Origin: an uncultured Clostridia bacterium
GTDB taxonomy: Bacteria; Bacillota; Clostridia; TANB77; CAG-508
DNA length: 64,000 nt
Direction of reading: 5' to 3'
Assembly: GCA_947626605.1 (NCBI GenBank)
Contig: CANQSV010000001.1
Location: forward strand, 107,018 to 171,017
The notes beneath the pieces are model-generated. The model did no database searches and had not been told where the DNA came from. It saw only the letters and a program-made list of their open reading frames with translations. Both the position numbers and the translations under genes were made by a program. The first letter of the stretch is position 1. Every line of letters begins with the position of its first letter. Positions 1-64,000 of this stretch are shown piece after piece.

Positions 1-188
1 TCCAAATCTGAATATAATGCATCATATTTATCTTTCCATTCTAAAACTTGATCTCTTAATTTATTTTCGGTTCTCTCTACTCCTACAATTTCAACAGCCG
101 CATTTATAGTATTTATTTGCCAAATTATCGCAAATGATAATAGAAAACACATTAGTCCTAAAGTTATTGCAATTTGTATTTTTTTCAT
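1..188 (-). CDS. DUF881 family protein (YlxW/YlxX-like), N-terminal part, runs off window start
   Basis: Minus frame from ATG at 188 reads MKKIQIAITLGLMCFLLSFAIIWQINTINAAVEIVGVERTENKLRDQVLEWKDKYDALYSDL; directly downstream of ftsQ as in Firmicute dcw clusters. Confidence 0.7.
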   Translation of the reverse strand, partial: MKKIQIAITLGLMCFLLSFAIIWQINTINAAVEIVGVERTENKLRDQVLEWKDKYDALYSDL

Positions 189-205
189 AAATACTCCTTT
201 CATAT

Positions 206-1201
206 CTATTCGCTTCTCGAATCTTTATTAGTTTTATTCTTATCTTTCTCTTTATCTTCTTTTTTTTCTACTTTTTTCTTTTCTGGAGAAAAATATACAG
301 GTTGTGTATTTAAATCTCTATCAGCATGAATATCTCCTTTTTTTCCTTTTGTATTCTCTATTGTAGCCTTAATCCAATCAAATTTATTAATTAGATTATC
401 TGCCTCTCCTATATATACATTCTTTTTTTCACTCTCTAATACTAGTTTATAATTTGATTTATTTGAAATGTCTATTTCTGTAATAAGTTCAGCTACATCT
501 GTTGTTTCTGCTACATGATATATTTCTAGAACATCATTCATTTTTTCCAAATCTTCTTCACATAATCTATTATTAACTTTTATATCTTCCATATTTGTTG
601 TTATTCCAGTTAGGATTGGAACTTTTATTTTATCTTTAGATATTTCTAGCATATATCCTTGATTATCTATATACATATATGAATTTGCTAATTTTATCAT
701 ATATGTAGCAACACGTTCTTCTACTTCAAATTTTAATTTGTTAGGTAGCATTCTTACTATCTTTACATTCTTTACATAAGCATTTTCTTTTATTTTTTCT
801 ATAATTTGCTTTTTATTTATTCTATATATGTTTTCCCCATATTTAACACCTGATAGACTTATATAAGTATCACTACTTAGTTTTATATTATTACTTACCT
901 GAATTTCTTCTATATTAAACATTGGAGAAATCATTAAAAAAGATATTATTCCAATTATTAAGCCCACAAAAACTATAAGTTTCAAAAAAGTTTTTAATAC
1001 TGATTTATTTTTTTTCTTCTTACCTCTCTGTTGAGACTCATTATAATTATTTTTATTTTGTCTTTTGCCAGCATTTGTATTTCTTTCAGTTCTTCTCTCT
1101 ACATCTTTTGTGATTCTTTCATCAGTATTATAGTTTTCTCTATTAACTTTATTTGTACTTTTCTTTTTTTGAGGTTGTCTTTTACTAGTTTTGTTTGGCA
1201 A
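206..1201 (-). CDS. ftsQ: Cell division protein FtsQ/DivIB (POTRA domain)
   Basis: Basic N-terminus, single TM, FNIEEIQVSNNIKLSSDTY / GENIYRINKKQI / VKIVRMLPNKLKFEVEER POTRA signature; TTG start. Confidence 0.85.
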   Translation of the reverse strand: MPNKTSKRQPQKKKSTNKVNRENYNTDERITKDVERRTERNTNAGKRQNKNNYNESQQRGKKKKNKSVLKTFLKLIVFVGLIIGIISFLMISPMFNIEEIQVSNNIKLSSDTYISLSGVKYGENIYRINKKQIIEKIKENAYVKNVKIVRMLPNKLKFEVEERVATYMIKLANSYMYIDNQGYMLEISKDKIKVPILTGITTNMEDIKVNNRLCEEDLEKMNDVLEIYHVAETTDVAELITEIDISNKSNYKLVLESEKKNVYIGEADNLINKFDWIKATIENTKGKKGDIHADRDLNTQPVYFSPEKKKVEKKEDKEKDKNKTNKDSRSE

Positions 1202-1435
1202 AATTCATCACCCCATAAACTGAATTTTTACATAGCCAATTATACACCATTAAGTTTTAATTGTACAACTTTTTTTCAAAAAAACAGAACTAAAATTTTC
1301 TTGCAATAACTTATCTAGAAAATCTCAGTTCCGCTCCCCACTCATCATTCCCTATTAATCATTTCTCTTTCTCAATTTTTCATTCATCATTCACCATTAA
1401 TCATTAATTATTCATCATTCATTATTCACTATTAA

Positions 1436-2689
1436 CTATTCATTATATACCTGAATCCTTCCCCCCAAGCTTCTAATTTTATTATCCAAATTATCATATC
1501 CCCTTAAAATATATTCTATATTATCAACCTTAGTTTTGCCATTTGCATACATTCCCGCAATTACTAATGAAATTCCTCCTCTTAAATCTTTTGCTCTAAC
1601 ATTAGCTGAATTTAATTTTCTTACACCTTTAATAATTGCTGTTCTTCCCTCTATAGTATATTTTGCTCCCATTCTTGAAAGCTCATCTAAATATTTAAAT
1701 CTGTTCTCAAAGATATTTTCTATAACTATTGATGTACCTTTTGCCACTGTCATTATTGTTCCAAATATTGATTGCATATCGGTTGGAAAACCTGGATATG
1801 GCATAGTTTTAATATCAACCGCTCTCAACCTCTTTGGAGCTTTCAATTCAATACCATTATGTATTATATTTAATTTACACCCTGCATCCTCTAACTTCTG
1901 TATTACTGGCTCTATATGCTCTGAAATAACATTGTTTAATTTTACTTCTCCACCATTTATAGCCGTCATGCACAAAAAAGTACCTGCTTCGATTCTATCT
2001 GGAATAATATTGTAACTAACATCTTTTAATTTTTTCACTCCATTTATAACAATCACATTGCTTCCAGCACCGGCTATTTTTGCTCCCATTCTATTTAAAA
2101 AATTCTGCAAATCAACAATTTCTGGCTCCATAGCTGCATTAATAATAGTAGTTTCTCCTTCTGCTAATACAGATGATAAAATAATATTTTCAGTAGCACC
2201 AACGCTTGGAAAATCCAATCTTATTTTACTTCCATTAATATTATCAGCTGAACATTCAATTCTTCCAGAATCTTCGTTTATATTTATTCCTAATTCTTTA
2301 AAAGCTTTCAAATGTAAATCAATAGGCCTAGAACCAATATCACATCCACCTGGGCATGAAAAACATGCTTTTCTATTTTTTCCTATCAAAGCTCCTGCAA
2401 TAATTACTGAAGATCTCATCTCTCTCATCAAATCTTCTGGTATATCACAACTATTAAGCTTACTAGAATCTATTATGTATTTGTTTTTATCTTTTTTTAC
2501 CTTACACCCTAACTCTTCCAAAATGCGAAACATCATTTTTGTATCATGTATATTAGGAACATTATACAGTTTAGAAATACCGCCATTCAAAATAGTTCCC
2601 GCAATTATAGGAAGAGCTGAATTTTTAGCACCAGAAATATCTACTTCACCTTCTAGCTTTCTTCCCCCTTCTATTATATAACTTGCCAT
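1436..2689 (-). CDS. murA: UDP-N-acetylglucosamine 1-carboxyvinyltransferase
   Basis: Full-length MurA: GGRKLEGEVDISGAKNSALPIIAG, PGGCDIGSRPIDLHLKAF, PYPGFPTDMQ. Confidence 0.95.
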   Translation of the reverse strand: MASYIIEGGRKLEGEVDISGAKNSALPIIAGTILNGGISKLYNVPNIHDTKMMFRILEELGCKVKKDKNKYIIDSSKLNSCDIPEDLMREMRSSVIIAGALIGKNRKACFSCPGGCDIGSRPIDLHLKAFKELGININEDSGRIECSADNINGSKIRLDFPSVGATENIILSSVLAEGETTIINAAMEPEIVDLQNFLNRMGAKIAGAGSNVIVINGVKKLKDVSYNIIPDRIEAGTFLCMTAINGGEVKLNNVISEHIEPVIQKLEDAGCKLNIIHNGIELKAPKRLRAVDIKTMPYPGFPTDMQSIFGTIMTVAKGTSIVIENIFENRFKYLDELSRMGAKYTIEGRTAIIKGVRKLNSANVRAKDLRGGISLVIAGMYANGKTKVDNIEYILRGYDNLDNKIRSLGGRIQVYNE

Positions 2690-2757
2690 AAAAAAACCTC
2701 CTACTTTATTTGCTATATATTATGCAAACTAAGTAGGTGGTGTGTTAATTTGAGTGT

Positions 2758-4461
2758 TTATTTTACAAATTCTTCTCTTTTCATTTTTATTGTTGTTGGT
2801 CTTCCATGTGGACAAGTGTATGGGTTTTGCAATTTTAATAAATTTTGTATTAGTATATCTACTTCTTCTCTTTTTAAATCCATATTAGCTTTTACTGCTG
2901 CTTTACATGCTACAGTTGCAATAAATCTGTCTTCTATATCTTTTATTTGACTTCTTGAATCATTCAACATTTCATCAAGTATATCTAAAAACATATCTTT
3001 TCTATTAGTTTTTTCTCTATATTCTATATCTGGTACACCATTTATTTTGATAGTGTTCTCTCCAAAAAATTCTATATCATAACCAATCTTTTTTAGTAAT
3101 TCTTCATTATTTTTTATAAATTCAATTTCTCTATGTGTTAAATTAATAACTTCAGGAACAAGCATCATTTGGCTATTACTTTGATTATTCTTTTTATAGT
3201 TGTCCTTTATCTGCTCATATAAAACTCTTTCATGTGCTGCATGTTGATCTATTAAATATATTTCATTTTCTACCTGTATTATAATATATGTTTTGAAAGC
3301 AATTCCTATATATGTATATTTTACTTCTCTTTTATTTTCTCTTTTTATTAAATCTTTTTCTTCTTGATTATTTTCTAAACTCTCATTTTGATTTGTATGA
3401 TTGTTTGCAAAATTATATTCATTTAAAATATAATTTTCTTTTTCTTTAGATATTTCTTCGTTTCCTAGAAATTTTTCATTTAGAATTGAATTTTTTATTG
3501 CACTATATACTACTCTATGTAATTCTTCTTCATTTTTAAATCTAACTTCCATTTTAGTTGGATGAACATTTACATCATAATAATTTGCTGGCATTTCAAT
3601 ATTAAGTATGAAAAAACCATACATACCAATTCCTGTGCTTCCTTTAAAGGCCTGATCTGCACTGTTTGTTATTATTGCATTTTTTATATTTCTTTTATTT
3701 AAGAATACTATTTGATTTTTTCTACTATCTTTAGCAATTCGCGTATTACCAATAACTCCTGTTATTCTTATATTTTCTTCTTTATAATCAACATCAATTA
3801 TATTATCTGCTATTTCTTTTCCATACAACGTATATATAATGTCTTTTATGTTTCCATTTCCATTTGATTGAAATATATTTTTTCCATCATTTATTAGTTT
3901 AAAAGAAATACTTGGATTTGCTAGTGCTACCTTTTGTATCCATTCTTTTATGTATCTAAATTCTGTTGCATCTTGCTTTAAAAATTTATATCTAACAGGT
4001 GTGTTAAAGAATAAATTTTCTACAGTTATAGTGGTTCCTGTTTTAGCTCCAACCTCTTCTCTACTTAAAATATCTCCTGCTTCTGCCTCTATTTTTATTC
4101 CAAAATCTTGATTTGCAGTTTTTGATATCATTGTTAATTTTGATATTGCTACAATACTTGCTAAAGCTTCTCCTCTAAAACCCATTGAGTATATTTTTTC
4201 TAGATCTTCTACCTGTTTTATTTTACTTGTAGCATGTCTCTCTAAAGAAATAAACATTTCGTCAGCTTCTATTCCTTTTCCGTTATCTACGACTTTTATT
4301 AAAGACTTTCCACCTTTTTTTATTTCAACTATTATATTAGTAGCTCCAGCATCTATTGAATTCTCTACTAACTCTTTAACAACATTAGCTGGTCTTTCAA
4401 TTACCTCACCAGCCGCCATTTTATTAATTGTTAAATCATCTAAGATGACAATATTCCCCAT
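2758..4461 (-). CDS. mutL: DNA mismatch repair protein MutL
   Basis: GHKL motifs: IAAGEV-like MAAGEVIERPANVVKELVENSIDAGA, VVDNGKGI, GFRGEALASI; C-terminal DQHAAHER. Confidence 0.95.
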   Translation of the reverse strand: MGNIVILDDLTINKMAAGEVIERPANVVKELVENSIDAGATNIIVEIKKGGKSLIKVVDNGKGIEADEMFISLERHATSKIKQVEDLEKIYSMGFRGEALASIVAISKLTMISKTANQDFGIKIEAEAGDILSREEVGAKTGTTITVENLFFNTPVRYKFLKQDATEFRYIKEWIQKVALANPSISFKLINDGKNIFQSNGNGNIKDIIYTLYGKEIADNIIDVDYKEENIRITGVIGNTRIAKDSRKNQIVFLNKRNIKNAIITNSADQAFKGSTGIGMYGFFILNIEMPANYYDVNVHPTKMEVRFKNEEELHRVVYSAIKNSILNEKFLGNEEISKEKENYILNEYNFANNHTNQNESLENNQEEKDLIKRENKREVKYTYIGIAFKTYIIIQVENEIYLIDQHAAHERVLYEQIKDNYKKNNQSNSQMMLVPEVINLTHREIEFIKNNEELLKKIGYDIEFFGENTIKINGVPDIEYREKTNRKDMFLDILDEMLNDSRSQIKDIEDRFIATVACKAAVKANMDLKREEVDILIQNLLKLQNPYTCPHGRPTTIKMKREEFVK

Positions 4462-4476
4462 TATTATTCCCTTTCA

Positions 4477-4501
4477 TGTTATTTTTGGTAATTATATCAT
4501 T
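4477..4501. repeat. 25-bp perfect direct repeat, left copy, flanking MNT-HEPN cassette
   Basis: TGTTATTTTTGGTAATTATATCATT; identical copy at 5274-5298. Confidence 0.9.
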
Positions 4502-4514
4502 TATTATATATATA

Positions 4515-4892
4515 TTATTCTACTAATATTAAAAGCTCTTCTGCTGTTTTTATTTGTTGCTCTGTTTCTTCAGGTTTTACAATAAATTCATCATCATAAT
4601 CAGAATCTTCCCTTACTGTAGTTGCTTCTGCAATTTTATGCCCCATTTTTTTAGGAAAAATCTCTGTATTTACATAGTTTTTATTAAAATAAGCAATTAC
4701 ATCTTTATGTCTTTTAAAATCTATTGGCTCTAATGCTAAAATTGCCTTTATACTATGGAAAATAGAATAATATGCCCTATTATTCGCTGATTTATAGAAT
4801 TTTGCTTTATAAAGCATTTTACTTGCTTCTAAATCTTCTTTAGCTTGTTCTATTCTATGTTTTGACAATTCTTTTGATATTTTAGGACTCAC
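4515..4892 (-). CDS. HEPN domain protein (paired with MNT nucleotidyltransferase)
   Basis: RIEQAKEDLEASKMLY...SANNRAYYSIFHSIKAIL, typical HEPN helices; overlaps the MNT ORF by 11 nt. Confidence 0.85.
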   Translation of the reverse strand: MSPKISKELSKHRIEQAKEDLEASKMLYKAKFYKSANNRAYYSIFHSIKAILALEPIDFKRHKDVIAYFNKNYVNTEIFPKKMGHKIAEATTVREDSDYDDEFIVKPEETEQQIKTAEELLILVE

Positions 4893-5244
4893 TTAGTACC
4901 ACTCCTTCTCTTTGAACATTCATATAAAATGGTAATGCCTCTAACCAATAATTAAATTTATCTATATTTTTTAATAATGGAGATATACTCGTTTCAAAAT
5001 TATTATTACACTCTACATCATAAGCCAAATGTGCAATTTCACTCCTATATTTTACTATTTCATCATCCATTAAATCTGTTAAAATCATTATATCAATATC
5101 TGAACTTTTGTTGAAATCTCCTCTTGCATATGAACCATATAATATTATTTTTTTTACTCTTTTATCTAAAATTTGATTAACTCCAGTTATAAATTCATTA
5201 ATAATATTGTTTATGTTCTCTGGTATATTTTCCATTATTTTCAC
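4882..5244 (-). CDS. MNT-type nucleotidyltransferase
   Basis: LYGSYARGDFNKSSDIDIMIL = GS-x-DxD NTase motif. Confidence 0.85.
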   Translation of the reverse strand: MKIMENIPENINNIINEFITGVNQILDKRVKKIILYGSYARGDFNKSSDIDIMILTDLMDDEIVKYRSEIAHLAYDVECNNNFETSISPLLKNIDKFNYWLEALPFYMNVQREGVVLSES

Positions 5245-5273
5245 ACTCCCCTCTTGATTTATGATACATATAT

Positions 5274-5298
5274 TGTTATTTTTGGTAATTATATCATT
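5274..5298. repeat. 25-bp perfect direct repeat, right copy, flanking MNT-HEPN cassette
   Basis: TGTTATTTTTGGTAATTATATCATT; identical to 4477-4501. Confidence 0.9.
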
Positions 5299-5337
5299 AT
5301 TCCTATTTTTTTTGCAAACCTTTTATTTTTTTAATTT

Positions 5338-6114
5338 TTATCCAAAAGCTATATCTAATATCATCATAATAACAAAACCTATTGCAACACCTATTGTTCC
5401 AAGATTTGAATGTTCTCCCTCCTGTAAAGATGGGATTAGTTCTTCTACTACAACATAGATCATGGCTCCTGCCGCTAAAGCCAATAAATATGGTAATATC
5501 GGAACAACTAAACTTGTGAGTAATATTGTGATAACTGCTGCTATTGGTTCCACAATTCCAGATAGAACTCCATATATAAAAGCCTTTGTCTTTGAAGTTC
5601 CTTCACTTTTTAATGGCAATGAAATGATTGCACCCTCTGGAAAATTTTGAATTGCAATACCAATAGCTAACACTAAAGCACCTGCAATTGTTATTCCTGT
5701 ATTTCCTATAATAGAACCTGCTAAAGTTACTCCTAAAGCCATTCCCTCTGGAATATTATGCAAAGTTACTGCCAAAACCATCATTGTTGTCTTTTTCAAT
5801 TTTGCTTTGATTCCTTCGGGTTTATCACCTTTTATATGTAAGTGAGGAATTAAACTATCTAAAGTTAATAAAAAAACAATTCCTAGTAAAAATCCTATAC
5901 TTGCAGGTAACCAAGCAATTATTTTTTGTTCTTCTGCCATATCAATTGAAGGTAGCATAAGTGACCATATTGAAGCTGCAATCATTACACCAGAAGCAAA
6001 CCCTAATAATAACTTTTCTATCTTCACGTTTATTTTATCTTTCATAAAAAATACCATTCCAGAACCTATGGCTGTTCCTAAAAATGGTATTAGTAGTATT
6101 ATTAAAACTTGCAT
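5338..6114 (-). CDS. ZIP family metal (zinc) transporter
   Basis: HNIPEGMALGV and NFPEGAIISLPL metal-binding TM motifs; multi-pass. Confidence 0.9.
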   Translation of the reverse strand: MQVLIILLIPFLGTAIGSGMVFFMKDKINVKIEKLLLGFASGVMIAASIWSLMLPSIDMAEEQKIIAWLPASIGFLLGIVFLLTLDSLIPHLHIKGDKPEGIKAKLKKTTMMVLAVTLHNIPEGMALGVTLAGSIIGNTGITIAGALVLAIGIAIQNFPEGAIISLPLKSEGTSKTKAFIYGVLSGIVEPIAAVITILLTSLVVPILPYLLALAAGAMIYVVVEELIPSLQEGEHSNLGTIGVAIGFVIMMILDIAFG

Positions 6115-6137
6115 TGCTTCACCTCTATTTTTTTATA

Positions 6138-6569
6138 TTATCTTTTATTTAATATATCTTCAATTGTATGCCATGCTAAAAGAGCACATTTTACTCTAGC
6201 TGGCATATGAGATACGTTTCTAAAAGCAATAGCATCTTCTAATTTTTTCAAATTTTCTTCATCTGTTTCTTCTCTTTTTATCATATCAATAAAAGTTTTT
6301 ATAATCTCTTTTGCTTCCTCTATTGTTTTTCCTTTTAATGTATCTATCATTATAGAGGTAGATGCCTGTGATATAGCACAACCGTGTCCTGAAAAAGCCA
6401 TATCTTTAATAACATTTCCATCTAATTTAATTTCTAATGTTATTTCATCTCCACAATTAGGATTGTGCCCTATTTCAGAATAATCTGGATTTTCTAATTT
6501 CTTTTTATTATATGAATTCATGCTATGCTCCATAATAAGCTCATTATAAACATCATTTAATTCATCCAT
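6138..6569 (-). CDS. sufU: SufU-type Fe-S assembly protein
   Basis: NPNCGDEITL, GHGCAISQASTSIMID, RVKCALLAWHT cysteine motifs. Confidence 0.93.
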   Translation of the reverse strand: MDELNDVYNELIMEHSMNSYNKKKLENPDYSEIGHNPNCGDEITLEIKLDGNVIKDMAFSGHGCAISQASTSIMIDTLKGKTIEEAKEIIKTFIDMIKREETDEENLKKLEDAIAFRNVSHMPARVKCALLAWHTIEDILNKR

Positions 6570-6609
6570 ATTGTTTTAATTAGCATTAATATAGCTAATA
6601 TCTCCTTTC

Positions 6610-7833
6610 CTATTTTTTTATATATTTTTCAAACATACTATATGCTTTTTTCAAACCTTTAACCAATCTATCAACATCATCTTTTGTATTATAAATATAG
6701 AAACTAGCTCTACATGTAGAATCTATTCCTAAGAATCTCATCAAAGGCTGTGCACAATGATTGCCAGAACGAACACAAACACCTTCTCCATCTAATATAC
6801 TTGCAACATCATGTGGATGTACTCCTTTTATATTAAAAGAAATAACACTAGAATGATTTTCTTTATTTTTAGTTAAATACAAATCTAAATAATCTAATTT
6901 TGATAATTCTTCTACTGCATAAGAAACTACTTCTTTCTCAATTTTTTGAATATTGTCATAACCGATTTTTTCTATATAATCCATTGCTGCACCTAAACCT
7001 ATTACACCTTCTACATTTTGAGTACCCGCTTCAAATTTATTAGGAAGAGGTGCAAAAGTAGTATCCTGTTCATAAACATATTCTATCATATCTCCTCCCA
7101 TTAAGAAAGGACTCATACTATTTAAAATTTCTTTTTTACCATATAATACACCTATTCCTAGAGGAGCTAGCATTTTATGTCCTGAGAAAATTAGGAAATC
7201 AGCATCTAAAGCTTGTACATCAATTCTCATATGAGGAATACTTTGAGATGCATCTACAATAACTACTGCACCTTTCTTATGTGCATAATCAATTATTTTC
7301 TTCACATTATTAATAGTTCCCAAAGCATTAGAAACATGCGTAATTCCAACAATCTTAGTTTTATCTGTAATTTTATTCTCTATTTCTTCATCATCAATTT
7401 CAAAATTTTCATTTATATACATATAGCTCAATTTACTTCCAGTAGCCTTTGTTACATTTTGCCATGGAACTAAATTAGAATGATGCTCCATTATAGAAAT
7501 TACAATCTCATCATCTTGTTTAACATTACTCATTCCATAAGAATATGCAATTAAATTTAAGCTCTCTGTTGCATTTTTAGAAAAAATAATCTCTTCTCTA
7601 CTTTTTGCATTTATAAACTTTGCAATTTTAGTTCTAACATTTTCATACTCTTCTGTTGCTTCAATACTCAAAGAATACGCCCCTCTATGAGGATTAGCAT
7701 TATATCTATTATAAAAATCCTCAATTGCATTTATTACTTGAAAAGGCTTTTGAGTAGTAGCCCCACTATCTAAATATGAAATTTTTCTATTTTCTAAAAT
7801 TGGAAAATCTTTTTTTATTTCTTCTGCGTTCAA
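6610..7833 (-). CDS. sufS: Cysteine desulfurase SufS
   Basis: PLP fold: YLDSGATTQKP, EHHSNLVPWQ, DFLIFSGHKMLAPLGIGVLYG, CVRSGNHCAQPL. Track start is 7875; a TTG at 7833 after GGAGGAG gives a more typical N-terminus (NAEEIKKDFPIL). Confidence 0.9.
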   Translation of the reverse strand: MNAEEIKKDFPILENRKISYLDSGATTQKPFQVINAIEDFYNRYNANPHRGAYSLSIEATEEYENVRTKIAKFINAKSREEIIFSKNATESLNLIAYSYGMSNVKQDDEIVISIMEHHSNLVPWQNVTKATGSKLSYMYINENFEIDDEEIENKITDKTKIVGITHVSNALGTINNVKKIIDYAHKKGAVVIVDASQSIPHMRIDVQALDADFLIFSGHKMLAPLGIGVLYGKKEILNSMSPFLMGGDMIEYVYEQDTTFAPLPNKFEAGTQNVEGVIGLGAAMDYIEKIGYDNIQKIEKEVVSYAVEELSKLDYLDLYLTKNKENHSSVISFNIKGVHPHDVASILDGEGVCVRSGNHCAQPLMRFLGIDSTCRASFYIYNTKDDVDRLVKGLKKAYSMFEKYIKK

Positions 7834-7893
7834 AACTCTCTCCTCCATCGTTTGTGCAATGCTTTCGCATTGCAATTAATAATTAACTTTTTT

Positions 7894-8009
7894 AACATCT
7901 CTACTGTTCTTGTATGCACGGGTCGTCGGTGCTGAGGCTGTTAAGGCTCTGCCTGTTGTAGGGGCTGGCGTCCTCGACAGCCCGTAAAAATATTAACCGT
8001 AGAGATGTT
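7894..8009. repeat. Palindromic intergenic repeat, family B copy 1
   Basis: Outer inverted repeat AACATCTCTAC/GTAGAGATGTT; inner CGGGTCGTCGGTGCTGAGGCTGTTAAGGCTCTGCCTGTTGTAGGGGCTGGCGTCCTCGACAGCCCG; related to 37621-37695 and 41806-41859. Confidence 0.75.
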
Positions 8010-8019
8010 TTTTCATACA

Positions 8020-8060
8020 AATATTATATTATTTTAAGCGAGCGAAAATAATATAATATT
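8020..8060. repeat. Minimal (core-less) family A palindrome, copy A4
   Basis: Perfect 16-bp inverted repeat AATATTATATTATTTT/AAAATAATATAATATT around AAGCGAGCG. Confidence 0.6.
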
Positions 8061-8083
8061 AAGGTTGGATGAATACACAAACA

Positions 8084-9148
8084 TTAATCCAAAATCTTAT
8101 CAATAGAATCTAAAATTTCATTTTTCAAATCCTCATTCTTAATATTATCTAATATTTTATTAAACTTAGCTCTTACCATAAGCTTCATTGCCTCTTTTAA
8201 TTCAAACCCTCTACTCATGATATAGAAAAGTTCTTTTTCTCCTACTTTTCCAGCTGAACTACTATGATTGCCTTCCACATCTTCTTCTGAACACAAAAGC
8301 ATTGGCAATGCTAAAGATTTAGCTGTATCTGACAACAACATGCAAGCTTCATTCTCATTACCTGTTGCTTTCTTACAACCTTTTTTAAAATCTATTGTAC
8401 CCTTAAAATGTTTTTTTGCATTATCCTTTAAAGCTCCCTGTACTTCAATATCTATATTAGATTTTTTTCCTCTTAACTCTCCTATATAATTCAAATCAAA
8501 TAATTGATTGTCCTTACCTAAATATATTGTACTTAACTTATTATCTGATAACTCTCCCTCTAAATCTGAAAAGTAATTTGTTATACTATTTTTTCCTCCA
8601 AAATCCACTATTGTATAGTTAACTTTTGACTCATCCTCAACCTTATTCTCTATACTCATAAAATTATTTGATGATTCATTCATTAAATTAGCTACAATGA
8701 TATTAACCTTAGAATTCTTCTTTGCTAATAATCTAATTACACCATTGTGAAAAGCTTGTATATTTTTCTCTGTTACATACTTTAGAATTACAGTTCCTTT
8801 TGCCTGTTCTTCAGCTACAATCTCAATATTATCAATTAAATCATTATTTTCTTTATCAAATTTAAAATCTATCTCTATCTCTTTATTCAATTTTTTATCA
8901 ATAACAATTTTAATTTTTTTATTAGCATTATTAGAAACTTGATTAGTAAAGAAATCTCCTAAGCCATATGTTAAATTTAATTTTGTATTTTGATTATCAA
9001 TTATTACTTTAGATTCATCACCATACACTTGCATATTATTAAAATTATTTATCTCTTGTGGTATTGATATATTTTCTAATTTAATATTATTAATATTAAA
9101 GTTTCTTGAAGTCCTTACAGGAGTTTCGTTTAATTTTAATAGTTCCAT
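8084..9148 (-). CDS. sufD: Fe-S assembly protein SufD
   Basis: SufBD family: ...FKGTIDFKKGCKKATGNENEACMLLSD...EDVEGNHSSSAGKVGEKELFYIMSRG; ATG at 9148 preceded by GAAAGGAT SD (track start 9196). Confidence 0.92.
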   Translation of the reverse strand: MELLKLNETPVRTSRNFNINNIKLENISIPQEINNFNNMQVYGDESKVIIDNQNTKLNLTYGLGDFFTNQVSNNANKKIKIVIDKKLNKEIEIDFKFDKENNDLIDNIEIVAEEQAKGTVILKYVTEKNIQAFHNGVIRLLAKKNSKVNIIVANLMNESSNNFMSIENKVEDESKVNYTIVDFGGKNSITNYFSDLEGELSDNKLSTIYLGKDNQLFDLNYIGELRGKKSNIDIEVQGALKDNAKKHFKGTIDFKKGCKKATGNENEACMLLSDTAKSLALPMLLCSEEDVEGNHSSSAGKVGEKELFYIMSRGFELKEAMKLMVRAKFNKILDNIKNEDLKNEILDSIDKILD

Positions 9149-9231
9149 TCTTATTATCCTTTCAATTAGATAAAAAATTGCCTTGCAATTTTTCACATTA
9201 ATTATTCATTATTCATTATTCATTACCTCTA

Positions 9232-10632
9232 TTACCCAATGGCTCCATCCAATTCTAAATTAATAAGATTATTCATCTCTACTGCATATTCTACTGGTAA
9301 TTCTTTCGAAATTGGATATGCAAATCCTCTTACTATCATTGCTTTTGCATCCTCTTCTGATAACCCTCTACTCATCAAATAGAAAATTGTTTTGTCACTT
9401 ATTTTTCCAATCTTAGCTTCATGAGAAAATTCAACTTCATCTGTTCTTATATCATTTACTGGAATTGTATCAGAAATTGAAATGTCATCTAACATAAGAG
9501 ATTCACAAGATACAGATGATTTGGAATTCTTAGCTTTTTCATTTATTCTAACTAAAGATCTATAAGTACACTTTCCTCCATTTTTAGAAATTGACTTTGC
9601 ATTTACTAAACTTGATGTGTTTTCTGCATTATGCACTACTTTAAAACCATTATCTAGATTTTGTCCTTTACCTGCAAAAGAAATTCCTGTGTACTCAGTT
9701 TTAGCCCCTTCACCATTTAAAATACTCATAGGATACAACATTGATATTTTTGATCCAAAAGAACCTGTTACCCAATCTACTTGTGCATTTTTACCTACTA
9801 TTGCTTTTTTAGTATTTAAATTTAACATATTCTTTGACCAATTTTCTATTGTTGAATATCTTAAATATGCATTATCTTTTACATATAACTCAACACACCC
9901 AGCATGTAAATTTACTTTATTATATTTTGGAGCACTACATCCTTCTATAAAATGCAAACTTGCTCCTTCATCAACAATTATTAAAGTATGTTCAAATTGT
10001 CCTGATTCTGGTGAATTCAATCTAAAATAAGATTGAAGCGGAATATCTACTTTTACTCCTTTAGGTACATATACAAAAGAACCTCCAGACCATACAGCTC
10101 CATGTAAAGCAACAAATTTATGATCATTAACAGGAACACATTTCATAAAATGGTCTCGAACTAAATCTGGATATTCTCTTACAGCTGTTTCCATATCAGT
10201 ATATACAACACCTTGCTTTATAAGGTCTTCTTTCATACTGTGATATACTACCTCTGAATCATACTGTGCCCCTACACCTGCCAAAGATTTCTTTTCAGCT
10301 TCTGGGATACCCAACTTATCAAAAGTACTTTTAATATCTTCTGGTACATCTTCCCAAGAATTACTCAAACCAGTTTTAGGTCTTACATATGTTGCAATCT
10401 CATCCATATTAAGTTCTGAAATATCAGGTCCCCATGTTGGAAGCTCTAATTTATTGTAGACATCTAGAGCCTTTAATCTAAATTCTCTCATCCAATCAGG
10501 ATCATTTTTTTGTTTTGATATTTCTTCGATAATCTCTTTAGTTAAACCTTTTTTTATCTTAAAATCATATTCATCTTTATTTTTTATATCGTAAATATTT
10601 CTATTTATCTCTTCTAACTTTGTTTTTGCCAT
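9232..10632 (-). CDS. sufB: Fe-S assembly protein SufB
   Basis: HAAVWSGGSFVYVPKGV-like HGAVWSGGSFVYVPKGV, EGCSAPKY, KIGKISDKTIFYLMSRGL. Confidence 0.95.
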   Translation of the reverse strand: MAKTKLEEINRNIYDIKNKDEYDFKIKKGLTKEIIEEISKQKNDPDWMREFRLKALDVYNKLELPTWGPDISELNMDEIATYVRPKTGLSNSWEDVPEDIKSTFDKLGIPEAEKKSLAGVGAQYDSEVVYHSMKEDLIKQGVVYTDMETAVREYPDLVRDHFMKCVPVNDHKFVALHGAVWSGGSFVYVPKGVKVDIPLQSYFRLNSPESGQFEHTLIIVDEGASLHFIEGCSAPKYNKVNLHAGCVELYVKDNAYLRYSTIENWSKNMLNLNTKKAIVGKNAQVDWVTGSFGSKISMLYPMSILNGEGAKTEYTGISFAGKGQNLDNGFKVVHNAENTSSLVNAKSISKNGGKCTYRSLVRINEKAKNSKSSVSCESLMLDDISISDTIPVNDIRTDEVEFSHEAKIGKISDKTIFYLMSRGLSEEDAKAMIVRGFAYPISKELPVEYAVEMNNLINLELDGAIG

Positions 10633-10690
10633 CTTGCTATCCTTTCAGTTAAATTTTATTACAATAGTCAAACCTCTTGATTCCACTGTA

Positions 10691-11422
10691 TTAATTTTTA
10701 TACTTACTATATCCATTCTCTTCAATTTCTTTTGCCAATTCTTGAGTTCCTGTTTTAACAATCTTTCCATTAACTAACACATGCACATAATCAACTTTTA
10801 AACTATGCAAAATTTTAGTATTATGAGTAATTATAAGAACTGCATTATTTTCATTTTTAAACATTTCTATTCCTTTAGATACTGTTTTTATCGCATCTAC
10901 ATCTAATCCCGAATCAGTTTCATCTAATATTGCAAGTTTTGGATTTAAAACAAGCATTTGAAGAATTTCGTTTTTCTTTTTTTCTCCTCCAGAAAAGCCT
11001 ACATTTAAACTTCTTTCCATATACTTAGGATTCATGTTTAATTCTTCCATATATTTTTTTAATTCTTCTTTGAAAGAAAATATCTTTACAGGTTCGCCTG
11101 TTACTTTATTTTTAGCATACTTCAAAAAATTTGTAACAGAAACTCCTGGTATTTCTTCTGGTAATTGGAAAGACATAAAAACACCTTTTCTTGCGATTTC
11201 ATCAGTCTTTTCGTTAGTAATATCTTGTCCATCAAAAATAATGTTTCCTCCAATTTTTGTATAAGCAGGATTATTCAAAATTGCATTTGCTGTTGTAGTT
11301 TTTCCAGAACCATTTGGTCCCATTATTACATGAATCTCTCCTTTATTTATTTTTAGATTAATACCTTTTAAAATTTCTTTATCTTCTGCATTTACACACA
11401 AATCATTAATCTCTAATAGCAT
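10691..11422 (-). CDS. sufC: Fe-S assembly ATPase SufC
   Basis: GPNGSGKTTTANAILNNP, SVGFSGGEKKKNEILQML, LAILDETDSGLDVDAIK. Confidence 0.95.
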   Translation of the reverse strand: MLLEINDLCVNAEDKEILKGINLKINKGEIHVIMGPNGSGKTTTANAILNNPAYTKIGGNIIFDGQDITNEKTDEIARKGVFMSFQLPEEIPGVSVTNFLKYAKNKVTGEPVKIFSFKEELKKYMEELNMNPKYMERSLNVGFSGGEKKKNEILQMLVLNPKLAILDETDSGLDVDAIKTVSKGIEMFKNENNAVLIITHNTKILHSLKVDYVHVLVNGKIVKTGTQELAKEIEENGYSKYKN

Positions 11423-11448
11423 AATTCCTAATCCTTTCTTTTTGAAGT

Positions 11449-11898
11449 TTATTTTTTTAATTGAGTTCTTCTAGCACAAGTACGACACTTCTCCTTATTC
11501 ACATCATACTCACACTCTAAGCTGTTAAAATCTAAAACTTTATGTACATACTTTGCCAGTTTATTTATAGTTTCATCTGTTATCGCCAATTTTATACTTT
11601 CAGCCTCTTTTTCTGCTGTTTCTTTATCTAAATTAAGTACTTCTTTTAAAAATACATAAACAATGTCATATGTTTCAAGAATTTTCTTTGCTAAGTTCTC
11701 TCCACTTTCTGTAAGTTCAATAGTGCCATACGATTCATAATTTAATAGTCCATTATCTTTTAAGTTATATATCGCCTTATTAACACTTGGTTTTGTACAA
11801 TTCATAATATTAGCAATATCTGTTACTCTAATATTTCCATTTTTCTTTTTTAAAACATACATTGTTTTCAAGTATTCTTCTAATGATTTTGATATCAT
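11449..11898 (-). CDS. DtxR/MntR-like winged-helix regulator with C-terminal Cys cluster, first gene of suf operon
   Basis: LEEYLKTMYVLKKKNGNIRVTDIANIMNCTKPSVNKAIYNLKDNGLLNYESYGTIELTESG; C-terminal ECEYDVNKEKCRTCAR. ATG at 11898 follows GGTGG SD (track start 11916). Confidence 0.8.
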   Translation of the reverse strand: MISKSLEEYLKTMYVLKKKNGNIRVTDIANIMNCTKPSVNKAIYNLKDNGLLNYESYGTIELTESGENLAKKILETYDIVYVFLKEVLNLDKETAEKEAESIKLAITDETINKLAKYVHKVLDFNSLECEYDVNKEKCRTCARRTQLKK

Positions 11899-11930
11899 AT
11901 TCCACCACATTTCCATTAGTTTTTCTTTTT

Positions 11931-11975
11931 GTTAACCGCAGTTAACATTATATAATCATATGTAATGTTTGTCAA
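11931..11975 (-). promoter_or_regulatory. suf operon promoter with palindromic operator candidate
   Basis: Minus strand TTGACA-17 nt-TATAAT immediately followed by GTTAACTGCGGTTAAC; TAACATGTTA palindrome just upstream of the -35. Confidence 0.75.
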
Positions 11976-11985
11976 GGCTAACATG

Positions 11986-13495
11986 TTAATATAGATTCAC
12001 TTCATATATAATATAGCTTTCTGCCTCCATAGACTCATCTAGTATATAATATAATTCCTTAAAAATTCCTTTATCCATACATTCTTGTATTGTATTTATT
12101 TCTTCAATTTCTTCTGTATCTACATATACTTTATCATTACTATATATATAATATAATTTTTCATTTTTGCCAAAAATGTTAGATAGCTGTTTAATATCAT
12201 CCAATTCTATGTCTACATCATTTTGATTATCCCAAATAGCATAACTAAAATATCTGTTTCCAGTAATTTGATAAAATTTTATATCTTTCTTCACATAAGG
12301 AATTATGCTACTTGTAAACTCAACTTTAGGTCCGTTTAAAATAATACTTCCATCACTTAAATTCTCATTTATCCAATCTCCCATTTTATAAGCATTTGAA
12401 TAATTACATGGAATTTCATAAATTGTAATATATAAAATTCCTCCAATAATATTAATAATAACCAGTAATATCCAAAATAGATTTAATATTCGTTTTTCGG
12501 TGTCTTTAATTTTTTTATTTTCCTTAAAAGCATTTGTCCACTTAAAATATAGCAGTATGAATATAACTGCAGAAGCTCTTTGCAAAGATGAGTTATAAAT
12601 AAACGAATATATCAAACATTGCCACATAACACATAAGAAAACTTTTAAATATGTAAATGGATCATTTGTTATTTCATGAAATAACAAAGTCAAAACTACA
12701 CTAAAAATGAATGCACTGAATGTGCTTATATTTGTATTAGACATAAAAAAATAAAATATTCTCCCTATTATTAACAAAGGTTGGTAGAATATTGCTCTAA
12801 GAACTTTTAATGCAAAATTATTTGTGTTCCCTAAAGTTTGATTCGTATTTAAACAGCCTACTAAAGGCAATATTGTAATTATCAATAAGATAATAATTAT
12901 TATAAGACCGTTCACTCTCTTCTTTTTTTCTTTTACTGAAATGTTTTTTGAATCTTTGTAAATTTCCCAAATATAATCTAATACTACTATTCCAACCATT
13001 CCAAGCATTATAACATGAGTATTAGCTAGTAATACAATTGAAAGTAAATATCTTAATGGCTTTTCTTTTCTGTCTTTATAAAAAATGCACATTAATACAA
13101 TTGCCAATGGTATTAAACAATAACATCTTGACACAATTGGAAATAAGTATATTAGTGGAAACGTAAATATTAATAAAACTCTCTTATAGAATTTAGCTGG
13201 TGCTTTATCTAAAATCAACCATACTGATAAACATGTAATCAGCCAACTTATTATATTTGTTGTATAATAGGGAAATCCTAGTTTTGCAAATGGCATTAAT
13301 ATTATATACCATAATAGAAAATGTCCTTCATATTTCATTTCACCGAAATAACTCAAATATATTGCAATCTCTTGCTATTAACCATGCCTGTGCTTCATCT
13401 CTCCAATTCTCATGAAAATTAATTAATATAAATGTTATAAACATATATAAGGCAAAGACAATAATTTTTTTATTCTTTTTTATAAATTTTTTCAT
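11986..13495 (-). pseudogene. Polytopic membrane protein (glycosyltransferase-like), frameshifted near the N-terminus
   Basis: ATG at 13495 with GAGGAG SD reads MKKFIKKNKKIIVFALYMFITFILINFHENWRDEAQAWLIARDCNIFELFR* (stop 13340-13342); the main ORF 11986-13356 continues in another frame as GEMKYEGHFLLWYIILMPFAK. Confidence 0.75.
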
Positions 13496-13547
13496 TTGTT
13501 TTCTCCTCGTGATATGGTTTTTAAGTATTTACATTCCAGATATTTGC

Positions 13548-14129
13548 TTAAATATTAGAAGTATTTATACCCAGTTTGTTAAGTTGCTCCTTAACATTTT
13601 TTTTGTATTGATTAATAAATTCTTGCCCTTTCCCCTTATTTTCATTTATATATTCTTCTATAGCTTCTTTTATATCTTTCTCTATTTTAAACAATTTAAG
13701 ATTGCACACCATCTCATCATATTTTTCTAATGCAATATTTTCTTTTATATTGCTTTGTACCTCGTTATTTTCTGTATTTTTCTTAAATATTTTATTTAAA
13801 AAGTTAGTTCTTACCTTATTTCTAAGTTCATTTTTATTTTTTATTTGACTTGCTTCCATTATTTCAACATACTCATTAAGGGCTTTTGATGCTTCTTTTA
13901 TGTAATTCATCATTTTATTATTAATTGTATTTGTAAGTTCTGTTACCATTGAAAAAGTTAAATTATTTTCTTTTAATCTATTTCCAACTTCTACTAATTT
14001 TTGATTATATATAACTTGTATATTCTCCAACTCTCTGCCACTTTGCATCTTTATTTTCTCTAATAGAACCTTCAGAGTTTTATATAAATTATATATAGTA
14101 AGCTCTTCTTTCTTTTGACTATCTTCCAT
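13548..14129 (-). CDS. Hypothetical helical/coiled-coil protein
   Basis: Long uninterrupted ORF, charged heptad-like composition; no family recognised. Confidence 0.6.
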   Translation of the reverse strand: MEDSQKKEELTIYNLYKTLKVLLEKIKMQSGRELENIQVIYNQKLVEVGNRLKENNLTFSMVTELTNTINNKMMNYIKEASKALNEYVEIMEASQIKNKNELRNKVRTNFLNKIFKKNTENNEVQSNIKENIALEKYDEMVCNLKLFKIEKDIKEAIEEYINENKGKGQEFINQYKKNVKEQLNKLGINTSNI

Positions 14130-14279
14130 TTTAACTCCTTATACTTTTTTTATAATTCTATCACACTATTTTTATTTTTTAAATATCTGTTTTATATAAA
14201 AATAATTTTGTAAATCATTGTATAATAGCAACTCATACTATATAATATTAAATACATTTTATTAATTGGAGATGATAAT

Positions 14280-15137
14280 TTGGACAGATTTACTCAAGCA
14301 AAAAAAGTAGGTATTTTAGGCATATTAGGTAATTTATTTTTACTTATTATAAAAGGTAGCGTAGGTATTATTTTTAAAAGTCAATCTATGATTGCTGATT
14401 CTGCAAATAGTGCCAGTGATATTTTTGCTTCATTTATGGCTTATATTGGTAATAAAATTTCAAGTGAACCATCTGACGATAATCATAATTTTGGTCATGG
14501 CAAAGCTGAATACATATTTTCACTTTTCATAAGTATATCTATGATAATTCTTTCTATTAACATACTAATAACAGCAATAAAAACCTTGCTTTTTGGAAAT
14601 GATATTGAATTTTCATGGCTTTTAGTTGTAGTTTGTATCATAACAATCATACTAAAATTCGCATTATATCTCCATGCTAGAGCTATTAACAAATCATATG
14701 AAAATATTTTAGTATCTTCCACAATGAATGATCATAGAAATGATTGCTTTGTTACAATTTTTACATTAATCTCTATACTATTTAGTTTATTCAAAATATA
14801 TATTGTAGATAGTATTGTTGGAATTGGAATTTCTTTATTAATATGTTTCACTGGATTAAAAATATTTGTAGAAAGTTTCAAAGTTTTAATGGATACATCA
14901 ATAGATGAAACTTCAAAGAAAAAAATATTATCTCTTGTTAAAGAAACTGATGGTGTTAAAAATATAGATAATTTCTCATCTGTACCTGTTGGTTATCAAT
15001 ATTTTATTTTCATAACAATATGTGTTGATGGCAATATGTCAACATTTGAAAGTCATTCTTTAGCCGATAAATTAGAGGAACAAATAACAAAATTAGACAA
15101 AGTATATAAGGCTACAATACATGTTCATCCTATATAA
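14280..15137 (+). CDS. Cation diffusion facilitator transporter
   Basis: CDF signature: SMIADSANSASDIFASFM, DNHNFGHGKAEY, NDHRNDCFVT; TTG start. Confidence 0.9.
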   Translation: MDRFTQAKKVGILGILGNLFLLIIKGSVGIIFKSQSMIADSANSASDIFASFMAYIGNKISSEPSDDNHNFGHGKAEYIFSLFISISMIILSINILITAIKTLLFGNDIEFSWLLVVVCIITIILKFALYLHARAINKSYENILVSSTMNDHRNDCFVTIFTLISILFSLFKIYIVDSIVGIGISLLICFTGLKIFVESFKVLMDTSIDETSKKKILSLVKETDGVKNIDNFSSVPVGYQYFIFITICVDGNMSTFESHSLADKLEEQITKLDKVYKATIHVHPI

Positions 15138-15150
15138 GTACTACTTACAT

Positions 15151-15289
15151 GTGGATTCTATGTTTTTTCGTAGCGAGCTTGTGTGGGGACCGACGAGTTA
15201 GAAAATATAAAAGAAATGTACCGTCAGGTGCATTTCTTTTTATAGTTTCTACGAAGTTGGGACGAGCGAGAAAAAAGCATAGAATCCAC
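15151..15289 (+). repeat. Structured palindromic repeat, family A copy 1
   Basis: GTGGATTCTATG/CATAGAATCCAC outer stem; core GCGAGCTTGTGTGGGGACCGAC...GTTGGGACGAGC. Confidence 0.85.
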
Positions 15290-15319
15290 CGTAATTTTTT
15301 TCTATTCTTGTTTTATTAA

Positions 15320-15493
15320 GCCAAACTATAATAATTTTTCAAAAATGCTCGTTCAAGCAATTTTCGCAGACCTTCTAACATGCTTTTATGGCACCCTTTC
15401 ACGAACAAGCGCGAACTATTTCCATAAAACCAAGCAAGAAGGTCTAGCTCAATTACTTTCAATGCGCTTTTTTCAAAATTATTATAGTTTGGC
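15320..15493. repeat. Large palindromic element E (174 bp)
   Basis: Perfect 19-bp terminal inverted repeats GCCAAACTATAATAATTTT/AAAATTATTATAGTTTGGC plus inner stem AGACCTTCT../..AGAAGGTCT. Confidence 0.8.
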
Positions 15494-15516
15494 TTTTAGA
15501 ATAACATCCTATATAA

Positions 15517-17997
15517 TCAAGATTTTTTCTTTTTTATAACAACCTTATCATCTTCCACAGTTGCTATTGCAGTATCTTTTGTTTTTACAATTCCATCTAA
15601 AATTGCCTCTGCAATTCTGTCTTCCAACTTATTTTGTATTGTTCTTCTAAGTGGTCTTGCACCATAAGCTTTATCAATTCCTTCTTTTATTATAAGCTCT
15701 TTAACACTTTCATCTATATCTAATTTAATATCTTTTTCCTTTAATCTATTTTTTACTTCTTCTAACATTATATCAATAATTGATTTTATTTCTTCATCCT
15801 CTAATTTATGGAACACTATTATTTCATCAACACGATTTAAAAATTCTGGTCTGAAAGCTCTTTTTAATTCTGCCATAACTTCTTTTTTCGTATCTTCATA
15901 TTCTTTCTTAATGTCTTTTTCACTATCTTCTGACTTACTATTGAAGCCTAAAGTTTTCTTATCCGTTATTACTCTTGCTCCTACATTTGATGTCATTATT
16001 ATAACTGTATCTTTGAAATTTACCACTCTACCTTGTGAATCTGTTAATCTTCCATCATCTAATATTTGAAGCAATATATTCATTACATCTGGATGAGCTT
16101 TTTCTATTTCATCAAATAATATTACTGAATATGGTTTTCTTCTTACTTTTTCAGTTAATTGACCTCCTTCATCAAATCCTACATATCCAGGAGGTGATCC
16201 TATTAATTTTGATGTTGAATGTGATTCCATAAACTCAGACATGTCTACTCTTATAATTGCATTTTCATCTCCAAATAAAACTTCTGCTAATGCTTTTGAT
16301 AATTCTGTTTTACCAACACCAGTTGGACCTAAAAATATGAATGAACCTACTGGTCTTTTAGGATCTTTTAGCCCCACTCTTCCTCTTCTTATTGCCTTTG
16401 CCACAGCATCTACTGCTTCATTTTGTCCTATTACTCTTTTATGAAGAGCTTTTTCTAGATTTTTAAGTTTCTCATTCTCATTCTCACTAATTTTATTAAC
16501 TGGTATTCCAGTCCAAGAAGCAATTACTTCTGCTATCTCTTCTTCTGTTATTATAGATACAGTGGTTGTGTTTTTATCTTTCCACTTAACTTTTGATTTT
16601 TCTAATTTTTCTTTTTGTTTATGCTCTTTATCTCTTAGTTTAGCAGCCTTTTCAAAATCTTGAACCTTTATAGCCTCTTCCTTTTCTTTTTCTATCTTTT
16701 CTATATTCTCTTCTAGTACTTTGATTTCATCTGGCTCTGTGTATGTTTTCATTCTTACTCTTGATGCCGCTTCATCAATTAAATCTACTGCTTTATCTGG
16801 TAAAAATCTATCATTTATATATCTAACAGAAAAGTTTACTGCACTAGATATAGCTTCATCAGTTATCTTTACATTATGATGTGCTTCATATTTATCTCTT
16901 AAACCTTTTAATATACTAATTGTATCTTCAACTGTAGGCTCATTAACTGTTATTGGGCTAAATCTTCTTTCCAAAGCAGCATCTTTTTCAATGTATTTTC
17001 TATATTCATTAAGTGTTGTAGCTCCTATTAACTGTATCTCTCCTCTAGCTAATAATGGTTTTAAAATATTAGCCGCATCTATTGCTCCTTCTGCTGATCC
17101 AGCTCCCACTATTGTATGAATTTCATCTATAAATAAAATTACGTCTCCTGCTTTTTTTACTTCATTTAAAGCTTTCTTTATACGTTCCTCAAAATCACCT
17201 CTATATTTAGCACCAGCTACCATTCCTGATATATCTACACTTACTAGTCTTTTATTTTTTAACATTTCTGGTACATCACCCAAAACAATTTTTTCTGCTA
17301 TTCCTTCTGCAATTGCAGTTTTACCTACACCTGGTTCCCCAATTAAACATGGATTATTTTTTGTTCTTCTTGAAAGTATTTGTATTACTCTTTCTATTTC
17401 ACTTTTTCTTCCTACAATTGGATCCAACTTGCCTTCTTCTGCTTGCTTAGTTAAGTCAGAACCAAATTGGTTTAATGTTGGAGTCATATTAAAACTATTT
17501 TTTGTGTTCTTTGACTTGTTTCCGTTATTGCTGTTTATATTATTTATATCATCATCTTCATTTACCACCTTATAGATTTCATTGTATAGTTTTTGTGGAT
17601 TAACACCTAAATCTAGTAATATTCTAACTGCAACACTATCCGCTTCTCTCATTATGCCAATTAGAATATGCTCTGTTCCTATATAATCAGACCCAACTTT
17701 TCTTGCTTCTCTAAAAGCGTTTTCTATTACTCTTTTAGTTCTTGGAGTAAAACCTATAGTTTTTGAAGTTTCAGTTGTAGCTTTTCCAATCAATTCTTCT
17801 ATTTCTTCTAAAACTTCTTCTTTAGTTACATTTTGATTTTCTAATACTTTTCCAGCTACACCTTCTTGTTCATCAACTAAACCATACAAAAGATGTTCTG
17901 TTCCTATATAATCATGTCCTAGCTCTATTGCAATTTCATTTGCAGATTCCATTGCATCTTTTGCACTATTAGTAAATTTATATGTCATATTTCTCAC
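15517..17997 (-). CDS. clpC: ATP-dependent Clp protease ATPase subunit ClpC
   Basis: Clp N repeats, two AAA+ domains ([29 protein letters not shown]), UVR-like mid region. Confidence 0.95.
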
Positions 17998-18020
17998 CTA
18001 CCCTTTCAAAATATTCTTTA

Positions 18021-19037
18021 CTATTCATTTATAATTTTCTTTATCAACTCTGCTCTTTCTATATCTCTTTCATATGCATCTAAAGTTTTTCCTAAATACC
18101 TTTGTAAATTTGCTGGTTTGCCATATAATTCTAGTTTCATAATCTTACTGTCTGTAAGTTCTTTGATAATGCCTAAATCTGTTCCTAATTTAACTTCAGA
18201 TAATTTTTCGTTTAATTCATTCCATGTAATTTTTTTACAATTACTTAGTATTCCAAAATTTCTATAAACTCTATCTTCTAAATCAATTTCATTTTTAGTA
18301 AGAAGTTTTCTTGCAATTCTTTCTTGTTCAATAACTTTTTCTGTAACTATCTTTATGTTTTTAGCTATTTCTTTTTCAGAAATTCCTAGTGTTTGTTTAT
18401 TTGAAATTTGATATATATTTCCTTGTGAATTTGAACCTTCACCATAAACTCCTCTTATATTTGTTCCAAATCCTTGAACAGCTTGTAATACCTTACCAAT
18501 ATTTCCTGTTAATGATAATCCTGGTAAAGAAACCATAACAGAAACTCTCATTCCAGTACCAGCATTAGTAGGGCAACTTGTTAAGTAACCATATTTTTCA
18601 TGAAATGCATACTGTAAATTTTCTCCTATTTTTTCTTCTATTTCCATTGCTAAATTACATGTATTATCTATATCTAAACCTGCTGAAAACACTTGTATTC
18701 TGAAATGATCCTCTTCATTAATCATTATACAGATATTTTCATCGTCATTAATTAAAATACTTCCTTCGTTATTTTCATTTAGAGCAAATTCAGGACTAAT
18801 TAAATGTTTTTCTACTAATGTCATTTTAGTAACATCATCAATATCTTTCAATTTAAATAATCTAAGTCCATATCCTAATGATGGTAATATTCCCTCCACA
18901 TCTTTTACTAAATCCTCTCTTTGCTTTTTATTGCATCTTAATGAAAATGGATATTTTTCTAAATTTCTACCAAATCTAACTCTTGTACTTATTACTACAT
19001 CTGAGTCTTTTCCACTTTGCAAATACCAATTACTCAT
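18021..19037 (-). CDS. mcsB: Protein arginine kinase McsB
   Basis: ATP:guanido phosphotransferase motifs: VVISTRVRFGRNL, YGYLTSCPTNAGTGMRVSVMV, RGVYGEGSNSQGNIYQISN. Confidence 0.95.
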   Translation of the reverse strand: MSNWYLQSGKDSDVVISTRVRFGRNLEKYPFSLRCNKKQREDLVKDVEGILPSLGYGLRLFKLKDIDDVTKMTLVEKHLISPEFALNENNEGSILINDDENICIMINEEDHFRIQVFSAGLDIDNTCNLAMEIEEKIGENLQYAFHEKYGYLTSCPTNAGTGMRVSVMVSLPGLSLTGNIGKVLQAVQGFGTNIRGVYGEGSNSQGNIYQISNKQTLGISEKEIAKNIKIVTEKVIEQERIARKLLTKNEIDLEDRVYRNFGILSNCKKITWNELNEKLSEVKLGTDLGIIKELTDSKIMKLELYGKPANLQRYLGKTLDAYERDIERAELIKKIINE

Positions 19038-19068
19038 TTTTCACATCATTCCTTTCTCAGTTATAAAT

Positions 19069-19122
19069 CTGGTTTGAAAAGAACTAAATTTCTATTGCAA
19101 AATTGTAATTATTTTTCAACCC
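19069..19122 (+). repeat. Truncated family C palindrome (C4) between mcsA and mcsB
   Basis: GGTTTGAAAAGAACTAAATTTCTATTGCAAAATTGTAATTATTTTTCAACC; shares the 24-nt end CAAAATTGTAATTATTTTTCAACC with the copy at 26628-26750. Confidence 0.7.
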
Positions 19123-19125
19123 TTA

Positions 19126-19686
19126 TTAAATATCTTTTTCTAATTCTTTTATTTTATCTCTTAATTTAGCTGCATCTTCATATTTTTCTTCTCTAATAGC
19201 TTCTTTTAACTTTGCTTTTAAGTCATTCAATTCTTCATTTTTGCTGCTCTTTTTTTCTTCTTCTTTTTTATTAGATTCTGTATTACTTTTATCTGATATT
19301 TCTAGTGTTTTTGCTCTCCTTCCAATATGTTTTTTTGCACCATGAATTTGTTTCATTACATCATCTAATTTATTTTCAAATGTAGAATAACAATTACTGC
19401 ATCCAAATTTTCCTTTATTTAAGAACTCATCAAAAGTCATACCGCAATTTAAACATTTCATTTCATTTTTATTTGTAAAAGGACTTAAGAATAAATTATC
19501 ATCATCATTCCAAAAATCTCCTAAAAAGCTTGAAAAATCAATTGGCATGTTAAAATCAAAATTCCAATCATCAAGGCCTAATTTTTTTGCACATTCATCA
19601 CAAAGTATAAGTTCTTGCTTTTCACCATTTACTATTTTTGTATACCTAAAATTAGCTTCATTTTTTCCACAATTTTTACATTTCAT
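19126..19686 (-). CDS. mcsA: McsA, zinc-finger/UVR adaptor
   Basis: CKNCGKNEANFRYT, CDECAKKLG, CLNCGMTFDEFLNKGKFGCSNCY; UVR motif at C-terminus. Confidence 0.93.
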   Translation of the reverse strand: MKCKNCGKNEANFRYTKIVNGEKQELILCDECAKKLGLDDWNFDFNMPIDFSSFLGDFWNDDDNLFLSPFTNKNEMKCLNCGMTFDEFLNKGKFGCSNCYSTFENKLDDVMKQIHGAKKHIGRRAKTLEISDKSNTESNKKEEEKKSSKNEELNDLKAKLKEAIREEKYEDAAKLRDKIKELEKDI

Positions 19687-19702
19687 AAAATCACATCCTT
19701 TT

Positions 19703-20152
19703 CTAATCTATTAAATTAAGCAACATATTTTTAAATATATTTGCTCTTATATAATCTTTATATTCTTTAGGTAAATTTAAAACATTATCACTAGTAGCAA
19801 CTTTCAGTAGTTTTGCCTCTCTTGGAGTAACCATGTTGTATGATAAAAAATTGCTAATATAAATATCAACTTCATTACCCGTTAATGTATCAGTCATGTT
19901 ATTTATTATATGCATCATATAATTGTCTTTATCTATATCAATCTTCTTAATTCTTATATGACCACCACCACCTCTTCTGCTTTCCACATAATATCCTTGC
20001 GATGGTCTAAATCTTGTTGATATAACATAATTTATCTGCGAAGGTACACAATTAAAATGTTCTGCCAACTCATTTCTTTGTATTTCTATATACTCTTCTT
20101 CTGCTTTTAATAAATCTTTTATAAATTCTTCTATTTCATCTGATATTCTCAT
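19703..20152 (-). CDS. ctsR: Transcriptional repressor CtsR
   Basis: MRISDEIEEFIKDLL...AEHFNCVPSQINYVISTRFRPSQGYYVESRRGGGGHIRI; ATG at 20152 after GGTGG SD (track start 20218 overlaps the operator). Confidence 0.95.
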   Translation of the reverse strand: MRISDEIEEFIKDLLKAEEEYIEIQRNELAEHFNCVPSQINYVISTRFRPSQGYYVESRRGGGGHIRIKKIDIDKDNYMMHIINNMTDTLTGNEVDIYISNFLSYNMVTPREAKLLKVATSDNVLNLPKEYKDYIRANIFKNMLLNLID

Positions 20153-20189
20153 ATTTCCACCTTTACTTAAATTTATTTTTTGATGATTG

Positions 20190-20212
20190 TTTGACTTTGA
20201 CTTTCTTTGACC
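20190..20212 (-). promoter_or_regulatory. CtsR operator, three heptads
   Basis: Minus strand GGTCAAAGAAAGTCAAAGTCAAA; matches the established CtsR box RGTCAAANANRGTCAAA plus a third GTCAAA. Confidence 0.9.
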
Positions 20213-20253
20213 TTTCATAAATATTATACACCCTTTTCTAAAAAAATCAATAC

Positions 20254-20406
20254 CTATTTATTATTTTTTTTATTTTTATCTGTCATATTCTCCAAATTTC
20301 TTACTGTTTTCTTTTGTTCATCTGGTGTTATCCAAGTAAAATATGATGGAATAAATTCCCCATATTTTGTTGCATCTTCCTTTTCTCTTTTATCTTTTTT
20401 ATCCAT
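20254..20406 (-). CDS. Small hypothetical protein (50 aa), not in ORF track
   Basis: GGAGG SD then ATG: MDKKDKREKEDATKYGEFIPSYFTWITPDEQKKTVRNLENMTDKNKKNNK*. Confidence 0.5.
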   Translation of the reverse strand: MDKKDKREKEDATKYGEFIPSYFTWITPDEQKKTVRNLENMTDKNKKNNK

Positions 20407-20476
20407 AAAAACCTCCTATAATTTTACTATGATTATTATGGCTATAAAAAAATGTTTTATTCAAAAATTGTACAAT

Positions 20477-20516
20477 AAAATGCAGAGGATAATCTATTGA
20501 TTACCCTCTGCATTTT
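20477..20516 (-). terminator. Rho-independent terminator
   Basis: AAAATGCAGAGGATAAT...ATTACCCTCTGCATTTT. Confidence 0.8.
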
Positions 20517-20519
20517 ATT

Positions 20520-21770
20520 TTAATTATTCTCTTTTCTTTTTATCAAATTAAAGATATCTTTAACACTCATCTTTGATCCATAATTTAAAATTGCTGAAGA
20601 ATATACTTTTATTGATATTTTTGCAATCAGAGCTATAGTTATTACCGAAACTAGTATTGAAATTGCAATCACACTAAATTTGGCGGTTCCTAATAGCATA
20701 CTAAATGGTACACTAAATGGTGCTGATAGTGGAAAAATATTTGCAAAAGTATTCATTTCACTAGTAGGATTCATCATTGTAAAGTATGCTATATAAAAAC
20801 CAAATACTGCTAGAATTGATGCTGGTGCACTTGCTGATTGTACATCTTCTGGTCTTGCTATTGCTGAGCCAGTTAGTGCAAATATAAATGCAAAGATAAA
20901 GTATCCTATTAGGAAGTATAGTAATGTAATTAATCCCAAACCAATATTTACATTTGATAAATCAATTAGATTATTTAAAACTTCTTTATCTATAAATAAG
21001 TTTGCAGAAACTACTCCAGTTACAATAATTAGTATTAATTGTATTAATCCTACAATACCTATTCCTATTGTTTTTCCCATTATTATAGTGCTTGGAGATG
21101 TAGATGTTACTAGTGTTTCCATTATTTTTGATGTTTTTTCTGTTGTTACAGAAGTTGCTACTTTGTTTGCACAGAAGAATATTGCATAAAATAATATAAT
21201 TGATAATATCATTACTAACCCAATCTGACCACTTGCAGAATTTTCATTTGTTTCTTTAAAAGAAAAGTCAAATTTTGGATTAATTGATGCAATCTCTTCT
21301 TCGCTTAAATTTAATTTCATTATTTGCATATTTTTATATGCCTCTGTTAACATTTGTAGTACATCTTCTGGTATTTCTGCCATTCCTACAAATGTATTTA
21401 AACTTTCTACTGTATATTCCAAATTTATATTATTCTTATTTTTTGTAATTTTTATACAAGAATCAATCTCTTTATTTTCTATTTTTTCTTTAATTTGTTC
21501 ATCAGAATAATCTTCATTTTTTACTTCAAACTTATACCATTCATCTGAAGTTTCTAAAGCTTTTAAATTTCCTTCAAAAATATTATCAGAATCAATTATC
21601 AGCATTTTTTCTGTTCCAAAATCCTCCCCATCAGAAAATTTATTTAAAATGTTTGGAACATTAAAAGCAAATACGATTAAGGCTAAAATTATTATTGTTG
21701 AAATTATAAAAGACTTTTTTGTTATCATTTCTTTGATTGAAAATTTCATTACTGTTATAAAATCTCTCAT
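20520..21770 (-). CDS. ABC-2 type transporter permease (NatB-like)
   Basis: Six-TM ABC-2 permease with large extracytoplasmic loop; ATSVTTEKTSKIMETLVTSTSPSTIIMGKTIGIG. Confidence 0.88.
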   Translation of the reverse strand: MRDFITVMKFSIKEMITKKSFIISTIIILALIVFAFNVPNILNKFSDGEDFGTEKMLIIDSDNIFEGNLKALETSDEWYKFEVKNEDYSDEQIKEKIENKEIDSCIKITKNKNNINLEYTVESLNTFVGMAEIPEDVLQMLTEAYKNMQIMKLNLSEEEIASINPKFDFSFKETNENSASGQIGLVMILSIILFYAIFFCANKVATSVTTEKTSKIMETLVTSTSPSTIIMGKTIGIGIVGLIQLILIIVTGVVSANLFIDKEVLNNLIDLSNVNIGLGLITLLYFLIGYFIFAFIFALTGSAIARPEDVQSASAPASILAVFGFYIAYFTMMNPTSEMNTFANIFPLSAPFSVPFSMLLGTAKFSVIAISILVSVITIALIAKISIKVYSSAILNYGSKMSVKDIFNLIKRKENN

Positions 21771-21882
21771 TTTTAATCTCTCCTAAAATTAAATTATTAT
21801 TAACAAGTATTTATTTATATGTTATTTTTTCTTATACTCTGTCCTAATAATTATATTATGCAGATTTTTTCTTATTTCAAAC

Positions 21883-22776
21883 CTATGCCTCTCCAACTTT
21901 TTCAATGAATATTTCATGCAAACTTGGCTTTTTAACTTCAAATTTAATAACCTTTACACCTTTTACAGCTAATTCTTTATATAATCTATCTGGCTCATCT
22001 TCACTTTTTATTAAAATCTCATATTTATTGTCTACATTACTCTTTATCTTAAGCTCTAGATTTTCAACTATTTTCGTTATATCTTCTTTTGTTATAACTT
22101 CCATGTTGTTAGATGGATATGAATTCTTTATCTCTTTTAAATTTCCTTTTAATACTGTCTTCCCTTTATTCAATATTAATACATCTGTACAAAATTCTTC
22201 TATTGATACCATTTGATGACTAGACATTACAATATATTTGCCTTTTTCTATCAATTCTAAAATTATATTTTTTAACATTTCTGTATTTACAGGATCTAGT
22301 CCGCTAAATGGTTCATCTAAAATTATTAAATCTGGATTATGAATAATTGCTGTTATAAATTGAATTTTTTGTTGATTTCCCTTAGATAATTTCTCTGCTA
22401 CTTTAAATTTATATTCTTCTATGTTTAATTTTTTTAACCAATAGTCAATTGAAGTATCTGCATCTTTTTTACTCATTCCTTTTAGATTTGCAAAATACAT
22501 TAATTGATCATATACTTTAGTTTTTGGATATACTCCTCTTTCCTCTGGTAAATATCCAAAATTAACATTTTTTCTCGTAACTTCTTTTCCATTCCAATCA
22601 ATTTTGCCTTGATCTTTTTTTAAGATTCCTAGCATCATTCTAATAGTAGTAGTTTTTCCAGCACCATTTGTTCCTAACAAGCCAAATACTCCTGGCTTAT
22701 CTATTTCAAAAGATATTGAGTCTACAGCTACTTTATCTTCAAATTTCTTTGTGACATTCTCTACCTTTAGCCCCAT
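21883..22776 (-). CDS. ABC transporter ATP-binding protein (NatA-like)
   Basis: GLLGTNGAGKTTTIRMMLG, LSKGNQQKIQFITAII, LIILDEPFSGLDPVN. Confidence 0.92.
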   Translation of the reverse strand: MGLKVENVTKKFEDKVAVDSISFEIDKPGVFGLLGTNGAGKTTTIRMMLGILKKDQGKIDWNGKEVTRKNVNFGYLPEERGVYPKTKVYDQLMYFANLKGMSKKDADTSIDYWLKKLNIEEYKFKVAEKLSKGNQQKIQFITAIIHNPDLIILDEPFSGLDPVNTEMLKNIILELIEKGKYIVMSSHQMVSIEEFCTDVLILNKGKTVLKGNLKEIKNSYPSNNMEVITKEDITKIVENLELKIKSNVDNKYEILIKSEDEPDRLYKELAVKGVKVIKFEVKKPSLHEIFIEKVGEA

Positions 22777-22860
22777 TAACTTTTCCCCCTTGAATTATTT
22801 TATGTTGAAATATTATCATAATATTAAGCTACATGCAACAAAATTCCTACTATACAAAGA

Positions 22861-22888
22861 TGAACTGCTTTTTCAAGCAGTTCATCGT
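22861..22888 (-). terminator. Terminator downstream of pheT
   Basis: TGAACTGCTTTTTCAAGCAGTTCA hairpin. Confidence 0.6.
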
Positions 22889-22910
22889 AATAAAAATATA
22901 TAATTCATCC

Positions 22911-25283
22911 TTATTTTCTTAACTTAGCCTTGCATTTGCTTTCTACAGTACTAATAATTTTGTTAAAAATTTCTGTAATTTCTTCTTCTGTTAAAGTTTT
23001 CTTTGCATCATTAAATGTTAGAGAATATGCTATTGATTTTTCATTTTCTCCTACATTTTCTCCAGTATAAACATCGAAAACTTCTATGTTTGTAAGAAGT
23101 GAACCACCAGATTTTTTAATAACCATTTCAATTTCTTTTGATTCTGTATTTTTATCTACAACAAAAGCTACATCTTTTTTGATATTTGGGAATTTTGAAA
23201 TTTCTTTATATTTCATCTTTCCTACTTTTTTGCTTAATAATTTATCTAGGTTGATTTCCATTACAAAAACTGCATCTTTAACTTCTTGTGGATGTAATTT
23301 TCCTATAATACCAACACTATCACCATTTACATTTATTTCTGCTACTTGTCCTGGATGGAATTCATTTGAAATTTCTTTTGGAACTATGAAACTATATCTA
23401 TTTGCATAACCTAAGTAATCTAGCAATTCTTCTACTATTCCTTTAATTATGTAAAAATCAACATTTGCTTCATTTCCTACACCTAAATAATATTTACCTG
23501 TCATAAGAGCAGCTATTTTTTGATTTTCGCCATATTCTCCATTCTTTTTGAAGAATCCCTTTCCTATTTCAAATAAAGCTATATCTTTATTATAGTGTGC
23601 TTTATTATATTCATACGTTTTAACTAGTGATGGTATTACACTATATCTTAAAGTATTACGGTCTTCTGTAATTGGATCTAGTAATTTAATTTCTTCAAAA
23701 TTATCTGTAGTATACTTGTGAACTTCTTTATCATTAATTAAAATATATGTTAATGTTTCATTTAAGCCAAGTTCCATCATCTTGTGTCTGATAGATCTTA
23801 TAGTGTTATCATAATTTGCCATTTTTTCTCCCATTACAGGAAGAGTTCCTTCTATGTTATCAACACCATATATTCTACTAACTTCTTCTATTAAATCTTC
23901 TTTTATTGATATATCACGTCTTCTGCTTGGTACATTTACTATTGCTTCTGACTCATTTGCTTCATATGTAAAGCCAAGTCTTCTAAATACATTTAATATT
24001 TCATCTTTTGAAATATTTGAACCTAAAACATCATTTATATTTTGATATTTTATTGTAATCTTTTTATCCTCTTCTTTTATTTCATCATGTTTACATATAC
24101 CTTTTAATACAGTTCCATTTGCATATTGTTCCAACAACTTACATGCTCTTTCCATTGCCATATATGTACGTTTTGGATCTAATCCTTTTTCAAATCTATT
24201 GCTTGCTTCACTTCTAACTATTTTCTTTGATGTTTTTCTAACCTTAACTCCATCAAATATAGCAGCTTCAATTATTACATTTTTAGTAGTTGCTGCAACT
24301 TCTGTATCTAGTCCTCCCATTACTCCTGCTAAACCTACAGATTTTTCTTTATCCGCAATAACAATATCGTTCTCATCTAGTACTCTTTCTATATTATCTA
24401 AAGTTGTTAATTTTTCTCCATTCTCTGCCATTCTAACAACTAATGTATCCCCTAAATTATCTGCATCATAGAAATGCAAAGGTTGCCCAAGCTCTAACAT
24501 TACATAGTTACTAATATCGACAACATTATTAATAGGTCTTATTCCACATGCCATTAATCTATTTTTAATAAAATCAGGACTTTCTTTAATTTCAACATTT
24601 TCCACTTTTCTTGCTAAAAACAATTTACAATTTTCTGTTTTTATATCAATTTTAAATTTACTATTTACATCTTCTCCAGATTCTTTGTGTGATAAATCCA
24701 CATCTTTTACAGGCTTATCATAAATTGCTCCTAATTCATATGCCATTCCTAACATGCTTAATAAATCTCCTCTATTAGCTGTTAGATCAAAATCTACAAT
24801 CTCATCATCCCATCCTAAATATTTAATTGGATTTTCTCCTACTACAGCATCTTCTCCTAATTCTGCTATTCCTTCTTTATCCTCTGGTTTCAAAAATTTA
24901 TTATCTAATCCAAGTTCTGCTATAGAACACATCATTCCATTAGACTCTTGACCACGAATAGAACCCCTCTTTATTTCTCCACCAGGAAGCATAGCTCCTG
25001 CTAGTGCAACTATTACTTTAATTCCTTTTCTTGCATTTGGTGCTCCACAAACTATTTGTAAAACTTCATTTCCAACATTTACTTTACATACATGTAAATG
25101 ATCTGAGTCAGGATGCTCTACACATTCTATTATTTCACCAATAACAAGATTTGTACAATCAATAAATTTTTGTGCTACATCATATTCATTTCCAACTCTT
25201 GTCATATCTTCACCTATAGTTTTGATATCTAGGCTTTCATCTAAATCTATATAATCTTTAACAAAATTTCTACTTAATATCAT
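22911..25283 (-). CDS. pheT: Phenylalanyl-tRNA synthetase beta subunit
   Basis: Full-length PheT, tRNA-binding, B3/B4, B5 and FDX-ACB domains. Confidence 0.95.
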   Translation of the reverse strand: MILSRNFVKDYIDLDESLDIKTIGEDMTRVGNEYDVAQKFIDCTNLVIGEIIECVEHPDSDHLHVCKVNVGNEVLQIVCGAPNARKGIKVIVALAGAMLPGGEIKRGSIRGQESNGMMCSIAELGLDNKFLKPEDKEGIAELGEDAVVGENPIKYLGWDDEIVDFDLTANRGDLLSMLGMAYELGAIYDKPVKDVDLSHKESGEDVNSKFKIDIKTENCKLFLARKVENVEIKESPDFIKNRLMACGIRPINNVVDISNYVMLELGQPLHFYDADNLGDTLVVRMAENGEKLTTLDNIERVLDENDIVIADKEKSVGLAGVMGGLDTEVAATTKNVIIEAAIFDGVKVRKTSKKIVRSEASNRFEKGLDPKRTYMAMERACKLLEQYANGTVLKGICKHDEIKEEDKKITIKYQNINDVLGSNISKDEILNVFRRLGFTYEANESEAIVNVPSRRRDISIKEDLIEEVSRIYGVDNIEGTLPVMGEKMANYDNTIRSIRHKMMELGLNETLTYILINDKEVHKYTTDNFEEIKLLDPITEDRNTLRYSVIPSLVKTYEYNKAHYNKDIALFEIGKGFFKKNGEYGENQKIAALMTGKYYLGVGNEANVDFYIIKGIVEELLDYLGYANRYSFIVPKEISNEFHPGQVAEINVNGDSVGIIGKLHPQEVKDAVFVMEINLDKLLSKKVGKMKYKEISKFPNIKKDVAFVVDKNTESKEIEMVIKKSGGSLLTNIEVFDVYTGENVGENEKSIAYSLTFNDAKKTLTEEEITEIFNKIISTVESKCKAKLRK

Positions 25284-25298
25284 GTTTTAAACCTCCCT

Positions 25299-26348
25299 TT
25301 AGTCTATATCTTTTCTATCAAATTGTTTTAAAAATCTTACATCATTTGTGTATAAATATCTCATATCTGGAATTCCATATTTAAACATTGCCATTCTATC
25401 TATACCAGTTCCAAAGGCGAATCCTCCCCAGACTTCTGGATCATATCCATTCATTCTTAAAACATTTGGATGTACTATTCCAGAACCTAAAACTTCTATC
25501 CAGCCTGTTTGCTTACATAGATTACATCCTTTTCCTCCACATTTGAAGCATGTACAGTCAACTTCATAAGAAGGTTCTGTAAAAGGGAAATAACTTGGTC
25601 TGAAACGTAATTGTGTATTTTCTCCTAACATTTTTCTCATAAATACTTCTAAAGTTCCTTTTAAGTCCGCAAGAGAAACTTTATTTTCTTTTTTATCAAT
25701 TACTAAGCCTTCTACTTGATTAAATTGATGTGAATGAGTAGCATCGTCTTCTCTTCTATATGTTTTACCAACGCAAATCATCTTTATAGGTCTTGTTCCA
25801 CCATATTTAAGCATAGTTCTTGCTTGAACAGCAGAAGTTTGTGCACGTAAAACATATTCATCATTTATATAGAAAGAATCCTGCATATCTCTTGCTGGAT
25901 GTCCTTTAGGAAGATTTAATCTTTCAAAACAGAATTCATCTGTTTCTAGTTCTGGACCTTCTATAACTTCATATCCCATAGAAATAAATAAGTCCTCTAT
26001 TTCTTCTACTGTTCTGTTTAAAGGATGTTCACTTCCTCTTATTGCTTTTTTACTAGGGAGTGTTACATCTATTTTTTCTTTTTCTAGTTTTTTATTTAAC
26101 TCTGCTTGTTTAAAACTATTTTCTTTACTTGAAATAAGTTCTTCTAATGTATCTCTTACTTCATTTACTAAACTTCCTATTATTGGTCTTTCTTCTGGAG
26201 ATAAAGCTCCCATACCTCTTAAAACTGATGTAAGCTCTCCTTTTTTTCCTAAATATTTTACACGAACACCATCTAGGCTTTGTAAATCTTTAGCATCATT
26301 TATTTCTTTAGTAGCATTTTCTTTAATTGATAAAATTTGATTTTTCAT
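25299..26348 (-). CDS. pheS: Phenylalanyl-tRNA synthetase alpha subunit
   Basis: [60 protein letters not shown]. Confidence 0.96.
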
Positions 26349-26411
26349 AAAAACTCCTTTCTTTATTTTAATTTATATAAAAATTATTATTATTGGCATT
26401 ATTTAGTTTAG

Positions 26412-26590
26412 AAACATAAATTATTATTTTTTATTAGCTCCTGCTCATTGCAATCGGTTAGAAATTGTAACATAAAAGAATTAAGACTCTGTCAAAATCA
26501 CAATTTGCCCCCCCTCAATCCTTTTATTAACAATTTCTACACCTCATTCCATTGCGAGACGTCGCTAAATCAAAATAATAATTTATGTTT
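26412..26590. repeat. Large palindromic element D (179 bp) in pheST leader
   Basis: Perfect 19-bp terminal inverted repeats AAACATAAATTATTATTTT/AAAATAATAATTTATGTTT; inner stem AGAAATTGT/ACAATTTCT. Confidence 0.8.
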
Positions 26591-26627
26591 TTTAATAATC
26601 CTCCTAATATTTATTAGTTAGCTTAGT

Positions 26628-26750
26628 TGGAAAAGAATTAAATTTTGGCAAGGAAAATTTCATTAAAAAGGCAAGGGCGCATACTCTTTGTATGTAACCG
26701 CGTTTTTAATGAAATTTGACACAGCCAAAATTGTAATTATTTTTCAACCT
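26628..26750 (+). repeat. Structured palindromic repeat, family C copy 1
   Basis: GGAAAAGAATTAAATTTTGGC-AAGG-...-GACACA-GCCAAAATTGTAATTATTTTTCAACC with inner AAATTTCATTAAAAA/TTTTTAATGAAATTT stem. Confidence 0.8.
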
Positions 26751-26754
26751 AAAA

Positions 26755-26960
26755 ACAAAAAAGGTTGCTTAATCCTACATAGGACGAAGCAACTCGTGGT
26801 ACCACCTAATTTCATTAATTTACAAAAATTAAACTCTAATAGTTTTAACGTAACAACCGCTTTGACCTACTTTTTGTTTCTGCCAAAGGCAAAGAAAGTG
26901 AAATTTCTAATATATATACAATAATGGATTCCAGCTATTTTCCATCTCTCTAAAAATGTA
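26755..26960 (-). promoter_or_regulatory. T-box leader (Phe) of pheST
   Basis: Minus strand T-box core AGGTGGTACCACG followed by terminator GTTGCTTCGTCCTATGTAGGATTAAGCAAC-CTTTTTT; stem I landmarks AGAGAGATGG...GCTGGAATCC; likely UUC specifier. Confidence 0.9.
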
Positions 26961-27156
26961 ATTTATATATTATACTTTGCTTTCTTATTTGCTTATATCT
27001 AATTAATGCCTATATTTTACCATAAAATAATTTACATTGCAATATTCCATAATAATTTATTATAAAATTTTCTAAACTTTTCATATAGCAAAACATTTAT
27101 AATTTATATTTGATTTTTTATATTTTTAATGCTATCATATTTTCATAAATAAATAT

Positions 27157-28119
27157 TTGGAGGTTACTATGGCAAAAGATGAATTTGATTTTTATAGTAA
27201 AACGAGTATAAAATCTTATAATTTGAATGAATCCATGAGATATCAATTAGCAATGCTTGACCAATTGGATGTTTTTACTAGAACTCATTGTGAAAATGTT
27301 GCAAACATAACTTGTAGATTATGTGAGTATTTACATTGCAGTAAAGATTTTACTGTATATTGCACTACTTGTGCATATTTACACGACTTAGGTAAATTGT
27401 TTATACCTCCTTCTGTTTTACAATTTCCTGGTAGACTATCAGAAGAACAATTTAAAATAATGAGAACCCACACTACTCTTGGATATGAAATGTGTATGAA
27501 AGATCCTAAACTTAGAAAATATGCTGCTGGAACGATTTATCATCATGAAGGTCTAGATGGTAGTGGCTATCCTAAAGGATTAACAAAAAAAGATATTCCA
27601 ATTGAAGGTCAAATAATCAGAGTTGCTGATGAATACGATGCTATAGTTAGTAAAAGACAATATAAATCACATATAGATATTTCAGATACATTAAAAACTT
27701 TAGTTGATGATGCCCTACCTCTTATAGGTCATAAATATGGTAAGATTAATAAAACAGTTTTAAAAGCTTTATTTAAAGTTGTTATTGACGATGTTGAATT
27801 TGAGATCTATCAAGTTGAAAGATATGTTGATTCCTTAAAAGAAGATATATCAAGAATGCAAGAAGTTGTTGGTTTTAAAAAACATATGGATAAAACTAAA
27901 TCTCAGAAGAAAAAAGACTATTATTTAGAAGGTATTAAGCTATTAACAAAAAAAGGGGAAACTGCTGAAAATTGTGAAGAAGCTATTATCAATTATCAAG
28001 ATGCCTTAAAATTAAAAAAAGAAGCTTTAAAAAAACTTCATAGTGAAATTAGAAAAATTAAGACTTTACGATTCACACTATTATTTAGAAAGTATCAAAT
28101 TCCTAAAAAGAAAAACTAA
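27157..28119 (+). CDS. HD-GYP domain phosphohydrolase
   Basis: HCENVANIT, YLHDLGKLFIP, HHEGLDGSGYPKGL, RVADEYDAI. Confidence 0.9.
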   Translation: MEVTMAKDEFDFYSKTSIKSYNLNESMRYQLAMLDQLDVFTRTHCENVANITCRLCEYLHCSKDFTVYCTTCAYLHDLGKLFIPPSVLQFPGRLSEEQFKIMRTHTTLGYEMCMKDPKLRKYAAGTIYHHEGLDGSGYPKGLTKKDIPIEGQIIRVADEYDAIVSKRQYKSHIDISDTLKTLVDDALPLIGHKYGKINKTVLKALFKVVIDDVEFEIYQVERYVDSLKEDISRMQEVVGFKKHMDKTKSQKKKDYYLEGIKLLTKKGETAENCEEAIINYQDALKLKKEALKKLHSEIRKIKTLRFTLLFRKYQIPKKKN

Positions 28120-28157
28120 AACTTCTGATAAAAGTAATAAATTTATCTATTTAAAAA

Positions 28158-28203
28158 CCAAGAAATATTATTTTTTATAATTGTAAAAAATAATACTTCT
28201 TGG
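28158..28203. terminator. Bidirectional terminator hairpin
   Basis: CCAAGAAATATTATTTTTT...AAAAAATAATACTTCTTGG between convergent genes. Confidence 0.7.
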
Positions 28204-28235
28204 CGGTTATTTATTGTTTTATTGAGCTACATTTT

Positions 28236-28598
28236 CTAATCTAAAGCTAATCCAAAACTTACACCTATTGCATTATTAATTTTATCTATTATTTTACCAT
28301 CATCTATATGTCCTATCTTTTCTTTTAATCTACTTTTATCTATTGTTCTTATCTGTTCAGTTAAAACAACTGAATCTGCCTTTAAGCCATAGCTTTTAGA
28401 ATCTATTTCTATATGCGTTGGAAGTTTATTCTTTCCTGTTTGCGAAGTAATAGCTGCCGCTATAACAGTTGGACTATATTTATTTCCTCTATCATTTTGT
28501 ATAATTAAAACTGGTCTTATTCCTCCTTGTTCAGAACCAATTACTGGACTCAAATCAGCATAAAACATATCTCCTCTTTTAACTACCATATTATTCAC
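28236..28598 (-). CDS. MazF/PemK family endoribonuclease toxin (NdoA-like)
   Basis: [47 protein letters not shown]. Confidence 0.93.
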
Positions 28599-28695
28599 TC
28601 CTAATACTAGAATATTTTATTTTAAATGTTTTAATATATTTAAATTTAGTTCGAGATAAATGTTTCTACTTTTTAATTAATATCATTTAAGCTTT

Positions 28696-29391
28696 TTATA
28701 CATCTATATTATTTATATTAAAAGCCAATATTTCTCCTTTATTTGTACTGTTTATTTCTATCTCATTATATTCTATGTATACTAGAGTATTTCGGTTAAC
28801 ATCTTTTATTTCCATTTTTGTTGGTTTTAAACTTTCTTTATCTATGTAAAGTGTCTTGTACATCATGTATTTATTACTTTCATTTTTAGTTTTAGTGCTC
28901 ATAATTATTTGCTTATCCGTTTCTTCTATATTTGATTGTTCTGATATTTTATAATCTTCAATGAAATTATATAAACAAAGTGAATTTTCTGATATGTATT
29001 CATATTGCTCAAAAATTTCATTTAAATTTAGCTTTGTATTTTCTATTCTTAAATTTTCTCCATTATATATTACTGTCAAACCTTGAATATTACTTGGTTC
29101 TATTACTTCTTGCTTAAACACATTATCTTCATTTGTATATTCCTGTTTTAAAATATATTGATTTTTATTTTTATTACTCTCGACTGTTATCTTTATTTTT
29201 GCATCATATGAACTAATATTTAAAATATAATTAGCAATTCCCTGAGTTGTTCTATCAATATTATTTCCAGGAAAAAATTTTTTATAAGCAAAAATTATAA
29301 AAAAAATTAAAGCTAAAATCATTCCAATAATCAAAACTATCTTTGGTTTACCATATTTTTCTTTTGAATGATAGCCTTTATCATTCTTCAT
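28696..29391 (-). CDS. Membrane-anchored GerS-like lipoprotein-sorting-type protein
   Basis: N-terminal TM; YDAKIKITVESNKNKNQYILKQEY...LYIDKESLKPTKMEIKD pattern. Confidence 0.6.
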   Translation of the reverse strand: MKNDKGYHSKEKYGKPKIVLIIGMILALIFFIIFAYKKFFPGNNIDRTTQGIANYILNISSYDAKIKITVESNKNKNQYILKQEYTNEDNVFKQEVIEPSNIQGLTVIYNGENLRIENTKLNLNEIFEQYEYISENSLCLYNFIEDYKISEQSNIEETDKQIIMSTKTKNESNKYMMYKTLYIDKESLKPTKMEIKDVNRNTLVYIEYNEIEINSTNKGEILAFNINNIDV

Positions 29392-29447
29392 AATATAGCC
29401 TCCTTAAAATTATAATTTTTCAAAAAATATATAAATGCTCTCCCATA

Positions 29448-29596
29448 GTCCTAATCTATAATTATATTATTTAAAGCGAGCTTGTGTGGGGACCGACGAG
29501 TTAGAAAATATACAAAAAATGTATCGTCAGATATATTTTTTGTATATTTTCTACGAAGTTGGGACGAGCTTAAATAATATAATTATAGATTAGGAC
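29448..29596 (+). repeat. Structured palindromic repeat, family A copy 2
   Basis: 27-bp perfect outer stem GTCCTAATCTATAATTATATTATTTAA/TTAAATAATATAATTATAGATTAGGAC around GCGAGCTTGTGTGGGGACCGAC...GTTGGGACGAGC. Confidence 0.9.
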
Positions 29597-29667
29597 GGAA
29601 TTATAAATATAAATATAAATATAAATTAAGAGAATAGATTAAATAATCTATTCTCCTAATTTATATT

Positions 29668-30657
29668 CTATATTGATTTAAAATATTCTTTTAAGCAATT
29701 TTCTAACTCTTGTCTATCTTCAATTCTATTAATCATATCTCTTGTTTTTGTTGCATCTTTCATATTTTTTATATACCATGAAATATGCTTTCTCATTTCT
29801 CTTATTCCAGTATATTCTCCCTTTTCTTTTATTTCTAAATCTATATGTTTTAAAATAACATTTAATTTTTCCTGAGGACTAGGTTGATATTGACTTTTAT
29901 TCCCTGTTTTTAAATAGCTTATTATATTTCTAAACAACCACGGATTTCCCAAAGCACCTCGTCCACACATAATTCCATCTACACCAGTATATTCAAACAT
30001 TCTATAAGCATCTTCTTCACTAAATATATTTCCATTTCCTATAACTGGTATATTAACACTTTCCTTTACTTTTTTTATTATATCTAAATCCACTTCTCCA
30101 GAGAAAAATTCTTCTCTAGTTCTACCATGAATAATTATAGCCGACGCTCCTTTATCTTCTGCAATTCTAGCAATATCCGTAGCCACAGTATTCTTTTCAT
30201 CCCAACCCTTTCTTATTTTTACTGTGACTGGTATATCAACTGATTTAACTACATTTTCAATAATTTCTTCTGCCAATTTTAAATTAGTTAATAATTTACT
30301 TCCATCGCCATTTTTTACTACTTTAGGAGCAGGACATCCCATATTTATATCTACTATATCTGCAAAACTACTTACATATTTTGCGGCTTCCTTCATTGCA
30401 ACAACATCACTTCCAAATATTTGAACAGCTATTGGCTTTTTTTCTCCTTCTATATTTAATAGTTTTTTTGTTTTTTCATCTCCATAATAAATTGCTTTTG
30501 CACTCGCCATTTCTGTATATACTAAGCCTATTCCAAACTCTTTGCATATTATTCTAAATGGCAGGTCTGTAATACCTGCCATTGGAGCTAACATTATATT
30601 ATTTTCTAATTCGACATTTCCTATTTTTAATTTTTTTAAATACATTTCCTTCTCCAT
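29668..30657 (-). CDS. tRNA-dihydrouridine synthase (DusB-like)
   Basis: LAPMAGITDLPFR, DINMGCPAPKVVKNGDGS, IIHGRTREEF, IPVIGNGNIF, IMCGRGALGNPW. Confidence 0.93.
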   Translation of the reverse strand: MEKEMYLKKLKIGNVELENNIMLAPMAGITDLPFRIICKEFGIGLVYTEMASAKAIYYGDEKTKKLLNIEGEKKPIAVQIFGSDVVAMKEAAKYVSSFADIVDINMGCPAPKVVKNGDGSKLLTNLKLAEEIIENVVKSVDIPVTVKIRKGWDEKNTVATDIARIAEDKGASAIIIHGRTREEFFSGEVDLDIIKKVKESVNIPVIGNGNIFSEEDAYRMFEYTGVDGIMCGRGALGNPWLFRNIISYLKTGNKSQYQPSPQEKLNVILKHIDLEIKEKGEYTGIREMRKHISWYIKNMKDATKTRDMINRIEDRQELENCLKEYFKSI

Positions 30658-30698
30658 TATTTATATCATTATGCACTTTCTAAAATTATAATTTATTA

Positions 30699-31808
30699 CT
30701 AATCTACAAATATAGCTTTTTTCCTTCTTCCACTAATATTAAGCAACAACCCTATACATATGAAATTAGTAACTAATGAACTACCTCCATAACTTACAAA
30801 AGGAAGCGGAACTCCTGTAATTGGTAATAGTCCTATTGTCATTCCTATATTTTCTAACATATGAAAGAAAAATAATCCTACAATTCCAATTGCTATGTAT
30901 GATCCCAAATCATCTTTTGCAGTTTTCGCTATATACACTCCTTTAGTTAGTAAAACTACATAGAGAATTACTATTATGCTTGTTGCTATAAATCCAAATT
31001 CTTCTCCAATAACAGCAAATATAAAGTCTGTTGTTTTTGGATATAAGAAACCTAATTGCGTTTGATTTCCCTTTAATAATCCCATTCCAAATAATTGACC
31101 AGCTCCTATCGCTAGTTTTGATTGAATTATGTTATATCCACTACCTCTTGGATCTAATTCAGGATTTAAAAACACATCTATTCTAGCTTTAGCATGTGGT
31201 GGAAGAACATACATATAAGCTAATGGAACTGATATTGTTACTAATAAAATAGCACAAATTATATATTTTTTATTTATACCAGAAACAAAAAGCATAAATA
31301 CCATAGCCATTACATAAGATGCTGCAGTTCCTATATCTGGTTGTATTACTATTAATCCTATTGGAATTCCCATAACTATAAAAAATAGAAACAACTTCCA
31401 AATTTTATTTATTTCTTTTCTACCTTTTTTTTGCAACTTAACTAATAGAACTGATGATGTCATAATTACAAATACCTTTGCTAATTCACTTGGTTGAAAA
31501 TTTAATGATTCAGAGATTTTAAACCAGCTTCTTGCACCATTTATTGGTTTAGTAAACAATACTAATACAAATAGAATTAAAAAAATTGTATAAATAAACG
31601 GTGATATTTTTGCAATTTCTTCATAATCAATCCACATTACTACTATCATTATAGGAATGCTAATAACTGCCCAAACTATTTGCCTTGTTAATTCTCCATT
31701 TCCATCTTCTTTCGTAGCAGAAAATAAAGCAAGCATTCCAATAATCAATAAAATCATTGCACAAACTAAGGTTACCCATTCCATGTTTTTAATTATTTTA
31801 TTTTTCAT
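30699..31808 (-). CDS. rodA: Rod shape-determining protein RodA (SEDS)
   Basis: SEDS signatures: NFQPSELAKVFVI, PDIGTAASYV, ITGVPLPFVSYGGSSLV; adjacent to minDE. Confidence 0.9.
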   Translation of the reverse strand: MKNKIIKNMEWVTLVCAMILLIIGMLALFSATKEDGNGELTRQIVWAVISIPIMIVVMWIDYEEIAKISPFIYTIFLILFVLVLFTKPINGARSWFKISESLNFQPSELAKVFVIMTSSVLLVKLQKKGRKEINKIWKLFLFFIVMGIPIGLIVIQPDIGTAASYVMAMVFMLFVSGINKKYIICAILLVTISVPLAYMYVLPPHAKARIDVFLNPELDPRGSGYNIIQSKLAIGAGQLFGMGLLKGNQTQLGFLYPKTTDFIFAVIGEEFGFIATSIIVILYVVLLTKGVYIAKTAKDDLGSYIAIGIVGLFFFHMLENIGMTIGLLPITGVPLPFVSYGGSSLVTNFICIGLLLNISGRRKKAIFVD

Positions 31809-31841
31809 ATACTTTCCTTCTTATTCTCCTCAAAAACGAAT

Positions 31842-31880
31842 TAACAAATTCTGAATAACAATGTTATCGAGAATTTGTTA
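31842..31880. repeat. Hairpin between minE and rodA
   Basis: TAACAAATTC-TGA-ATAAC...GTTAT-CGA-GAATTTGTTA. Confidence 0.6.
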
Positions 31881-31943
31881 TACTCTTATGAATATTTATC
31901 ACAAAGCTTTCCTTAATAAAATGAGTGCTTACATAACTTTTTG

Positions 31944-32483
31944 TTATACATTTTCACTTTTTACTGTATTAACTACTTGTTCTTCTACACTATCCTCTTC
32001 TGAAATTTCTTTTTTAATTATTTCATTCTCAACTATCTCTATTTTTGAATCTTTTTCTTCAGACTCTTCTTGTTCATTTTCAACTTGATTTTTATTATCA
32101 CTCTCTATTTTCTCATCATTCTGCTTAATTTCTTCTTTTTGCACTTCATCATCTTCTTTTTGAAATACTTTTGCTTTTTTTCTAGCTTCATCCTTTATTG
32201 TCATAATTGGGATATTGGCATATAAAGCTGGAGCACCTGTTGTACCATCATCATTTTGCTTGTTTGTAAGCCTTACATCCATAGCTTTCTCATCTATATC
32301 TATATATTTTTTGATTACTTCTATTATTTCTTGTTTCATTAAATCTAGGAAATCAGCTGATACGTTTGCTCTATCTTGCATCAAAACTAAATGTAGTCTT
32401 TCTTTTGCTGCATCTTTAGAGCGAGTTGTATCTTTTTCCGTTTTTCCAAGCTTTTTAAAAAAATTTACTATGCTTTCAAACAT
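31944..32483 (-). CDS. minE: Cell division topological specificity factor MinE with long acidic C-terminal tail
   Basis: AAKERLHLVLMQDRANVSADFLDLMKQEIIEVIKKYIDID; 179 aa with Glu/Lys-rich extension. Confidence 0.9.
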   Translation of the reverse strand: MFESIVNFFKKLGKTEKDTTRSKDAAKERLHLVLMQDRANVSADFLDLMKQEIIEVIKKYIDIDEKAMDVRLTNKQNDDGTTGAPALYANIPIMTIKDEARKKAKVFQKEDDEVQKEEIKQNDEKIESDNKNQVENEQEESEEKDSKIEIVENEIIKKEISEEDSVEEQVVNTVKSENV

Positions 32484-32503
32484 TTAAATACAACCTCCAT
32501 CTT

Positions 32504-33298
32504 TTATTTTCTGCCAAATATTCTTTTGATTTTCGAAAAGAATCCCTTTTCTCTTCCAGGAATTGTTATTTCTACATTCTCCCCTAATATTCTCTTTGCT
32601 ATTTCTAAATATGCTTTTCCTGATGGAGCTCTTTTATTTGATATTACTGGTTCACCTTTGTTTGTTTGTGTAATTATGTATTCATCATCTGGTACAACTC
32701 CTATTAAATCTATTGAAAGCAAATCTACTATATCATCAACATCCATCATTTCACCTTTTTTTACCATTGATGGGCGAAGTCTGTTTACTACTAATTCTGG
32801 ATTTTTAATTTCTGATGCTTCTAATAGTCCAATAATTCTATCAGCATCTCTAATTGCAGATATTTCAGCTGTAGTAACAACAATTGCTCTATCAGCACCT
32901 GCAATTGCGTTTTTAAACCCTTGCTCTATTCCAGCTGGGCAATCTATTAGAATATAATCAAACTCTTCTTTTAACTTATCAGTTAATTCTTTCATTTGTT
33001 CTTCATTAATGGCACTTTTATCTCTTGTTTGGGCAGCTGGCAACAAAAACAGCTCTTCAAAACGTTTGTCCTTAATAAGGGCTTGTCTTAATTTACATTT
33101 TTCTTCTACAACATCAACTATATCATAAACAATTCTGTTTTCTAAACCCATAACTACATCTAGATTTCTTAAACCTATATCAGTATCAACTAATACAACT
33201 TTTTTTCCTTCTAGAGCTAATGATGAACCTAAGTTAGCTGTTGTTGTAGTTTTACCTACGCCACCTTTTCCAGATGTTATAACAATAACCTCTCCCAT
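32504..33298 (-). CDS. minD: Septum site-determining protein MinD
   Basis: TSGKGGVGKTTTTANLGSSLA, deviant Walker A; C-terminal amphipathic helix GFFSKIKRIFGRK. Confidence 0.96.
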   Translation of the reverse strand: MGEVIVITSGKGGVGKTTTTANLGSSLALEGKKVVLVDTDIGLRNLDVVMGLENRIVYDIVDVVEEKCKLRQALIKDKRFEELFLLPAAQTRDKSAINEEQMKELTDKLKEEFDYILIDCPAGIEQGFKNAIAGADRAIVVTTAEISAIRDADRIIGLLEASEIKNPELVVNRLRPSMVKKGEMMDVDDIVDLLSIDLIGVVPDDEYIITQTNKGEPVISNKRAPSGKAYLEIAKRILGENVEITIPGREKGFFSKIKRIFGRK

Positions 33299-33656
33299 AA
33301 AATTTCCTCCTTATTTGTGCGTAAACTATATTGTATTGTGCCTTATAAAGTTTATATTTAACTCATTATTTATCCTTTTCCCTTTTTTGTTACTAGGGAA
33401 CACTATTTTTCACGATATTATATTATACGAAAAATCGCAAAAAGTCAATTCTATCATTTCAATTTATTTGTAGTAGCAATTATTTGATACTTACAGCCCC
33501 GCAGAGCCCTAGCTTTTATAGTTTTTTATTTTAAAAAATATTTTAACAAGTTAACGGACGGCCAATGTTCTCCCTAAATTTATAGCACTTCAATTCTTTA
33601 CTATATCTACATTTTGCAATGCTTATAAAATGCCCTTGTAGATTGCAATGTTTTCC

Positions 33657-33747
33657 TTGACATTTAGCCCTTTTAAGTATATATTTTATTTGATATGGAA
33701 GTTGCACTATTAGCTATGTTTAAAATTTCTGTGCAACCGCAACTTCC
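33657..33747 (+). promoter_or_regulatory. Promoter and hairpin leader of por operon
   Basis: TTGACA-17 nt-TATATT, then GGAAGTTGCAC...GTGCAACCGCAACTTCC with two overlapping pairings. Confidence 0.65.
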
Positions 33748-33797
33748 CTAGACTTTGGTTCTAATTTGAACTACATTTTTTTAAGGAGGTTTATTAC

Positions 33798-34376
33798 ATG
33801 GATAACTTGATTGAAATTAGATGGCACGGTAGAGGTGGACAAGGTGCAAAAACAGCATCACTTTTACTTGCTGATGCTGCCTTCAATACTGGTAAATATA
33901 TTCAAGGATTTCCTGAATATGGTCCAGAAAGAATGGGTGCTCCTATTACTGCTTATAATCGTATCAGTAACTCCCCAATAACAATACATAGCAATATATA
34001 TGAACCTGATTATGTTGTTGTTGTTGACGATTCACTTTTAGAATCTGTTGATGTTACTGCTGGTTTAAAATCTACAGGAGCTATAATTATTAATACTACT
34101 AAAGATGCTGAATATCTAAAAAGTAAATTAAATTCATATAGTGGTTCTATTTATACTGTAGACGCTAGAAAAATATCTGAAGAAGCTTTAGGGAGATATT
34201 TTCCAAACACACCTATGCTTGCTGCAATAGTAAAAGTAAGTGGTATTATGACAGATGAAGAATTACTAAATGATATGAAAGGATCTTTTAAACATAAATT
34301 TGCAAAGAAACCTGAAGTTATCGAGGGTAATATGAAAGCTCTTGAATTAGCTCTACAACAAGTTAAAAAGATATAA
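33798..34376 (+). CDS. 2-oxoacid (pyruvate-type):ferredoxin oxidoreductase gamma subunit
   Basis: EIRWHGRGGQGAKTASLLLADAAF...GFPEYGPERMGAP. Confidence 0.93.
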   Translation: MDNLIEIRWHGRGGQGAKTASLLLADAAFNTGKYIQGFPEYGPERMGAPITAYNRISNSPITIHSNIYEPDYVVVVDDSLLESVDVTAGLKSTGAIIINTTKDAEYLKSKLNSYSGSIYTVDARKISEEALGRYFPNTPMLAAIVKVSGIMTDEELLNDMKGSFKHKFAKKPEVIEGNMKALELALQQVKKI

Positions 34377-34412
34377 TTCTATATATTCTTAATAAATGGA
34401 AAGGAGAAAATT

Positions 34413-34703
34413 ATGACTGATATAAATTCTAAAACACCTGCAAGTAAATTAACTATAGGTGGAAACATATATAATGCTGGAAATGCAAAAGACTTTAAAA
34501 CTGGCGATTGGCGTTCAGCAAAACCTGTTTTTATAGAAGAAAAATGCAAGCAATGTGGACTTTGCTTCCCTGTTTGCCCTGATGATTCTATTCCTGTAAG
34601 TAAAAATCAAAAAAGAGAAGATTTTAATTACGATTTCTGTAAAGGATGTGGCGTTTGTGCTAAGGTGTGTCCTTTTGGAGCAATTGAAATGAAATCAAAC
34701 TAA
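34413..34703 (+). CDS. 2-oxoacid:ferredoxin oxidoreductase delta subunit, 2x[4Fe-4S]
   Basis: CKQCGLCFPVCPDDSI and CKGCGVCAKVCPFGAI. Confidence 0.93.
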   Translation: MTDINSKTPASKLTIGGNIYNAGNAKDFKTGDWRSAKPVFIEEKCKQCGLCFPVCPDDSIPVSKNQKREDFNYDFCKGCGVCAKVCPFGAIEMKSN

Positions 34704-34716
34704 TAAAAACATAAAT

Positions 34717-34837
34717 CTTCGAAAAGAATTGGGAATTTGGCAAGGCAAACGAACGAGAAAACCGGAGGCGTACGATTGTACTCCGAGGATTTTCGAGGTG
34801 AAGTTTAACACAGCCAAAAACCAATTATTTTCGAAGG
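34717..34837 (+). repeat. Structured palindromic repeat, family C copy 2, inside por operon
   Basis: TTCGAAAAGAATTGGGAATTTGGC-AAGGC-AAAC...GTTT-AACACA-GCCAAAAACCAATTATTTTCGAA; apical GGCGTACGATTGTACTCC. Confidence 0.85.
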
Positions 34838-34858
34838 AAGTGAAAGGAGAAATTTAAC

Positions 34859-36043
34859 ATGTCAATAAGAGAACGTTTAAGTGGTAATGAAGCTGTTGCT
34901 ATTGCTATGAAACAAATCAATCCTGATGTTGTTGCAGCATTTCCTATAACACCTTCAACAGAAATACCACAATACTTTTCAACATTTGTTAGTAACGGAA
35001 CTGTAGATACAGAATTCGTTGCTGTAGAAAGCGAACACAGTGCAATGACTGCATGTATTGGTGCAGAAGCTGCTGGAGGTAGAGCAATGACTGCTACTTC
35101 AGCTAATGGTTTATCTTTAATGTGGGAAATGATTTACATTGCCTCAAGTTTAAGATTACCTATAGTTATGTCTTTAGTTAACCGTGCCGTATCTGGTCCT
35201 TTAAATATTCACAATGACCATTCAGATGCAATGGGTGTTAGAGACGCTGGTTGGATAATGCTATTTAGTGAAAGCAATCAAGAAGCTTATGATAATATGT
35301 TAATGGCTCATAAAATTGCTGAACACAAAGATGTATTACTTCCTTTAATGGTTTGCCAAGATGGCTTTATAACATCTCACTCTATAGAAAATATAGAACT
35401 AGTTGAAGATGACAAAGTAAAAGCATTCGTTGGAGAATATAAACCAGAACATTATTTATTAAATAAAAAAGAGCCTATTGCTGTTGGACCTTTAGATCTT
35501 CAAGCTTATCTATTCGAGCACAAATTCCAACAAGCTGAAGCTATGAGAAAAGCAAAACAAGTTATTCTTGATGTTGCTAAAGAATTTGAAGAATTAACTG
35601 GAAGAAAATATTCTTTCTTCGAAGAATATAAATTAGATGATGCAGAAATTGCTATTGTTTGTATGAACTCAACTGCAGGTACAACTAAAGCTGTTGTAGA
35701 TTCTTTAAGAGCACAAGGTGTAAAAGCTGGGCTATTAAAAGTTCGTGTATTTAGACCTTTCCCTACTGAAGAAATTGCAAATGCTTTAGCACATTTAAAA
35801 GCTGTAGCTGTTTTAGATAAAGCAGATTCATTAAATGCTGCTGGTGGTGCATTATTCGAAGATGTTACTTCAGCAATGTATGTTTCTGGAAAACAAGTAC
35901 CAATGGTAAACTATGTTTACGGTATTGGTGGTAGAGATACTAAAACAGATGACATTGAGGGTGTTTATAAAGATTTAATTGAAATCACAAAATCTGGTAA
36001 AATAGACAATCCTTATAGATATTTTGGATTAAGGGAGGAATAA
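34859..36043 (+). CDS. 2-oxoacid:ferredoxin oxidoreductase alpha subunit
   Basis: GNEAVAIAMKQINPDVVAAFPITPSTEI; ATSANGLSLMWEMIYIASSLRLPIVM. Confidence 0.93.
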   Translation: MSIRERLSGNEAVAIAMKQINPDVVAAFPITPSTEIPQYFSTFVSNGTVDTEFVAVESEHSAMTACIGAEAAGGRAMTATSANGLSLMWEMIYIASSLRLPIVMSLVNRAVSGPLNIHNDHSDAMGVRDAGWIMLFSESNQEAYDNMLMAHKIAEHKDVLLPLMVCQDGFITSHSIENIELVEDDKVKAFVGEYKPEHYLLNKKEPIAVGPLDLQAYLFEHKFQQAEAMRKAKQVILDVAKEFEELTGRKYSFFEEYKLDDAEIAIVCMNSTAGTTKAVVDSLRAQGVKAGLLKVRVFRPFPTEEIANALAHLKAVAVLDKADSLNAAGGALFEDVTSAMYVSGKQVPMVNYVYGIGGRDTKTDDIEGVYKDLIEITKSGKIDNPYRYFGLREE

Positions 36044-36046
36044 AAA

Positions 36047-37003
36047 ATGGCATATAATTTAAAAGAAATTATCGCTGAAAAACCATCTAGATTCACTGCT
36101 GGACATAGAATGTGTGCTGGTTGTGGAGCTCCTATTGTTGGTAGAACAGTTTTAAGAGCCTTAAAAAATGAGGATCACGCAGTTATTTCTTGTGCTACTG
36201 GTTGTATGGAAGTTTCTACATTTATTTATCCATATACTTCTTGGACAGATTCATTTGTTCATACAGCATTTGAAGGTGCAGCTGCAAACCTTGCAGGAGC
36301 CGAAGCTGCTTATAAAGCAATGAAAAGAACTGGAAAACTTCCAGCTGACGAACATACTAAATTTATTGCTTTTGGTGGTGATGGTGGTACTTATGATATA
36401 GGTCTACAAAGTTTATCTGGTGCTATGGAAAGAGGTCATGATATGGTATATGTATGCTATGATAATGGTGCATATATGAATACTGGTATCCAACGTTCTT
36501 CTGCTACACCAAAATTTGCAGATACTACTACTTCCCCTGCCGGAACAAAAATCCCAGGAAAAATGCAATCAAGAAAAGATTTAGCTCAAGTTATGGCTGG
36601 TCATCATTTACCTTATGTTGCACAATCTGCACCACTTGGTAATTTTAAAGATTTGTATGAAAAATCTGAAAAAGCTATATATACAGAAGGAGCTTGTTTC
36701 TTAAATGTTTTAGCTCCATGTCCAAGAGGTTGGGGATATGCAACAGAAGACTTAATGCAAATTATAAAACTTGCTGTTGAAACTTGCTATTGGCCATTAT
36801 ATGAAATAGAGAACGGAAAATATACTATAAACTACAAACCAAAGAACAAACTTCCAATAGAAGAATTCTTAAAACCACAAAAAAGATTTAAACATATGTT
36901 TAAACCTGGCAATGAATGGATGATAGAAGAATTCCAAAAAGAAGTAGATGCTAGATGGAATGAGTTATTAGTATTAGAAGAAGCAACAAACAAAGGCGAA
37001 TAA
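36047..37003 (+). CDS. 2-oxoacid:ferredoxin oxidoreductase beta subunit (TPP-binding)
   Basis: GHRMCAGCGAPIVGRTVL, FGGDGGTYDIGLQSLSGAMERGHDMVYVCYDNGAYMNTG. Confidence 0.93.
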   Translation: MAYNLKEIIAEKPSRFTAGHRMCAGCGAPIVGRTVLRALKNEDHAVISCATGCMEVSTFIYPYTSWTDSFVHTAFEGAAANLAGAEAAYKAMKRTGKLPADEHTKFIAFGGDGGTYDIGLQSLSGAMERGHDMVYVCYDNGAYMNTGIQRSSATPKFADTTTSPAGTKIPGKMQSRKDLAQVMAGHHLPYVAQSAPLGNFKDLYEKSEKAIYTEGACFLNVLAPCPRGWGYATEDLMQIIKLAVETCYWPLYEIENGKYTINYKPKNKLPIEEFLKPQKRFKHMFKPGNEWMIEEFQKEVDARWNELLVLEEATNKGE

Positions 37004-37034
37004 AAAAAGGGCGACCATTGGTCGTCCTTTTTTT
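37003..37034 (+). terminator. Terminator of por operon
   Basis: AAAAAAAGGGCGACCATTGGTCGTCCTTTTTTT. Confidence 0.9.
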
Positions 37035-37067
37035 AATGAATAATGAATAGTGAATAATTAATAATTT

Positions 37068-37559
37068 TTATTTATAGAATTCTTTTAACAATTTTTCTAC
37101 TGGTTTTGGTACATATTCATCTAATGGTTTATTGTTTTTTAATAAATCCATAACAATACTCGAAGATAAAAAACCTAATTTTCCCGCTCTAAAATAGCAA
37201 GTATCAATATTAGCTATCTTCTCATTTGCAGCAGAGATTTGCTCTTCATATTCATAATCTGTACCACTTCTCAAACCTCTAATCAAAATGTTAGCATTCA
37301 TTTCTAATGCTTTATCTGTTGTTAAACCATCATAAAGTACAACTTCTACATTTGCTAATTTTTCAATAGATATAGTTTCTTTAATTGCTTCCATCATCTT
37401 GTCTTTATCTATTCTAATTTCTTTCTCAGTATTATATCCAATTCCAATAATTACTTTTTCGAAACATCTAGAAGCTTTTTTAACTATTTCTAAATGCCCG
37501 TTTGTAAATGGATCAAAAGATCCAGCGTAAAAACCTACCATTCTATTTTTTCCTTTCAA
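37068..37559 (-). CDS. coaD: Phosphopantetheine adenylyltransferase
   Basis: GFYAGSFDPFTNGHLEIVKKA, LIRGLRSGTDYEYE, FLSSSIVMDL. Confidence 0.95.
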   Translation of the reverse strand: MKGKNRMVGFYAGSFDPFTNGHLEIVKKASRCFEKVIIGIGYNTEKEIRIDKDKMMEAIKETISIEKLANVEVVLYDGLTTDKALEMNANILIRGLRSGTDYEYEEQISAANEKIANIDTCYFRAGKLGFLSSSIVMDLLKNNKPLDEYVPKPVEKLLKEFYK

Positions 37560-37620
37560 AATTTCGTTTGTACTATCTGGTCATCCTACAGATGCTGTAG
37601 CTGATTATATATTATATAAA

Positions 37621-37695
37621 AACTCGGGCGACCTACACAGCATACTGAGGCTGTAACAGGCAAAGCCTTAACAACCTCAGCAACTAGTCGCCCTA
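37621..37695 (-). repeat. Palindromic intergenic repeat, family B copy 2
   Basis: Minus strand GGGCGACTAGTTGCTGAGGTTGTTAAGGCTTTGCCTGTTACAGCCTCAGTATGCTGTGTAGGTCGCCC; shares GCTGAGGYTGTTAAGGCTYTGCCTGTT with 7894-8009. Confidence 0.75.
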
Positions 37696-37699
37696 CTAA

Positions 37700-37821
37700 G
37701 TTTGAAAAAGAATTAGTATATTGCTAGGCAGACGAATTTGAAATCAATGAGGCGTACTGGCGTACGTTGATTTGATTTCAAATGATGTCTAACGACGCAA
37801 GATGCTGATTATTTTTCAAAC
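37700..37821 (+). repeat. Structured palindromic repeat, family C copy 3
   Basis: GTTTGAAAAAGAATTAGTATATTGC-TAGGC-AGAC...GTCT-AACGAC-GCAAGATGCTGATTATTTTTCAAAC; apical GGCGTACTGGCGTACG. Confidence 0.85.
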
Positions 37822-37822
37822 G

Positions 37823-40423
37823 CTAAATTTCTTTTCCATAATAAGCATCCAACATAATCTGCTTAATTTCTGAAACTAATGGTACTCTTGGATTTGCACC
37901 TGTACATTGATCTTCAAAAGCCTTATCAGCTAATTCATCAACTTTAGATAAAAATTCTTTTTCATCTATACCAGCTTCTTTTAAACTCTTTGGTATATTA
38001 AGTTTTTCGATTAAACCTTTTATAGCTTCTATTAAAGATTCTACACCTTGTTTATTAGTATCTGCTTTTAAGCCTATTCTCTTTGCTAGTTTAGCATATT
38101 TTTCATCTGCTATAAAATATTCATATTTTGGGAATGAAACAAATTTTGTTGGCATTGTTGCATTATATTTTATTACATAAGGAAGTATTATAGCATTTGC
38201 TCTACCATGTGGTATATGGAATTCTCCTCCTAATTTATGTGCTATAGAGTGATTTAATCCTAAGAATGCATTTGTAAATGCCATACCTGCTATACAACTT
38301 GCATTATGCATTTTCTCTCTTGCAACTGTATTTGAACCATTTTCATATGCTTCTACTAAATTATTAAATACTAATTCAACAGCTTTTTCTGATAAGCCAT
38401 CAGTATAATCTGATGCCATATTAGAAACATAAGCTTCTATTGCATGAGTTAAAACATCCATACCTGTATCTGCAGTTATACTCTTTGGAAGAGACATAAC
38501 TAAATCAGGATCTATAATTGCAACATCTGGTGTTAATTCATAATCTGCAAGTGGATATTTCATATTTTTTTCTTTATCAGATATTACAGCAAAAGATGTA
38601 ACCTCTGAGCCTGTTCCTGATGTTGTTGGAATAGCTACTAGTTTTGCTTTTGAGCCCATCTTAGGGAATTTGTAAGTACGTTTTCTTATATCCATAAATT
38701 TTAGTTTTAAACCTTCAACATCTGCATCTGGATTTTCATAGAATAACCACATACCTTTTGCAGCGTCAATAGCACTACCTCCACCTAATGCTATAATAAC
38801 ATCAGGTTTGAATCTTTCCATTGCTTCAACACCTCTTTTAATAGTATTAAACGAAGGATCTGATTCTACATCTGAGAATATCTCTGAATGAACATACTCA
38901 GCTCTTTTTCTCAAATGATATAATATTTTATCTACATAACCTAATTTTACCATTGATTCATCTGTAACAATAAACGCTCTTGTAATATCATTCATCTTTT
39001 CTAAGTATCCTATTGAACCCGCTTCAAAATATATTTTTTCTGGAACTTTAAACCATTGCATATTAACCCTCCTTTTTGCAACTCTTTTAATATTTATTAG
39101 ATTGACTGAAGATACGTTTGCTGTTGTAGAATTTCCTCCAAAAGTACCACACCCTAATGTAAGTGATGGCATATTAGTATTATATATATCTCCAATAGCT
39201 CCATGAGTTGATGGCGAGTTAACAATTATTCTTCCTACTCTTACTCTATTTGAAAATTCTTGTATTGTTTCCTTATCTTCTGAATGAATTACTGCTGAAT
39301 GTCCTAATCCTCCAAATTCTAGTAGTTTTTCTGCTAAGTCAAATGCTTCTTCTTTATTTTTTACAGTATAATATGCTAATATTGGGCTTAGTTTTTCTCT
39401 TGAAAATGGATGTTCTTCTCCAACTCCATCTTCTTTAACCATTAAAACTTTTGTATCTTCTGGTATTTCAATTCCAGCACTTTTAGCTATATCATATGGA
39501 CTATTTCCAACAATTTTTGAATTTAATGCATTTCCTTTTTCTTCTACAAACATTGCCTTTTGTAGTTTTTCTTTTTCTTTACTAGAACATAAATAGCATC
39601 CAGCTTCTTTCATTAATTTTTCAAATTCTTTGCTTATTTCTTTGTCTACTATAACAGCCTGTTCTGATGCACAAATCATTCCATTATCAAAAGATTTTGA
39701 CATTACTAAGTCATTTACTGATGTTTTTAATTTAGCTGTTTTATCTATATAACAAGGAACGTTTCCAGGACCTACTCCTAAAGCTGGTTTTCCACATGAA
39801 TATGCAGCCTTTACCATTCCTGTTCCACCTGTTGCTAGTATTAAATTTACATCTGGGTGGTTCATAAGCATATTAGTTGCTGTTATACTAGGTTCCTCTA
39901 TCCATAATATACAATTTTCAGGTGCACCTGCTTCAATAGCAGCATCCCTTAATATTTTGGCAGCTTCTACACTACACTTTTGAGCTGATGGATGAAATCC
40001 AAAAACTATAACATTTCTTGTTTTTGCTGCTATTAAAGATTTAAACATTGTTGTTGATGTTGGATTAGTAACTGGTGTAACACCTGCTATAATTCCTATA
40101 GGTTCAGCAATTTCTTCATATCCTTCTTCTTCATTTTCTGCAATCACACCTACTGTTTTTCCATATTTAATGCTATGATATACATACTCTGTAGCGAACA
40201 TATTCTTTGTAATTTTATCTTCGTATATACCTCTTCCTGTTTCTTCTACAGCCATCTTAGCTAATTTCATATGATTTTCTAACCCTGCCATAGCCATTTT
40301 TTTGATTATGTTATCAACAGTTTTTTGATCTAATTTTAGATATTCTTTTGAAGCTTTTTTGGCCTTAGCTATAAGATCATCTATCATCTGTTTAATTTTC
40401 TCTTCATTGTTATCTTTTTCCAT
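37823..40423 (-). CDS. adhE: Bifunctional acetaldehyde-CoA/alcohol dehydrogenase
   Basis: ALDH half (FDNGMICASEQAVIV) fused to Fe-ADH half (GGGSAIDAAKGMW, GLNHSIAHKLGGEFHIPHGRANAI). Confidence 0.95.
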   Translation of the reverse strand: MEKDNNEEKIKQMIDDLIAKAKKASKEYLKLDQKTVDNIIKKMAMAGLENHMKLAKMAVEETGRGIYEDKITKNMFATEYVYHSIKYGKTVGVIAENEEEGYEEIAEPIGIIAGVTPVTNPTSTTMFKSLIAAKTRNVIVFGFHPSAQKCSVEAAKILRDAAIEAGAPENCILWIEEPSITATNMLMNHPDVNLILATGGTGMVKAAYSCGKPALGVGPGNVPCYIDKTAKLKTSVNDLVMSKSFDNGMICASEQAVIVDKEISKEFEKLMKEAGCYLCSSKEKEKLQKAMFVEEKGNALNSKIVGNSPYDIAKSAGIEIPEDTKVLMVKEDGVGEEHPFSREKLSPILAYYTVKNKEEAFDLAEKLLEFGGLGHSAVIHSEDKETIQEFSNRVRVGRIIVNSPSTHGAIGDIYNTNMPSLTLGCGTFGGNSTTANVSSVNLINIKRVAKRRVNMQWFKVPEKIYFEAGSIGYLEKMNDITRAFIVTDESMVKLGYVDKILYHLRKRAEYVHSEIFSDVESDPSFNTIKRGVEAMERFKPDVIIALGGGSAIDAAKGMWLFYENPDADVEGLKLKFMDIRKRTYKFPKMGSKAKLVAIPTTSGTGSEVTSFAVISDKEKNMKYPLADYELTPDVAIIDPDLVMSLPKSITADTGMDVLTHAIEAYVSNMASDYTDGLSEKAVELVFNNLVEAYENGSNTVAREKMHNASCIAGMAFTNAFLGLNHSIAHKLGGEFHIPHGRANAIILPYVIKYNATMPTKFVSFPKYEYFIADEKYAKLAKRIGLKADTNKQGVESLIEAIKGLIEKLNIPKSLKEAGIDEKEFLSKVDELADKAFEDQCTGANPRVPLVSEIKQIMLDAYYGKEI

Positions 40424-40537
40424 AATTACCTCCCTATATATTTTTGTTAATTTAAATCATGGAATTATTTATAAATATCCAACATTGGTATTATATCACG
40501 TTTTTCATAAATTTTACATATTTTACAAAAAAAAATG

Positions 40538-40588
40538 AAATTAATATTTTCTAAATAAGCAAATTTATTAGAAAATGTTAATTCCATA
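40538..40588 (-). terminator. Hairpin downstream of M23 peptidase
   Basis: GAAATTAATATTTTCTAAATAAGCAAATTTATTAGAAAATGTTAATTCC. Confidence 0.5.
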
Positions 40589-40604
40589 AAATTAATTATT
40601 TTTA

Positions 40605-41585
40605 TTAGTTATTATATACATATTCTTGTGGATTTATAGCCGAACCATTTAAACGTATTTCGAAGTGACAATGAGGTCCTGTTGAATCACCAGTTGAACC
40701 TACTGCTGCTATTATATCTCCAGCAGAAATTTTCTGACCTTTCTTTACAAACAATTTGCTACAATGCGCATAATATGTTTGAACACCATTACCATGAGAA
40801 ATTACTACTAAATTTCCATATCCAACATTACTATTTACAACTTTTTCTACCTTTCCATCTGCAGCTGCATGTATGTCTGTTCCCATTGGTGCCCCTATAT
40901 CTAATCCCATATGTGTTGTTCCCCATCTAGAACCATATCTTGATGTTATAACACCATTTACTGGTGTTTGAGCAAGTAAAATTCCATTTACAGTATGTTT
41001 TTTGTTTTCATGTTCTTCTTCAAGCTTTTTGTCTACTACTTTTACAACTTCTTTTTTGGCTAAGCTACTTTTATCTATTGTATAATCCTCTGCATTTTGA
41101 GTATATACTTGATGTACTCCTATATTTATATCAAGATCTTCATCATTTTTTGCATACTTTTTAGATAGTTCTCCTACAAGCTTTTCTGCTTCTTCAACAT
41201 TTCCTACATATACCTCTTCTTCTCCATCTACGGTAATTGCATATGCAGAATAAGTAATTTCGGTATTAGCAGCTATTTTTTCATATACTACATCTTCATT
41301 TACATCTTCTTCTTTTGATACAAAAGCAAATTCATATTTTGGTACTTTCTCAACAGAATAAAAAGCCATATATTTTATTAAATTCATTTTTTCATCAAAA
41401 TTCTTTTCAAACTCTTGTACATTTTCAACCAAACCAATTTGTTCTCCATCAATAAGAACTTTATAGGCTGGCTTATACTTTAGTAAAACTATCGCTATGA
41501 TAATTGTTATTGCAAGTGTTAAAATGCATAAGACTTTAAAAGCTGCTTTTCCGTAAAATAAAACTCCTCTTCTTAAAATAAACAT
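40605..41585 (-). CDS. M23 family metallopeptidase, membrane anchored
   Basis: Lysostaphin-type HMGLDIGAPMGTDIHAAADGKV...GNGVQTYYAHCSKL...GPHCHFEIRLNG. ATG at 41585 follows AAAGGAGATGG; track extension to 41867 is intergenic/repeat DNA. Confidence 0.9.
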   Translation of the reverse strand: MFILRRGVLFYGKAAFKVLCILTLAITIIIAIVLLKYKPAYKVLIDGEQIGLVENVQEFEKNFDEKMNLIKYMAFYSVEKVPKYEFAFVSKEEDVNEDVVYEKIAANTEITYSAYAITVDGEEEVYVGNVEEAEKLVGELSKKYAKNDEDLDINIGVHQVYTQNAEDYTIDKSSLAKKEVVKVVDKKLEEEHENKKHTVNGILLAQTPVNGVITSRYGSRWGTTHMGLDIGAPMGTDIHAAADGKVEKVVNSNVGYGNLVVISHGNGVQTYYAHCSKLFVKKGQKISAGDIIAAVGSTGDSTGPHCHFEIRLNGSAINPQEYVYNN

Positions 41586-41805
41586 CCATCTCCTTTTATT
41601 TTCATGCGACTTGTTTATTATACCATATAGTTTGTCTATTTTCAAATTATATATACATTCTATTCCTTTATATGAAGATATATACAAAGTTAAATTTAGG
41701 ATATATTGTAATTTAGTACCATTTCTTCGTTTTTCTTCCATTTTCTCGTTTTTACTCTTGTTTTCTCTCCTTGCTTTTTCAAGAAAATTATTAGCAAATG
41801 CTATT

Positions 41806-41859
41806 AACATCTCTACCGTTCTTGGTCTTCCGGGTCGTCGGGGACGCCGACCCCTACAT
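41806..41859 (-). repeat. Family B-related hairpin repeat copy 3
   Basis: Minus strand TGTAGGGGTCGGCGTCCCCGACGACCCG...CGGTAGAGATGTT; aligns with right part of copy 1 (TGTAGGGGCTGGCGTCCTCGACAGCCCG...CCGTAGAGATGTT). Confidence 0.75.
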
Positions 41860-41992
41860 CTGTACAACGCATTCGCATTGTAATGAATATTTAATAGTTA
41901 ATAATGAATAATATATAATTTAGGATAAAAATTGCGTAGCAATTTTTCACATTAATTATTAATCATTCATTATTCATCCTTCATTATTCATT

Positions 41993-42030
41993 AAAAAAAA
42001 AACAGGCGACCTCTGGTCGCCTGTTTTTTT
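41993..42030 (-). terminator. Strong terminator downstream of VirD4-like gene
   Basis: AAAAAACAGGCGACCTCTGGTCGCCTGTTTTTTT. Confidence 0.9.
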
Positions 42031-42031
42031 A

Positions 42032-44030
42032 TTACTCCTCTGTATCATCTGTTATTAATGGTCCAAACAATTCATCAAACTTTGCTTCTAACTCTTTTTG
42101 TAAATCAAAATCTATCTCTTCTTGTGTTTTCTCTGGTTGTGGTGAAGATTGAGGCTTACTTTCCTGTTTTATTTTTTCAATAGGCTTACTCTCAGCTTTA
42201 ACAGGTTCTGGTTCATCATTAAACAAATCATCTAAAGATTCTATATTTAAGTTGTTAGCTTTATTCTTTCCTTCATCTTCTGGTTTATATGGATTATATG
42301 GATTATACTTTCTCCATACTCCTCTATCAATTTCACCAATATCATTATGGCTTATTTCATTTGCCTTAAATTGTTTTACCATATTAGGTTTATTAAAGAA
42401 ATAGAATTTCTTTTCTTTTATTGGTTTTAAACCTTTTACAAAAATTATGCAATAATCTGGATCTAATCTTCTTAACTCATCTGGTGTCATTAGTGCCCTT
42501 GCCATAATTTGATCAGATAAACTCTTACCAGAACGTTGATTATCTTTATCTCTACTATATGATATACTATCTCTTGATATTGTTTTTTCTCCAAGTGCTT
42601 TTGAGAAATATTCAACTGTTTTTTGAGAGTTACTTCCTAAAAACACGTGTGTGTCACAGTTACCAATAATTGTTTCATATGATTTTTCATATACAGCCTC
42701 TAACTGATCTAAGTTTTGCAATATAACACTAAATGAAATCTTTCTACTTCTTGATGTAGATATTTTTTTATCAAAATCTGGTATTTTTCCTATATTAGCA
42801 AACTCATCTAGTATGAAAAATGTTGGTACTTGTAGAGCTCCTCCATTTAAATCTGCATAATCATATAATTGTTGAATCATCTGTGCAAAGAAAATTGTAA
42901 GTAAAAAATCATATGCTGTATGTGTATCTGATGAAATAACATATAATGCTGTTTTCTTTTTACCTATTGATTCAAAATCTATTGTATCTGTAGAAGTTAA
43001 TTCTGCAATATCTTTTGAATCAAACTTACCTAATTTTGATTGAAGTGTACTTAAAATTGATCCATAAGTCTTTTCTGGAGCAATTTCTATTGATTTATAA
43101 TACATTCTAGCTGGATGGTCATAAGGTAATTGATTAATTAATTCTGTTAATAGATTTCCTCCGCCATTGGAATTAGCAGCTCTAACAAGTTCTGCACAAC
43201 TTGCCAAATTTTGTTCCTCCGGTGGTCTTGTTGCTATTAAATAATATATTAGTGCTTTTAATAGCATTTCTGCCATATCATCCCAATATGGATCAGAACC
43301 ACCATCTCCTGTTTTTTGTCCTTTAACTATTGTATTTGCAATAACGTCAACATCTAATTCACTTGATATATGTAATAAAGGATTATATCCATCACTATAT
43401 TGTGGATGTACTAAATTCAAGACTTTTATATCATATCCATTTTTCTTTAAATACCCTGCTGTTCTATCATAAATTTCTCCCTTAGGATCTGTAAATATGT
43501 ATGAACCTAACATTTGAAAAGCATTAGGAAATGAATATGCTGTAGATTTACCAGAACCTGAACCGTCCAACTATTAAAACATTTACGTTGCCTCTTTTAT
43601 CAAGTGGAAGATAATTATTTTCAGCAAGTATTATACCTTTTTTATTACTTAATACTTTATATTGCTCTCCTCCCTTTGACCAGTCACTAGAACCATGCTC
43701 TATATCTCTATATTCTGTTTTACCTGCATTTTTTATAGTTCCAATTACTAGTACTACGATGTATGCAATTGAAAAGTAGCCTATTCCTTTTAAAGAACTT
43801 TCAATATATTCCTTAGAAAAACTCTGTTTTATTGCTTCTCCTAAATTACTTGTTGCATTACCACATACCTCAAAAAATTTTTCAAAATCAAATCCTCCGT
43901 CTATTGTGGCAATTTTACAAGCACATGATAAAGGCATTATTAATGCTACAACAAGAAAAACCCATAGTACTATGTACACGGGCAACATTTTTTTCATCTT
44001 ACCGATAAGCTCTTTTATTTTATAACTCAT
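42032..44030 (-). pseudogene. VirD4/TraG-type type IV secretion coupling ATPase, frameshifted at Walker A
   Basis: ORF 43548-44030 (membrane N-terminus ...DKRGNVNVLIVG) and ORF 42032-43570 (GSGSGKSTAYSFPNAFQMLGSYIFTDPKGEIYD...) join as VGGSGSGKS if one C is removed from GTTGGACGGTTCAGG. Confidence 0.85.
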
Positions 44031-44086
44031 TTGTATTCACCTTCTATAAGTAATTTCAAAATAACTTATAATATTAATAGTCTGTT

Positions 44087-44407
44087 TTATCTTGCTTCAT
44101 TCTTATCCCTTGTTTCTGCTGGAACTCTATATGCATTTCTTTTTCTAGCATCTAATATATCTTCTGCTACATTATCTTTAATTTTTATTGTTTTTCCATT
44201 ATAGTGTCTTGATAGTTTATTTTCATCATATTCTACATCATGAAAATGTACTATCCCTTCTTTACTCTCTTCAAAATTAAGATGAGATTCTCCATTTGCA
44301 ATAACATTTAATTTATTTGCTTGTTCTTTTCCTTTTTCGCTTACAGAAACATTTGTACATCTAACCTCAACTAATTTCTTCCTACCATCACATGCTGTTT
44401 CCATCAT
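44087..44407 (-). CDS. Hypothetical protein in VirD4-like cluster
   Basis: ORF with SD, between the VirD4-like gene and 44429-45001; no family recognised. Confidence 0.5.
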   Translation of the reverse strand: MMETACDGRKKLVEVRCTNVSVSEKGKEQANKLNVIANGESHLNFEESKEGIVHFHDVEYDENKLSRHYNGKTIKIKDNVAEDILDARKRNAYRVPAETRDKNEAR

Positions 44408-44428
44408 ATCCCTCCTAAATTATATTCT

Positions 44429-45001
44429 CTATTGTTTTGGATCTGAAATTTCAAATGCAAAATAAGATTTATAAGGTTTCAATTTGCATTTTCCCTTTAC
44501 TTCATTTGTTTTTTCATCAAAGTATAATACTGGTTTTACCTCTTCTGTTGTTTCAGGATCTATAATTGATATTGGTCTTTTAAAATTTGGTGTATACATA
44601 AATTCTTTGTACTCTGTTTGTTCAGAATATAATGTATCAAATTTTAAAGGCATTGGCTTTTTTGATATTGTTATTTTGTCATTTTCTAATAAAGCCATAT
44701 TTACAACTACTTTTTCCTTGCTAAAAGAAAGAATTAATAGTTGATCATAATCTGTTGAAGGATTGTCAACAAAGAAAGTTTTTCTAGTTCCTTTTTCTCT
44801 GATTTCTTCGATGTAATCTAATCTCTCTACTGTGTATTTTGGCCATTCATTTAAATATTCCTTTGCTGTTCTATTTATTTGATAAATTACTGTATTTATT
44901 TCTTTTGGATCTGTTATGCTAAAGTGTTTACCTTGCCAACTCTCCATTACTAAACACCCCTTTTCCCATGTTATAAGCATAGTTTTATCTTCAGTACTCA
45001 C
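44429..45001 (-). CDS. Hypothetical protein in VirD4-like cluster
   Basis: 190-aa intact ORF; no family recognised. Confidence 0.55.
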   Translation of the reverse strand: MSTEDKTMLITWEKGCLVMESWQGKHFSITDPKEINTVIYQINRTAKEYLNEWPKYTVERLDYIEEIREKGTRKTFFVDNPSTDYDQLLILSFSKEKVVVNMALLENDKITISKKPMPLKFDTLYSEQTEYKEFMYTPNFKRPISIIDPETTEEVKPVLYFDEKTNEVKGKCKLKPYKSYFAFEISDPKQ

Positions 45002-45063
45002 TATGCTTAATTATATACTTTTTCCGGCTTTTTGTCAACCATTTTTGTTAATTATGTAAATTA

Positions 45064-45969
45064 TTAGTCTCTATGATTAAAATTCGATATTGCTCTAATT
45101 TTTTCTATTTGTTCTTGCTCCTCTGTTGTTACTTTCTTAGGTATTACTATTTCTGTATTGACAATCAAATTACCTCTCGTTCCATCTCCTTTCTTGTAAC
45201 CTTTACCTTTTATTTCTATCTTATCTCCATATTGAACTCCCTTAGGAATTTTTATTGAAATATTTTCATCTATAATAGTCAAATTTACTCTGGTTCCTAA
45301 TATTGCATCCCAAGGCGTTATATAAACATTAGTATATAGATCATCTTCTTTAAGTTTTAATTCTTTTGAGTTCTCTATTTTTATTTTAATTATTAAATCT
45401 CCATTTTCTCCACCATTTTTACTCTTGTTTCCTAAACCTGATAATTTGATTTTTTCATTATTTTTTATTCCTTCTGGAACCTTAAAAGAAAATGTTTTAA
45501 ATTTTCCTTTTTCATCTTTTAAAGAAATTTTCTTTGATTTTCCATAATATCCATCTTCAATAGATATTTCAATACTTGTCTCTATATTCTTTCCTTTTAA
45601 AGCTTTTTTATTTGCACTTTTTATTTTTAGTATATTCTCACTATTATTTATATCATCTACATTGCCAAAAATCATATTAAACAATTCTTTAGATAATGCT
45701 TCTCTTTCTTTTTTATTGGCTTTATATGTTCCGCTTCTTCGTTTTATTTTTGAATTCCAAACTCTATCATATTTCTTTTTAGTATCAGCATTTGATAAAA
45801 CTCTATAAGCTTCATTTATATCCTTAAAACGTTCTTCTGTGTTTCTCTTTCCAACATTACTATCGGGATGATATTTTTTTGCTTGTTCCCTATAAGCATT
45901 TTTTATTTTATTGGGCTCTACTTTTGGTCCATCTAAATTCAATATTTTATAGTAATCTTTTATAATCAT
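45064..45969 (-). CDS. DnaJ/CbpA-like chaperone (J domain + DnaJ C-terminal domain)
   Basis: DYYKILNLDGPKVEPNKIKNAYREQAKKYHPDSNVGKRNTEERFKDINEAYRVLS; no zinc-finger region. Confidence 0.88.
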   Translation of the reverse strand: MIIKDYYKILNLDGPKVEPNKIKNAYREQAKKYHPDSNVGKRNTEERFKDINEAYRVLSNADTKKKYDRVWNSKIKRRSGTYKANKKEREALSKELFNMIFGNVDDINNSENILKIKSANKKALKGKNIETSIEISIEDGYYGKSKKISLKDEKGKFKTFSFKVPEGIKNNEKIKLSGLGNKSKNGGENGDLIIKIKIENSKELKLKEDDLYTNVYITPWDAILGTRVNLTIIDENISIKIPKGVQYGDKIEIKGKGYKKGDGTRGNLIVNTEIVIPKKVTTEEQEQIEKIRAISNFNHRD

Positions 45970-46072
45970 TTAAACATCCTCCATCTTCATGGTAGCCTCA
46001 TTATATCATGAAGATTTTTTTAAGTCTATCAAAATTATATATTTTATTTATAAATAATTTTTTATTCTATTC

Positions 46073-46113
46073 AAAACGAGCTATTGATTTAAAACTCAAT
46101 AGCTCGTTTATTT
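46073..46113 (-). terminator. Terminator hairpin
   Basis: AAAACGAGCTATTGATTTAAAACTCAATAGCTCGTTTATTTT. Confidence 0.75.
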
Positions 46114-46146
46114 TAGTAACAGTAGAGTAAGAAATTCTTAGATTAT

Positions 46147-46302
46147 TTAATTCTCTTTCACCTTACCATCTTTATTTATTTTATAATATTGGGCAATTAA
46201 TTCATCTAACTCTACACTTAACTTATAAATTGTTTCATAGTCATCTCCATTTTCTATACTTTGATTAAGTTTGTCACGTTTTTCACAAATCTTCTCATCC
46301 AT
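46147..46302 (-). CDS. Spo0E-like sporulation regulatory protein (51 aa), not in ORF track
   Basis: MDEKICEKRDKLNQSIENGDDYETIYKLSVELDELIAQYYKINKDGKVKEN*; Spo0E-family SxELDxLIxxYY motif. Confidence 0.8.
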   Translation of the reverse strand: MDEKICEKRDKLNQSIENGDDYETIYKLSVELDELIAQYYKINKDGKVKEN

Positions 46303-46422
46303 AATTTCTTCACTCTCCTTATTTTACAAATATCTCTTTGCTATACTTATAAAATACCATATTTTTACATTTGCGTCAATAATACAAATATATTTTTATA
46401 TGCCTAAAACCGTGATTTTTTA

Positions 46423-47187
46423 TCATTTTTTAACACTTTCTTGTTCTTTACATGTTTTTCGTATACTTTGTGACAAAATCCCACAGAAAATGATAAACAA
46501 AATTAAAGACAAAATTTGTGAAATTCTAATATTATATAACATCAAACTATCAATTCTTATCCCTTCTATAAAAAATCTAGCAAAAGAATATAAAATAATG
46601 TATATATATGTTATTTCTCCGCTAAATTTTCTGTTTTTACTGATTTTTGTCAAAATTAAAAATATTATAAAAGTACATATAGATTCATATAAAAATGTTG
46701 GATGAACTTTTTTATATATTCCATTTTCAAAAACTGTTATTGCCCATGGCAAATTTGTTTCTGTTCCGTATGCTTCGCCATTTATAAAATTTCCCCATCT
46801 TCCTATTGACTGCCCTATTGCTAAGACTGGAACAATATAATCTAATATATCGAGAAATTTTATTTTTTTAATTTTAGAAATTATATATATACTTATTGCT
46901 CCCGTAATTATTGCACCATATATTGCTAAGCCACCATTTCTAAAATTTAATATCTCTTGTGGATTTTCCAAGTAAAAATCAAGCTCAAATAAAATATAAT
47001 AAATTCTTGCACCTATTATAGAAATTGGCAAAGTTATAATAAACATATCTAAGCAATCATCAAATTTTATATTAAATCTGCCATTTTGAATTTTTAAAAT
47101 TATTAAACCAATTATAAATGCTGTAGTTAGTATAACCGCATACCAATATATATCTATGCCAAATAAATTGAATGCTACTCTTTTCAT
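46423..47187 (-). CDS. lgt: Prolipoprotein diacylglyceryl transferase
   Basis: IIGARIYYILFE, RNGGLAIYGAIITG, GQSIGRWGNFINGEAYG, HPTFLYES. Confidence 0.94.
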   Translation of the reverse strand: MKRVAFNLFGIDIYWYAVILTTAFIIGLIILKIQNGRFNIKFDDCLDMFIITLPISIIGARIYYILFELDFYLENPQEILNFRNGGLAIYGAIITGAISIYIISKIKKIKFLDILDYIVPVLAIGQSIGRWGNFINGEAYGTETNLPWAITVFENGIYKKVHPTFLYESICTFIIFLILTKISKNRKFSGEITYIYIILYSFARFFIEGIRIDSLMLYNIRISQILSLILFIIFCGILSQSIRKTCKEQESVKK

Positions 47188-47218
47188 TATTTAATATTTG
47201 CTCCTTATAATAATCTAT

Positions 47219-48493
47219 TTATTTTCCATTTATAATTGAAAACACCATATTATCTTCTCTAAAAATATCTTCTAAAACTTGTTTTGCATAATCAAGTGTA
47301 ATTAAATTATAACTTTCCAAATAGTCAAAACTATTAATTCCTTTAAAAGAATCTGATAAAATCATTCTAGCAATGCTTCCTGGATCATTATATTCTACTA
47401 CGTATCCACCATATATTTTTTTCTTTATTCTATTAAAATGACTATCATCTAAACCATCTTTCTTCATTTTCTTAATCTGCTCTTTTATCTCTTCAATTAC
47501 TTTTTTAGGATCTTTTGATTGTCCTGATATTAGAACATGTGCATATTTTTTTGAAAATTCATAATCCAAATCTGGAGTTGATAATATTAGCCCTTCTTCA
47601 TACATTTTTTTATACAAATCAGAACTTGAACCTAATAACATATCTAATATAACTTCTATTGTTATATGTTTTTTTACCATATTTTCATCATTATCTACTT
47701 TGTCTTTGAACCCAATCATAAATAACGGATTACTAACATCCATTGTTACTTCTATATTCTTTTTATCTATTTCTTGAGGTTCTTCTTCATAAATTCTTTT
47801 AATTTCTGCTTGTTTATCTTTTTCTACTAATCTTTTTTTGACCTCTTCCAAAATTTTCTCTGGTATAAAATCCCCACATATAACCATTGTCATATTAGAA
47901 GGATTATAAAAAGTATTATAACATGAATATAAAGTTTCTTTATCTATCTCAGCAATAGATTCTACAGTTCCTGCAATATCTATTTTTATTGGATTAACTT
48001 TATATAAGCACCTCATCGTATTCATATATAATTGCCAACCTGGATGATCATCATACATTTTTATTTCCTGACCTATTATTCCTTTTTCCTTTTCAACATT
48101 TTCATCAGTAAAATAAGGATGTTGTACATAATCCATAAGTTCATCTAAAGCTTCATAAAAATTATCTGTTGCCTCAAAAAGATATGCTGTATGGTCATTA
48201 GTAGTATAAGCATTAGCATCAACCCCTAGTGCTGATAAAGTATCTAAACTATTTACACCACTTTCTTGTTCAAACATTTTGTGCTCTAAAAAATGTGCAA
48301 CTCCATCTGGAATAGTAATTTCGTTTCCAGTTTTAGGTTCAATAAAATGATTATCTATAGATCCAAAATTTGTTCCCCATATTACATATTTTTTTTGTAA
48401 ATTATTTTTAGGAACAATTATAACTGTTAAGCCATTTTCTAATTTCTCTATATACATCTTCTCTTTAACTTTTAAATTTTCTATTACTTGCAT
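47219..48493 (-). CDS. M16 family metallopeptidase (YmfH-like, active HxxEH)
   Basis: GVAHFLEHKMFE active site. Confidence 0.9.
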   Translation of the reverse strand: MQVIENLKVKEKMYIEKLENGLTVIIVPKNNLQKKYVIWGTNFGSIDNHFIEPKTGNEITIPDGVAHFLEHKMFEQESGVNSLDTLSALGVDANAYTTNDHTAYLFEATDNFYEALDELMDYVQHPYFTDENVEKEKGIIGQEIKMYDDHPGWQLYMNTMRCLYKVNPIKIDIAGTVESIAEIDKETLYSCYNTFYNPSNMTMVICGDFIPEKILEEVKKRLVEKDKQAEIKRIYEEEPQEIDKKNIEVTMDVSNPLFMIGFKDKVDNDENMVKKHITIEVILDMLLGSSSDLYKKMYEEGLILSTPDLDYEFSKKYAHVLISGQSKDPKKVIEEIKEQIKKMKKDGLDDSHFNRIKKKIYGGYVVEYNDPGSIARMILSDSFKGINSFDYLESYNLITLDYAKQVLEDIFREDNMVFSIINGK

Positions 48494-48513
48494 TTAAATT
48501 TCTCCTTTATATA

Positions 48514-49788
48514 TTAATTATTTGTAAGGAAATATATTGTATTAATATTTATTGCATTAGCAAAATCTATTATTTCCTCTTTAGTAACATTATTAATTTT
48601 ATTCTCATATTCTTCAAAATCAACATTAGTATTAGCTAACTCCTGCCCTAAATAATATGTTATCTCTGTATCTTGTTCATCTGGAATAAATTTAATTGTA
48701 GATAAAATATTTGTCTTTGCATTTTTAATATTTTCATCAGAGAAATTCCCTTTTTTCATATCTTCTAATTGTTCTTTAATAACATTAACAGCTTTCTCAT
48801 AATTTTCTATTTCAATTCCACATTTTATAAAAATATTATTCTTAGGTTTTAAATAAACCGAACCTGCCGTATACGCTAAGCTTTCCTTTTCCCTAACATT
48901 TTGGAATAATTTAGACATTGGATTGCCACCTAATATAGAATTATATACTGATGCTATATATCTCAAATTATCTCTTTTTTTAGTTATATCTAATCCTATC
49001 ACTAATTTTCCCTGAGTTATATCCATACTTTCAGAAACCACTTCGGTATTTTCTTTATTATCTTTTTGTTCACTATCAGCATTGTTTACTAAATATTCTG
49101 GTTCTCTTTCATTTAAAAAATCTAATTGTTTTGTTATTTCTTCCTTAACATTCTCTTCTACTTGACCTGATACAAAAAAATCTATTTTACATTTAGATAT
49201 AAGATTTTTATAATATTCATATAAATCTTTTGATTGTATTTTTTCCAAACTTTCTATATCACCATATTTATATAAACCGTATGGTTTATCTTTATACATT
49301 ATTTCCACACATCTATCCATAGCATATTGTGCCTTGTTATCTTTTTTTCCTTCTATAATCTGTTTTAGATTCTCTTTTTCAGATTGAACATACTCATCAT
49401 TAAAAGAATTGTTTTCTTCTAATGGTTTAAACACAATTTCTATTAATTTTTCTATGCCTTTTTTTAATAACTCCTCTTTTTGTGGAAGAAAATCATCACT
49501 AATTGCTTCTAAATAAAATTTCATTACTTGATTATCGCCCGTTTTTTCAATACCGCAATTAAAACTTGCACCATACATTTCTTCTAATTCTTTACTGATT
49601 GCTTCTTGAGTTGGCATATTTTCAGAACCTCTTCTTAAAACTGCAGGTATTAAAGCATTCTTTGTCACATTATCTTTATTTAAAGGTGTTGTTAAAAATA
49701 CAGCTAATAAATTAGTTTTGAATTTTTCTGTATTTATAATATGCAACTTTATTCCCTTTTTTATTTCTACAACATTATGATTCATCAT
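48514..49788 (-). CDS. M16 family peptidase homologue (YmfF-like, degenerate active site)
   Basis: M16 fold, no HxxEH; adjacent to YmfH-like gene. Confidence 0.87.
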   Translation of the reverse strand: MMNHNVVEIKKGIKLHIINTEKFKTNLLAVFLTTPLNKDNVTKNALIPAVLRRGSENMPTQEAISKELEEMYGASFNCGIEKTGDNQVMKFYLEAISDDFLPQKEELLKKGIEKLIEIVFKPLEENNSFNDEYVQSEKENLKQIIEGKKDNKAQYAMDRCVEIMYKDKPYGLYKYGDIESLEKIQSKDLYEYYKNLISKCKIDFFVSGQVEENVKEEITKQLDFLNEREPEYLVNNADSEQKDNKENTEVVSESMDITQGKLVIGLDITKKRDNLRYIASVYNSILGGNPMSKLFQNVREKESLAYTAGSVYLKPKNNIFIKCGIEIENYEKAVNVIKEQLEDMKKGNFSDENIKNAKTNILSTIKFIPDEQDTEITYYLGQELANTNVDFEEYENKINNVTKEEIIDFANAININTIYFLTNN

Positions 49789-49900
49789 TACCTCCTATAA
49801 ATTTATATATATATTATAGTATAATACTTTTTGGAAAATATATACAAGAGGGAAAAAGTAATTTGTAAAATAAACATTTCTATAGTTTATTAGATTATAT

Positions 49901-50000
49901 GATTTTCTATGTTTTTTTCGTAGCGAGCTTGTGTGGGGACCGACTGCATAATGATAACATTATGCAGTTGGGACGAGCGAGAAAAAAAGCATAGAAAATC
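49901..50000 (+). repeat. Structured palindromic repeat, family A copy 3 (short inner stem)
   Basis: GATTTTCTATG/CATAGAAAATC outer stem; GCGAGCTTGTGTGGGGACCGAC-TGCATAATGATAACATTATGCA-GTTGGGACGAGC. Confidence 0.9.
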
Positions 50001-50058
50001 AAGATTATATATAAAAAAGCGAAATAGAAGACCATATCTTCTACTTCGCATTTTTAAT

Positions 50059-50226
50059 CTACACTTTTCTATTTGCAATCTCTATTGCTTTTGAAACTAT
50101 ATTACCACATGTTTTTGCGGATACATTTCCCCAACCGCCATCTCTTTTTACAGTTTCATACACACCTAATTCCTTTGCAATTTCCATTTTCAAGTTTTCT
50201 GACATTAAACCTTTTGAATTTGCCAT
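50059..50226 (-). CDS. Alpha/beta-type small acid-soluble spore protein (55 aa), not in ORF track
   Basis: MANSKGLMSENLKMEIAKELGVYETVKRDGGWGNVSAKTCGNIVSKAIEIANRKV*; K-x-E-IAxELG...GxWGxVSAKxxGxIVxxxIE motifs. Confidence 0.85.
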   Translation of the reverse strand: MANSKGLMSENLKMEIAKELGVYETVKRDGGWGNVSAKTCGNIVSKAIEIANRKV

Positions 50227-50324
50227 AATAACCCTCCTATTGAAGAAGAAAATTATCTTCTTACAATCTTATTATTTGCATAGAATCGTTTTTTATTACG
50301 GCAATTTTTAGAAATTAACATCCC

Positions 50325-51716
50325 TTACATTGTTAGCGTTCCATTCGGTGTATCTATAATAACAAGTATATCTTGTTCCTTGCCATTTTCCGCATTTATA
50401 TATATTAGAAAATCATTTCCTTTTATTCTTCCTTTAAATTCCCAACATAACACTTCCGTTTTATACTCTGTTGGAATTATTGCTAATTTTTCACTAGAAA
50501 TTTTTAATTTATCATTTAAATTCTTTTTCGCCTCTTCCTTTGTTATTTTTGGATTTTCGATTTTTCGTTTTTCATGAGAATTTAAATATCCTGTTGTTTC
50601 CATTCCCAGAACTTCTCCACTATCTAAAGCAATTTTCAATTTTATTAAATCTGGATAAATAATAACATCATCTTGATTATAAGCATAATTCACTGTTAGT
50701 ATTCCATTTTGTTTCATATAATATGTTTCCTTCATATTATTAAAACCTTTATCTTTTAAGAAATCCAAACCTATTTTGTTAGCTTCTTCCATATTTATAA
50801 GTTCTTCGCCAATTTCTCTATTATAATTCATATACACAATATGACCACCTTTTTTAGAAATTGCCATTGATGCATAATTGTTATCATCACCATTTTTCAT
50901 CTTAATAGAAAAATTATATGATGGAATATTTCCATTTTCAGAAAAACCATTAGAATTTATTTCATCAAAATTTTCTTTTCCAAAAAAATTCTCTACTATT
51001 TTTCTTGCTTCTTCTTCACTTATATCCGAACCTGTTAATCCCTTTCTCTTTGGATTAGTTAGATGTTCCGAAAATGCACCATCATATATAAGACCCGCAT
51101 ACTCGTGAAAATTCTCTTCTATATTGCTAAAACTCTGTGAAGATAAATTACTTACTTCTTGAGCAAATGCTACATTCCCTTTTTTATCTAATTCTCCCCA
51201 ACTAATATTTCCTTCATTTATATCATTTGATAATTGATTTAATGTATTTTTTAATTCAACACTATAATCATGTAATTCTTCTAAATTCTCTAAATCTTCT
51301 TGTTTTAATTTTTCATCATTAATATTTTTATTTGCTAAAGAATAACTGTACTCACTAACTTGATTCAAAAATTTTTGTGCATTAGAAAGCCCTTCTACAT
51401 TTATAGGAAGTTGAGCTAAATATGTTGATGCTAAATTTGAATCTCTCCATACATTCATCAACGTTTCTGCTCCATGTTCTGGTGTTGTTGAAATCAAAGA
51501 TTTTGCTAAATACACCTCTACTTCCTCTATATAGTTTACCAATTCATAAAAAGCATAATTATATGCATTTTCGGAAACTTGTCTATATTGCCTTTGTTTT
51601 TTATAAATATATAATCCCATTATAGCTATAATAATTATTGCAACAATTATTATGCTTAGCATATGTCTGTCTTTTAGTCTTTCTTTCCAATCGTAAATTT
51701 TTTCTTTAACACTCAT
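50325..51716 (-). CDS. ypeB: Germination protein YpeB (PepSY domains)
   Basis: N-terminal TM, EKAYNYAFYELVNYIEEVEVYLAKSL, ISEEEARKIVENFFG; adjacent to sleB. Confidence 0.9.
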   Translation of the reverse strand: MSVKEKIYDWKERLKDRHMLSIIIVAIIIIAIMGLYIYKKQRQYRQVSENAYNYAFYELVNYIEEVEVYLAKSLISTTPEHGAETLMNVWRDSNLASTYLAQLPINVEGLSNAQKFLNQVSEYSYSLANKNINDEKLKQEDLENLEELHDYSVELKNTLNQLSNDINEGNISWGELDKKGNVAFAQEVSNLSSQSFSNIEENFHEYAGLIYDGAFSEHLTNPKRKGLTGSDISEEEARKIVENFFGKENFDEINSNGFSENGNIPSYNFSIKMKNGDDNNYASMAISKKGGHIVYMNYNREIGEELINMEEANKIGLDFLKDKGFNNMKETYYMKQNGILTVNYAYNQDDVIIYPDLIKLKIALDSGEVLGMETTGYLNSHEKRKIENPKITKEEAKKNLNDKLKISSEKLAIIPTEYKTEVLCWEFKGRIKGNDFLIYINAENGKEQDILVIIDTPNGTLTM

Positions 51717-51765
51717 TTCAATTCCTTTCCAAAATTTAAAAACTTTTAAATCTTAATATCTTTAA

Positions 51766-52236
51766 TTATTTACAAAATCTGTGTTTTCCAATTCTAACAG
51801 TTAAAGGTCTTGACCATATCCATGAATTTGTTGCAGTATCTGGGTTAAAATAATAAATTGCTCCATTTGTTGGATCCCAACCATTCATCGCGTCTTCTGC
51901 AGCTTTATAAACAGTTGAATCCTCTGAAATAGGAACATTTATCTGTCCATCTGAAACAGCAGTAAAAGCTCCAGATTCATATATAACTCCTGCAATAGTG
52001 TTTGGAAAGTTTGGATGCTTTACTCTATTTAATATAACGGCTCCAACAGCTACTTGTCCTTCGTAACTTTCCCCTCTTGCTTCTCCATTTATTGCTCTTG
52101 CAAGTAGTTGGGTATCTGGTGTTCTTCCCTTGTCTGCCGCATATATTCTATTTTTATAAGCAATAATCAAAATCAAAAAAAGAATTATTACGGAAATAAA
52201 CAAAAATTTAATTACTTTTCTCACATTATTACGCAT
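51766..52236 (-). CDS. sleB: Spore cortex-lytic enzyme SleB catalytic domain (Hydrolase_2)
   Basis: LLARAINGEARGESYEGQVAVGAVILNRVKHPNFPNTIAGVIYESGAFTAVSDGQI. Confidence 0.93.
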   Translation of the reverse strand: MRNNVRKVIKFLFISVIILFLILIIAYKNRIYAADKGRTPDTQLLARAINGEARGESYEGQVAVGAVILNRVKHPNFPNTIAGVIYESGAFTAVSDGQINVPISEDSTVYKAAEDAMNGWDPTNGAIYYFNPDTATNSWIWSRPLTVRIGKHRFCK

Positions 52237-52425
52237 ATCTTACTCCTAATCTTTAGAACAATTTTCTTTTATATAAATATATATTTTTATTTTTACCTAA
52301 AAAAGAAAAAATATTCCTTTAAAAAAATTTAATATAAAATTTTTTACTTTTTTGCTATTTCTTTATAAATGTGATAAAATTACTTCACAGTATATTTTGT
52401 TAATGTAAATAAACTGGAGGTTCAT

Positions 52426-53553
52426 ATGAAAAAAATACTTATTTTTTATGGCTCTTACGGTGGTGGACATCTATCAGCTGCAAATTCCATAAAAGAAGGT
52501 TTAAACGAGATAAACCCTAATATTGAAATAAAAACTGTTGATTGCATCCAATATGTAAATAAAGCTATAAATAAACTTTCTACAACAGCATACAATGAAA
52601 TGGCAAAAAAAGCTCCTTGGGCATGGGGAAAAATTTACTCTGGTTCCAAAAGAGGACCTTTAGCTCATTTCACAACAAATTCAAATAAAATAATGGCATT
52701 AAAGTTAAATAGATTAATAAGAACAGAAAATCCTGATTTAATAATTTCAACTCACCCATTTGCAACTCAAATGTGTGCATTTCTAAAAAAAAGACATGCT
52801 ATTGATATTAAACTTGCAACTATTCTTACAGACTATGCTCCACATGACCAATGGCTTGTTTTTTCTGATTATTGTGAATATTTTTTTGTTGCACATGATG
52901 ATATGAAAAATGCATTAATAAAAAAGGGAATTGATTCTAATAAAATATATGCTACAGGAATCCCTCTTTCCAATAGATTTTTAATGCATTATAATAAAGA
53001 AGAAATTTTAAATAGTTTGGGATTAAAAAAAGATAAAACTACAATATTATTTTTTGCAGGAGGAAAATTTGGTTTAGGTAAGAGCAATACCTATGAAATT
53101 CTAAGAACTCTTGCCGAAAAATTTTCAGATATTCAAGTTATTGCAATATCTGGAAAAAATGAAAAAATGAAAAAAGAATTTGATACCATAGTTTCAGAAA
53201 CATATTCACAAGACAATATCAAAGTTTTAGAATACACCAATATGATTCCTCAACTTATGACCATTTCCAATTTAGTTATAACAAAACCAGGTGGACTTAC
53301 AGTTACAGAAAGCCTAGCATCTGGTTTGCCAATTATTATTATTAATCCTATCCCTGGTCAAGAAGAGGAAAATGCAGAATACCTAGAAGAGCATCAGGTT
53401 GGTATTTGGCTAAAAAAAGAAGATAACTTACAAGAGTTCCTATCAAACTTATTTAGTTCTAAAATAACAATAAGAAATATGAAAATCCGTGCCAGATTAT
53501 TTGCAAAAAAGAACTCAACTAAAGATATTTGTAAAATTTTATTAAATAATTGA
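52426..53553 (+). CDS. MGDG synthase/UgtP-like glycosyltransferase (GT28)
   Basis: YGSYGGGHLSAANSIKEGL...KPGGLTVTESLASGLPIIIINPIPGQEEENAEYL. Confidence 0.9.
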   Translation: MKKILIFYGSYGGGHLSAANSIKEGLNEINPNIEIKTVDCIQYVNKAINKLSTTAYNEMAKKAPWAWGKIYSGSKRGPLAHFTTNSNKIMALKLNRLIRTENPDLIISTHPFATQMCAFLKKRHAIDIKLATILTDYAPHDQWLVFSDYCEYFFVAHDDMKNALIKKGIDSNKIYATGIPLSNRFLMHYNKEEILNSLGLKKDKTTILFFAGGKFGLGKSNTYEILRTLAEKFSDIQVIAISGKNEKMKKEFDTIVSETYSQDNIKVLEYTNMIPQLMTISNLVITKPGGLTVTESLASGLPIIIINPIPGQEEENAEYLEEHQVGIWLKKEDNLQEFLSNLFSSKITIRNMKIRARLFAKKNSTKDICKILLNN

Positions 53554-53581
53554 TTGACTTTTTCAATTTAATATATATAAT

Positions 53582-53617
53582 ACGTAGTGTGAGATTTAAA
53601 CCTCTCACTATGTTTTT
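53582..53617 (+). terminator. Terminator hairpin upstream of purA
   Basis: ACGTAGTGTGAGATTTAAACCTCTCACTATGTTTTT. Confidence 0.7.
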
Positions 53618-53629
53618 GTCTAATAATAA

Positions 53630-54952
<1,323 letters not shown>

Positions 54953-54966
54953 AACAGAAATTTTCT

Positions 54967-55003
54967 AAAATATACATTATTTAAATAATAATGTATATTT
55001 TTT
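54967..55003 (+). terminator. Terminator of purA
   Basis: AAAATATACATTATTTAAATAATAATGTATATTTTTT. Confidence 0.75.
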
Positions 55004-55158
55004 ATTATTTGGAATATACTATTAAAAAATGAAGTTTTATTTCTTACAATTAATAATGTCTCTCAGTAAAAAAGTTTATAAATTGCAATATTCTCCCTAT
55101 TTTGCATTAAAAAGTGTTGACATTTTAGTTTGTTAGTAATATAATTAGTTTTGTACAT

Positions 55159-55234
55159 CGCGGGGTGGAGCAGTTGGCAGCTCGTCGGGCTCATAACCCG
55201 AAGGTCGGTAGTTCGAGTCTACCCCCCGCAACCA
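55159..55234 (+). tRNA. tRNA-fMet (initiator, CAT anticodon)
   Basis: CGCGGGGTGGAGCAGTTGGCAGCTCGTCGGGCTCATAACCCGAAGGTCGGTAGTTCGAGTCTACCCCCCGCAACCA; unpaired C1-A72 and GGG/CCC anticodon stem are initiator hallmarks. Confidence 0.96.
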
Positions 55235-55302
55235 AATTAGAATAGCCTTTTGTATTAAAAAGTTAAATTTGACATATTATACAATATTGGCTATATTATT
55301 AC

Positions 55303-55378
55303 AGTAGTTACTTAGTAGGTCGAGTAATTTATGTAACAAAAAAGACTAGGAATCCCGAACAATTTCCTAGTCTTTTTG
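55303..55378 (+). ncRNA. Candidate short transcript or attenuator leader between tRNA-fMet and mnmA
   Basis: TTGACA(55269)-17 nt-TATATT(55292) promoter, then GTTAC...GTAAC hairpin and a strong terminator AAAAAGACTAGGAA...TTTCCTAGTCTTTTT. Confidence 0.4.
55338..55377 (+). terminator. Rho-independent terminator
   Basis: AAAAAAGACTAGGAATCCCGAACAATTTCCTAGTCTTTTT. Confidence 0.9.
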
Positions 55379-55439
55379 TGAATTAATGTAAAAATTATGT
55401 TAAAATTTCTACAAAAACAAAAAAATTTGAGGTGAAATC

Positions 55440-56495
55440 ATGGAATCAAAAAAAAGAGTATTATTAGGAATGAGTGGTGGCGTAGATAGTTCTGTTTCTG
55501 CAATTCTTTTAAAAGAACAAGGTTATGATGTTATTGGTATAACAATGAAACTTTTTGAAGGAGAACTTGAAGGTAGTTGCTGTAATGTTGATTCAACTAT
55601 GGATGCAAAACGCGTTTGTGATTATCTACAAATACCTCATTATACATTAAATTTTCAAGAAGCCTTTAATAAATATGTAATAAATGATTTTATCTGTGAA
55701 TATAAAAATTGTAGAACACCAAATCCATGTATAGAATGCAATAAATATCTAAAATTTGGTGCTATGTATCAAAAAGCAAAGGAATTAGACTGCGAATATA
55801 TTGCAACAGGTCATTATGCAAAAATAGAATTTAGTGAAAAATATAATCAAAATGTATTAAAAAAATCTGATGCAATTGGAAAAGATCAAAGTTATGTATT
55901 ATATAGTGTTTCTAAAAACTTATTAGATCACATTCTTTTCCCTCTTGGTAATTTCAAGACAAAAAATGAAATACGTGAAATTGCAAAACAACACAATCTA
56001 TTAATAGCAAATAAACCTGACAGTGAAGATATTTGTTTTATACCAGAAGGCAATTATAAAAATTTCTTAGAAAAAAATTCTGACATAGAAAAAAAAGTTG
56101 GGAATATTGTAACATCATCTGGAGAAATACTAGGAACTCATCAAGGTTTATATATGTACACAATTGGTCAAAGGAAAGGGCTAGGTATATCTCACTCTTC
56201 CCCATTATTTGTATTAGGATTTAACAAAGAAAAAAACGAATTGATAGTTGGTGAAGAATCTGAATTATTTAGAAAAGATTTTTATGTAAAAGATTTTAAT
56301 CTACTTGTTAATGATTTTCCTGAGCAAGTAGACGTAAAAATAAGATATTCTGCTAAAGTATCTAAAGCTAAATTATTATTAGAAAATTCAAAAATACATG
56401 TTATATTAGATGAACCTCAAAAATCTATAACCCCTGGTCAATCAGCTGTATTTTATGATAATGATATAGTAATTGGAGGAGGTAAAATAGATTAA
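55440..56495 (+). CDS. mnmA: tRNA-specific 2-thiouridylase MnmA
   Basis: LLGMSGGVDSSVSAILLKEQGYDVIG, CNKYLKFG, ATGHYAKI, GKDQSYVLY, DSEDICFIP. Confidence 0.95.
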   Translation: MESKKRVLLGMSGGVDSSVSAILLKEQGYDVIGITMKLFEGELEGSCCNVDSTMDAKRVCDYLQIPHYTLNFQEAFNKYVINDFICEYKNCRTPNPCIECNKYLKFGAMYQKAKELDCEYIATGHYAKIEFSEKYNQNVLKKSDAIGKDQSYVLYSVSKNLLDHILFPLGNFKTKNEIREIAKQHNLLIANKPDSEDICFIPEGNYKNFLEKNSDIEKKVGNIVTSSGEILGTHQGLYMYTIGQRKGLGISHSSPLFVLGFNKEKNELIVGEESELFRKDFYVKDFNLLVNDFPEQVDVKIRYSAKVSKAKLLLENSKIHVILDEPQKSITPGQSAVFYDNDIVIGGGKID

Positions 56496-56576
56496 AATAC
56501 TTATAAAATTTATTGCTTTTTACATATTTTTAATATAAAATATTTTTGAAATTTATTATGTACAAATGGTGAAAAA

Positions 56577-58397
56577 ATGAAAAAAACAAATTCGAAAAAA
56601 TCAAAAAAAAATAAAATAATTTCTGAAAGAACAATTATTTTTAAACGTGTTTTTGTTCTGTTAATTTTTGCAATTCTTATAGTAGTTGCTCTTATTTTCA
56701 GACTGGCATGGCTTCAATTTGTAGATGGTCCTAAATTAAAAGAAGCAGCATATAATCAGCAAACAATTAATAAATTAATAACTCCAAAAAGAGGAAATAT
56801 TTACGATGCTAATGGTAAAACATTGGCACTTAGTGCTTCTGTTGATACTATTTCTATAAATCCATCTCAAATAGAAGAAGAAGATAAAGAAAAAGTCGCT
56901 AAAGGACTTTCTGAAATTTTTAAATTAGATTATAGTGAAACTCTGGAAAAAGTTAATTCTTCCTTATCTGTTGTAACTATTGCAAAAAAAGTTGAAAAAG
57001 ATAAAGTAACAGAACTAACATCATGGATGGAAGAAAATAAAATATCAACAGGTATAAACATAGATAAAGATACTAAAAGATATTATCCTTATTCCAATTT
57101 AGCATCAAATTTAATTGGCTTTACAGGAACTGATAATAATGGATTAGATGGAATAGAATTGAAATGGGATTCTGTTCTAGCTGGTACCGCCGGTAAAATA
57201 GTAACAACTGGAGATGTTCATAATAACGAAATATCATCTGATAATTCTCAATACATCGACGTTGAAAATGGTAGCAATCTTTATCTAACAATAGATGTAA
57301 ATGTACAATTAATTGTAGAAAAATATTTAAAAGAATATGCTGATAAGAACAGTTGTGAAGGAGCTTCTGCTATTATCATGGAACCTTCAACTGGTGAAAT
57401 TTTAGCAATGGCTTCTTATCCATCATACAATTTAAATAAACCTTTCGAGCCAAATGAAAAAATGAAAAAAGGTTGGGATAAATTATCTGATGCAGAACAA
57501 ACCTCTGAACTTCAAAAAATGTGGAGAAATAGAGTTGTATCTAATACATATGAACCTGGTTCTACTTTTAAAGTACTAATGTCAGCAATTGCTTTAGAAG
57601 AAAATATTACAGAAACAGATGTAAAAGGAGATTTTCATTGTTCTGGAGCCCAAAACGTATCTGGAACATCAATTCATTGTTGGAAATATCCTTCTTCTCA
57701 CGGTTCTCAAACTTTGAGAAATGCACTTGCTAACTCTTGTAATCCTGCTTTTATGCAATTAGGAAAACGAATTGGAATATCAACTTTATATAAATACTTT
57801 GAAGCTTTCGGACTATTTGATGAAACTGGAATACAAACATCTGGCGAGACTGTTGGTATTTTCCATGATTTAAATAATGTAGGTCCTACAGAACTTGCTA
57901 CTATGTCTTTTGGTCAAAGATTTACAATTACTCCTTTACAGCTTATAACCGCAGCATGCTCTATTGCGAATAAGGGTATCTTAGTTCAACCTAAAATAGT
58001 AAAACAAATAGAAAATGCTGATACTGGTGCAATAGAAACTGTAGATACTGTAGATGTTCGTCAAGTTGTCTCATCAGAAACTGCTGAACAAGTTCTTTCA
58101 TTAATGGGTTCTGTTGTATCTGATGGTACTGGAAAAACTGGTGCTGTTAAAGGATATACAATTGGTGGAAAAACTGGTACATCTGAGCCACCACCAGGTG
58201 AAAAAGGAAATACTGTTTCTTTTTTAGCCACAGCTCCTGCAACTGATCCAGATATAGTAGCCTTAGTAGTCTTTTATAAAACTGGAGGAAACAATTTAGA
58301 AGGAAGTAATGTTGCTGGACCTGCAATGTCCAAAATATTATCCGAAGTATTGCCTTATTTAGGTATAACTTCAAACAATATAGATTCTGCTAAATAA
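56577..58397 (+). CDS. Class B penicillin-binding protein (FtsI/SpoVD-like)
   Basis: PKRGNIYDANGKTLA, YEPGSTFKVL (SxxK), SCN-like SSH/SCN (NSCNPAF), GGKTGTSEPP (KTG). Confidence 0.92.
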   Translation: MKKTNSKKSKKNKIISERTIIFKRVFVLLIFAILIVVALIFRLAWLQFVDGPKLKEAAYNQQTINKLITPKRGNIYDANGKTLALSASVDTISINPSQIEEEDKEKVAKGLSEIFKLDYSETLEKVNSSLSVVTIAKKVEKDKVTELTSWMEENKISTGINIDKDTKRYYPYSNLASNLIGFTGTDNNGLDGIELKWDSVLAGTAGKIVTTGDVHNNEISSDNSQYIDVENGSNLYLTIDVNVQLIVEKYLKEYADKNSCEGASAIIMEPSTGEILAMASYPSYNLNKPFEPNEKMKKGWDKLSDAEQTSELQKMWRNRVVSNTYEPGSTFKVLMSAIALEENITETDVKGDFHCSGAQNVSGTSIHCWKYPSSHGSQTLRNALANSCNPAFMQLGKRIGISTLYKYFEAFGLFDETGIQTSGETVGIFHDLNNVGPTELATMSFGQRFTITPLQLITAACSIANKGILVQPKIVKQIENADTGAIETVDTVDVRQVVSSETAEQVLSLMGSVVSDGTGKTGAVKGYTIGGKTGTSEPPPGEKGNTVSFLATAPATDPDIVALVVFYKTGGNNLEGSNVAGPAMSKILSEVLPYLGITSNNIDSAK

Positions 58398-58502
58398 ATA
58401 AAAAAAAAAGCAAAACTAAGATTTTTCTACGCATATTCGTACGCATTAAAATGCTACGACTAAGAAACCTAACAAATGCAAATTTTAAGGAGGTAAAATT
58501 TT

Positions 58503-59000
58503 ATGCTACAAGGATCTGCACTTGGATATTTAGTAACATTTATTGTTAGTATGTTACCTATTATAGAACTAAGAGGAGCAATTCCTATTGGAGTTTTTAC
58601 ATTCCATATTACATATTTAGAAGCATTTATAATAGCAATTATTGGAAATTGTATACCTATATATTTTATAGTAAAATTTATTGGGCCATTATTCAAATTT
58701 TTTGGAAAATTTAAACCATTTAAAATAATAATAGATTGGGCTACCGAAAAAGCAACCAATAAAATTAAAGAAGATACAAGATTACAAAATTACACATCAT
58801 TTGCTTTATTCTTATTCGTAGCTATTCCTATTCCAGGAACAGGAGCATGGGTTGGTTCATTAATTGCAAACTTTTTAGAGCTTCCTCTAAAAAAAGCATT
58901 TCCCCCTCTTGCTCTAGGTGTTGTTACTGCTGGCATCATTATATTAACACTTACAGCTGGTGCAAATGGCGGTATAAACTATTTATTACAAAAAATGTAA
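58503..59000 (+). CDS. Small multidrug export family membrane protein (COG2426-like)
   Basis: MLPIIELRGAIPIGV...FVAIPIPGTGAWVGSLIANFL. Confidence 0.85.
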   Translation: MLQGSALGYLVTFIVSMLPIIELRGAIPIGVFTFHITYLEAFIIAIIGNCIPIYFIVKFIGPLFKFFGKFKPFKIIIDWATEKATNKIKEDTRLQNYTSFALFLFVAIPIPGTGAWVGSLIANFLELPLKKAFPPLALGVVTAGIIILTLTAGANGGINYLLQKM

Positions 59001-59011
59001 AATGATGACAC

Positions 59012-59053
59012 AAAAAACAGGTTTCAAAAATATTACTTTGAAACCTGTTTTTG
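59012..59053. terminator. Bidirectional terminator
   Basis: AAAAAACAGGTTTCAAAAATATTACTTTGAAACCTGTTTTT. Confidence 0.9.
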
Positions 59054-60283
59054 TTATATTTCTTCTTCTTTTATAACCTTATCTTCACTTATTACTTCTT
59101 TTCTTATTCTAGTTCTTCGTTTTGGCTTGTTTGTTTCCTTTATTTTCTCTTCTTCATACATTTTATTCTTGTAATCAATATAATCTACTAATATTATTTT
59201 TATAACTGCTACTACTGGTACTCCTAGGAACATTCCTAAAACTCCAAAATATGCACCACCTAAAGTTACTGCAAATATAACTAATATTGGGCTAACCTTA
59301 AGTGAAGAACCTATAATTCTAGGATTTATAATATTAGCATCTATTTGTTGCAATGCAATTACAACTATTGCTAGCCAAACAGCTTGTAAAATTCCACCTG
59401 TAAATATTGTAACTAATATTGCTACACCAACTGCAAATATAGCTCCAAAATAAGGTATTAAATTGAATAAACCAATTGTAAATCCTAATAATCCTGCATA
59501 TTCAACTTTTAATAAAGCCATAGCTATAGATGTTATAATACCAACAACTACAGCATCTACAATTTGTCCTCCTAAGAACTTAAAAAATACATCCCCTGCT
59601 GTATTAAAGTATTTGCAAATCAAATTATATTTTTCATCTTCTTTTGCTAATGCTCTTAAAACTTTCTTTCCAAATTGAAGAATTGAGTCTCTTTCTAATA
59701 ATATATATATTGAAACTATTATTGCCACAAAGAAATCAAAAATTCCACTTGCGATACTTATAACACCTTTTACATATTCTTTAATACTATCAATACTTAA
59801 ATATTCTTTTAAATCTATACTGCTTAATTTCTTTATTTCATTTTCTAAATCTTCCCTACTAAAAAATTCATTTTCTGGTATTGATCTAATTTGATTTATA
59901 GCTTCATCATAATATCCTGGCCAATCATTTACTAATTTAGTTATACTTTCGGAAATTGCTGGAATAATAAATTTAATTGCCATAATAATTATTAGTATTG
60001 CCAAAATATACGTAGTGAGAACACTCAAACCTCTCGCAATTTTATTTAGGAATTTGTTGTTCGGTTTTTTATATAAATTCTCAATTTTTTTTGCAGGCAT
60101 ATACAACAATCCTGCTATTAATATTCCCATCGAAAATGGCATTAAAATTCCTAATAAATTGGAAAACCACTGAGTAACATCTGTAAAATTATCTAATGTT
60201 TTATATATTGTTATAACAGCTACAGCAAAAACAAACCAGTAAATCCATTTTCCCCAGGGATTAGTTTTTTTAGTACTATTCAT
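59054..60283 (-). CDS. AI-2E family transporter (YtvI/PerM-like)
   Basis: Eight-TM AI-2E exporter; VVVGIITSIAMALLKVEYAGLLGFTIGLFNLIPYFGAIF, NIINPRIIGSSLKVSPILVIFAVTLGG. Confidence 0.9.
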   Translation of the reverse strand: MNSTKKTNPWGKWIYWFVFAVAVITIYKTLDNFTDVTQWFSNLLGILMPFSMGILIAGLLYMPAKKIENLYKKPNNKFLNKIARGLSVLTTYILAILIIIMAIKFIIPAISESITKLVNDWPGYYDEAINQIRSIPENEFFSREDLENEIKKLSSIDLKEYLSIDSIKEYVKGVISIASGIFDFFVAIIVSIYILLERDSILQFGKKVLRALAKEDEKYNLICKYFNTAGDVFFKFLGGQIVDAVVVGIITSIAMALLKVEYAGLLGFTIGLFNLIPYFGAIFAVGVAILVTIFTGGILQAVWLAIVVIALQQIDANIINPRIIGSSLKVSPILVIFAVTLGGAYFGVLGMFLGVPVVAVIKIILVDYIDYKNKMYEEEKIKETNKPKRRTRIRKEVISEDKVIKEEEI

Positions 60284-60337
60284 AACTATATCATTCCCTT
60301 CCTAAGTACAAATAAAACTTATCCTTTTCATAATATA

Positions 60338-61783
60338 TTAAAATATTTTTTCAAACTTATCCTTTTTTATTTCTTTTGGAACTTCTATAGGATATTTTCC
60401 TGTAAAGCAACCAGAACAAAAATCAGTTATACCATACTCTGCTACAATTTTCTTTACATTTTCTAAATCCAAATATTCTAGAGAATCAGCTCCCATCTCT
60501 TGTCTAATTTCCTCTATTGATTTTTGACATGCTATTAAATTTTCTTTTGAATCTATATCTGTTCCAAAATAACATACATCTATAAAAGGTGGAGCAGCAA
60601 TCCTTAAATGAACTTCTTTTGCACCTGCCTTTTTTAAAGTTTTTATCAATCTTCTTAAAGTATTTCCCCTTACAATAGAATCGTCTACTAAAACTATTTT
60701 CTTTCCTTGTACCGTTGATTTAATTGGGTTTAACTTTAATGCAACTTGTGCTTTTCTCTTTTTTTGAGTTGATTGTATAAAAGTTCTTCCTATATATTTA
60801 CTCTTTACAAAAGCTATATCATATGGAATTTTAGAATATTTTGAGTATCCTAATGCAGCATCTAATCCTGAATCAGGCACTCCTGCAACAATATCAGCAT
60901 CAACAGGAGCTTGTATACTTAAATACTTTCCTGCCTCTTCCCTAAATTTATGAACATTTAATCCATTTATTGTAGAATCAGGTCTTGCAAAATATATATA
61001 TTCAAAAATACACAAAGTTTCCTTGGCACCATTTCTAGCATCTATTGACTTAACTTCATTATTAGTAACTACAACTAATTCTCCCGGTTTTAAATCCCTT
61101 TCATAATCTCCTCCTACAATATCAATTGCACAAGATTCAGATGAGAAAACTATATCTCCATCATTTAATTTTCCCATACATAAAGGTCTAAAGCCATTAG
61201 GGTCTCTAACAGCTATTAATTTCTGAGAAGTCATTACCAACAAAGAATAAGCACCTTTTATATATTTCATAGCATTAATAACTGCCTCTTCTATGCTATG
61301 AGTCTTTAATCTTTCCCTTGCAATTATATAGCATATAACCTCAGTATCACTTGTAGAATTGAAAATTGCACCATTCTTTTGCAATTCTTCTCTTAATTCA
61401 AGTGCATTAGTTAAATTTCCATTATGAACTACTGCTAAATTTCCTTTTGCATGTCTAGTTACCATGGGTTGTGCATTTTCTTTTTTAGGATCTCCAGTAG
61501 TTGAATATCTAACATGTCCTATTGACATTTTACCTGTTGGCATTTGCTCTAATACATGTGGCTTGAATACACTATTAACTAAACCTACATCTTTATGATT
61601 GACTATAATTCCTCCATCATTTATAGCAATTCCACAGCTTTCTTCTCCCCTATGTTGAAGTGCAGATAATCCTACAGCTGTTGGAAATGATAACGCTTCA
61701 TTATTATTTTTAGAATATATTCCAAATATTCCACATTCTTCTTTTAATTTATCAAACATATCTTTCTCCTTTTTTGAAAGCAA
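60338..61783 (-). CDS. purF: Amidophosphoribosyltransferase
   Basis: ECGIFGIYSKN (Cys-nucleophile GATase), GHVRYSTTG, KKIVLVDDSIVRGNTLRRLIKTLKKAGAKEVHLRIAAPP. Confidence 0.95.
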   Translation of the reverse strand: MLSKKEKDMFDKLKEECGIFGIYSKNNNEALSFPTAVGLSALQHRGEESCGIAINDGGIIVNHKDVGLVNSVFKPHVLEQMPTGKMSIGHVRYSTTGDPKKENAQPMVTRHAKGNLAVVHNGNLTNALELREELQKNGAIFNSTSDTEVICYIIARERLKTHSIEEAVINAMKYIKGAYSLLVMTSQKLIAVRDPNGFRPLCMGKLNDGDIVFSSESCAIDIVGGDYERDLKPGELVVVTNNEVKSIDARNGAKETLCIFEYIYFARPDSTINGLNVHKFREEAGKYLSIQAPVDADIVAGVPDSGLDAALGYSKYSKIPYDIAFVKSKYIGRTFIQSTQKKRKAQVALKLNPIKSTVQGKKIVLVDDSIVRGNTLRRLIKTLKKAGAKEVHLRIAAPPFIDVCYFGTDIDSKENLIACQKSIEEIRQEMGADSLEYLDLENVKKIVAEYGITDFCSGCFTGKYPIEVPKEIKKDKFEKIF

Positions 61784-61943
61784 CTATCCAATTTAATTAT
61801 ATAATATAATTTCTATTAATTCAAGCTAAATCCTTTTTTCTAGCGTTATTTTACAAAATCATTCATCAAAAGTTATAAATTCTCATAAACTCTACCATTT
61901 TACAAATTAATTTGTTATAATCTCTTACAAGGAGTGATAACAT

Positions 61944-62522
61944 ATGTATAATTTAGTAGTATTTGCATCAGGAAATGGCACTACATTACAATCAATAATC
62001 GATAGCATAAATTCTGGTATATTACAAGCACAAATCAAACTTGTAGTATCAAATAATGAAGATGCCTATGCATTAGAAAGAGCAAAAAAAGCTAATATAG
62101 AAACTTATATAATTAATTCAAAAACAACAGAAGAAATAGATATAGAATTAGAAAAAATCCTATCAAACTATGAAATAGACCTGATAGTTCTTGCAGGATA
62201 TTTAAAGAAAATAGGAAATAGATTAATTTCCAAGTATACAATAATAAATACACATCCATCACTGTTACCAAAATTTGGTGGTAAGGGAATGTATGGAATG
62301 AAAGTTCACACAGCAGTTATTGAAGCAAAAGAAAAAATAAGTGGAGTTACTTTACACTATGTAAATGAAAATTATGATGATGGAGATATTATAAAGCAAA
62401 CAAAAGTAGATATTCTTCCAAGCGATACCCCAGAAACATTATCTCAAAAAGTACAAAAAGTCGAAAAAATACAATTAATAGATGTGTTGAAAGAATTTGT
62501 AACAAATAAAAAAGCGGATTAA
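61944..62522 (+). CDS. purN: Phosphoribosylglycinamide formyltransferase
   Basis: VVFASGNGTTLQSII, VLAGYLKKIG, NTHPSLLPKFGGKGMYG, GVTLHYVNENYDDGDII. Confidence 0.94.
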   Translation: MYNLVVFASGNGTTLQSIIDSINSGILQAQIKLVVSNNEDAYALERAKKANIETYIINSKTTEEIDIELEKILSNYEIDLIVLAGYLKKIGNRLISKYTIINTHPSLLPKFGGKGMYGMKVHTAVIEAKEKISGVTLHYVNENYDDGDIIKQTKVDILPSDTPETLSQKVQKVEKIQLIDVLKEFVTNKKAD

Positions 62523-62578
62523 CAAATTCTAAATAGCAAAAAAGTTATTAATAACTTGTAACATTCGCATAACTATCT

Positions 62579-62608
62579 AAAAAAACATAGAATTTTCTAT
62601 GTTTTTTT
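62579..62608. terminator. Terminator hairpin
   Basis: AAAAAAACATAGAATTTTCTATGTTTTTTT. Confidence 0.8.
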
Positions 62609-62672
62609 ACATCAATTATTCACTATTCATTATTCATTAAATTTATATTAACATCTCTATTGTTTATTGTTT

Positions 62673-63995
62673 TTATCTTGCTTCATTATCATCTTCACTT
62701 TGCACTGGCTCTTCACTTTGTACCGGCTCTGTTTCTTCATTTTGTTGTTCTGGAATAGCTGGTATTGTAGTTCCATCATTAAGAACTATTCTAGCACCAT
62801 CATCCCAATTGTAGTAAATCGTGCTAAAACTACTTGAATCATTCGTACTATATAAAACCTCATCATTACAATAAAAAGTATATAAATTCTTTTCTCTATC
62901 TATTACATAATAATAGCTTGGATCATTTCTCCTATAATAGATTGTTGTAATATCACCATTTTCTATTCTATCTATACTTCCATCTTGATTGAACCCTACA
63001 CTATCTCCTTCAGCCAACTCATATGTCGTTCCGTATATATCATTTCCACTTATAATTGCTTCTTTGCTATAATTATCAATTCCTTTAATTTGTTGATTTT
63101 CATAAAAATAAGTATTTATACCTTTTTCTCCAATATATTTTATTATATTATTTTCGTAATCATAATACTGAGTACATTTACCATCTGCGTCTATTTCTAT
63201 GATATTATGATCCTTATCATATACTTCTTTTCTCCCCTGTTCCTCTATTGCTTTTTCTTCACCTGTTTCATAATAACTTATACTATAATTTTCATCATAA
63301 TAATATGTATCTACATTACCATTTTCATAGAAAGAAACATAACTACCATTTCTAAGGTCATATCCCGCATAATTGATTATTTCATCACCTTTTTTATAAT
63401 TTTTAACTCTTTCTATGTTCTGGTTCTCATAATATTCATATTCTACATCCTCTATATTTTTAGATCTAACTATATTGTTATTGTAATCATAATAGAAAGT
63501 TGTAATTTCATCTTTTGTTATTCCTTCAATATTATGATTTTCATCATAATATGTTGTAATTCCATCTTTTGTTACATACCATTCTGAACCAGATTCCCTA
63601 TACTGTACATTATCATTCTCAGAAATATATATAGTTCTAATTTTTCCATCTTTATAAAAATCCACATGACTTCCAGGTTTTATTTCTAATTTCTGTCCAT
63701 TTATTTCTGTTGTGATTACTTTGTCACTATTGTTTTTATAATATGAAATAAGCTCGTTTTTATAATCATAATAACTGATTGATGTCATTCCATTATCAAT
63801 ATTTATAATTTCTCCTTGCTCATCATAAGATTTTTTTACTCCATCTATACCATCAAAACGTTCAAGACTTCCATTTTCTCTATAATAAAAGGTTCCGTTT
63901 TCTTCTCTCTTATATGCCTCTCTAAACTCTCCTGACTCTCTATCATAATGATATATAACATCATCTTTTTGTTCTATTACTATATTATCTCCCAT
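62673..63995 (-). CDS. Tyr/Asn/Asp-rich YD/MORN-like repeat protein, 5' end may lie beyond the window
   Basis: Tandem ~20-aa repeats (YYDYNNNIVRSKN.., YYDENHNIEGITKDEITTFYYD..); no SD visible before ATG at 63995. Confidence 0.7.
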   Translation of the reverse strand: MGDNIVIEQKDDVIYHYDRESGEFREAYKREENGTFYYRENGSLERFDGIDGVKKSYDEQGEIINIDNGMTSISYYDYKNELISYYKNNSDKVITTEINGQKLEIKPGSHVDFYKDGKIRTIYISENDNVQYRESGSEWYVTKDGITTYYDENHNIEGITKDEITTFYYDYNNNIVRSKNIEDVEYEYYENQNIERVKNYKKGDEIINYAGYDLRNGSYVSFYENGNVDTYYYDENYSISYYETGEEKAIEEQGRKEVYDKDHNIIEIDADGKCTQYYDYENNIIKYIGEKGINTYFYENQQIKGIDNYSKEAIISGNDIYGTTYELAEGDSVGFNQDGSIDRIENGDITTIYYRRNDPSYYYVIDREKNLYTFYCNDEVLYSTNDSSSFSTIYYNWDDGARIVLNDGTTIPAIPEQQNEETEPVQSEEPVQSEDDNEAR

Positions 63996-64000
63996 TTTTT

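Follow-up and report, generated by a model that had tools for sequence, protein, structure and literature searches.

A probable MNT-HEPN insertion with a 25-bp target duplication between a ZIP transporter gene and mutL, and repeat-flanked counterparts in related uncultured Clostridia

The main conclusion of this study is that the window—the whole 64,000-nucleotide stretch of DNA from an uncultured Clostridia bacterium analyzed here—very probably contains a recent insertion of a self-standing MNT-HEPN gene pair between a ZIP transporter gene and mutL, which entered with duplication of 25 bp of target DNA by a host-encoded or trans-acting illegitimate process. We put the probability of this reading at roughly 0.83. 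Sequence comparison directly shows an insert, duplicated target DNA, an empty site in the congener G001, and the same signature with other repeats elsewhere. This bears on the old question of how chromosomal toxin-antitoxin (TA) pairs that have no visible transposase come to occupy new sites, and the seven repeat-flanked sites of one cassette family described below allow junctions, repeat lengths, and neighbors to be studied as a set.

A search of the window returned two exact copies of the 25-mer TGTTATTTTTGGTAATTATATCATT, at 4477-4501 and 5274-5298, as the original prediction had claimed. No third copy with up to three mismatches occurs in the window (0 expected in shuffles), nor any further copy at that threshold across the whole 1.67-Mb genome (G000). 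It also proved correct that the two copies enclose MNT and HEPN between mutL and the ZIP gene, all on the minus strand. The upstream copy (5274..5298, minus strand; coding strand 5' AATGATATAATTACCAAAAATAACA 3') lies 29 bp before the annotated GTG start of MNT (4882-5244), and the stop codon of HEPN (4515-4892) lies 13 bp before the downstream copy (4477..4501, minus strand), which lies just before mutL (2758..4461, minus strand; 567 aa, confirmed as MutL by Pfam). The upstream neighbor, a Pfam-confirmed ZIP-family metal transporter gene, occupies 5338..6114 on the same (minus) strand as the insert. The insert itself is 772 bp long (4502..5273, minus strand) and consists of a short leader without a full promoter, MNT, and HEPN, and nothing else. 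Its ORFs and Pfam matches include no transposase or integrase gene, and its ends are not joined by terminal inverted repeats.

That these repeats mark an insertion is supported by the one other genome of the genus compared, G001, in which the MutL protein is 99% identical to that of the window. The 25-mer occurs exactly once in G001, at the ZIP-mutL junction (G001:C4:150898-150922), where the 772-bp insert is missing, and the window HEPN has no match in that genome. When joined over one 25-mer, the window flanks give the G001 sequence, unbroken and base for base, with about 98.5-98.9% flank identity on each side. The earlier proposals that the pair was inserted with duplication at the mutL promoter, and that a close relative devoid of the pair would keep a single 25-mer, are thus supported by a precise empty site. 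G001 represents either the state before insertion or that after excision, excision between the repeats being possible. Indeed, if the filled site were ancestral and recombination or slippage between the 25-bp repeats had removed the cassette from G001, exactly the G001 sequence would result, and no outgroup was found at the mutL site. We nevertheless regard this scenario as unlikely: the repeats are perfect, hence the duplication is probably young; two of the four matching related genomes are empty at a second site, with 79-bp repeats, discussed below; and among the other cassette loci examined a mutL homologue is nearby only in L086, at a different site. Moreover, even if G001 did lose the cassette, the duplication needs an insertion at some time. 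An assembly artefact or chance repeats would be an extremely improbable explanation. Although the window was taken from a single assembly, which has 62 contigs, a perfect 25-bp repeat has zero matches expected, the empty site is seamless in the independent G001 assembly, and the 79-bp case is present in two assemblies (L046 and L047).

The indels of the two congeners were compared in one contig pair (G000 C1 vs. G001 C4, about 205 kb each), and among those listed a long target duplication is found only at the MNT-HEPN insert. Many insertions of 100-150 bp also differ between these contigs; in several cases they are REP- or MITE-like, and several contain a GTAGGGGCGACCAGTGGTCGCCC-like palindrome. 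The segment of the window from 2755 to 11258 (mutL, ZIP, and genes to about 11 kb) is 98-99% identical to G001 (L009), compared with about 91% for several other blocks, which suggests that the mutL-ZIP block may have been exchanged recently between the congeners. Besides the 567-aa type, both genomes encode another, longer MutL homologue (about 923 aa); that of G000 (C1:40114-42843) has a long acidic low-complexity linker.

A second finding is that related uncultured gut Clostridia carry homologous MNT-HEPN cassettes at many unrelated sites, and that several of these cassettes are flanked by direct repeats of their own. HEPN homologues occur in 58 of the 195 genomes of the family, in 24 of 39 genera, and we collected 80 cassette loci from assemblies named as uncultured Clostridia, Clostridiaceae, Clostridium, or Eubacteriales. 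Cassettes can be up to 97% identical in surroundings that differ (L051 and L053), and therefore the MNT-HEPN pair moves. Comparing the DNA before MNT with the DNA after HEPN identified site-specific direct repeats in L046/L047 (79 bp), L059 (44 bp), L093 (22 bp), L102 (126 bp), and L118 (67 bp), as well as in L116, where a 22-bp repeat with one mismatch abuts the cassette border defined by comparison with L091 and L098. The repeats at the window and these six other sites thus measure 22, 22, 25, 44, 67, 79, and 126 bp, and their sequences are unrelated. Since other cassettes have different, site-specific repeats, the 25-mer is best read as duplicated target DNA. The possibility that the same 25-mer would surround other cassettes was not borne out, as it is absent elsewhere in G000 and G001, and a fixed attachment site is rejected for the same reasons. 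Chance is a very unlikely explanation for the repeats as a group. With one locus taken per near-identical group, an exact 20-mer common to both sides of the cassette is found in 6 of 70 loci, compared with 28 of 8741 controls (0.3%) placed in the same geometry within the same DNA (binomial P about 1e-7; within-locus permutation 0/20,000). These six include L054, which is outside our strict set because its repeat lies within another tandem array, and the strict set includes L116 despite its having no exact 20-mer. L054, L074, L108, and L120 are repeat-flanked by score and are omitted from the strict set because of other tandem repeats or probable paralogous sequence. In about nine tenths of homologous cassettes, a flanking repeat is undetectable; either these cassettes are old and their repeats have eroded, or they arrived in another mode.

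What is duplicated differs from site to site. The L046 repeat carries a terminator-like hairpin and a promoter-like site, those of L059, L102, and L118 each carry a terminator-like hairpin, and the L102 repeat runs from within the 3' end of one gene into the first codons of the next. With terminators, promoters, or gene ends contained in the repeats, the neighbors stay intact. The idea that the duplicated piece is a promoter therefore does not hold for every site, since a terminator plus a promoter, or a gene end, can be duplicated instead. Likewise, the view that a repeat-bounded, promoter-duplicating cassette is the unusual part of this locus was only partly upheld: the repeats are real, but there are six further repeat-flanked sites, and the mode is known for restriction-modification genes.

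Several other loci deserve mention in their own right. G000 contains a second MNT-HEPN pair (L157; G000:C20, HEPN at C20:25707-26078) with an identical 33-bp sequence, AAACGTAGGGGAGACCAGTGGTCTCCCGTTTTT, on both sides, which looks REP-like rather than like a target duplication because comparable pieces are found at other places in these genomes. Another genome has an MNT-HEPN pair (L086, 5658-9386) that is followed, after about 550 bp, by a long mutL; a terminator-like stretch separates the two, and the site differs from that in the window. HEPN homologues without a detectable adjoining MNT match are found in L104, L106, and L109, and these could be lone toxins or have an MNT too diverged to detect. 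Finally, L083 (9381-11193) contains a different pair, with HEPN first (PF05168, E 2e-26; NTP_transf_2, E 1e-11) and a small protein, flanked by an exact 38-bp repeat, which forms the core of two divergent versions of an asparagine-synthase-like (asnB-like) 3' gene end. L083 may be an earlier instance of this type of insertion, which hints that duplication-type entry may be a property of HEPN-MNT pairs rather than of one subfamily.

Empty sites are not restricted to mutL. Four of the seven independent repeat-flanked sites have empty-site relatives, two of them precise; among the six further sites, single-copy relatives were found for three, one precise and two at 71-87% identity. The precise case is the 79-bp site of L046 and L047 (in G090 and G185), for which G198 and G197 each carry a single repeat copy without the cassette. 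The joined L046 flanks match across the junction in both genomes, at positions 2-660 of 660 in G198 (95%) and at 221-660 in G197 (98%). For the 44-bp site (L059, in G137), G175 and G093 show the same downstream gene preceded by a single diverged repeat copy, without MNT-HEPN; their sequences are diverged, with an upstream neighbor that is not the same. The junction of the 126-bp site (L102, in G279) is matched by G240 at 76% and by G167 at 71%. At L093, the congener G034 aligns on the downstream side only, and relatives of L118 keep the repeat with the upstream gene only. The 79-bp site is also informative about transfer. L046 and L047 show no difference over the 870 bp that span leader, cassette, tail, and downstream repeat, whereas the downstream flank differs by 4-7%, and the cassette therefore appears to have passed between species at one site. 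We give only a minor chance to a Campbell-type single crossover as the way in, whereby a small circle made of the cassette and one repeat, excised from the corresponding site in a different cell, would integrate by homologous recombination at the repeat. It would account for perfect repeats, for presence or absence at one site, and for the between-species passage seen in L046/L047. However, it leaves the first arrival unexplained, as the circle must already have the repeat of that site, and 25 bp of homology is short for RecA, being near or below the length that RecA uses efficiently. Furthermore, the identical L046/L047 tract continues 77 bp beyond the repeat, so that ordinary homologous recombination in flanking DNA suffices and fits equally well.

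How, then, did the cassette first arrive? We favor insertion by a host-encoded or trans-acting illegitimate process that would produce repeats of very different lengths. Three observations lead us to this view: the cassette encodes neither a transposase nor an integrase, its repeats have no constant length, and the family genomes examined lack Ku. Candidate routes would be template switching and the fill-in of a staggered break; both fit, the data favor neither one, and an enzyme acting in trans is also compatible. As a specific alternative, however, transposition or integration of the cassette as a non-autonomous passenger of an enzyme encoded elsewhere seems quite improbable to us. The 97%-identical cassettes in different contexts (L051/L053) show that movement is real, so that some enzyme could be responsible. 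Yet transposases make short duplications of fixed length and integrases use a fixed core, whereas the repeats here range from 22 to 126 bp, lack the constant short length of fixed-duplication transposons, and have a different sequence at every site. In addition, no shared terminal inverted repeats were seen by eye at the listed cassette ends, and the restriction of the 25-mer to the mutL site, together with the lack of an integrase gene, distinguishes this locus from integrase-mediated insertion at an attachment site. Canonical nonhomologous end joining is unlikely, as all 59 family genomes examined lack Ku (with a positive B. subtilis control), and retro-insertion of a transcript is not favored since other cassettes appear to have their own promoter. 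Carriage by phages or plasmids is not supported by close relatives either: there are no cassette homologues in 50,697 phage records, plasmid homologues are only about 30% identical, and two matches at 55% are in viral contigs. Returning to the illegitimate process that we favor, its products would persist because the duplication preserves the terminators, promoters, and gene ends of the neighbors, and also since losing an expressed TA pair would be costly. Very tentatively, HEPN-MNT pairs might themselves be mobile and enter one new site after another with long variable target duplications, perhaps through a break or template switch promoted by the toxin or its stress response.

The consequences for transcription of mutL are another aspect of this insertion. 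The original prediction held that each repeat could act as a promoter element, and this is partly true. TATAAT is found in both copies, but a full promoter-like site is found at the upstream copy only, because the best -35 falls outside the 25-bp repeat, on the ZIP side. That site (5288..5317, minus strand) combines TTGCAA at 5317-5312, an 18-bp spacer, and TATAAT with an extended TG, the extended -10 TGATATAAT being inside the upstream repeat; it is predicted from its match to the consensus. The second -10 (4491..4496, minus strand), which precedes mutL and is a product of the duplication, also has TATAAT and an extended TG, with no good -35 at the usual distance. In the empty site, the site at 5288..5317 would serve mutL, while in the window it precedes MNT-HEPN. 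We detected no terminator in the stretch from HEPN to mutL, hence mutL is likely to be transcribed by read-through from MNT-HEPN. The original mutL promoter would now transcribe MNT-HEPN first, and mutL would depend on read-through plus the duplicated extended -10. Insertion of a TA pair may thus reassign a promoter that already exists, in this case the one serving a mismatch-repair gene.

The proteins encoded by the insert are consistent with a TA pair. MNT (4882..5244, minus strand) is a nucleotidyltransferase of 120 aa from the GTG, with an in-frame ATG at 5235, which matches NTP_transf_2 (E 1e-11) and carries GSX10DXD, GSYARGDFNKSSDID, with invariant positions G34, S35, D46, and D48. Its bit score is 33, as against an NCBIfam MntA cut-off of 60 bits, and its best PADLOC model is PDC-S09. 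HEPN (4515..4892, minus strand), which overlaps MNT by 11 bp on the same strand, is a 125-aa protein of family PF05168 (E 9e-21) in which the motif RAYYSIFHSI corresponds to R39-X6-H46. The nearest solved structures by sequence are the HEPN and nucleotidyltransferase chains of PDB 9xbd. On the basis of these families, HEPN would be a putative RNase toxin and MNT its putative antitoxin, which would keep the RNase inactive as in other HEPN-MNT pairs. The HEPN stop is a TAA at a position where most relatives have a GAA codon; otherwise the frame would stop at the TGA at 4499-4497, within the downstream repeat. The HEPN stop codon is at or within the repeat in L059, L102, and L118 as well, and the cassette thus extends to the last codons of HEPN.

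Comparison with known systems highlights important similarities and differences. Like type VII HepT-MntA, the window has a two-gene operon encoding a minimal nucleotidyltransferase with GSX10DXD and a HEPN with a conserved R...H motif. Type VII further implies a toxic HEPN RNase that MNT neutralizes through nucleotidylation, a putative activity for the pair in the window. However, HEPN in type VII has RX4HXY with an acceptor tyrosine (PMC7641770, PMC11586414; motif definition in PMC11586414), while the window HEPN belongs to PF05168, has R-X6-H, and contains no HXY and thus no RX4HXY. A TA pair of Mycoplasma mycoides also lies between direct repeats, which were read as a recombination scar (PMC8562856). 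Like ours it is small, but it encodes an AAA-ATPase and a subtilisin-like protein, and the passages cited describe neither an empty-site comparison nor a target duplication. The closest parallel is with restriction-modification genes, for which insertion with long, variable target duplication is described (PMC3874152 section 7; PMC3031569; PMC1643837, with the primary reports, Nobusato et al. 2000, Gene 259:99, and Furuta et al. 2010, NAR 38:2428, taken from citing papers). In the passages cited, as in the window, host-addicting genes without a transposase lie between direct target repeats of variable length, and a related genome shows just one copy without the insert. Our sites have the features of this class, namely repeats with an empty relative, variation in repeat length and sequence, and neither a recombinase nor terminal inverted repeats. 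There are three differences. First, the cargo here is HEPN-MNT, whereas it is restriction-modification in every case described in those passages. Second, the host belongs to an uncultured Clostridia family, unlike in the restriction-modification cases. Third, our repeats are as short as 22-25 bp, while the review passage gives a figure on the order of 100 bp (PMC3874152). We found no report of long variable target duplication for HEPN-MNT in the literature searched, and the present sites would extend a mode of gene mobility described for restriction-modification systems to another addictive module.

Follow-up and report, generated by a model that had tools for sequence, protein, structure and literature searches.

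The three structured repeats in the window (the whole 64 000-nucleotide stretch of DNA from an uncultured Clostridia bacterium that was analysed here) are probably copies of a dispersed, non-coding mobile hairpin of the MITE type, belonging to one family of gut Clostridia and combining a structured core with palindromic arms kept at the DNA level. The structure is uncatalogued, very strongly covarying and abundant in gut Clostridia. Its copies are dispersed and patchily distributed, and in some lineages they have terminal repeats and putative target duplications; transposition would follow a MITE-like route. The core covaries, is strand-specific and is under constraint.

Copies in the window

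A previous sequence-only reading had proposed that three sites of the window share a core, and its limits for the first (15151–15289) are correct. The 23-base 5′ side of this core, AGCGAGCTTGTGTGGGGACCGAC, is found without mismatch at 15172–15194, 29475–29497 and 49922–49944, with 0 matches in 100 shuffles. The folding of the three copies is 8–12 s.d. better than that of shuffled sequence. The features are as follows.

15151–15289, + strand: copy 1, complete hairpin element (covariance-model match 15166–15276, 103.3 bits)
15172–15194, + strand: copy 1, 5′ side of the core, AGCGAGCTTGTGTGGGGACCGAC (exact match; P2 covariation)
15256–15269, + strand: copy 1, 3′ side of the core, with the P2 strand GTTGG (15256–15260) and the GGGACGAGC side of the internal loop (sequence, covariation)
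29448–29596, + strand: copy 2, complete hairpin element (covariance-model match 29469–29578, 105.7 bits)
49900–50001, + strand: copy 3, element with a shortened inner stem (covariance-model match 49916–49987, 59 bits)
8020–8064, + strand: relic without core, palindromic arms AATATTATATTATTTTAAGC-GAGC-GAAAATAATATAATATTAAGG (comparison with the sister genome)

Copy 1 lies between the convergent genes 14280–15137 (+) and 15517–17997 (−). The 5′ side of its core leads from the internal loop GTGTGGGGA to the P2 strand CCGAC (15190–15194), and its arms are of the proximal type TTCTATGTTTTTTCGT with the distal pairing GTGGA/TCCAC. Copy 2, flanked by genes 28696–29391 (−) and 29668–30657 (−), has arms of type ATAATTATATTATTT and distal CCTAATC/GATTAGG; its orthologue in the sister genome is L017. 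In copy 3, between genes 48514–49788 (−) and 50325–51716 (−) and orthologous to L018 of the sister genome, only 22 nt separate CCGAC from GTTGG. The outer stems had been described as locus-specific. This holds for the distal few bases only; most of the proximal arm TTCTATGTTTTTTCGT is common to copies 1 and 3. The C-G to T-A change between the apical parts of copies 1 and 2 (TACC-GTCA-GGTG versus TATC-GTCA-GATA) is present, but the GTCA loop that it closes is not conserved, the sister copies having ATCA, TTCA, GATG and others.

Where the window carries the relic, the sister genome keeps an intact element (L015). The deletion end points fall within two GAGC direct repeats, and the core was lost either by precise excision or by slippage deletion between these repeats. 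Six loci were compared in two sister genomes for empty sites: five are rearranged by other repeats, and the relic alone is clean.

A different repeat, about 178 bp long and bounded by terminal inverted repeats of 21 bp (AAGCCAAACTATAATAATTTT / AAAATTATTATAGTTTGGCTT), occupies 15318–15495, and relatives of it are inserted within the core hairpin at loci L011 and L012. Another MITE family, whose arms are rich in G+C (GGGTCGTCGGGGACGCCGACCC), is represented by its ends (TAACATCTCTAC) at 7893 and 41805 and at many loci of genomes G000 and G001; the intergenic DNA of the window genus consists of nested mosaics of several MITE families such as this one. The sole regulatory RNA that Rfam detects in the window is a T-box leader at 26777–26997 (−).

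Distribution and architecture of the element

The genome from which the window comes contains 12 copies of the core within three mismatches (0 for a reversed control pattern), and the sister genome 17. Searching this genome and its relatives with a covariance model, as had been suggested, was productive: with a model made from 18 copies, drawn from several genera, the element was detected in 109 of the 393 genomes of its family, which represent 18 of 39 genera, often in at least nine copies. Every positive genome listed from a sample of the order belongs to this family, as do all three positives among 288 genomes of the class. The named records with the element are gut metagenome Clostridia, apart from single matches in metagenome-assembled genomes labelled Bacteroidetes and Bacilli. 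None of the viral contigs searched carries the element pattern, so viral carriage is not supported. A scan of Rfam 15, also suggested earlier, gave no real match to a described family at gathering or relaxed thresholds, and no family threshold was reached.

All 81 classifiable copies are intergenic and none overlaps an open reading frame of at least 100 aa. Their orientation relative to the neighbouring genes shows no preference (24 same, 34 opposite, 14 convergent and 9 divergent).

At its outer limits the element has, in some lineages, terminal repeats; moving inwards there follow a spacer with loose pairing, the long arms of the palindrome (P1, about 20–50 bp) and a core of about 80–95 nt. 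The outermost part of the core is an asymmetric internal loop whose 5′ strand reads GTGTGGGGA and whose 3′ strand reads GGGA or GGGG. It is followed by the five base pairs of P2 (CCGAC/GTTGG and variants) and a second internal loop, in which NANNTA faces TNCGNA. The nine pairs of P3, with up to five pair types at one position, lead to a conserved U·U mismatch in TGTTA/TTACA, to P4 and to a variable apex.

Two subfamilies of the element adjoin, about 50 bp apart, at four sites (L137 4716–4967, L179 463–713, L135 4550–4802 and L159 4501–4759); in the second subfamily P2 reads CCGTTT/AAATGG in place of CCGAC/GTTGG, which adds one more paired change. Loci L277–L292, L045 and L140, from several genera, have one more conserved internal loop, located outside P1, in which AGCGCGA faces GGGAGCGA.

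Constraint on the core and behaviour of the arms

The strongest covariation was obtained with alignment A4, which comprises 59 distinct copies found by the model with no exact-sequence pattern. Its covariation score is 0.577 compared with 0.168 after shuffling, a value that none of 500 shuffles reaches; 93.9 per cent of its cells pair, and sliding the register never gives more than 0.110. The scores of alignments A2 and A3 are 0.367 and 0.518 (0.142 shuffled in both cases), A3 having been gathered with an exact pattern spanning P2, so that its P2 counts are biased and not independent. The pairing CCGAC/GTTGG noticed in the window is thus upheld by covariation in A2 and A4. The adjoining helix GCTTGT/ACGAGC, predicted in the same fold, is not: across genera it scores 0.130 compared with 0.157 for shuffled alignments, and one of its pairs does not form in 11 out of 18 sequences.

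The inner helices also indicate which strand is functional. The third P2 pair in A4 is G-U in 35 copies and A-U in 18, and G-U outnumbers A-C by 40:5 in P2, 8:1 in P3 and 13:5 in P4. Since a G-U pair on the + strand would be an A-C clash on the other, this excess identifies the + strand as written as the functional single strand and sets the orientation of the core as given here. On these sequence patterns the core most likely works as a folded RNA or, less likely, as single-stranded DNA; both are compatible with the data because single-stranded DNA also tolerates G-T. Between orthologues (16 comparisons), 2.5 per cent of core sites differ, compared with 4.1 per cent in the arms and 8.1 per cent in the flanks; these figures are supportive only, as badly aligned indels raise the flank value and some of the pairs are not independent of each other. 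The sequence-only reading favoured a selected structure, in RNA or single-stranded DNA, over a plain terminator, and named as outcomes against it a lack of further copies, a lack of covariation and a match to a described family. What was found is many further copies, strong covariation and no described family.

The long arms follow another pattern. They contain 22 G-T and 23 A-C mismatches, and this equality, with no strand asymmetry, argues that no single-strand function maintains their pairing. Nine copies in genome G199 have arms of about 50 bp that differ in sequence and are placed between the core and a conserved outer end, TAGARAAAG; in eight of the nine, the two arms are nearly perfectly complementary. 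Comparison of these arms with the rest of that genome gave no convincing match, only a few diverged element-like ones, which speaks against the idea that the variable arms serve as guides towards other loci. An origin of the arms by insertion into pre-existing palindromes was considered because the distal arms differ at each locus and flanks in genome G358 are inverted. It is disfavoured in G199, where the variable arm, lying between TAGARAAAG and the core and alignable between copies, belongs to the element; such an insertion is possible for some copies.

When the flanks of all fetched copies were compared, the core was found inverted at five independent orthologous loci (L007/L025; L039 and L057 versus L056; L055/L200; L061/L167; L111 versus L162 and L184). 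At L061/L167 the core alone is turned, with arms and flanks in place. The turned unit extends to the outer repeats at L111, and the nearest flank or arm sequence differs at L007/L025 and L055/L200; independent insertions, instead of inversion in place, could also account for these three.

Polymerase template switching between inverted repeats has two described products, arm homogenization and spacer inversion (PMC8604942), and hairpin stems can be maintained through it (PMC8794818). It may be what flips the core. The orthologues L048 and L164 differ by a paired arm change, A-T to C-G. In total, arm differences between orthologues comprise 21 one-sided and 3 paired changes; since most are one-sided, the correction of arms appears to be occasional and partly offset by decay. 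Paired changes in the outer stems had been taken as evidence of selection, a use that does not survive the lack of strand asymmetry in the arms and the inversion of cores in place. From these sequence comparisons we conclude that the outer stems are mainly a DNA phenomenon, probably due to template switching, and that only the core reports on a selected structure.

Probable mobility, alternative explanations and known systems

Terminal inverted repeats were identified in several lineages: GTTACAATTCACAGC at L142, L163 and in G358, AATTGTAATTTGTC in G031 and G080, and GTAGAGATGTTA in part of the window genus. They were not seen at every copy and differ by lineage, so the outer boundary of the element is not uniform. 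Direct repeats of 8 bp flank L142 (ATTATTTT) and L163 (AAAATTTT), and TA flanks the AATTGTAATTTGTC ends in G031, at most of its copies, and in G080; the flanks of L223 and L241 in G358 are inverted, not direct. Near-identical copies occur within genomes G031 and G038.

The main rival explanation, which we consider unlikely, is that a single-strand transposase (HUH, Y1; for example TnpA of IS200/IS605 or a RAYT) recognizes the core as its site. The hairpin would be read as single-stranded DNA, and the GAGC/GARC on both sides would be cleavage sites. Strand-specific folding fits single-stranded DNA as well as RNA, the relic at 8020–8064 resembles a precise join at GAGC, and Y1_Tnp (PF01797) genes are common, occurring in 245 of the 393 family genomes in short forms and forms of about 256–303 aa. 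Their presence is only slightly higher in genomes with the element (77 of 109) than in those without (168 of 284). A comparison of the lists by hand leaves 32 of the 109 element-bearing genomes with no PF01797 match; they include G031 and G023, which are 98–99% complete and have at least 12 copies each, recent and near-identical ones in the case of G031. This speaks against a Y1 transposase as a necessary partner. Slippage deletion between direct repeats explains the relic equally well, and a GTAG tag is present in only 12 of 95 copies and a CGTC tag in none of the 95. A DDE_3 (IS630-type) transposase is not supported as the mobilizer either, this domain being found in only one of 12 element genomes tested. 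The Y1_Tnp proteins of about 256–303 aa have weaker scores and a RAYT-like size, and are common beside the short IS200 type.

The remaining explanations have a much lower probability. It is very improbable that the core is conserved only through recent spread, as the hitch-hiking interior of a MITE devoid of function. High copy numbers, the near-identical copies of G031 and G038 and the nested, repeat-rich intergenic regions would suit this, but the unpaired residues are fixed across 18 genera and several terminal-repeat types while P4 varies strongly and P3 accepts as many as five pair types, and the excess of G-U over A-C needs a strand-specific constraint. We regard as equally improbable a phase-variable switch, or inverton, in which a recombinase flips the core and changes the expression of a neighbour. 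A segment flanked by inverted repeats does occur in both orientations at orthologous loci; the arms, however, are private to each copy, so that beyond the bases next to the core no recombination site is shared, the target genes are not consistent, and template switching requires no enzyme. Least probable, by a little, is a cis-regulatory RNA or an attenuator/terminator of neighbouring genes. The very stable folds, the intergenic position and the location of L048 and L050 just upstream of start codons would agree with it, but each site has different genes and a U-tract is absent where a terminator needs one; the random orientation and the flipping of the core in place, seen at orthologous sites, make such a role unlikely.

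Several known systems resemble the element in part. The bcr1-type repeats of the Bacillus cereus group are mobile, of roughly similar size and have a predicted RNA structure. Their hosts differ from those of the element, with which they are set side by side here by description. The element was also compared with the integron attC motif (GTTRRRY / RYYYAAC), a candidate that was rejected: in nearly all copies the 3′ core is GTTGGG with A or G after it, and a pyrimidine follows in at most three of 95. Bacterial MITEs of the Correia/NEMIS, ERIC, RUP and QMITE2 type are, like the element, short, non-coding, AT-rich, intergenic, dispersed and hairpin-forming (PMC10969869, PMC2229807). The terminal repeats of some lineages add to the likeness, as may their putative target duplications. 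The element differs from them in that its interior, not its ends, is conserved and covarying across 18 genera, its terminal repeats vary by lineage, its arms are private and its core undergoes inversion. The REP elements that go with RAYT transposases (GTAG/CGTC repeats, PMC3733652) are likewise extragenic palindromes with a conserved asymmetric foot and many copies per genome, but they measure 20–40 bp, whereas the element measures about 110–300 bp (about 100 at its shortest), has no consistent GTAG or CGTC tag and does not depend on a Y1 transposase for its presence. The invertons of gut bacteria (PMC11892184) also present a segment between inverted repeats in both orientations, as the element does between species at its five orthologous loci; the element differs from them by arms not shared between loci, by the apparent lack of a linked promoter or recombinase and by a core that is a covarying hairpin.

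Under the preferred explanation, a mobile hairpin of the MITE type, copies would spread by inserting into intergenic DNA as short, transposon-like units. The core, once transcribed, would act as a folded RNA that, read from the + strand, would form the internal loop (U)GUGGGGA / GGGA(G), P2 CCGAC/GUUGG, the second loop, P3, the U·U mismatch and P4. The pairing of the arms would be kept mainly at the DNA level, by template switching during replication, in which one arm serves as template for the other and the core is occasionally inverted at its site. The core may turn read-through transcripts into a defined, processed or protein-bound RNA, and in this way make insertions near genes tolerated or support the spread of the element. 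We also entertain, more tentatively, the idea that the core represents a structured RNA of a new class, perhaps with catalytic or protein-binding activity, that several unrelated MITE-like elements carry as cargo and that is flipped by arm-driven template switching.

The element is a natural test bed for the question of why, in a mobile repeat with changing ends, the folded interior stays conserved. It is also one for the share of ‘compensatory’ stems that is due to template switching of DNA rather than to selection on RNA: both kinds of helix stand side by side in one element, and strand asymmetry tells them apart.
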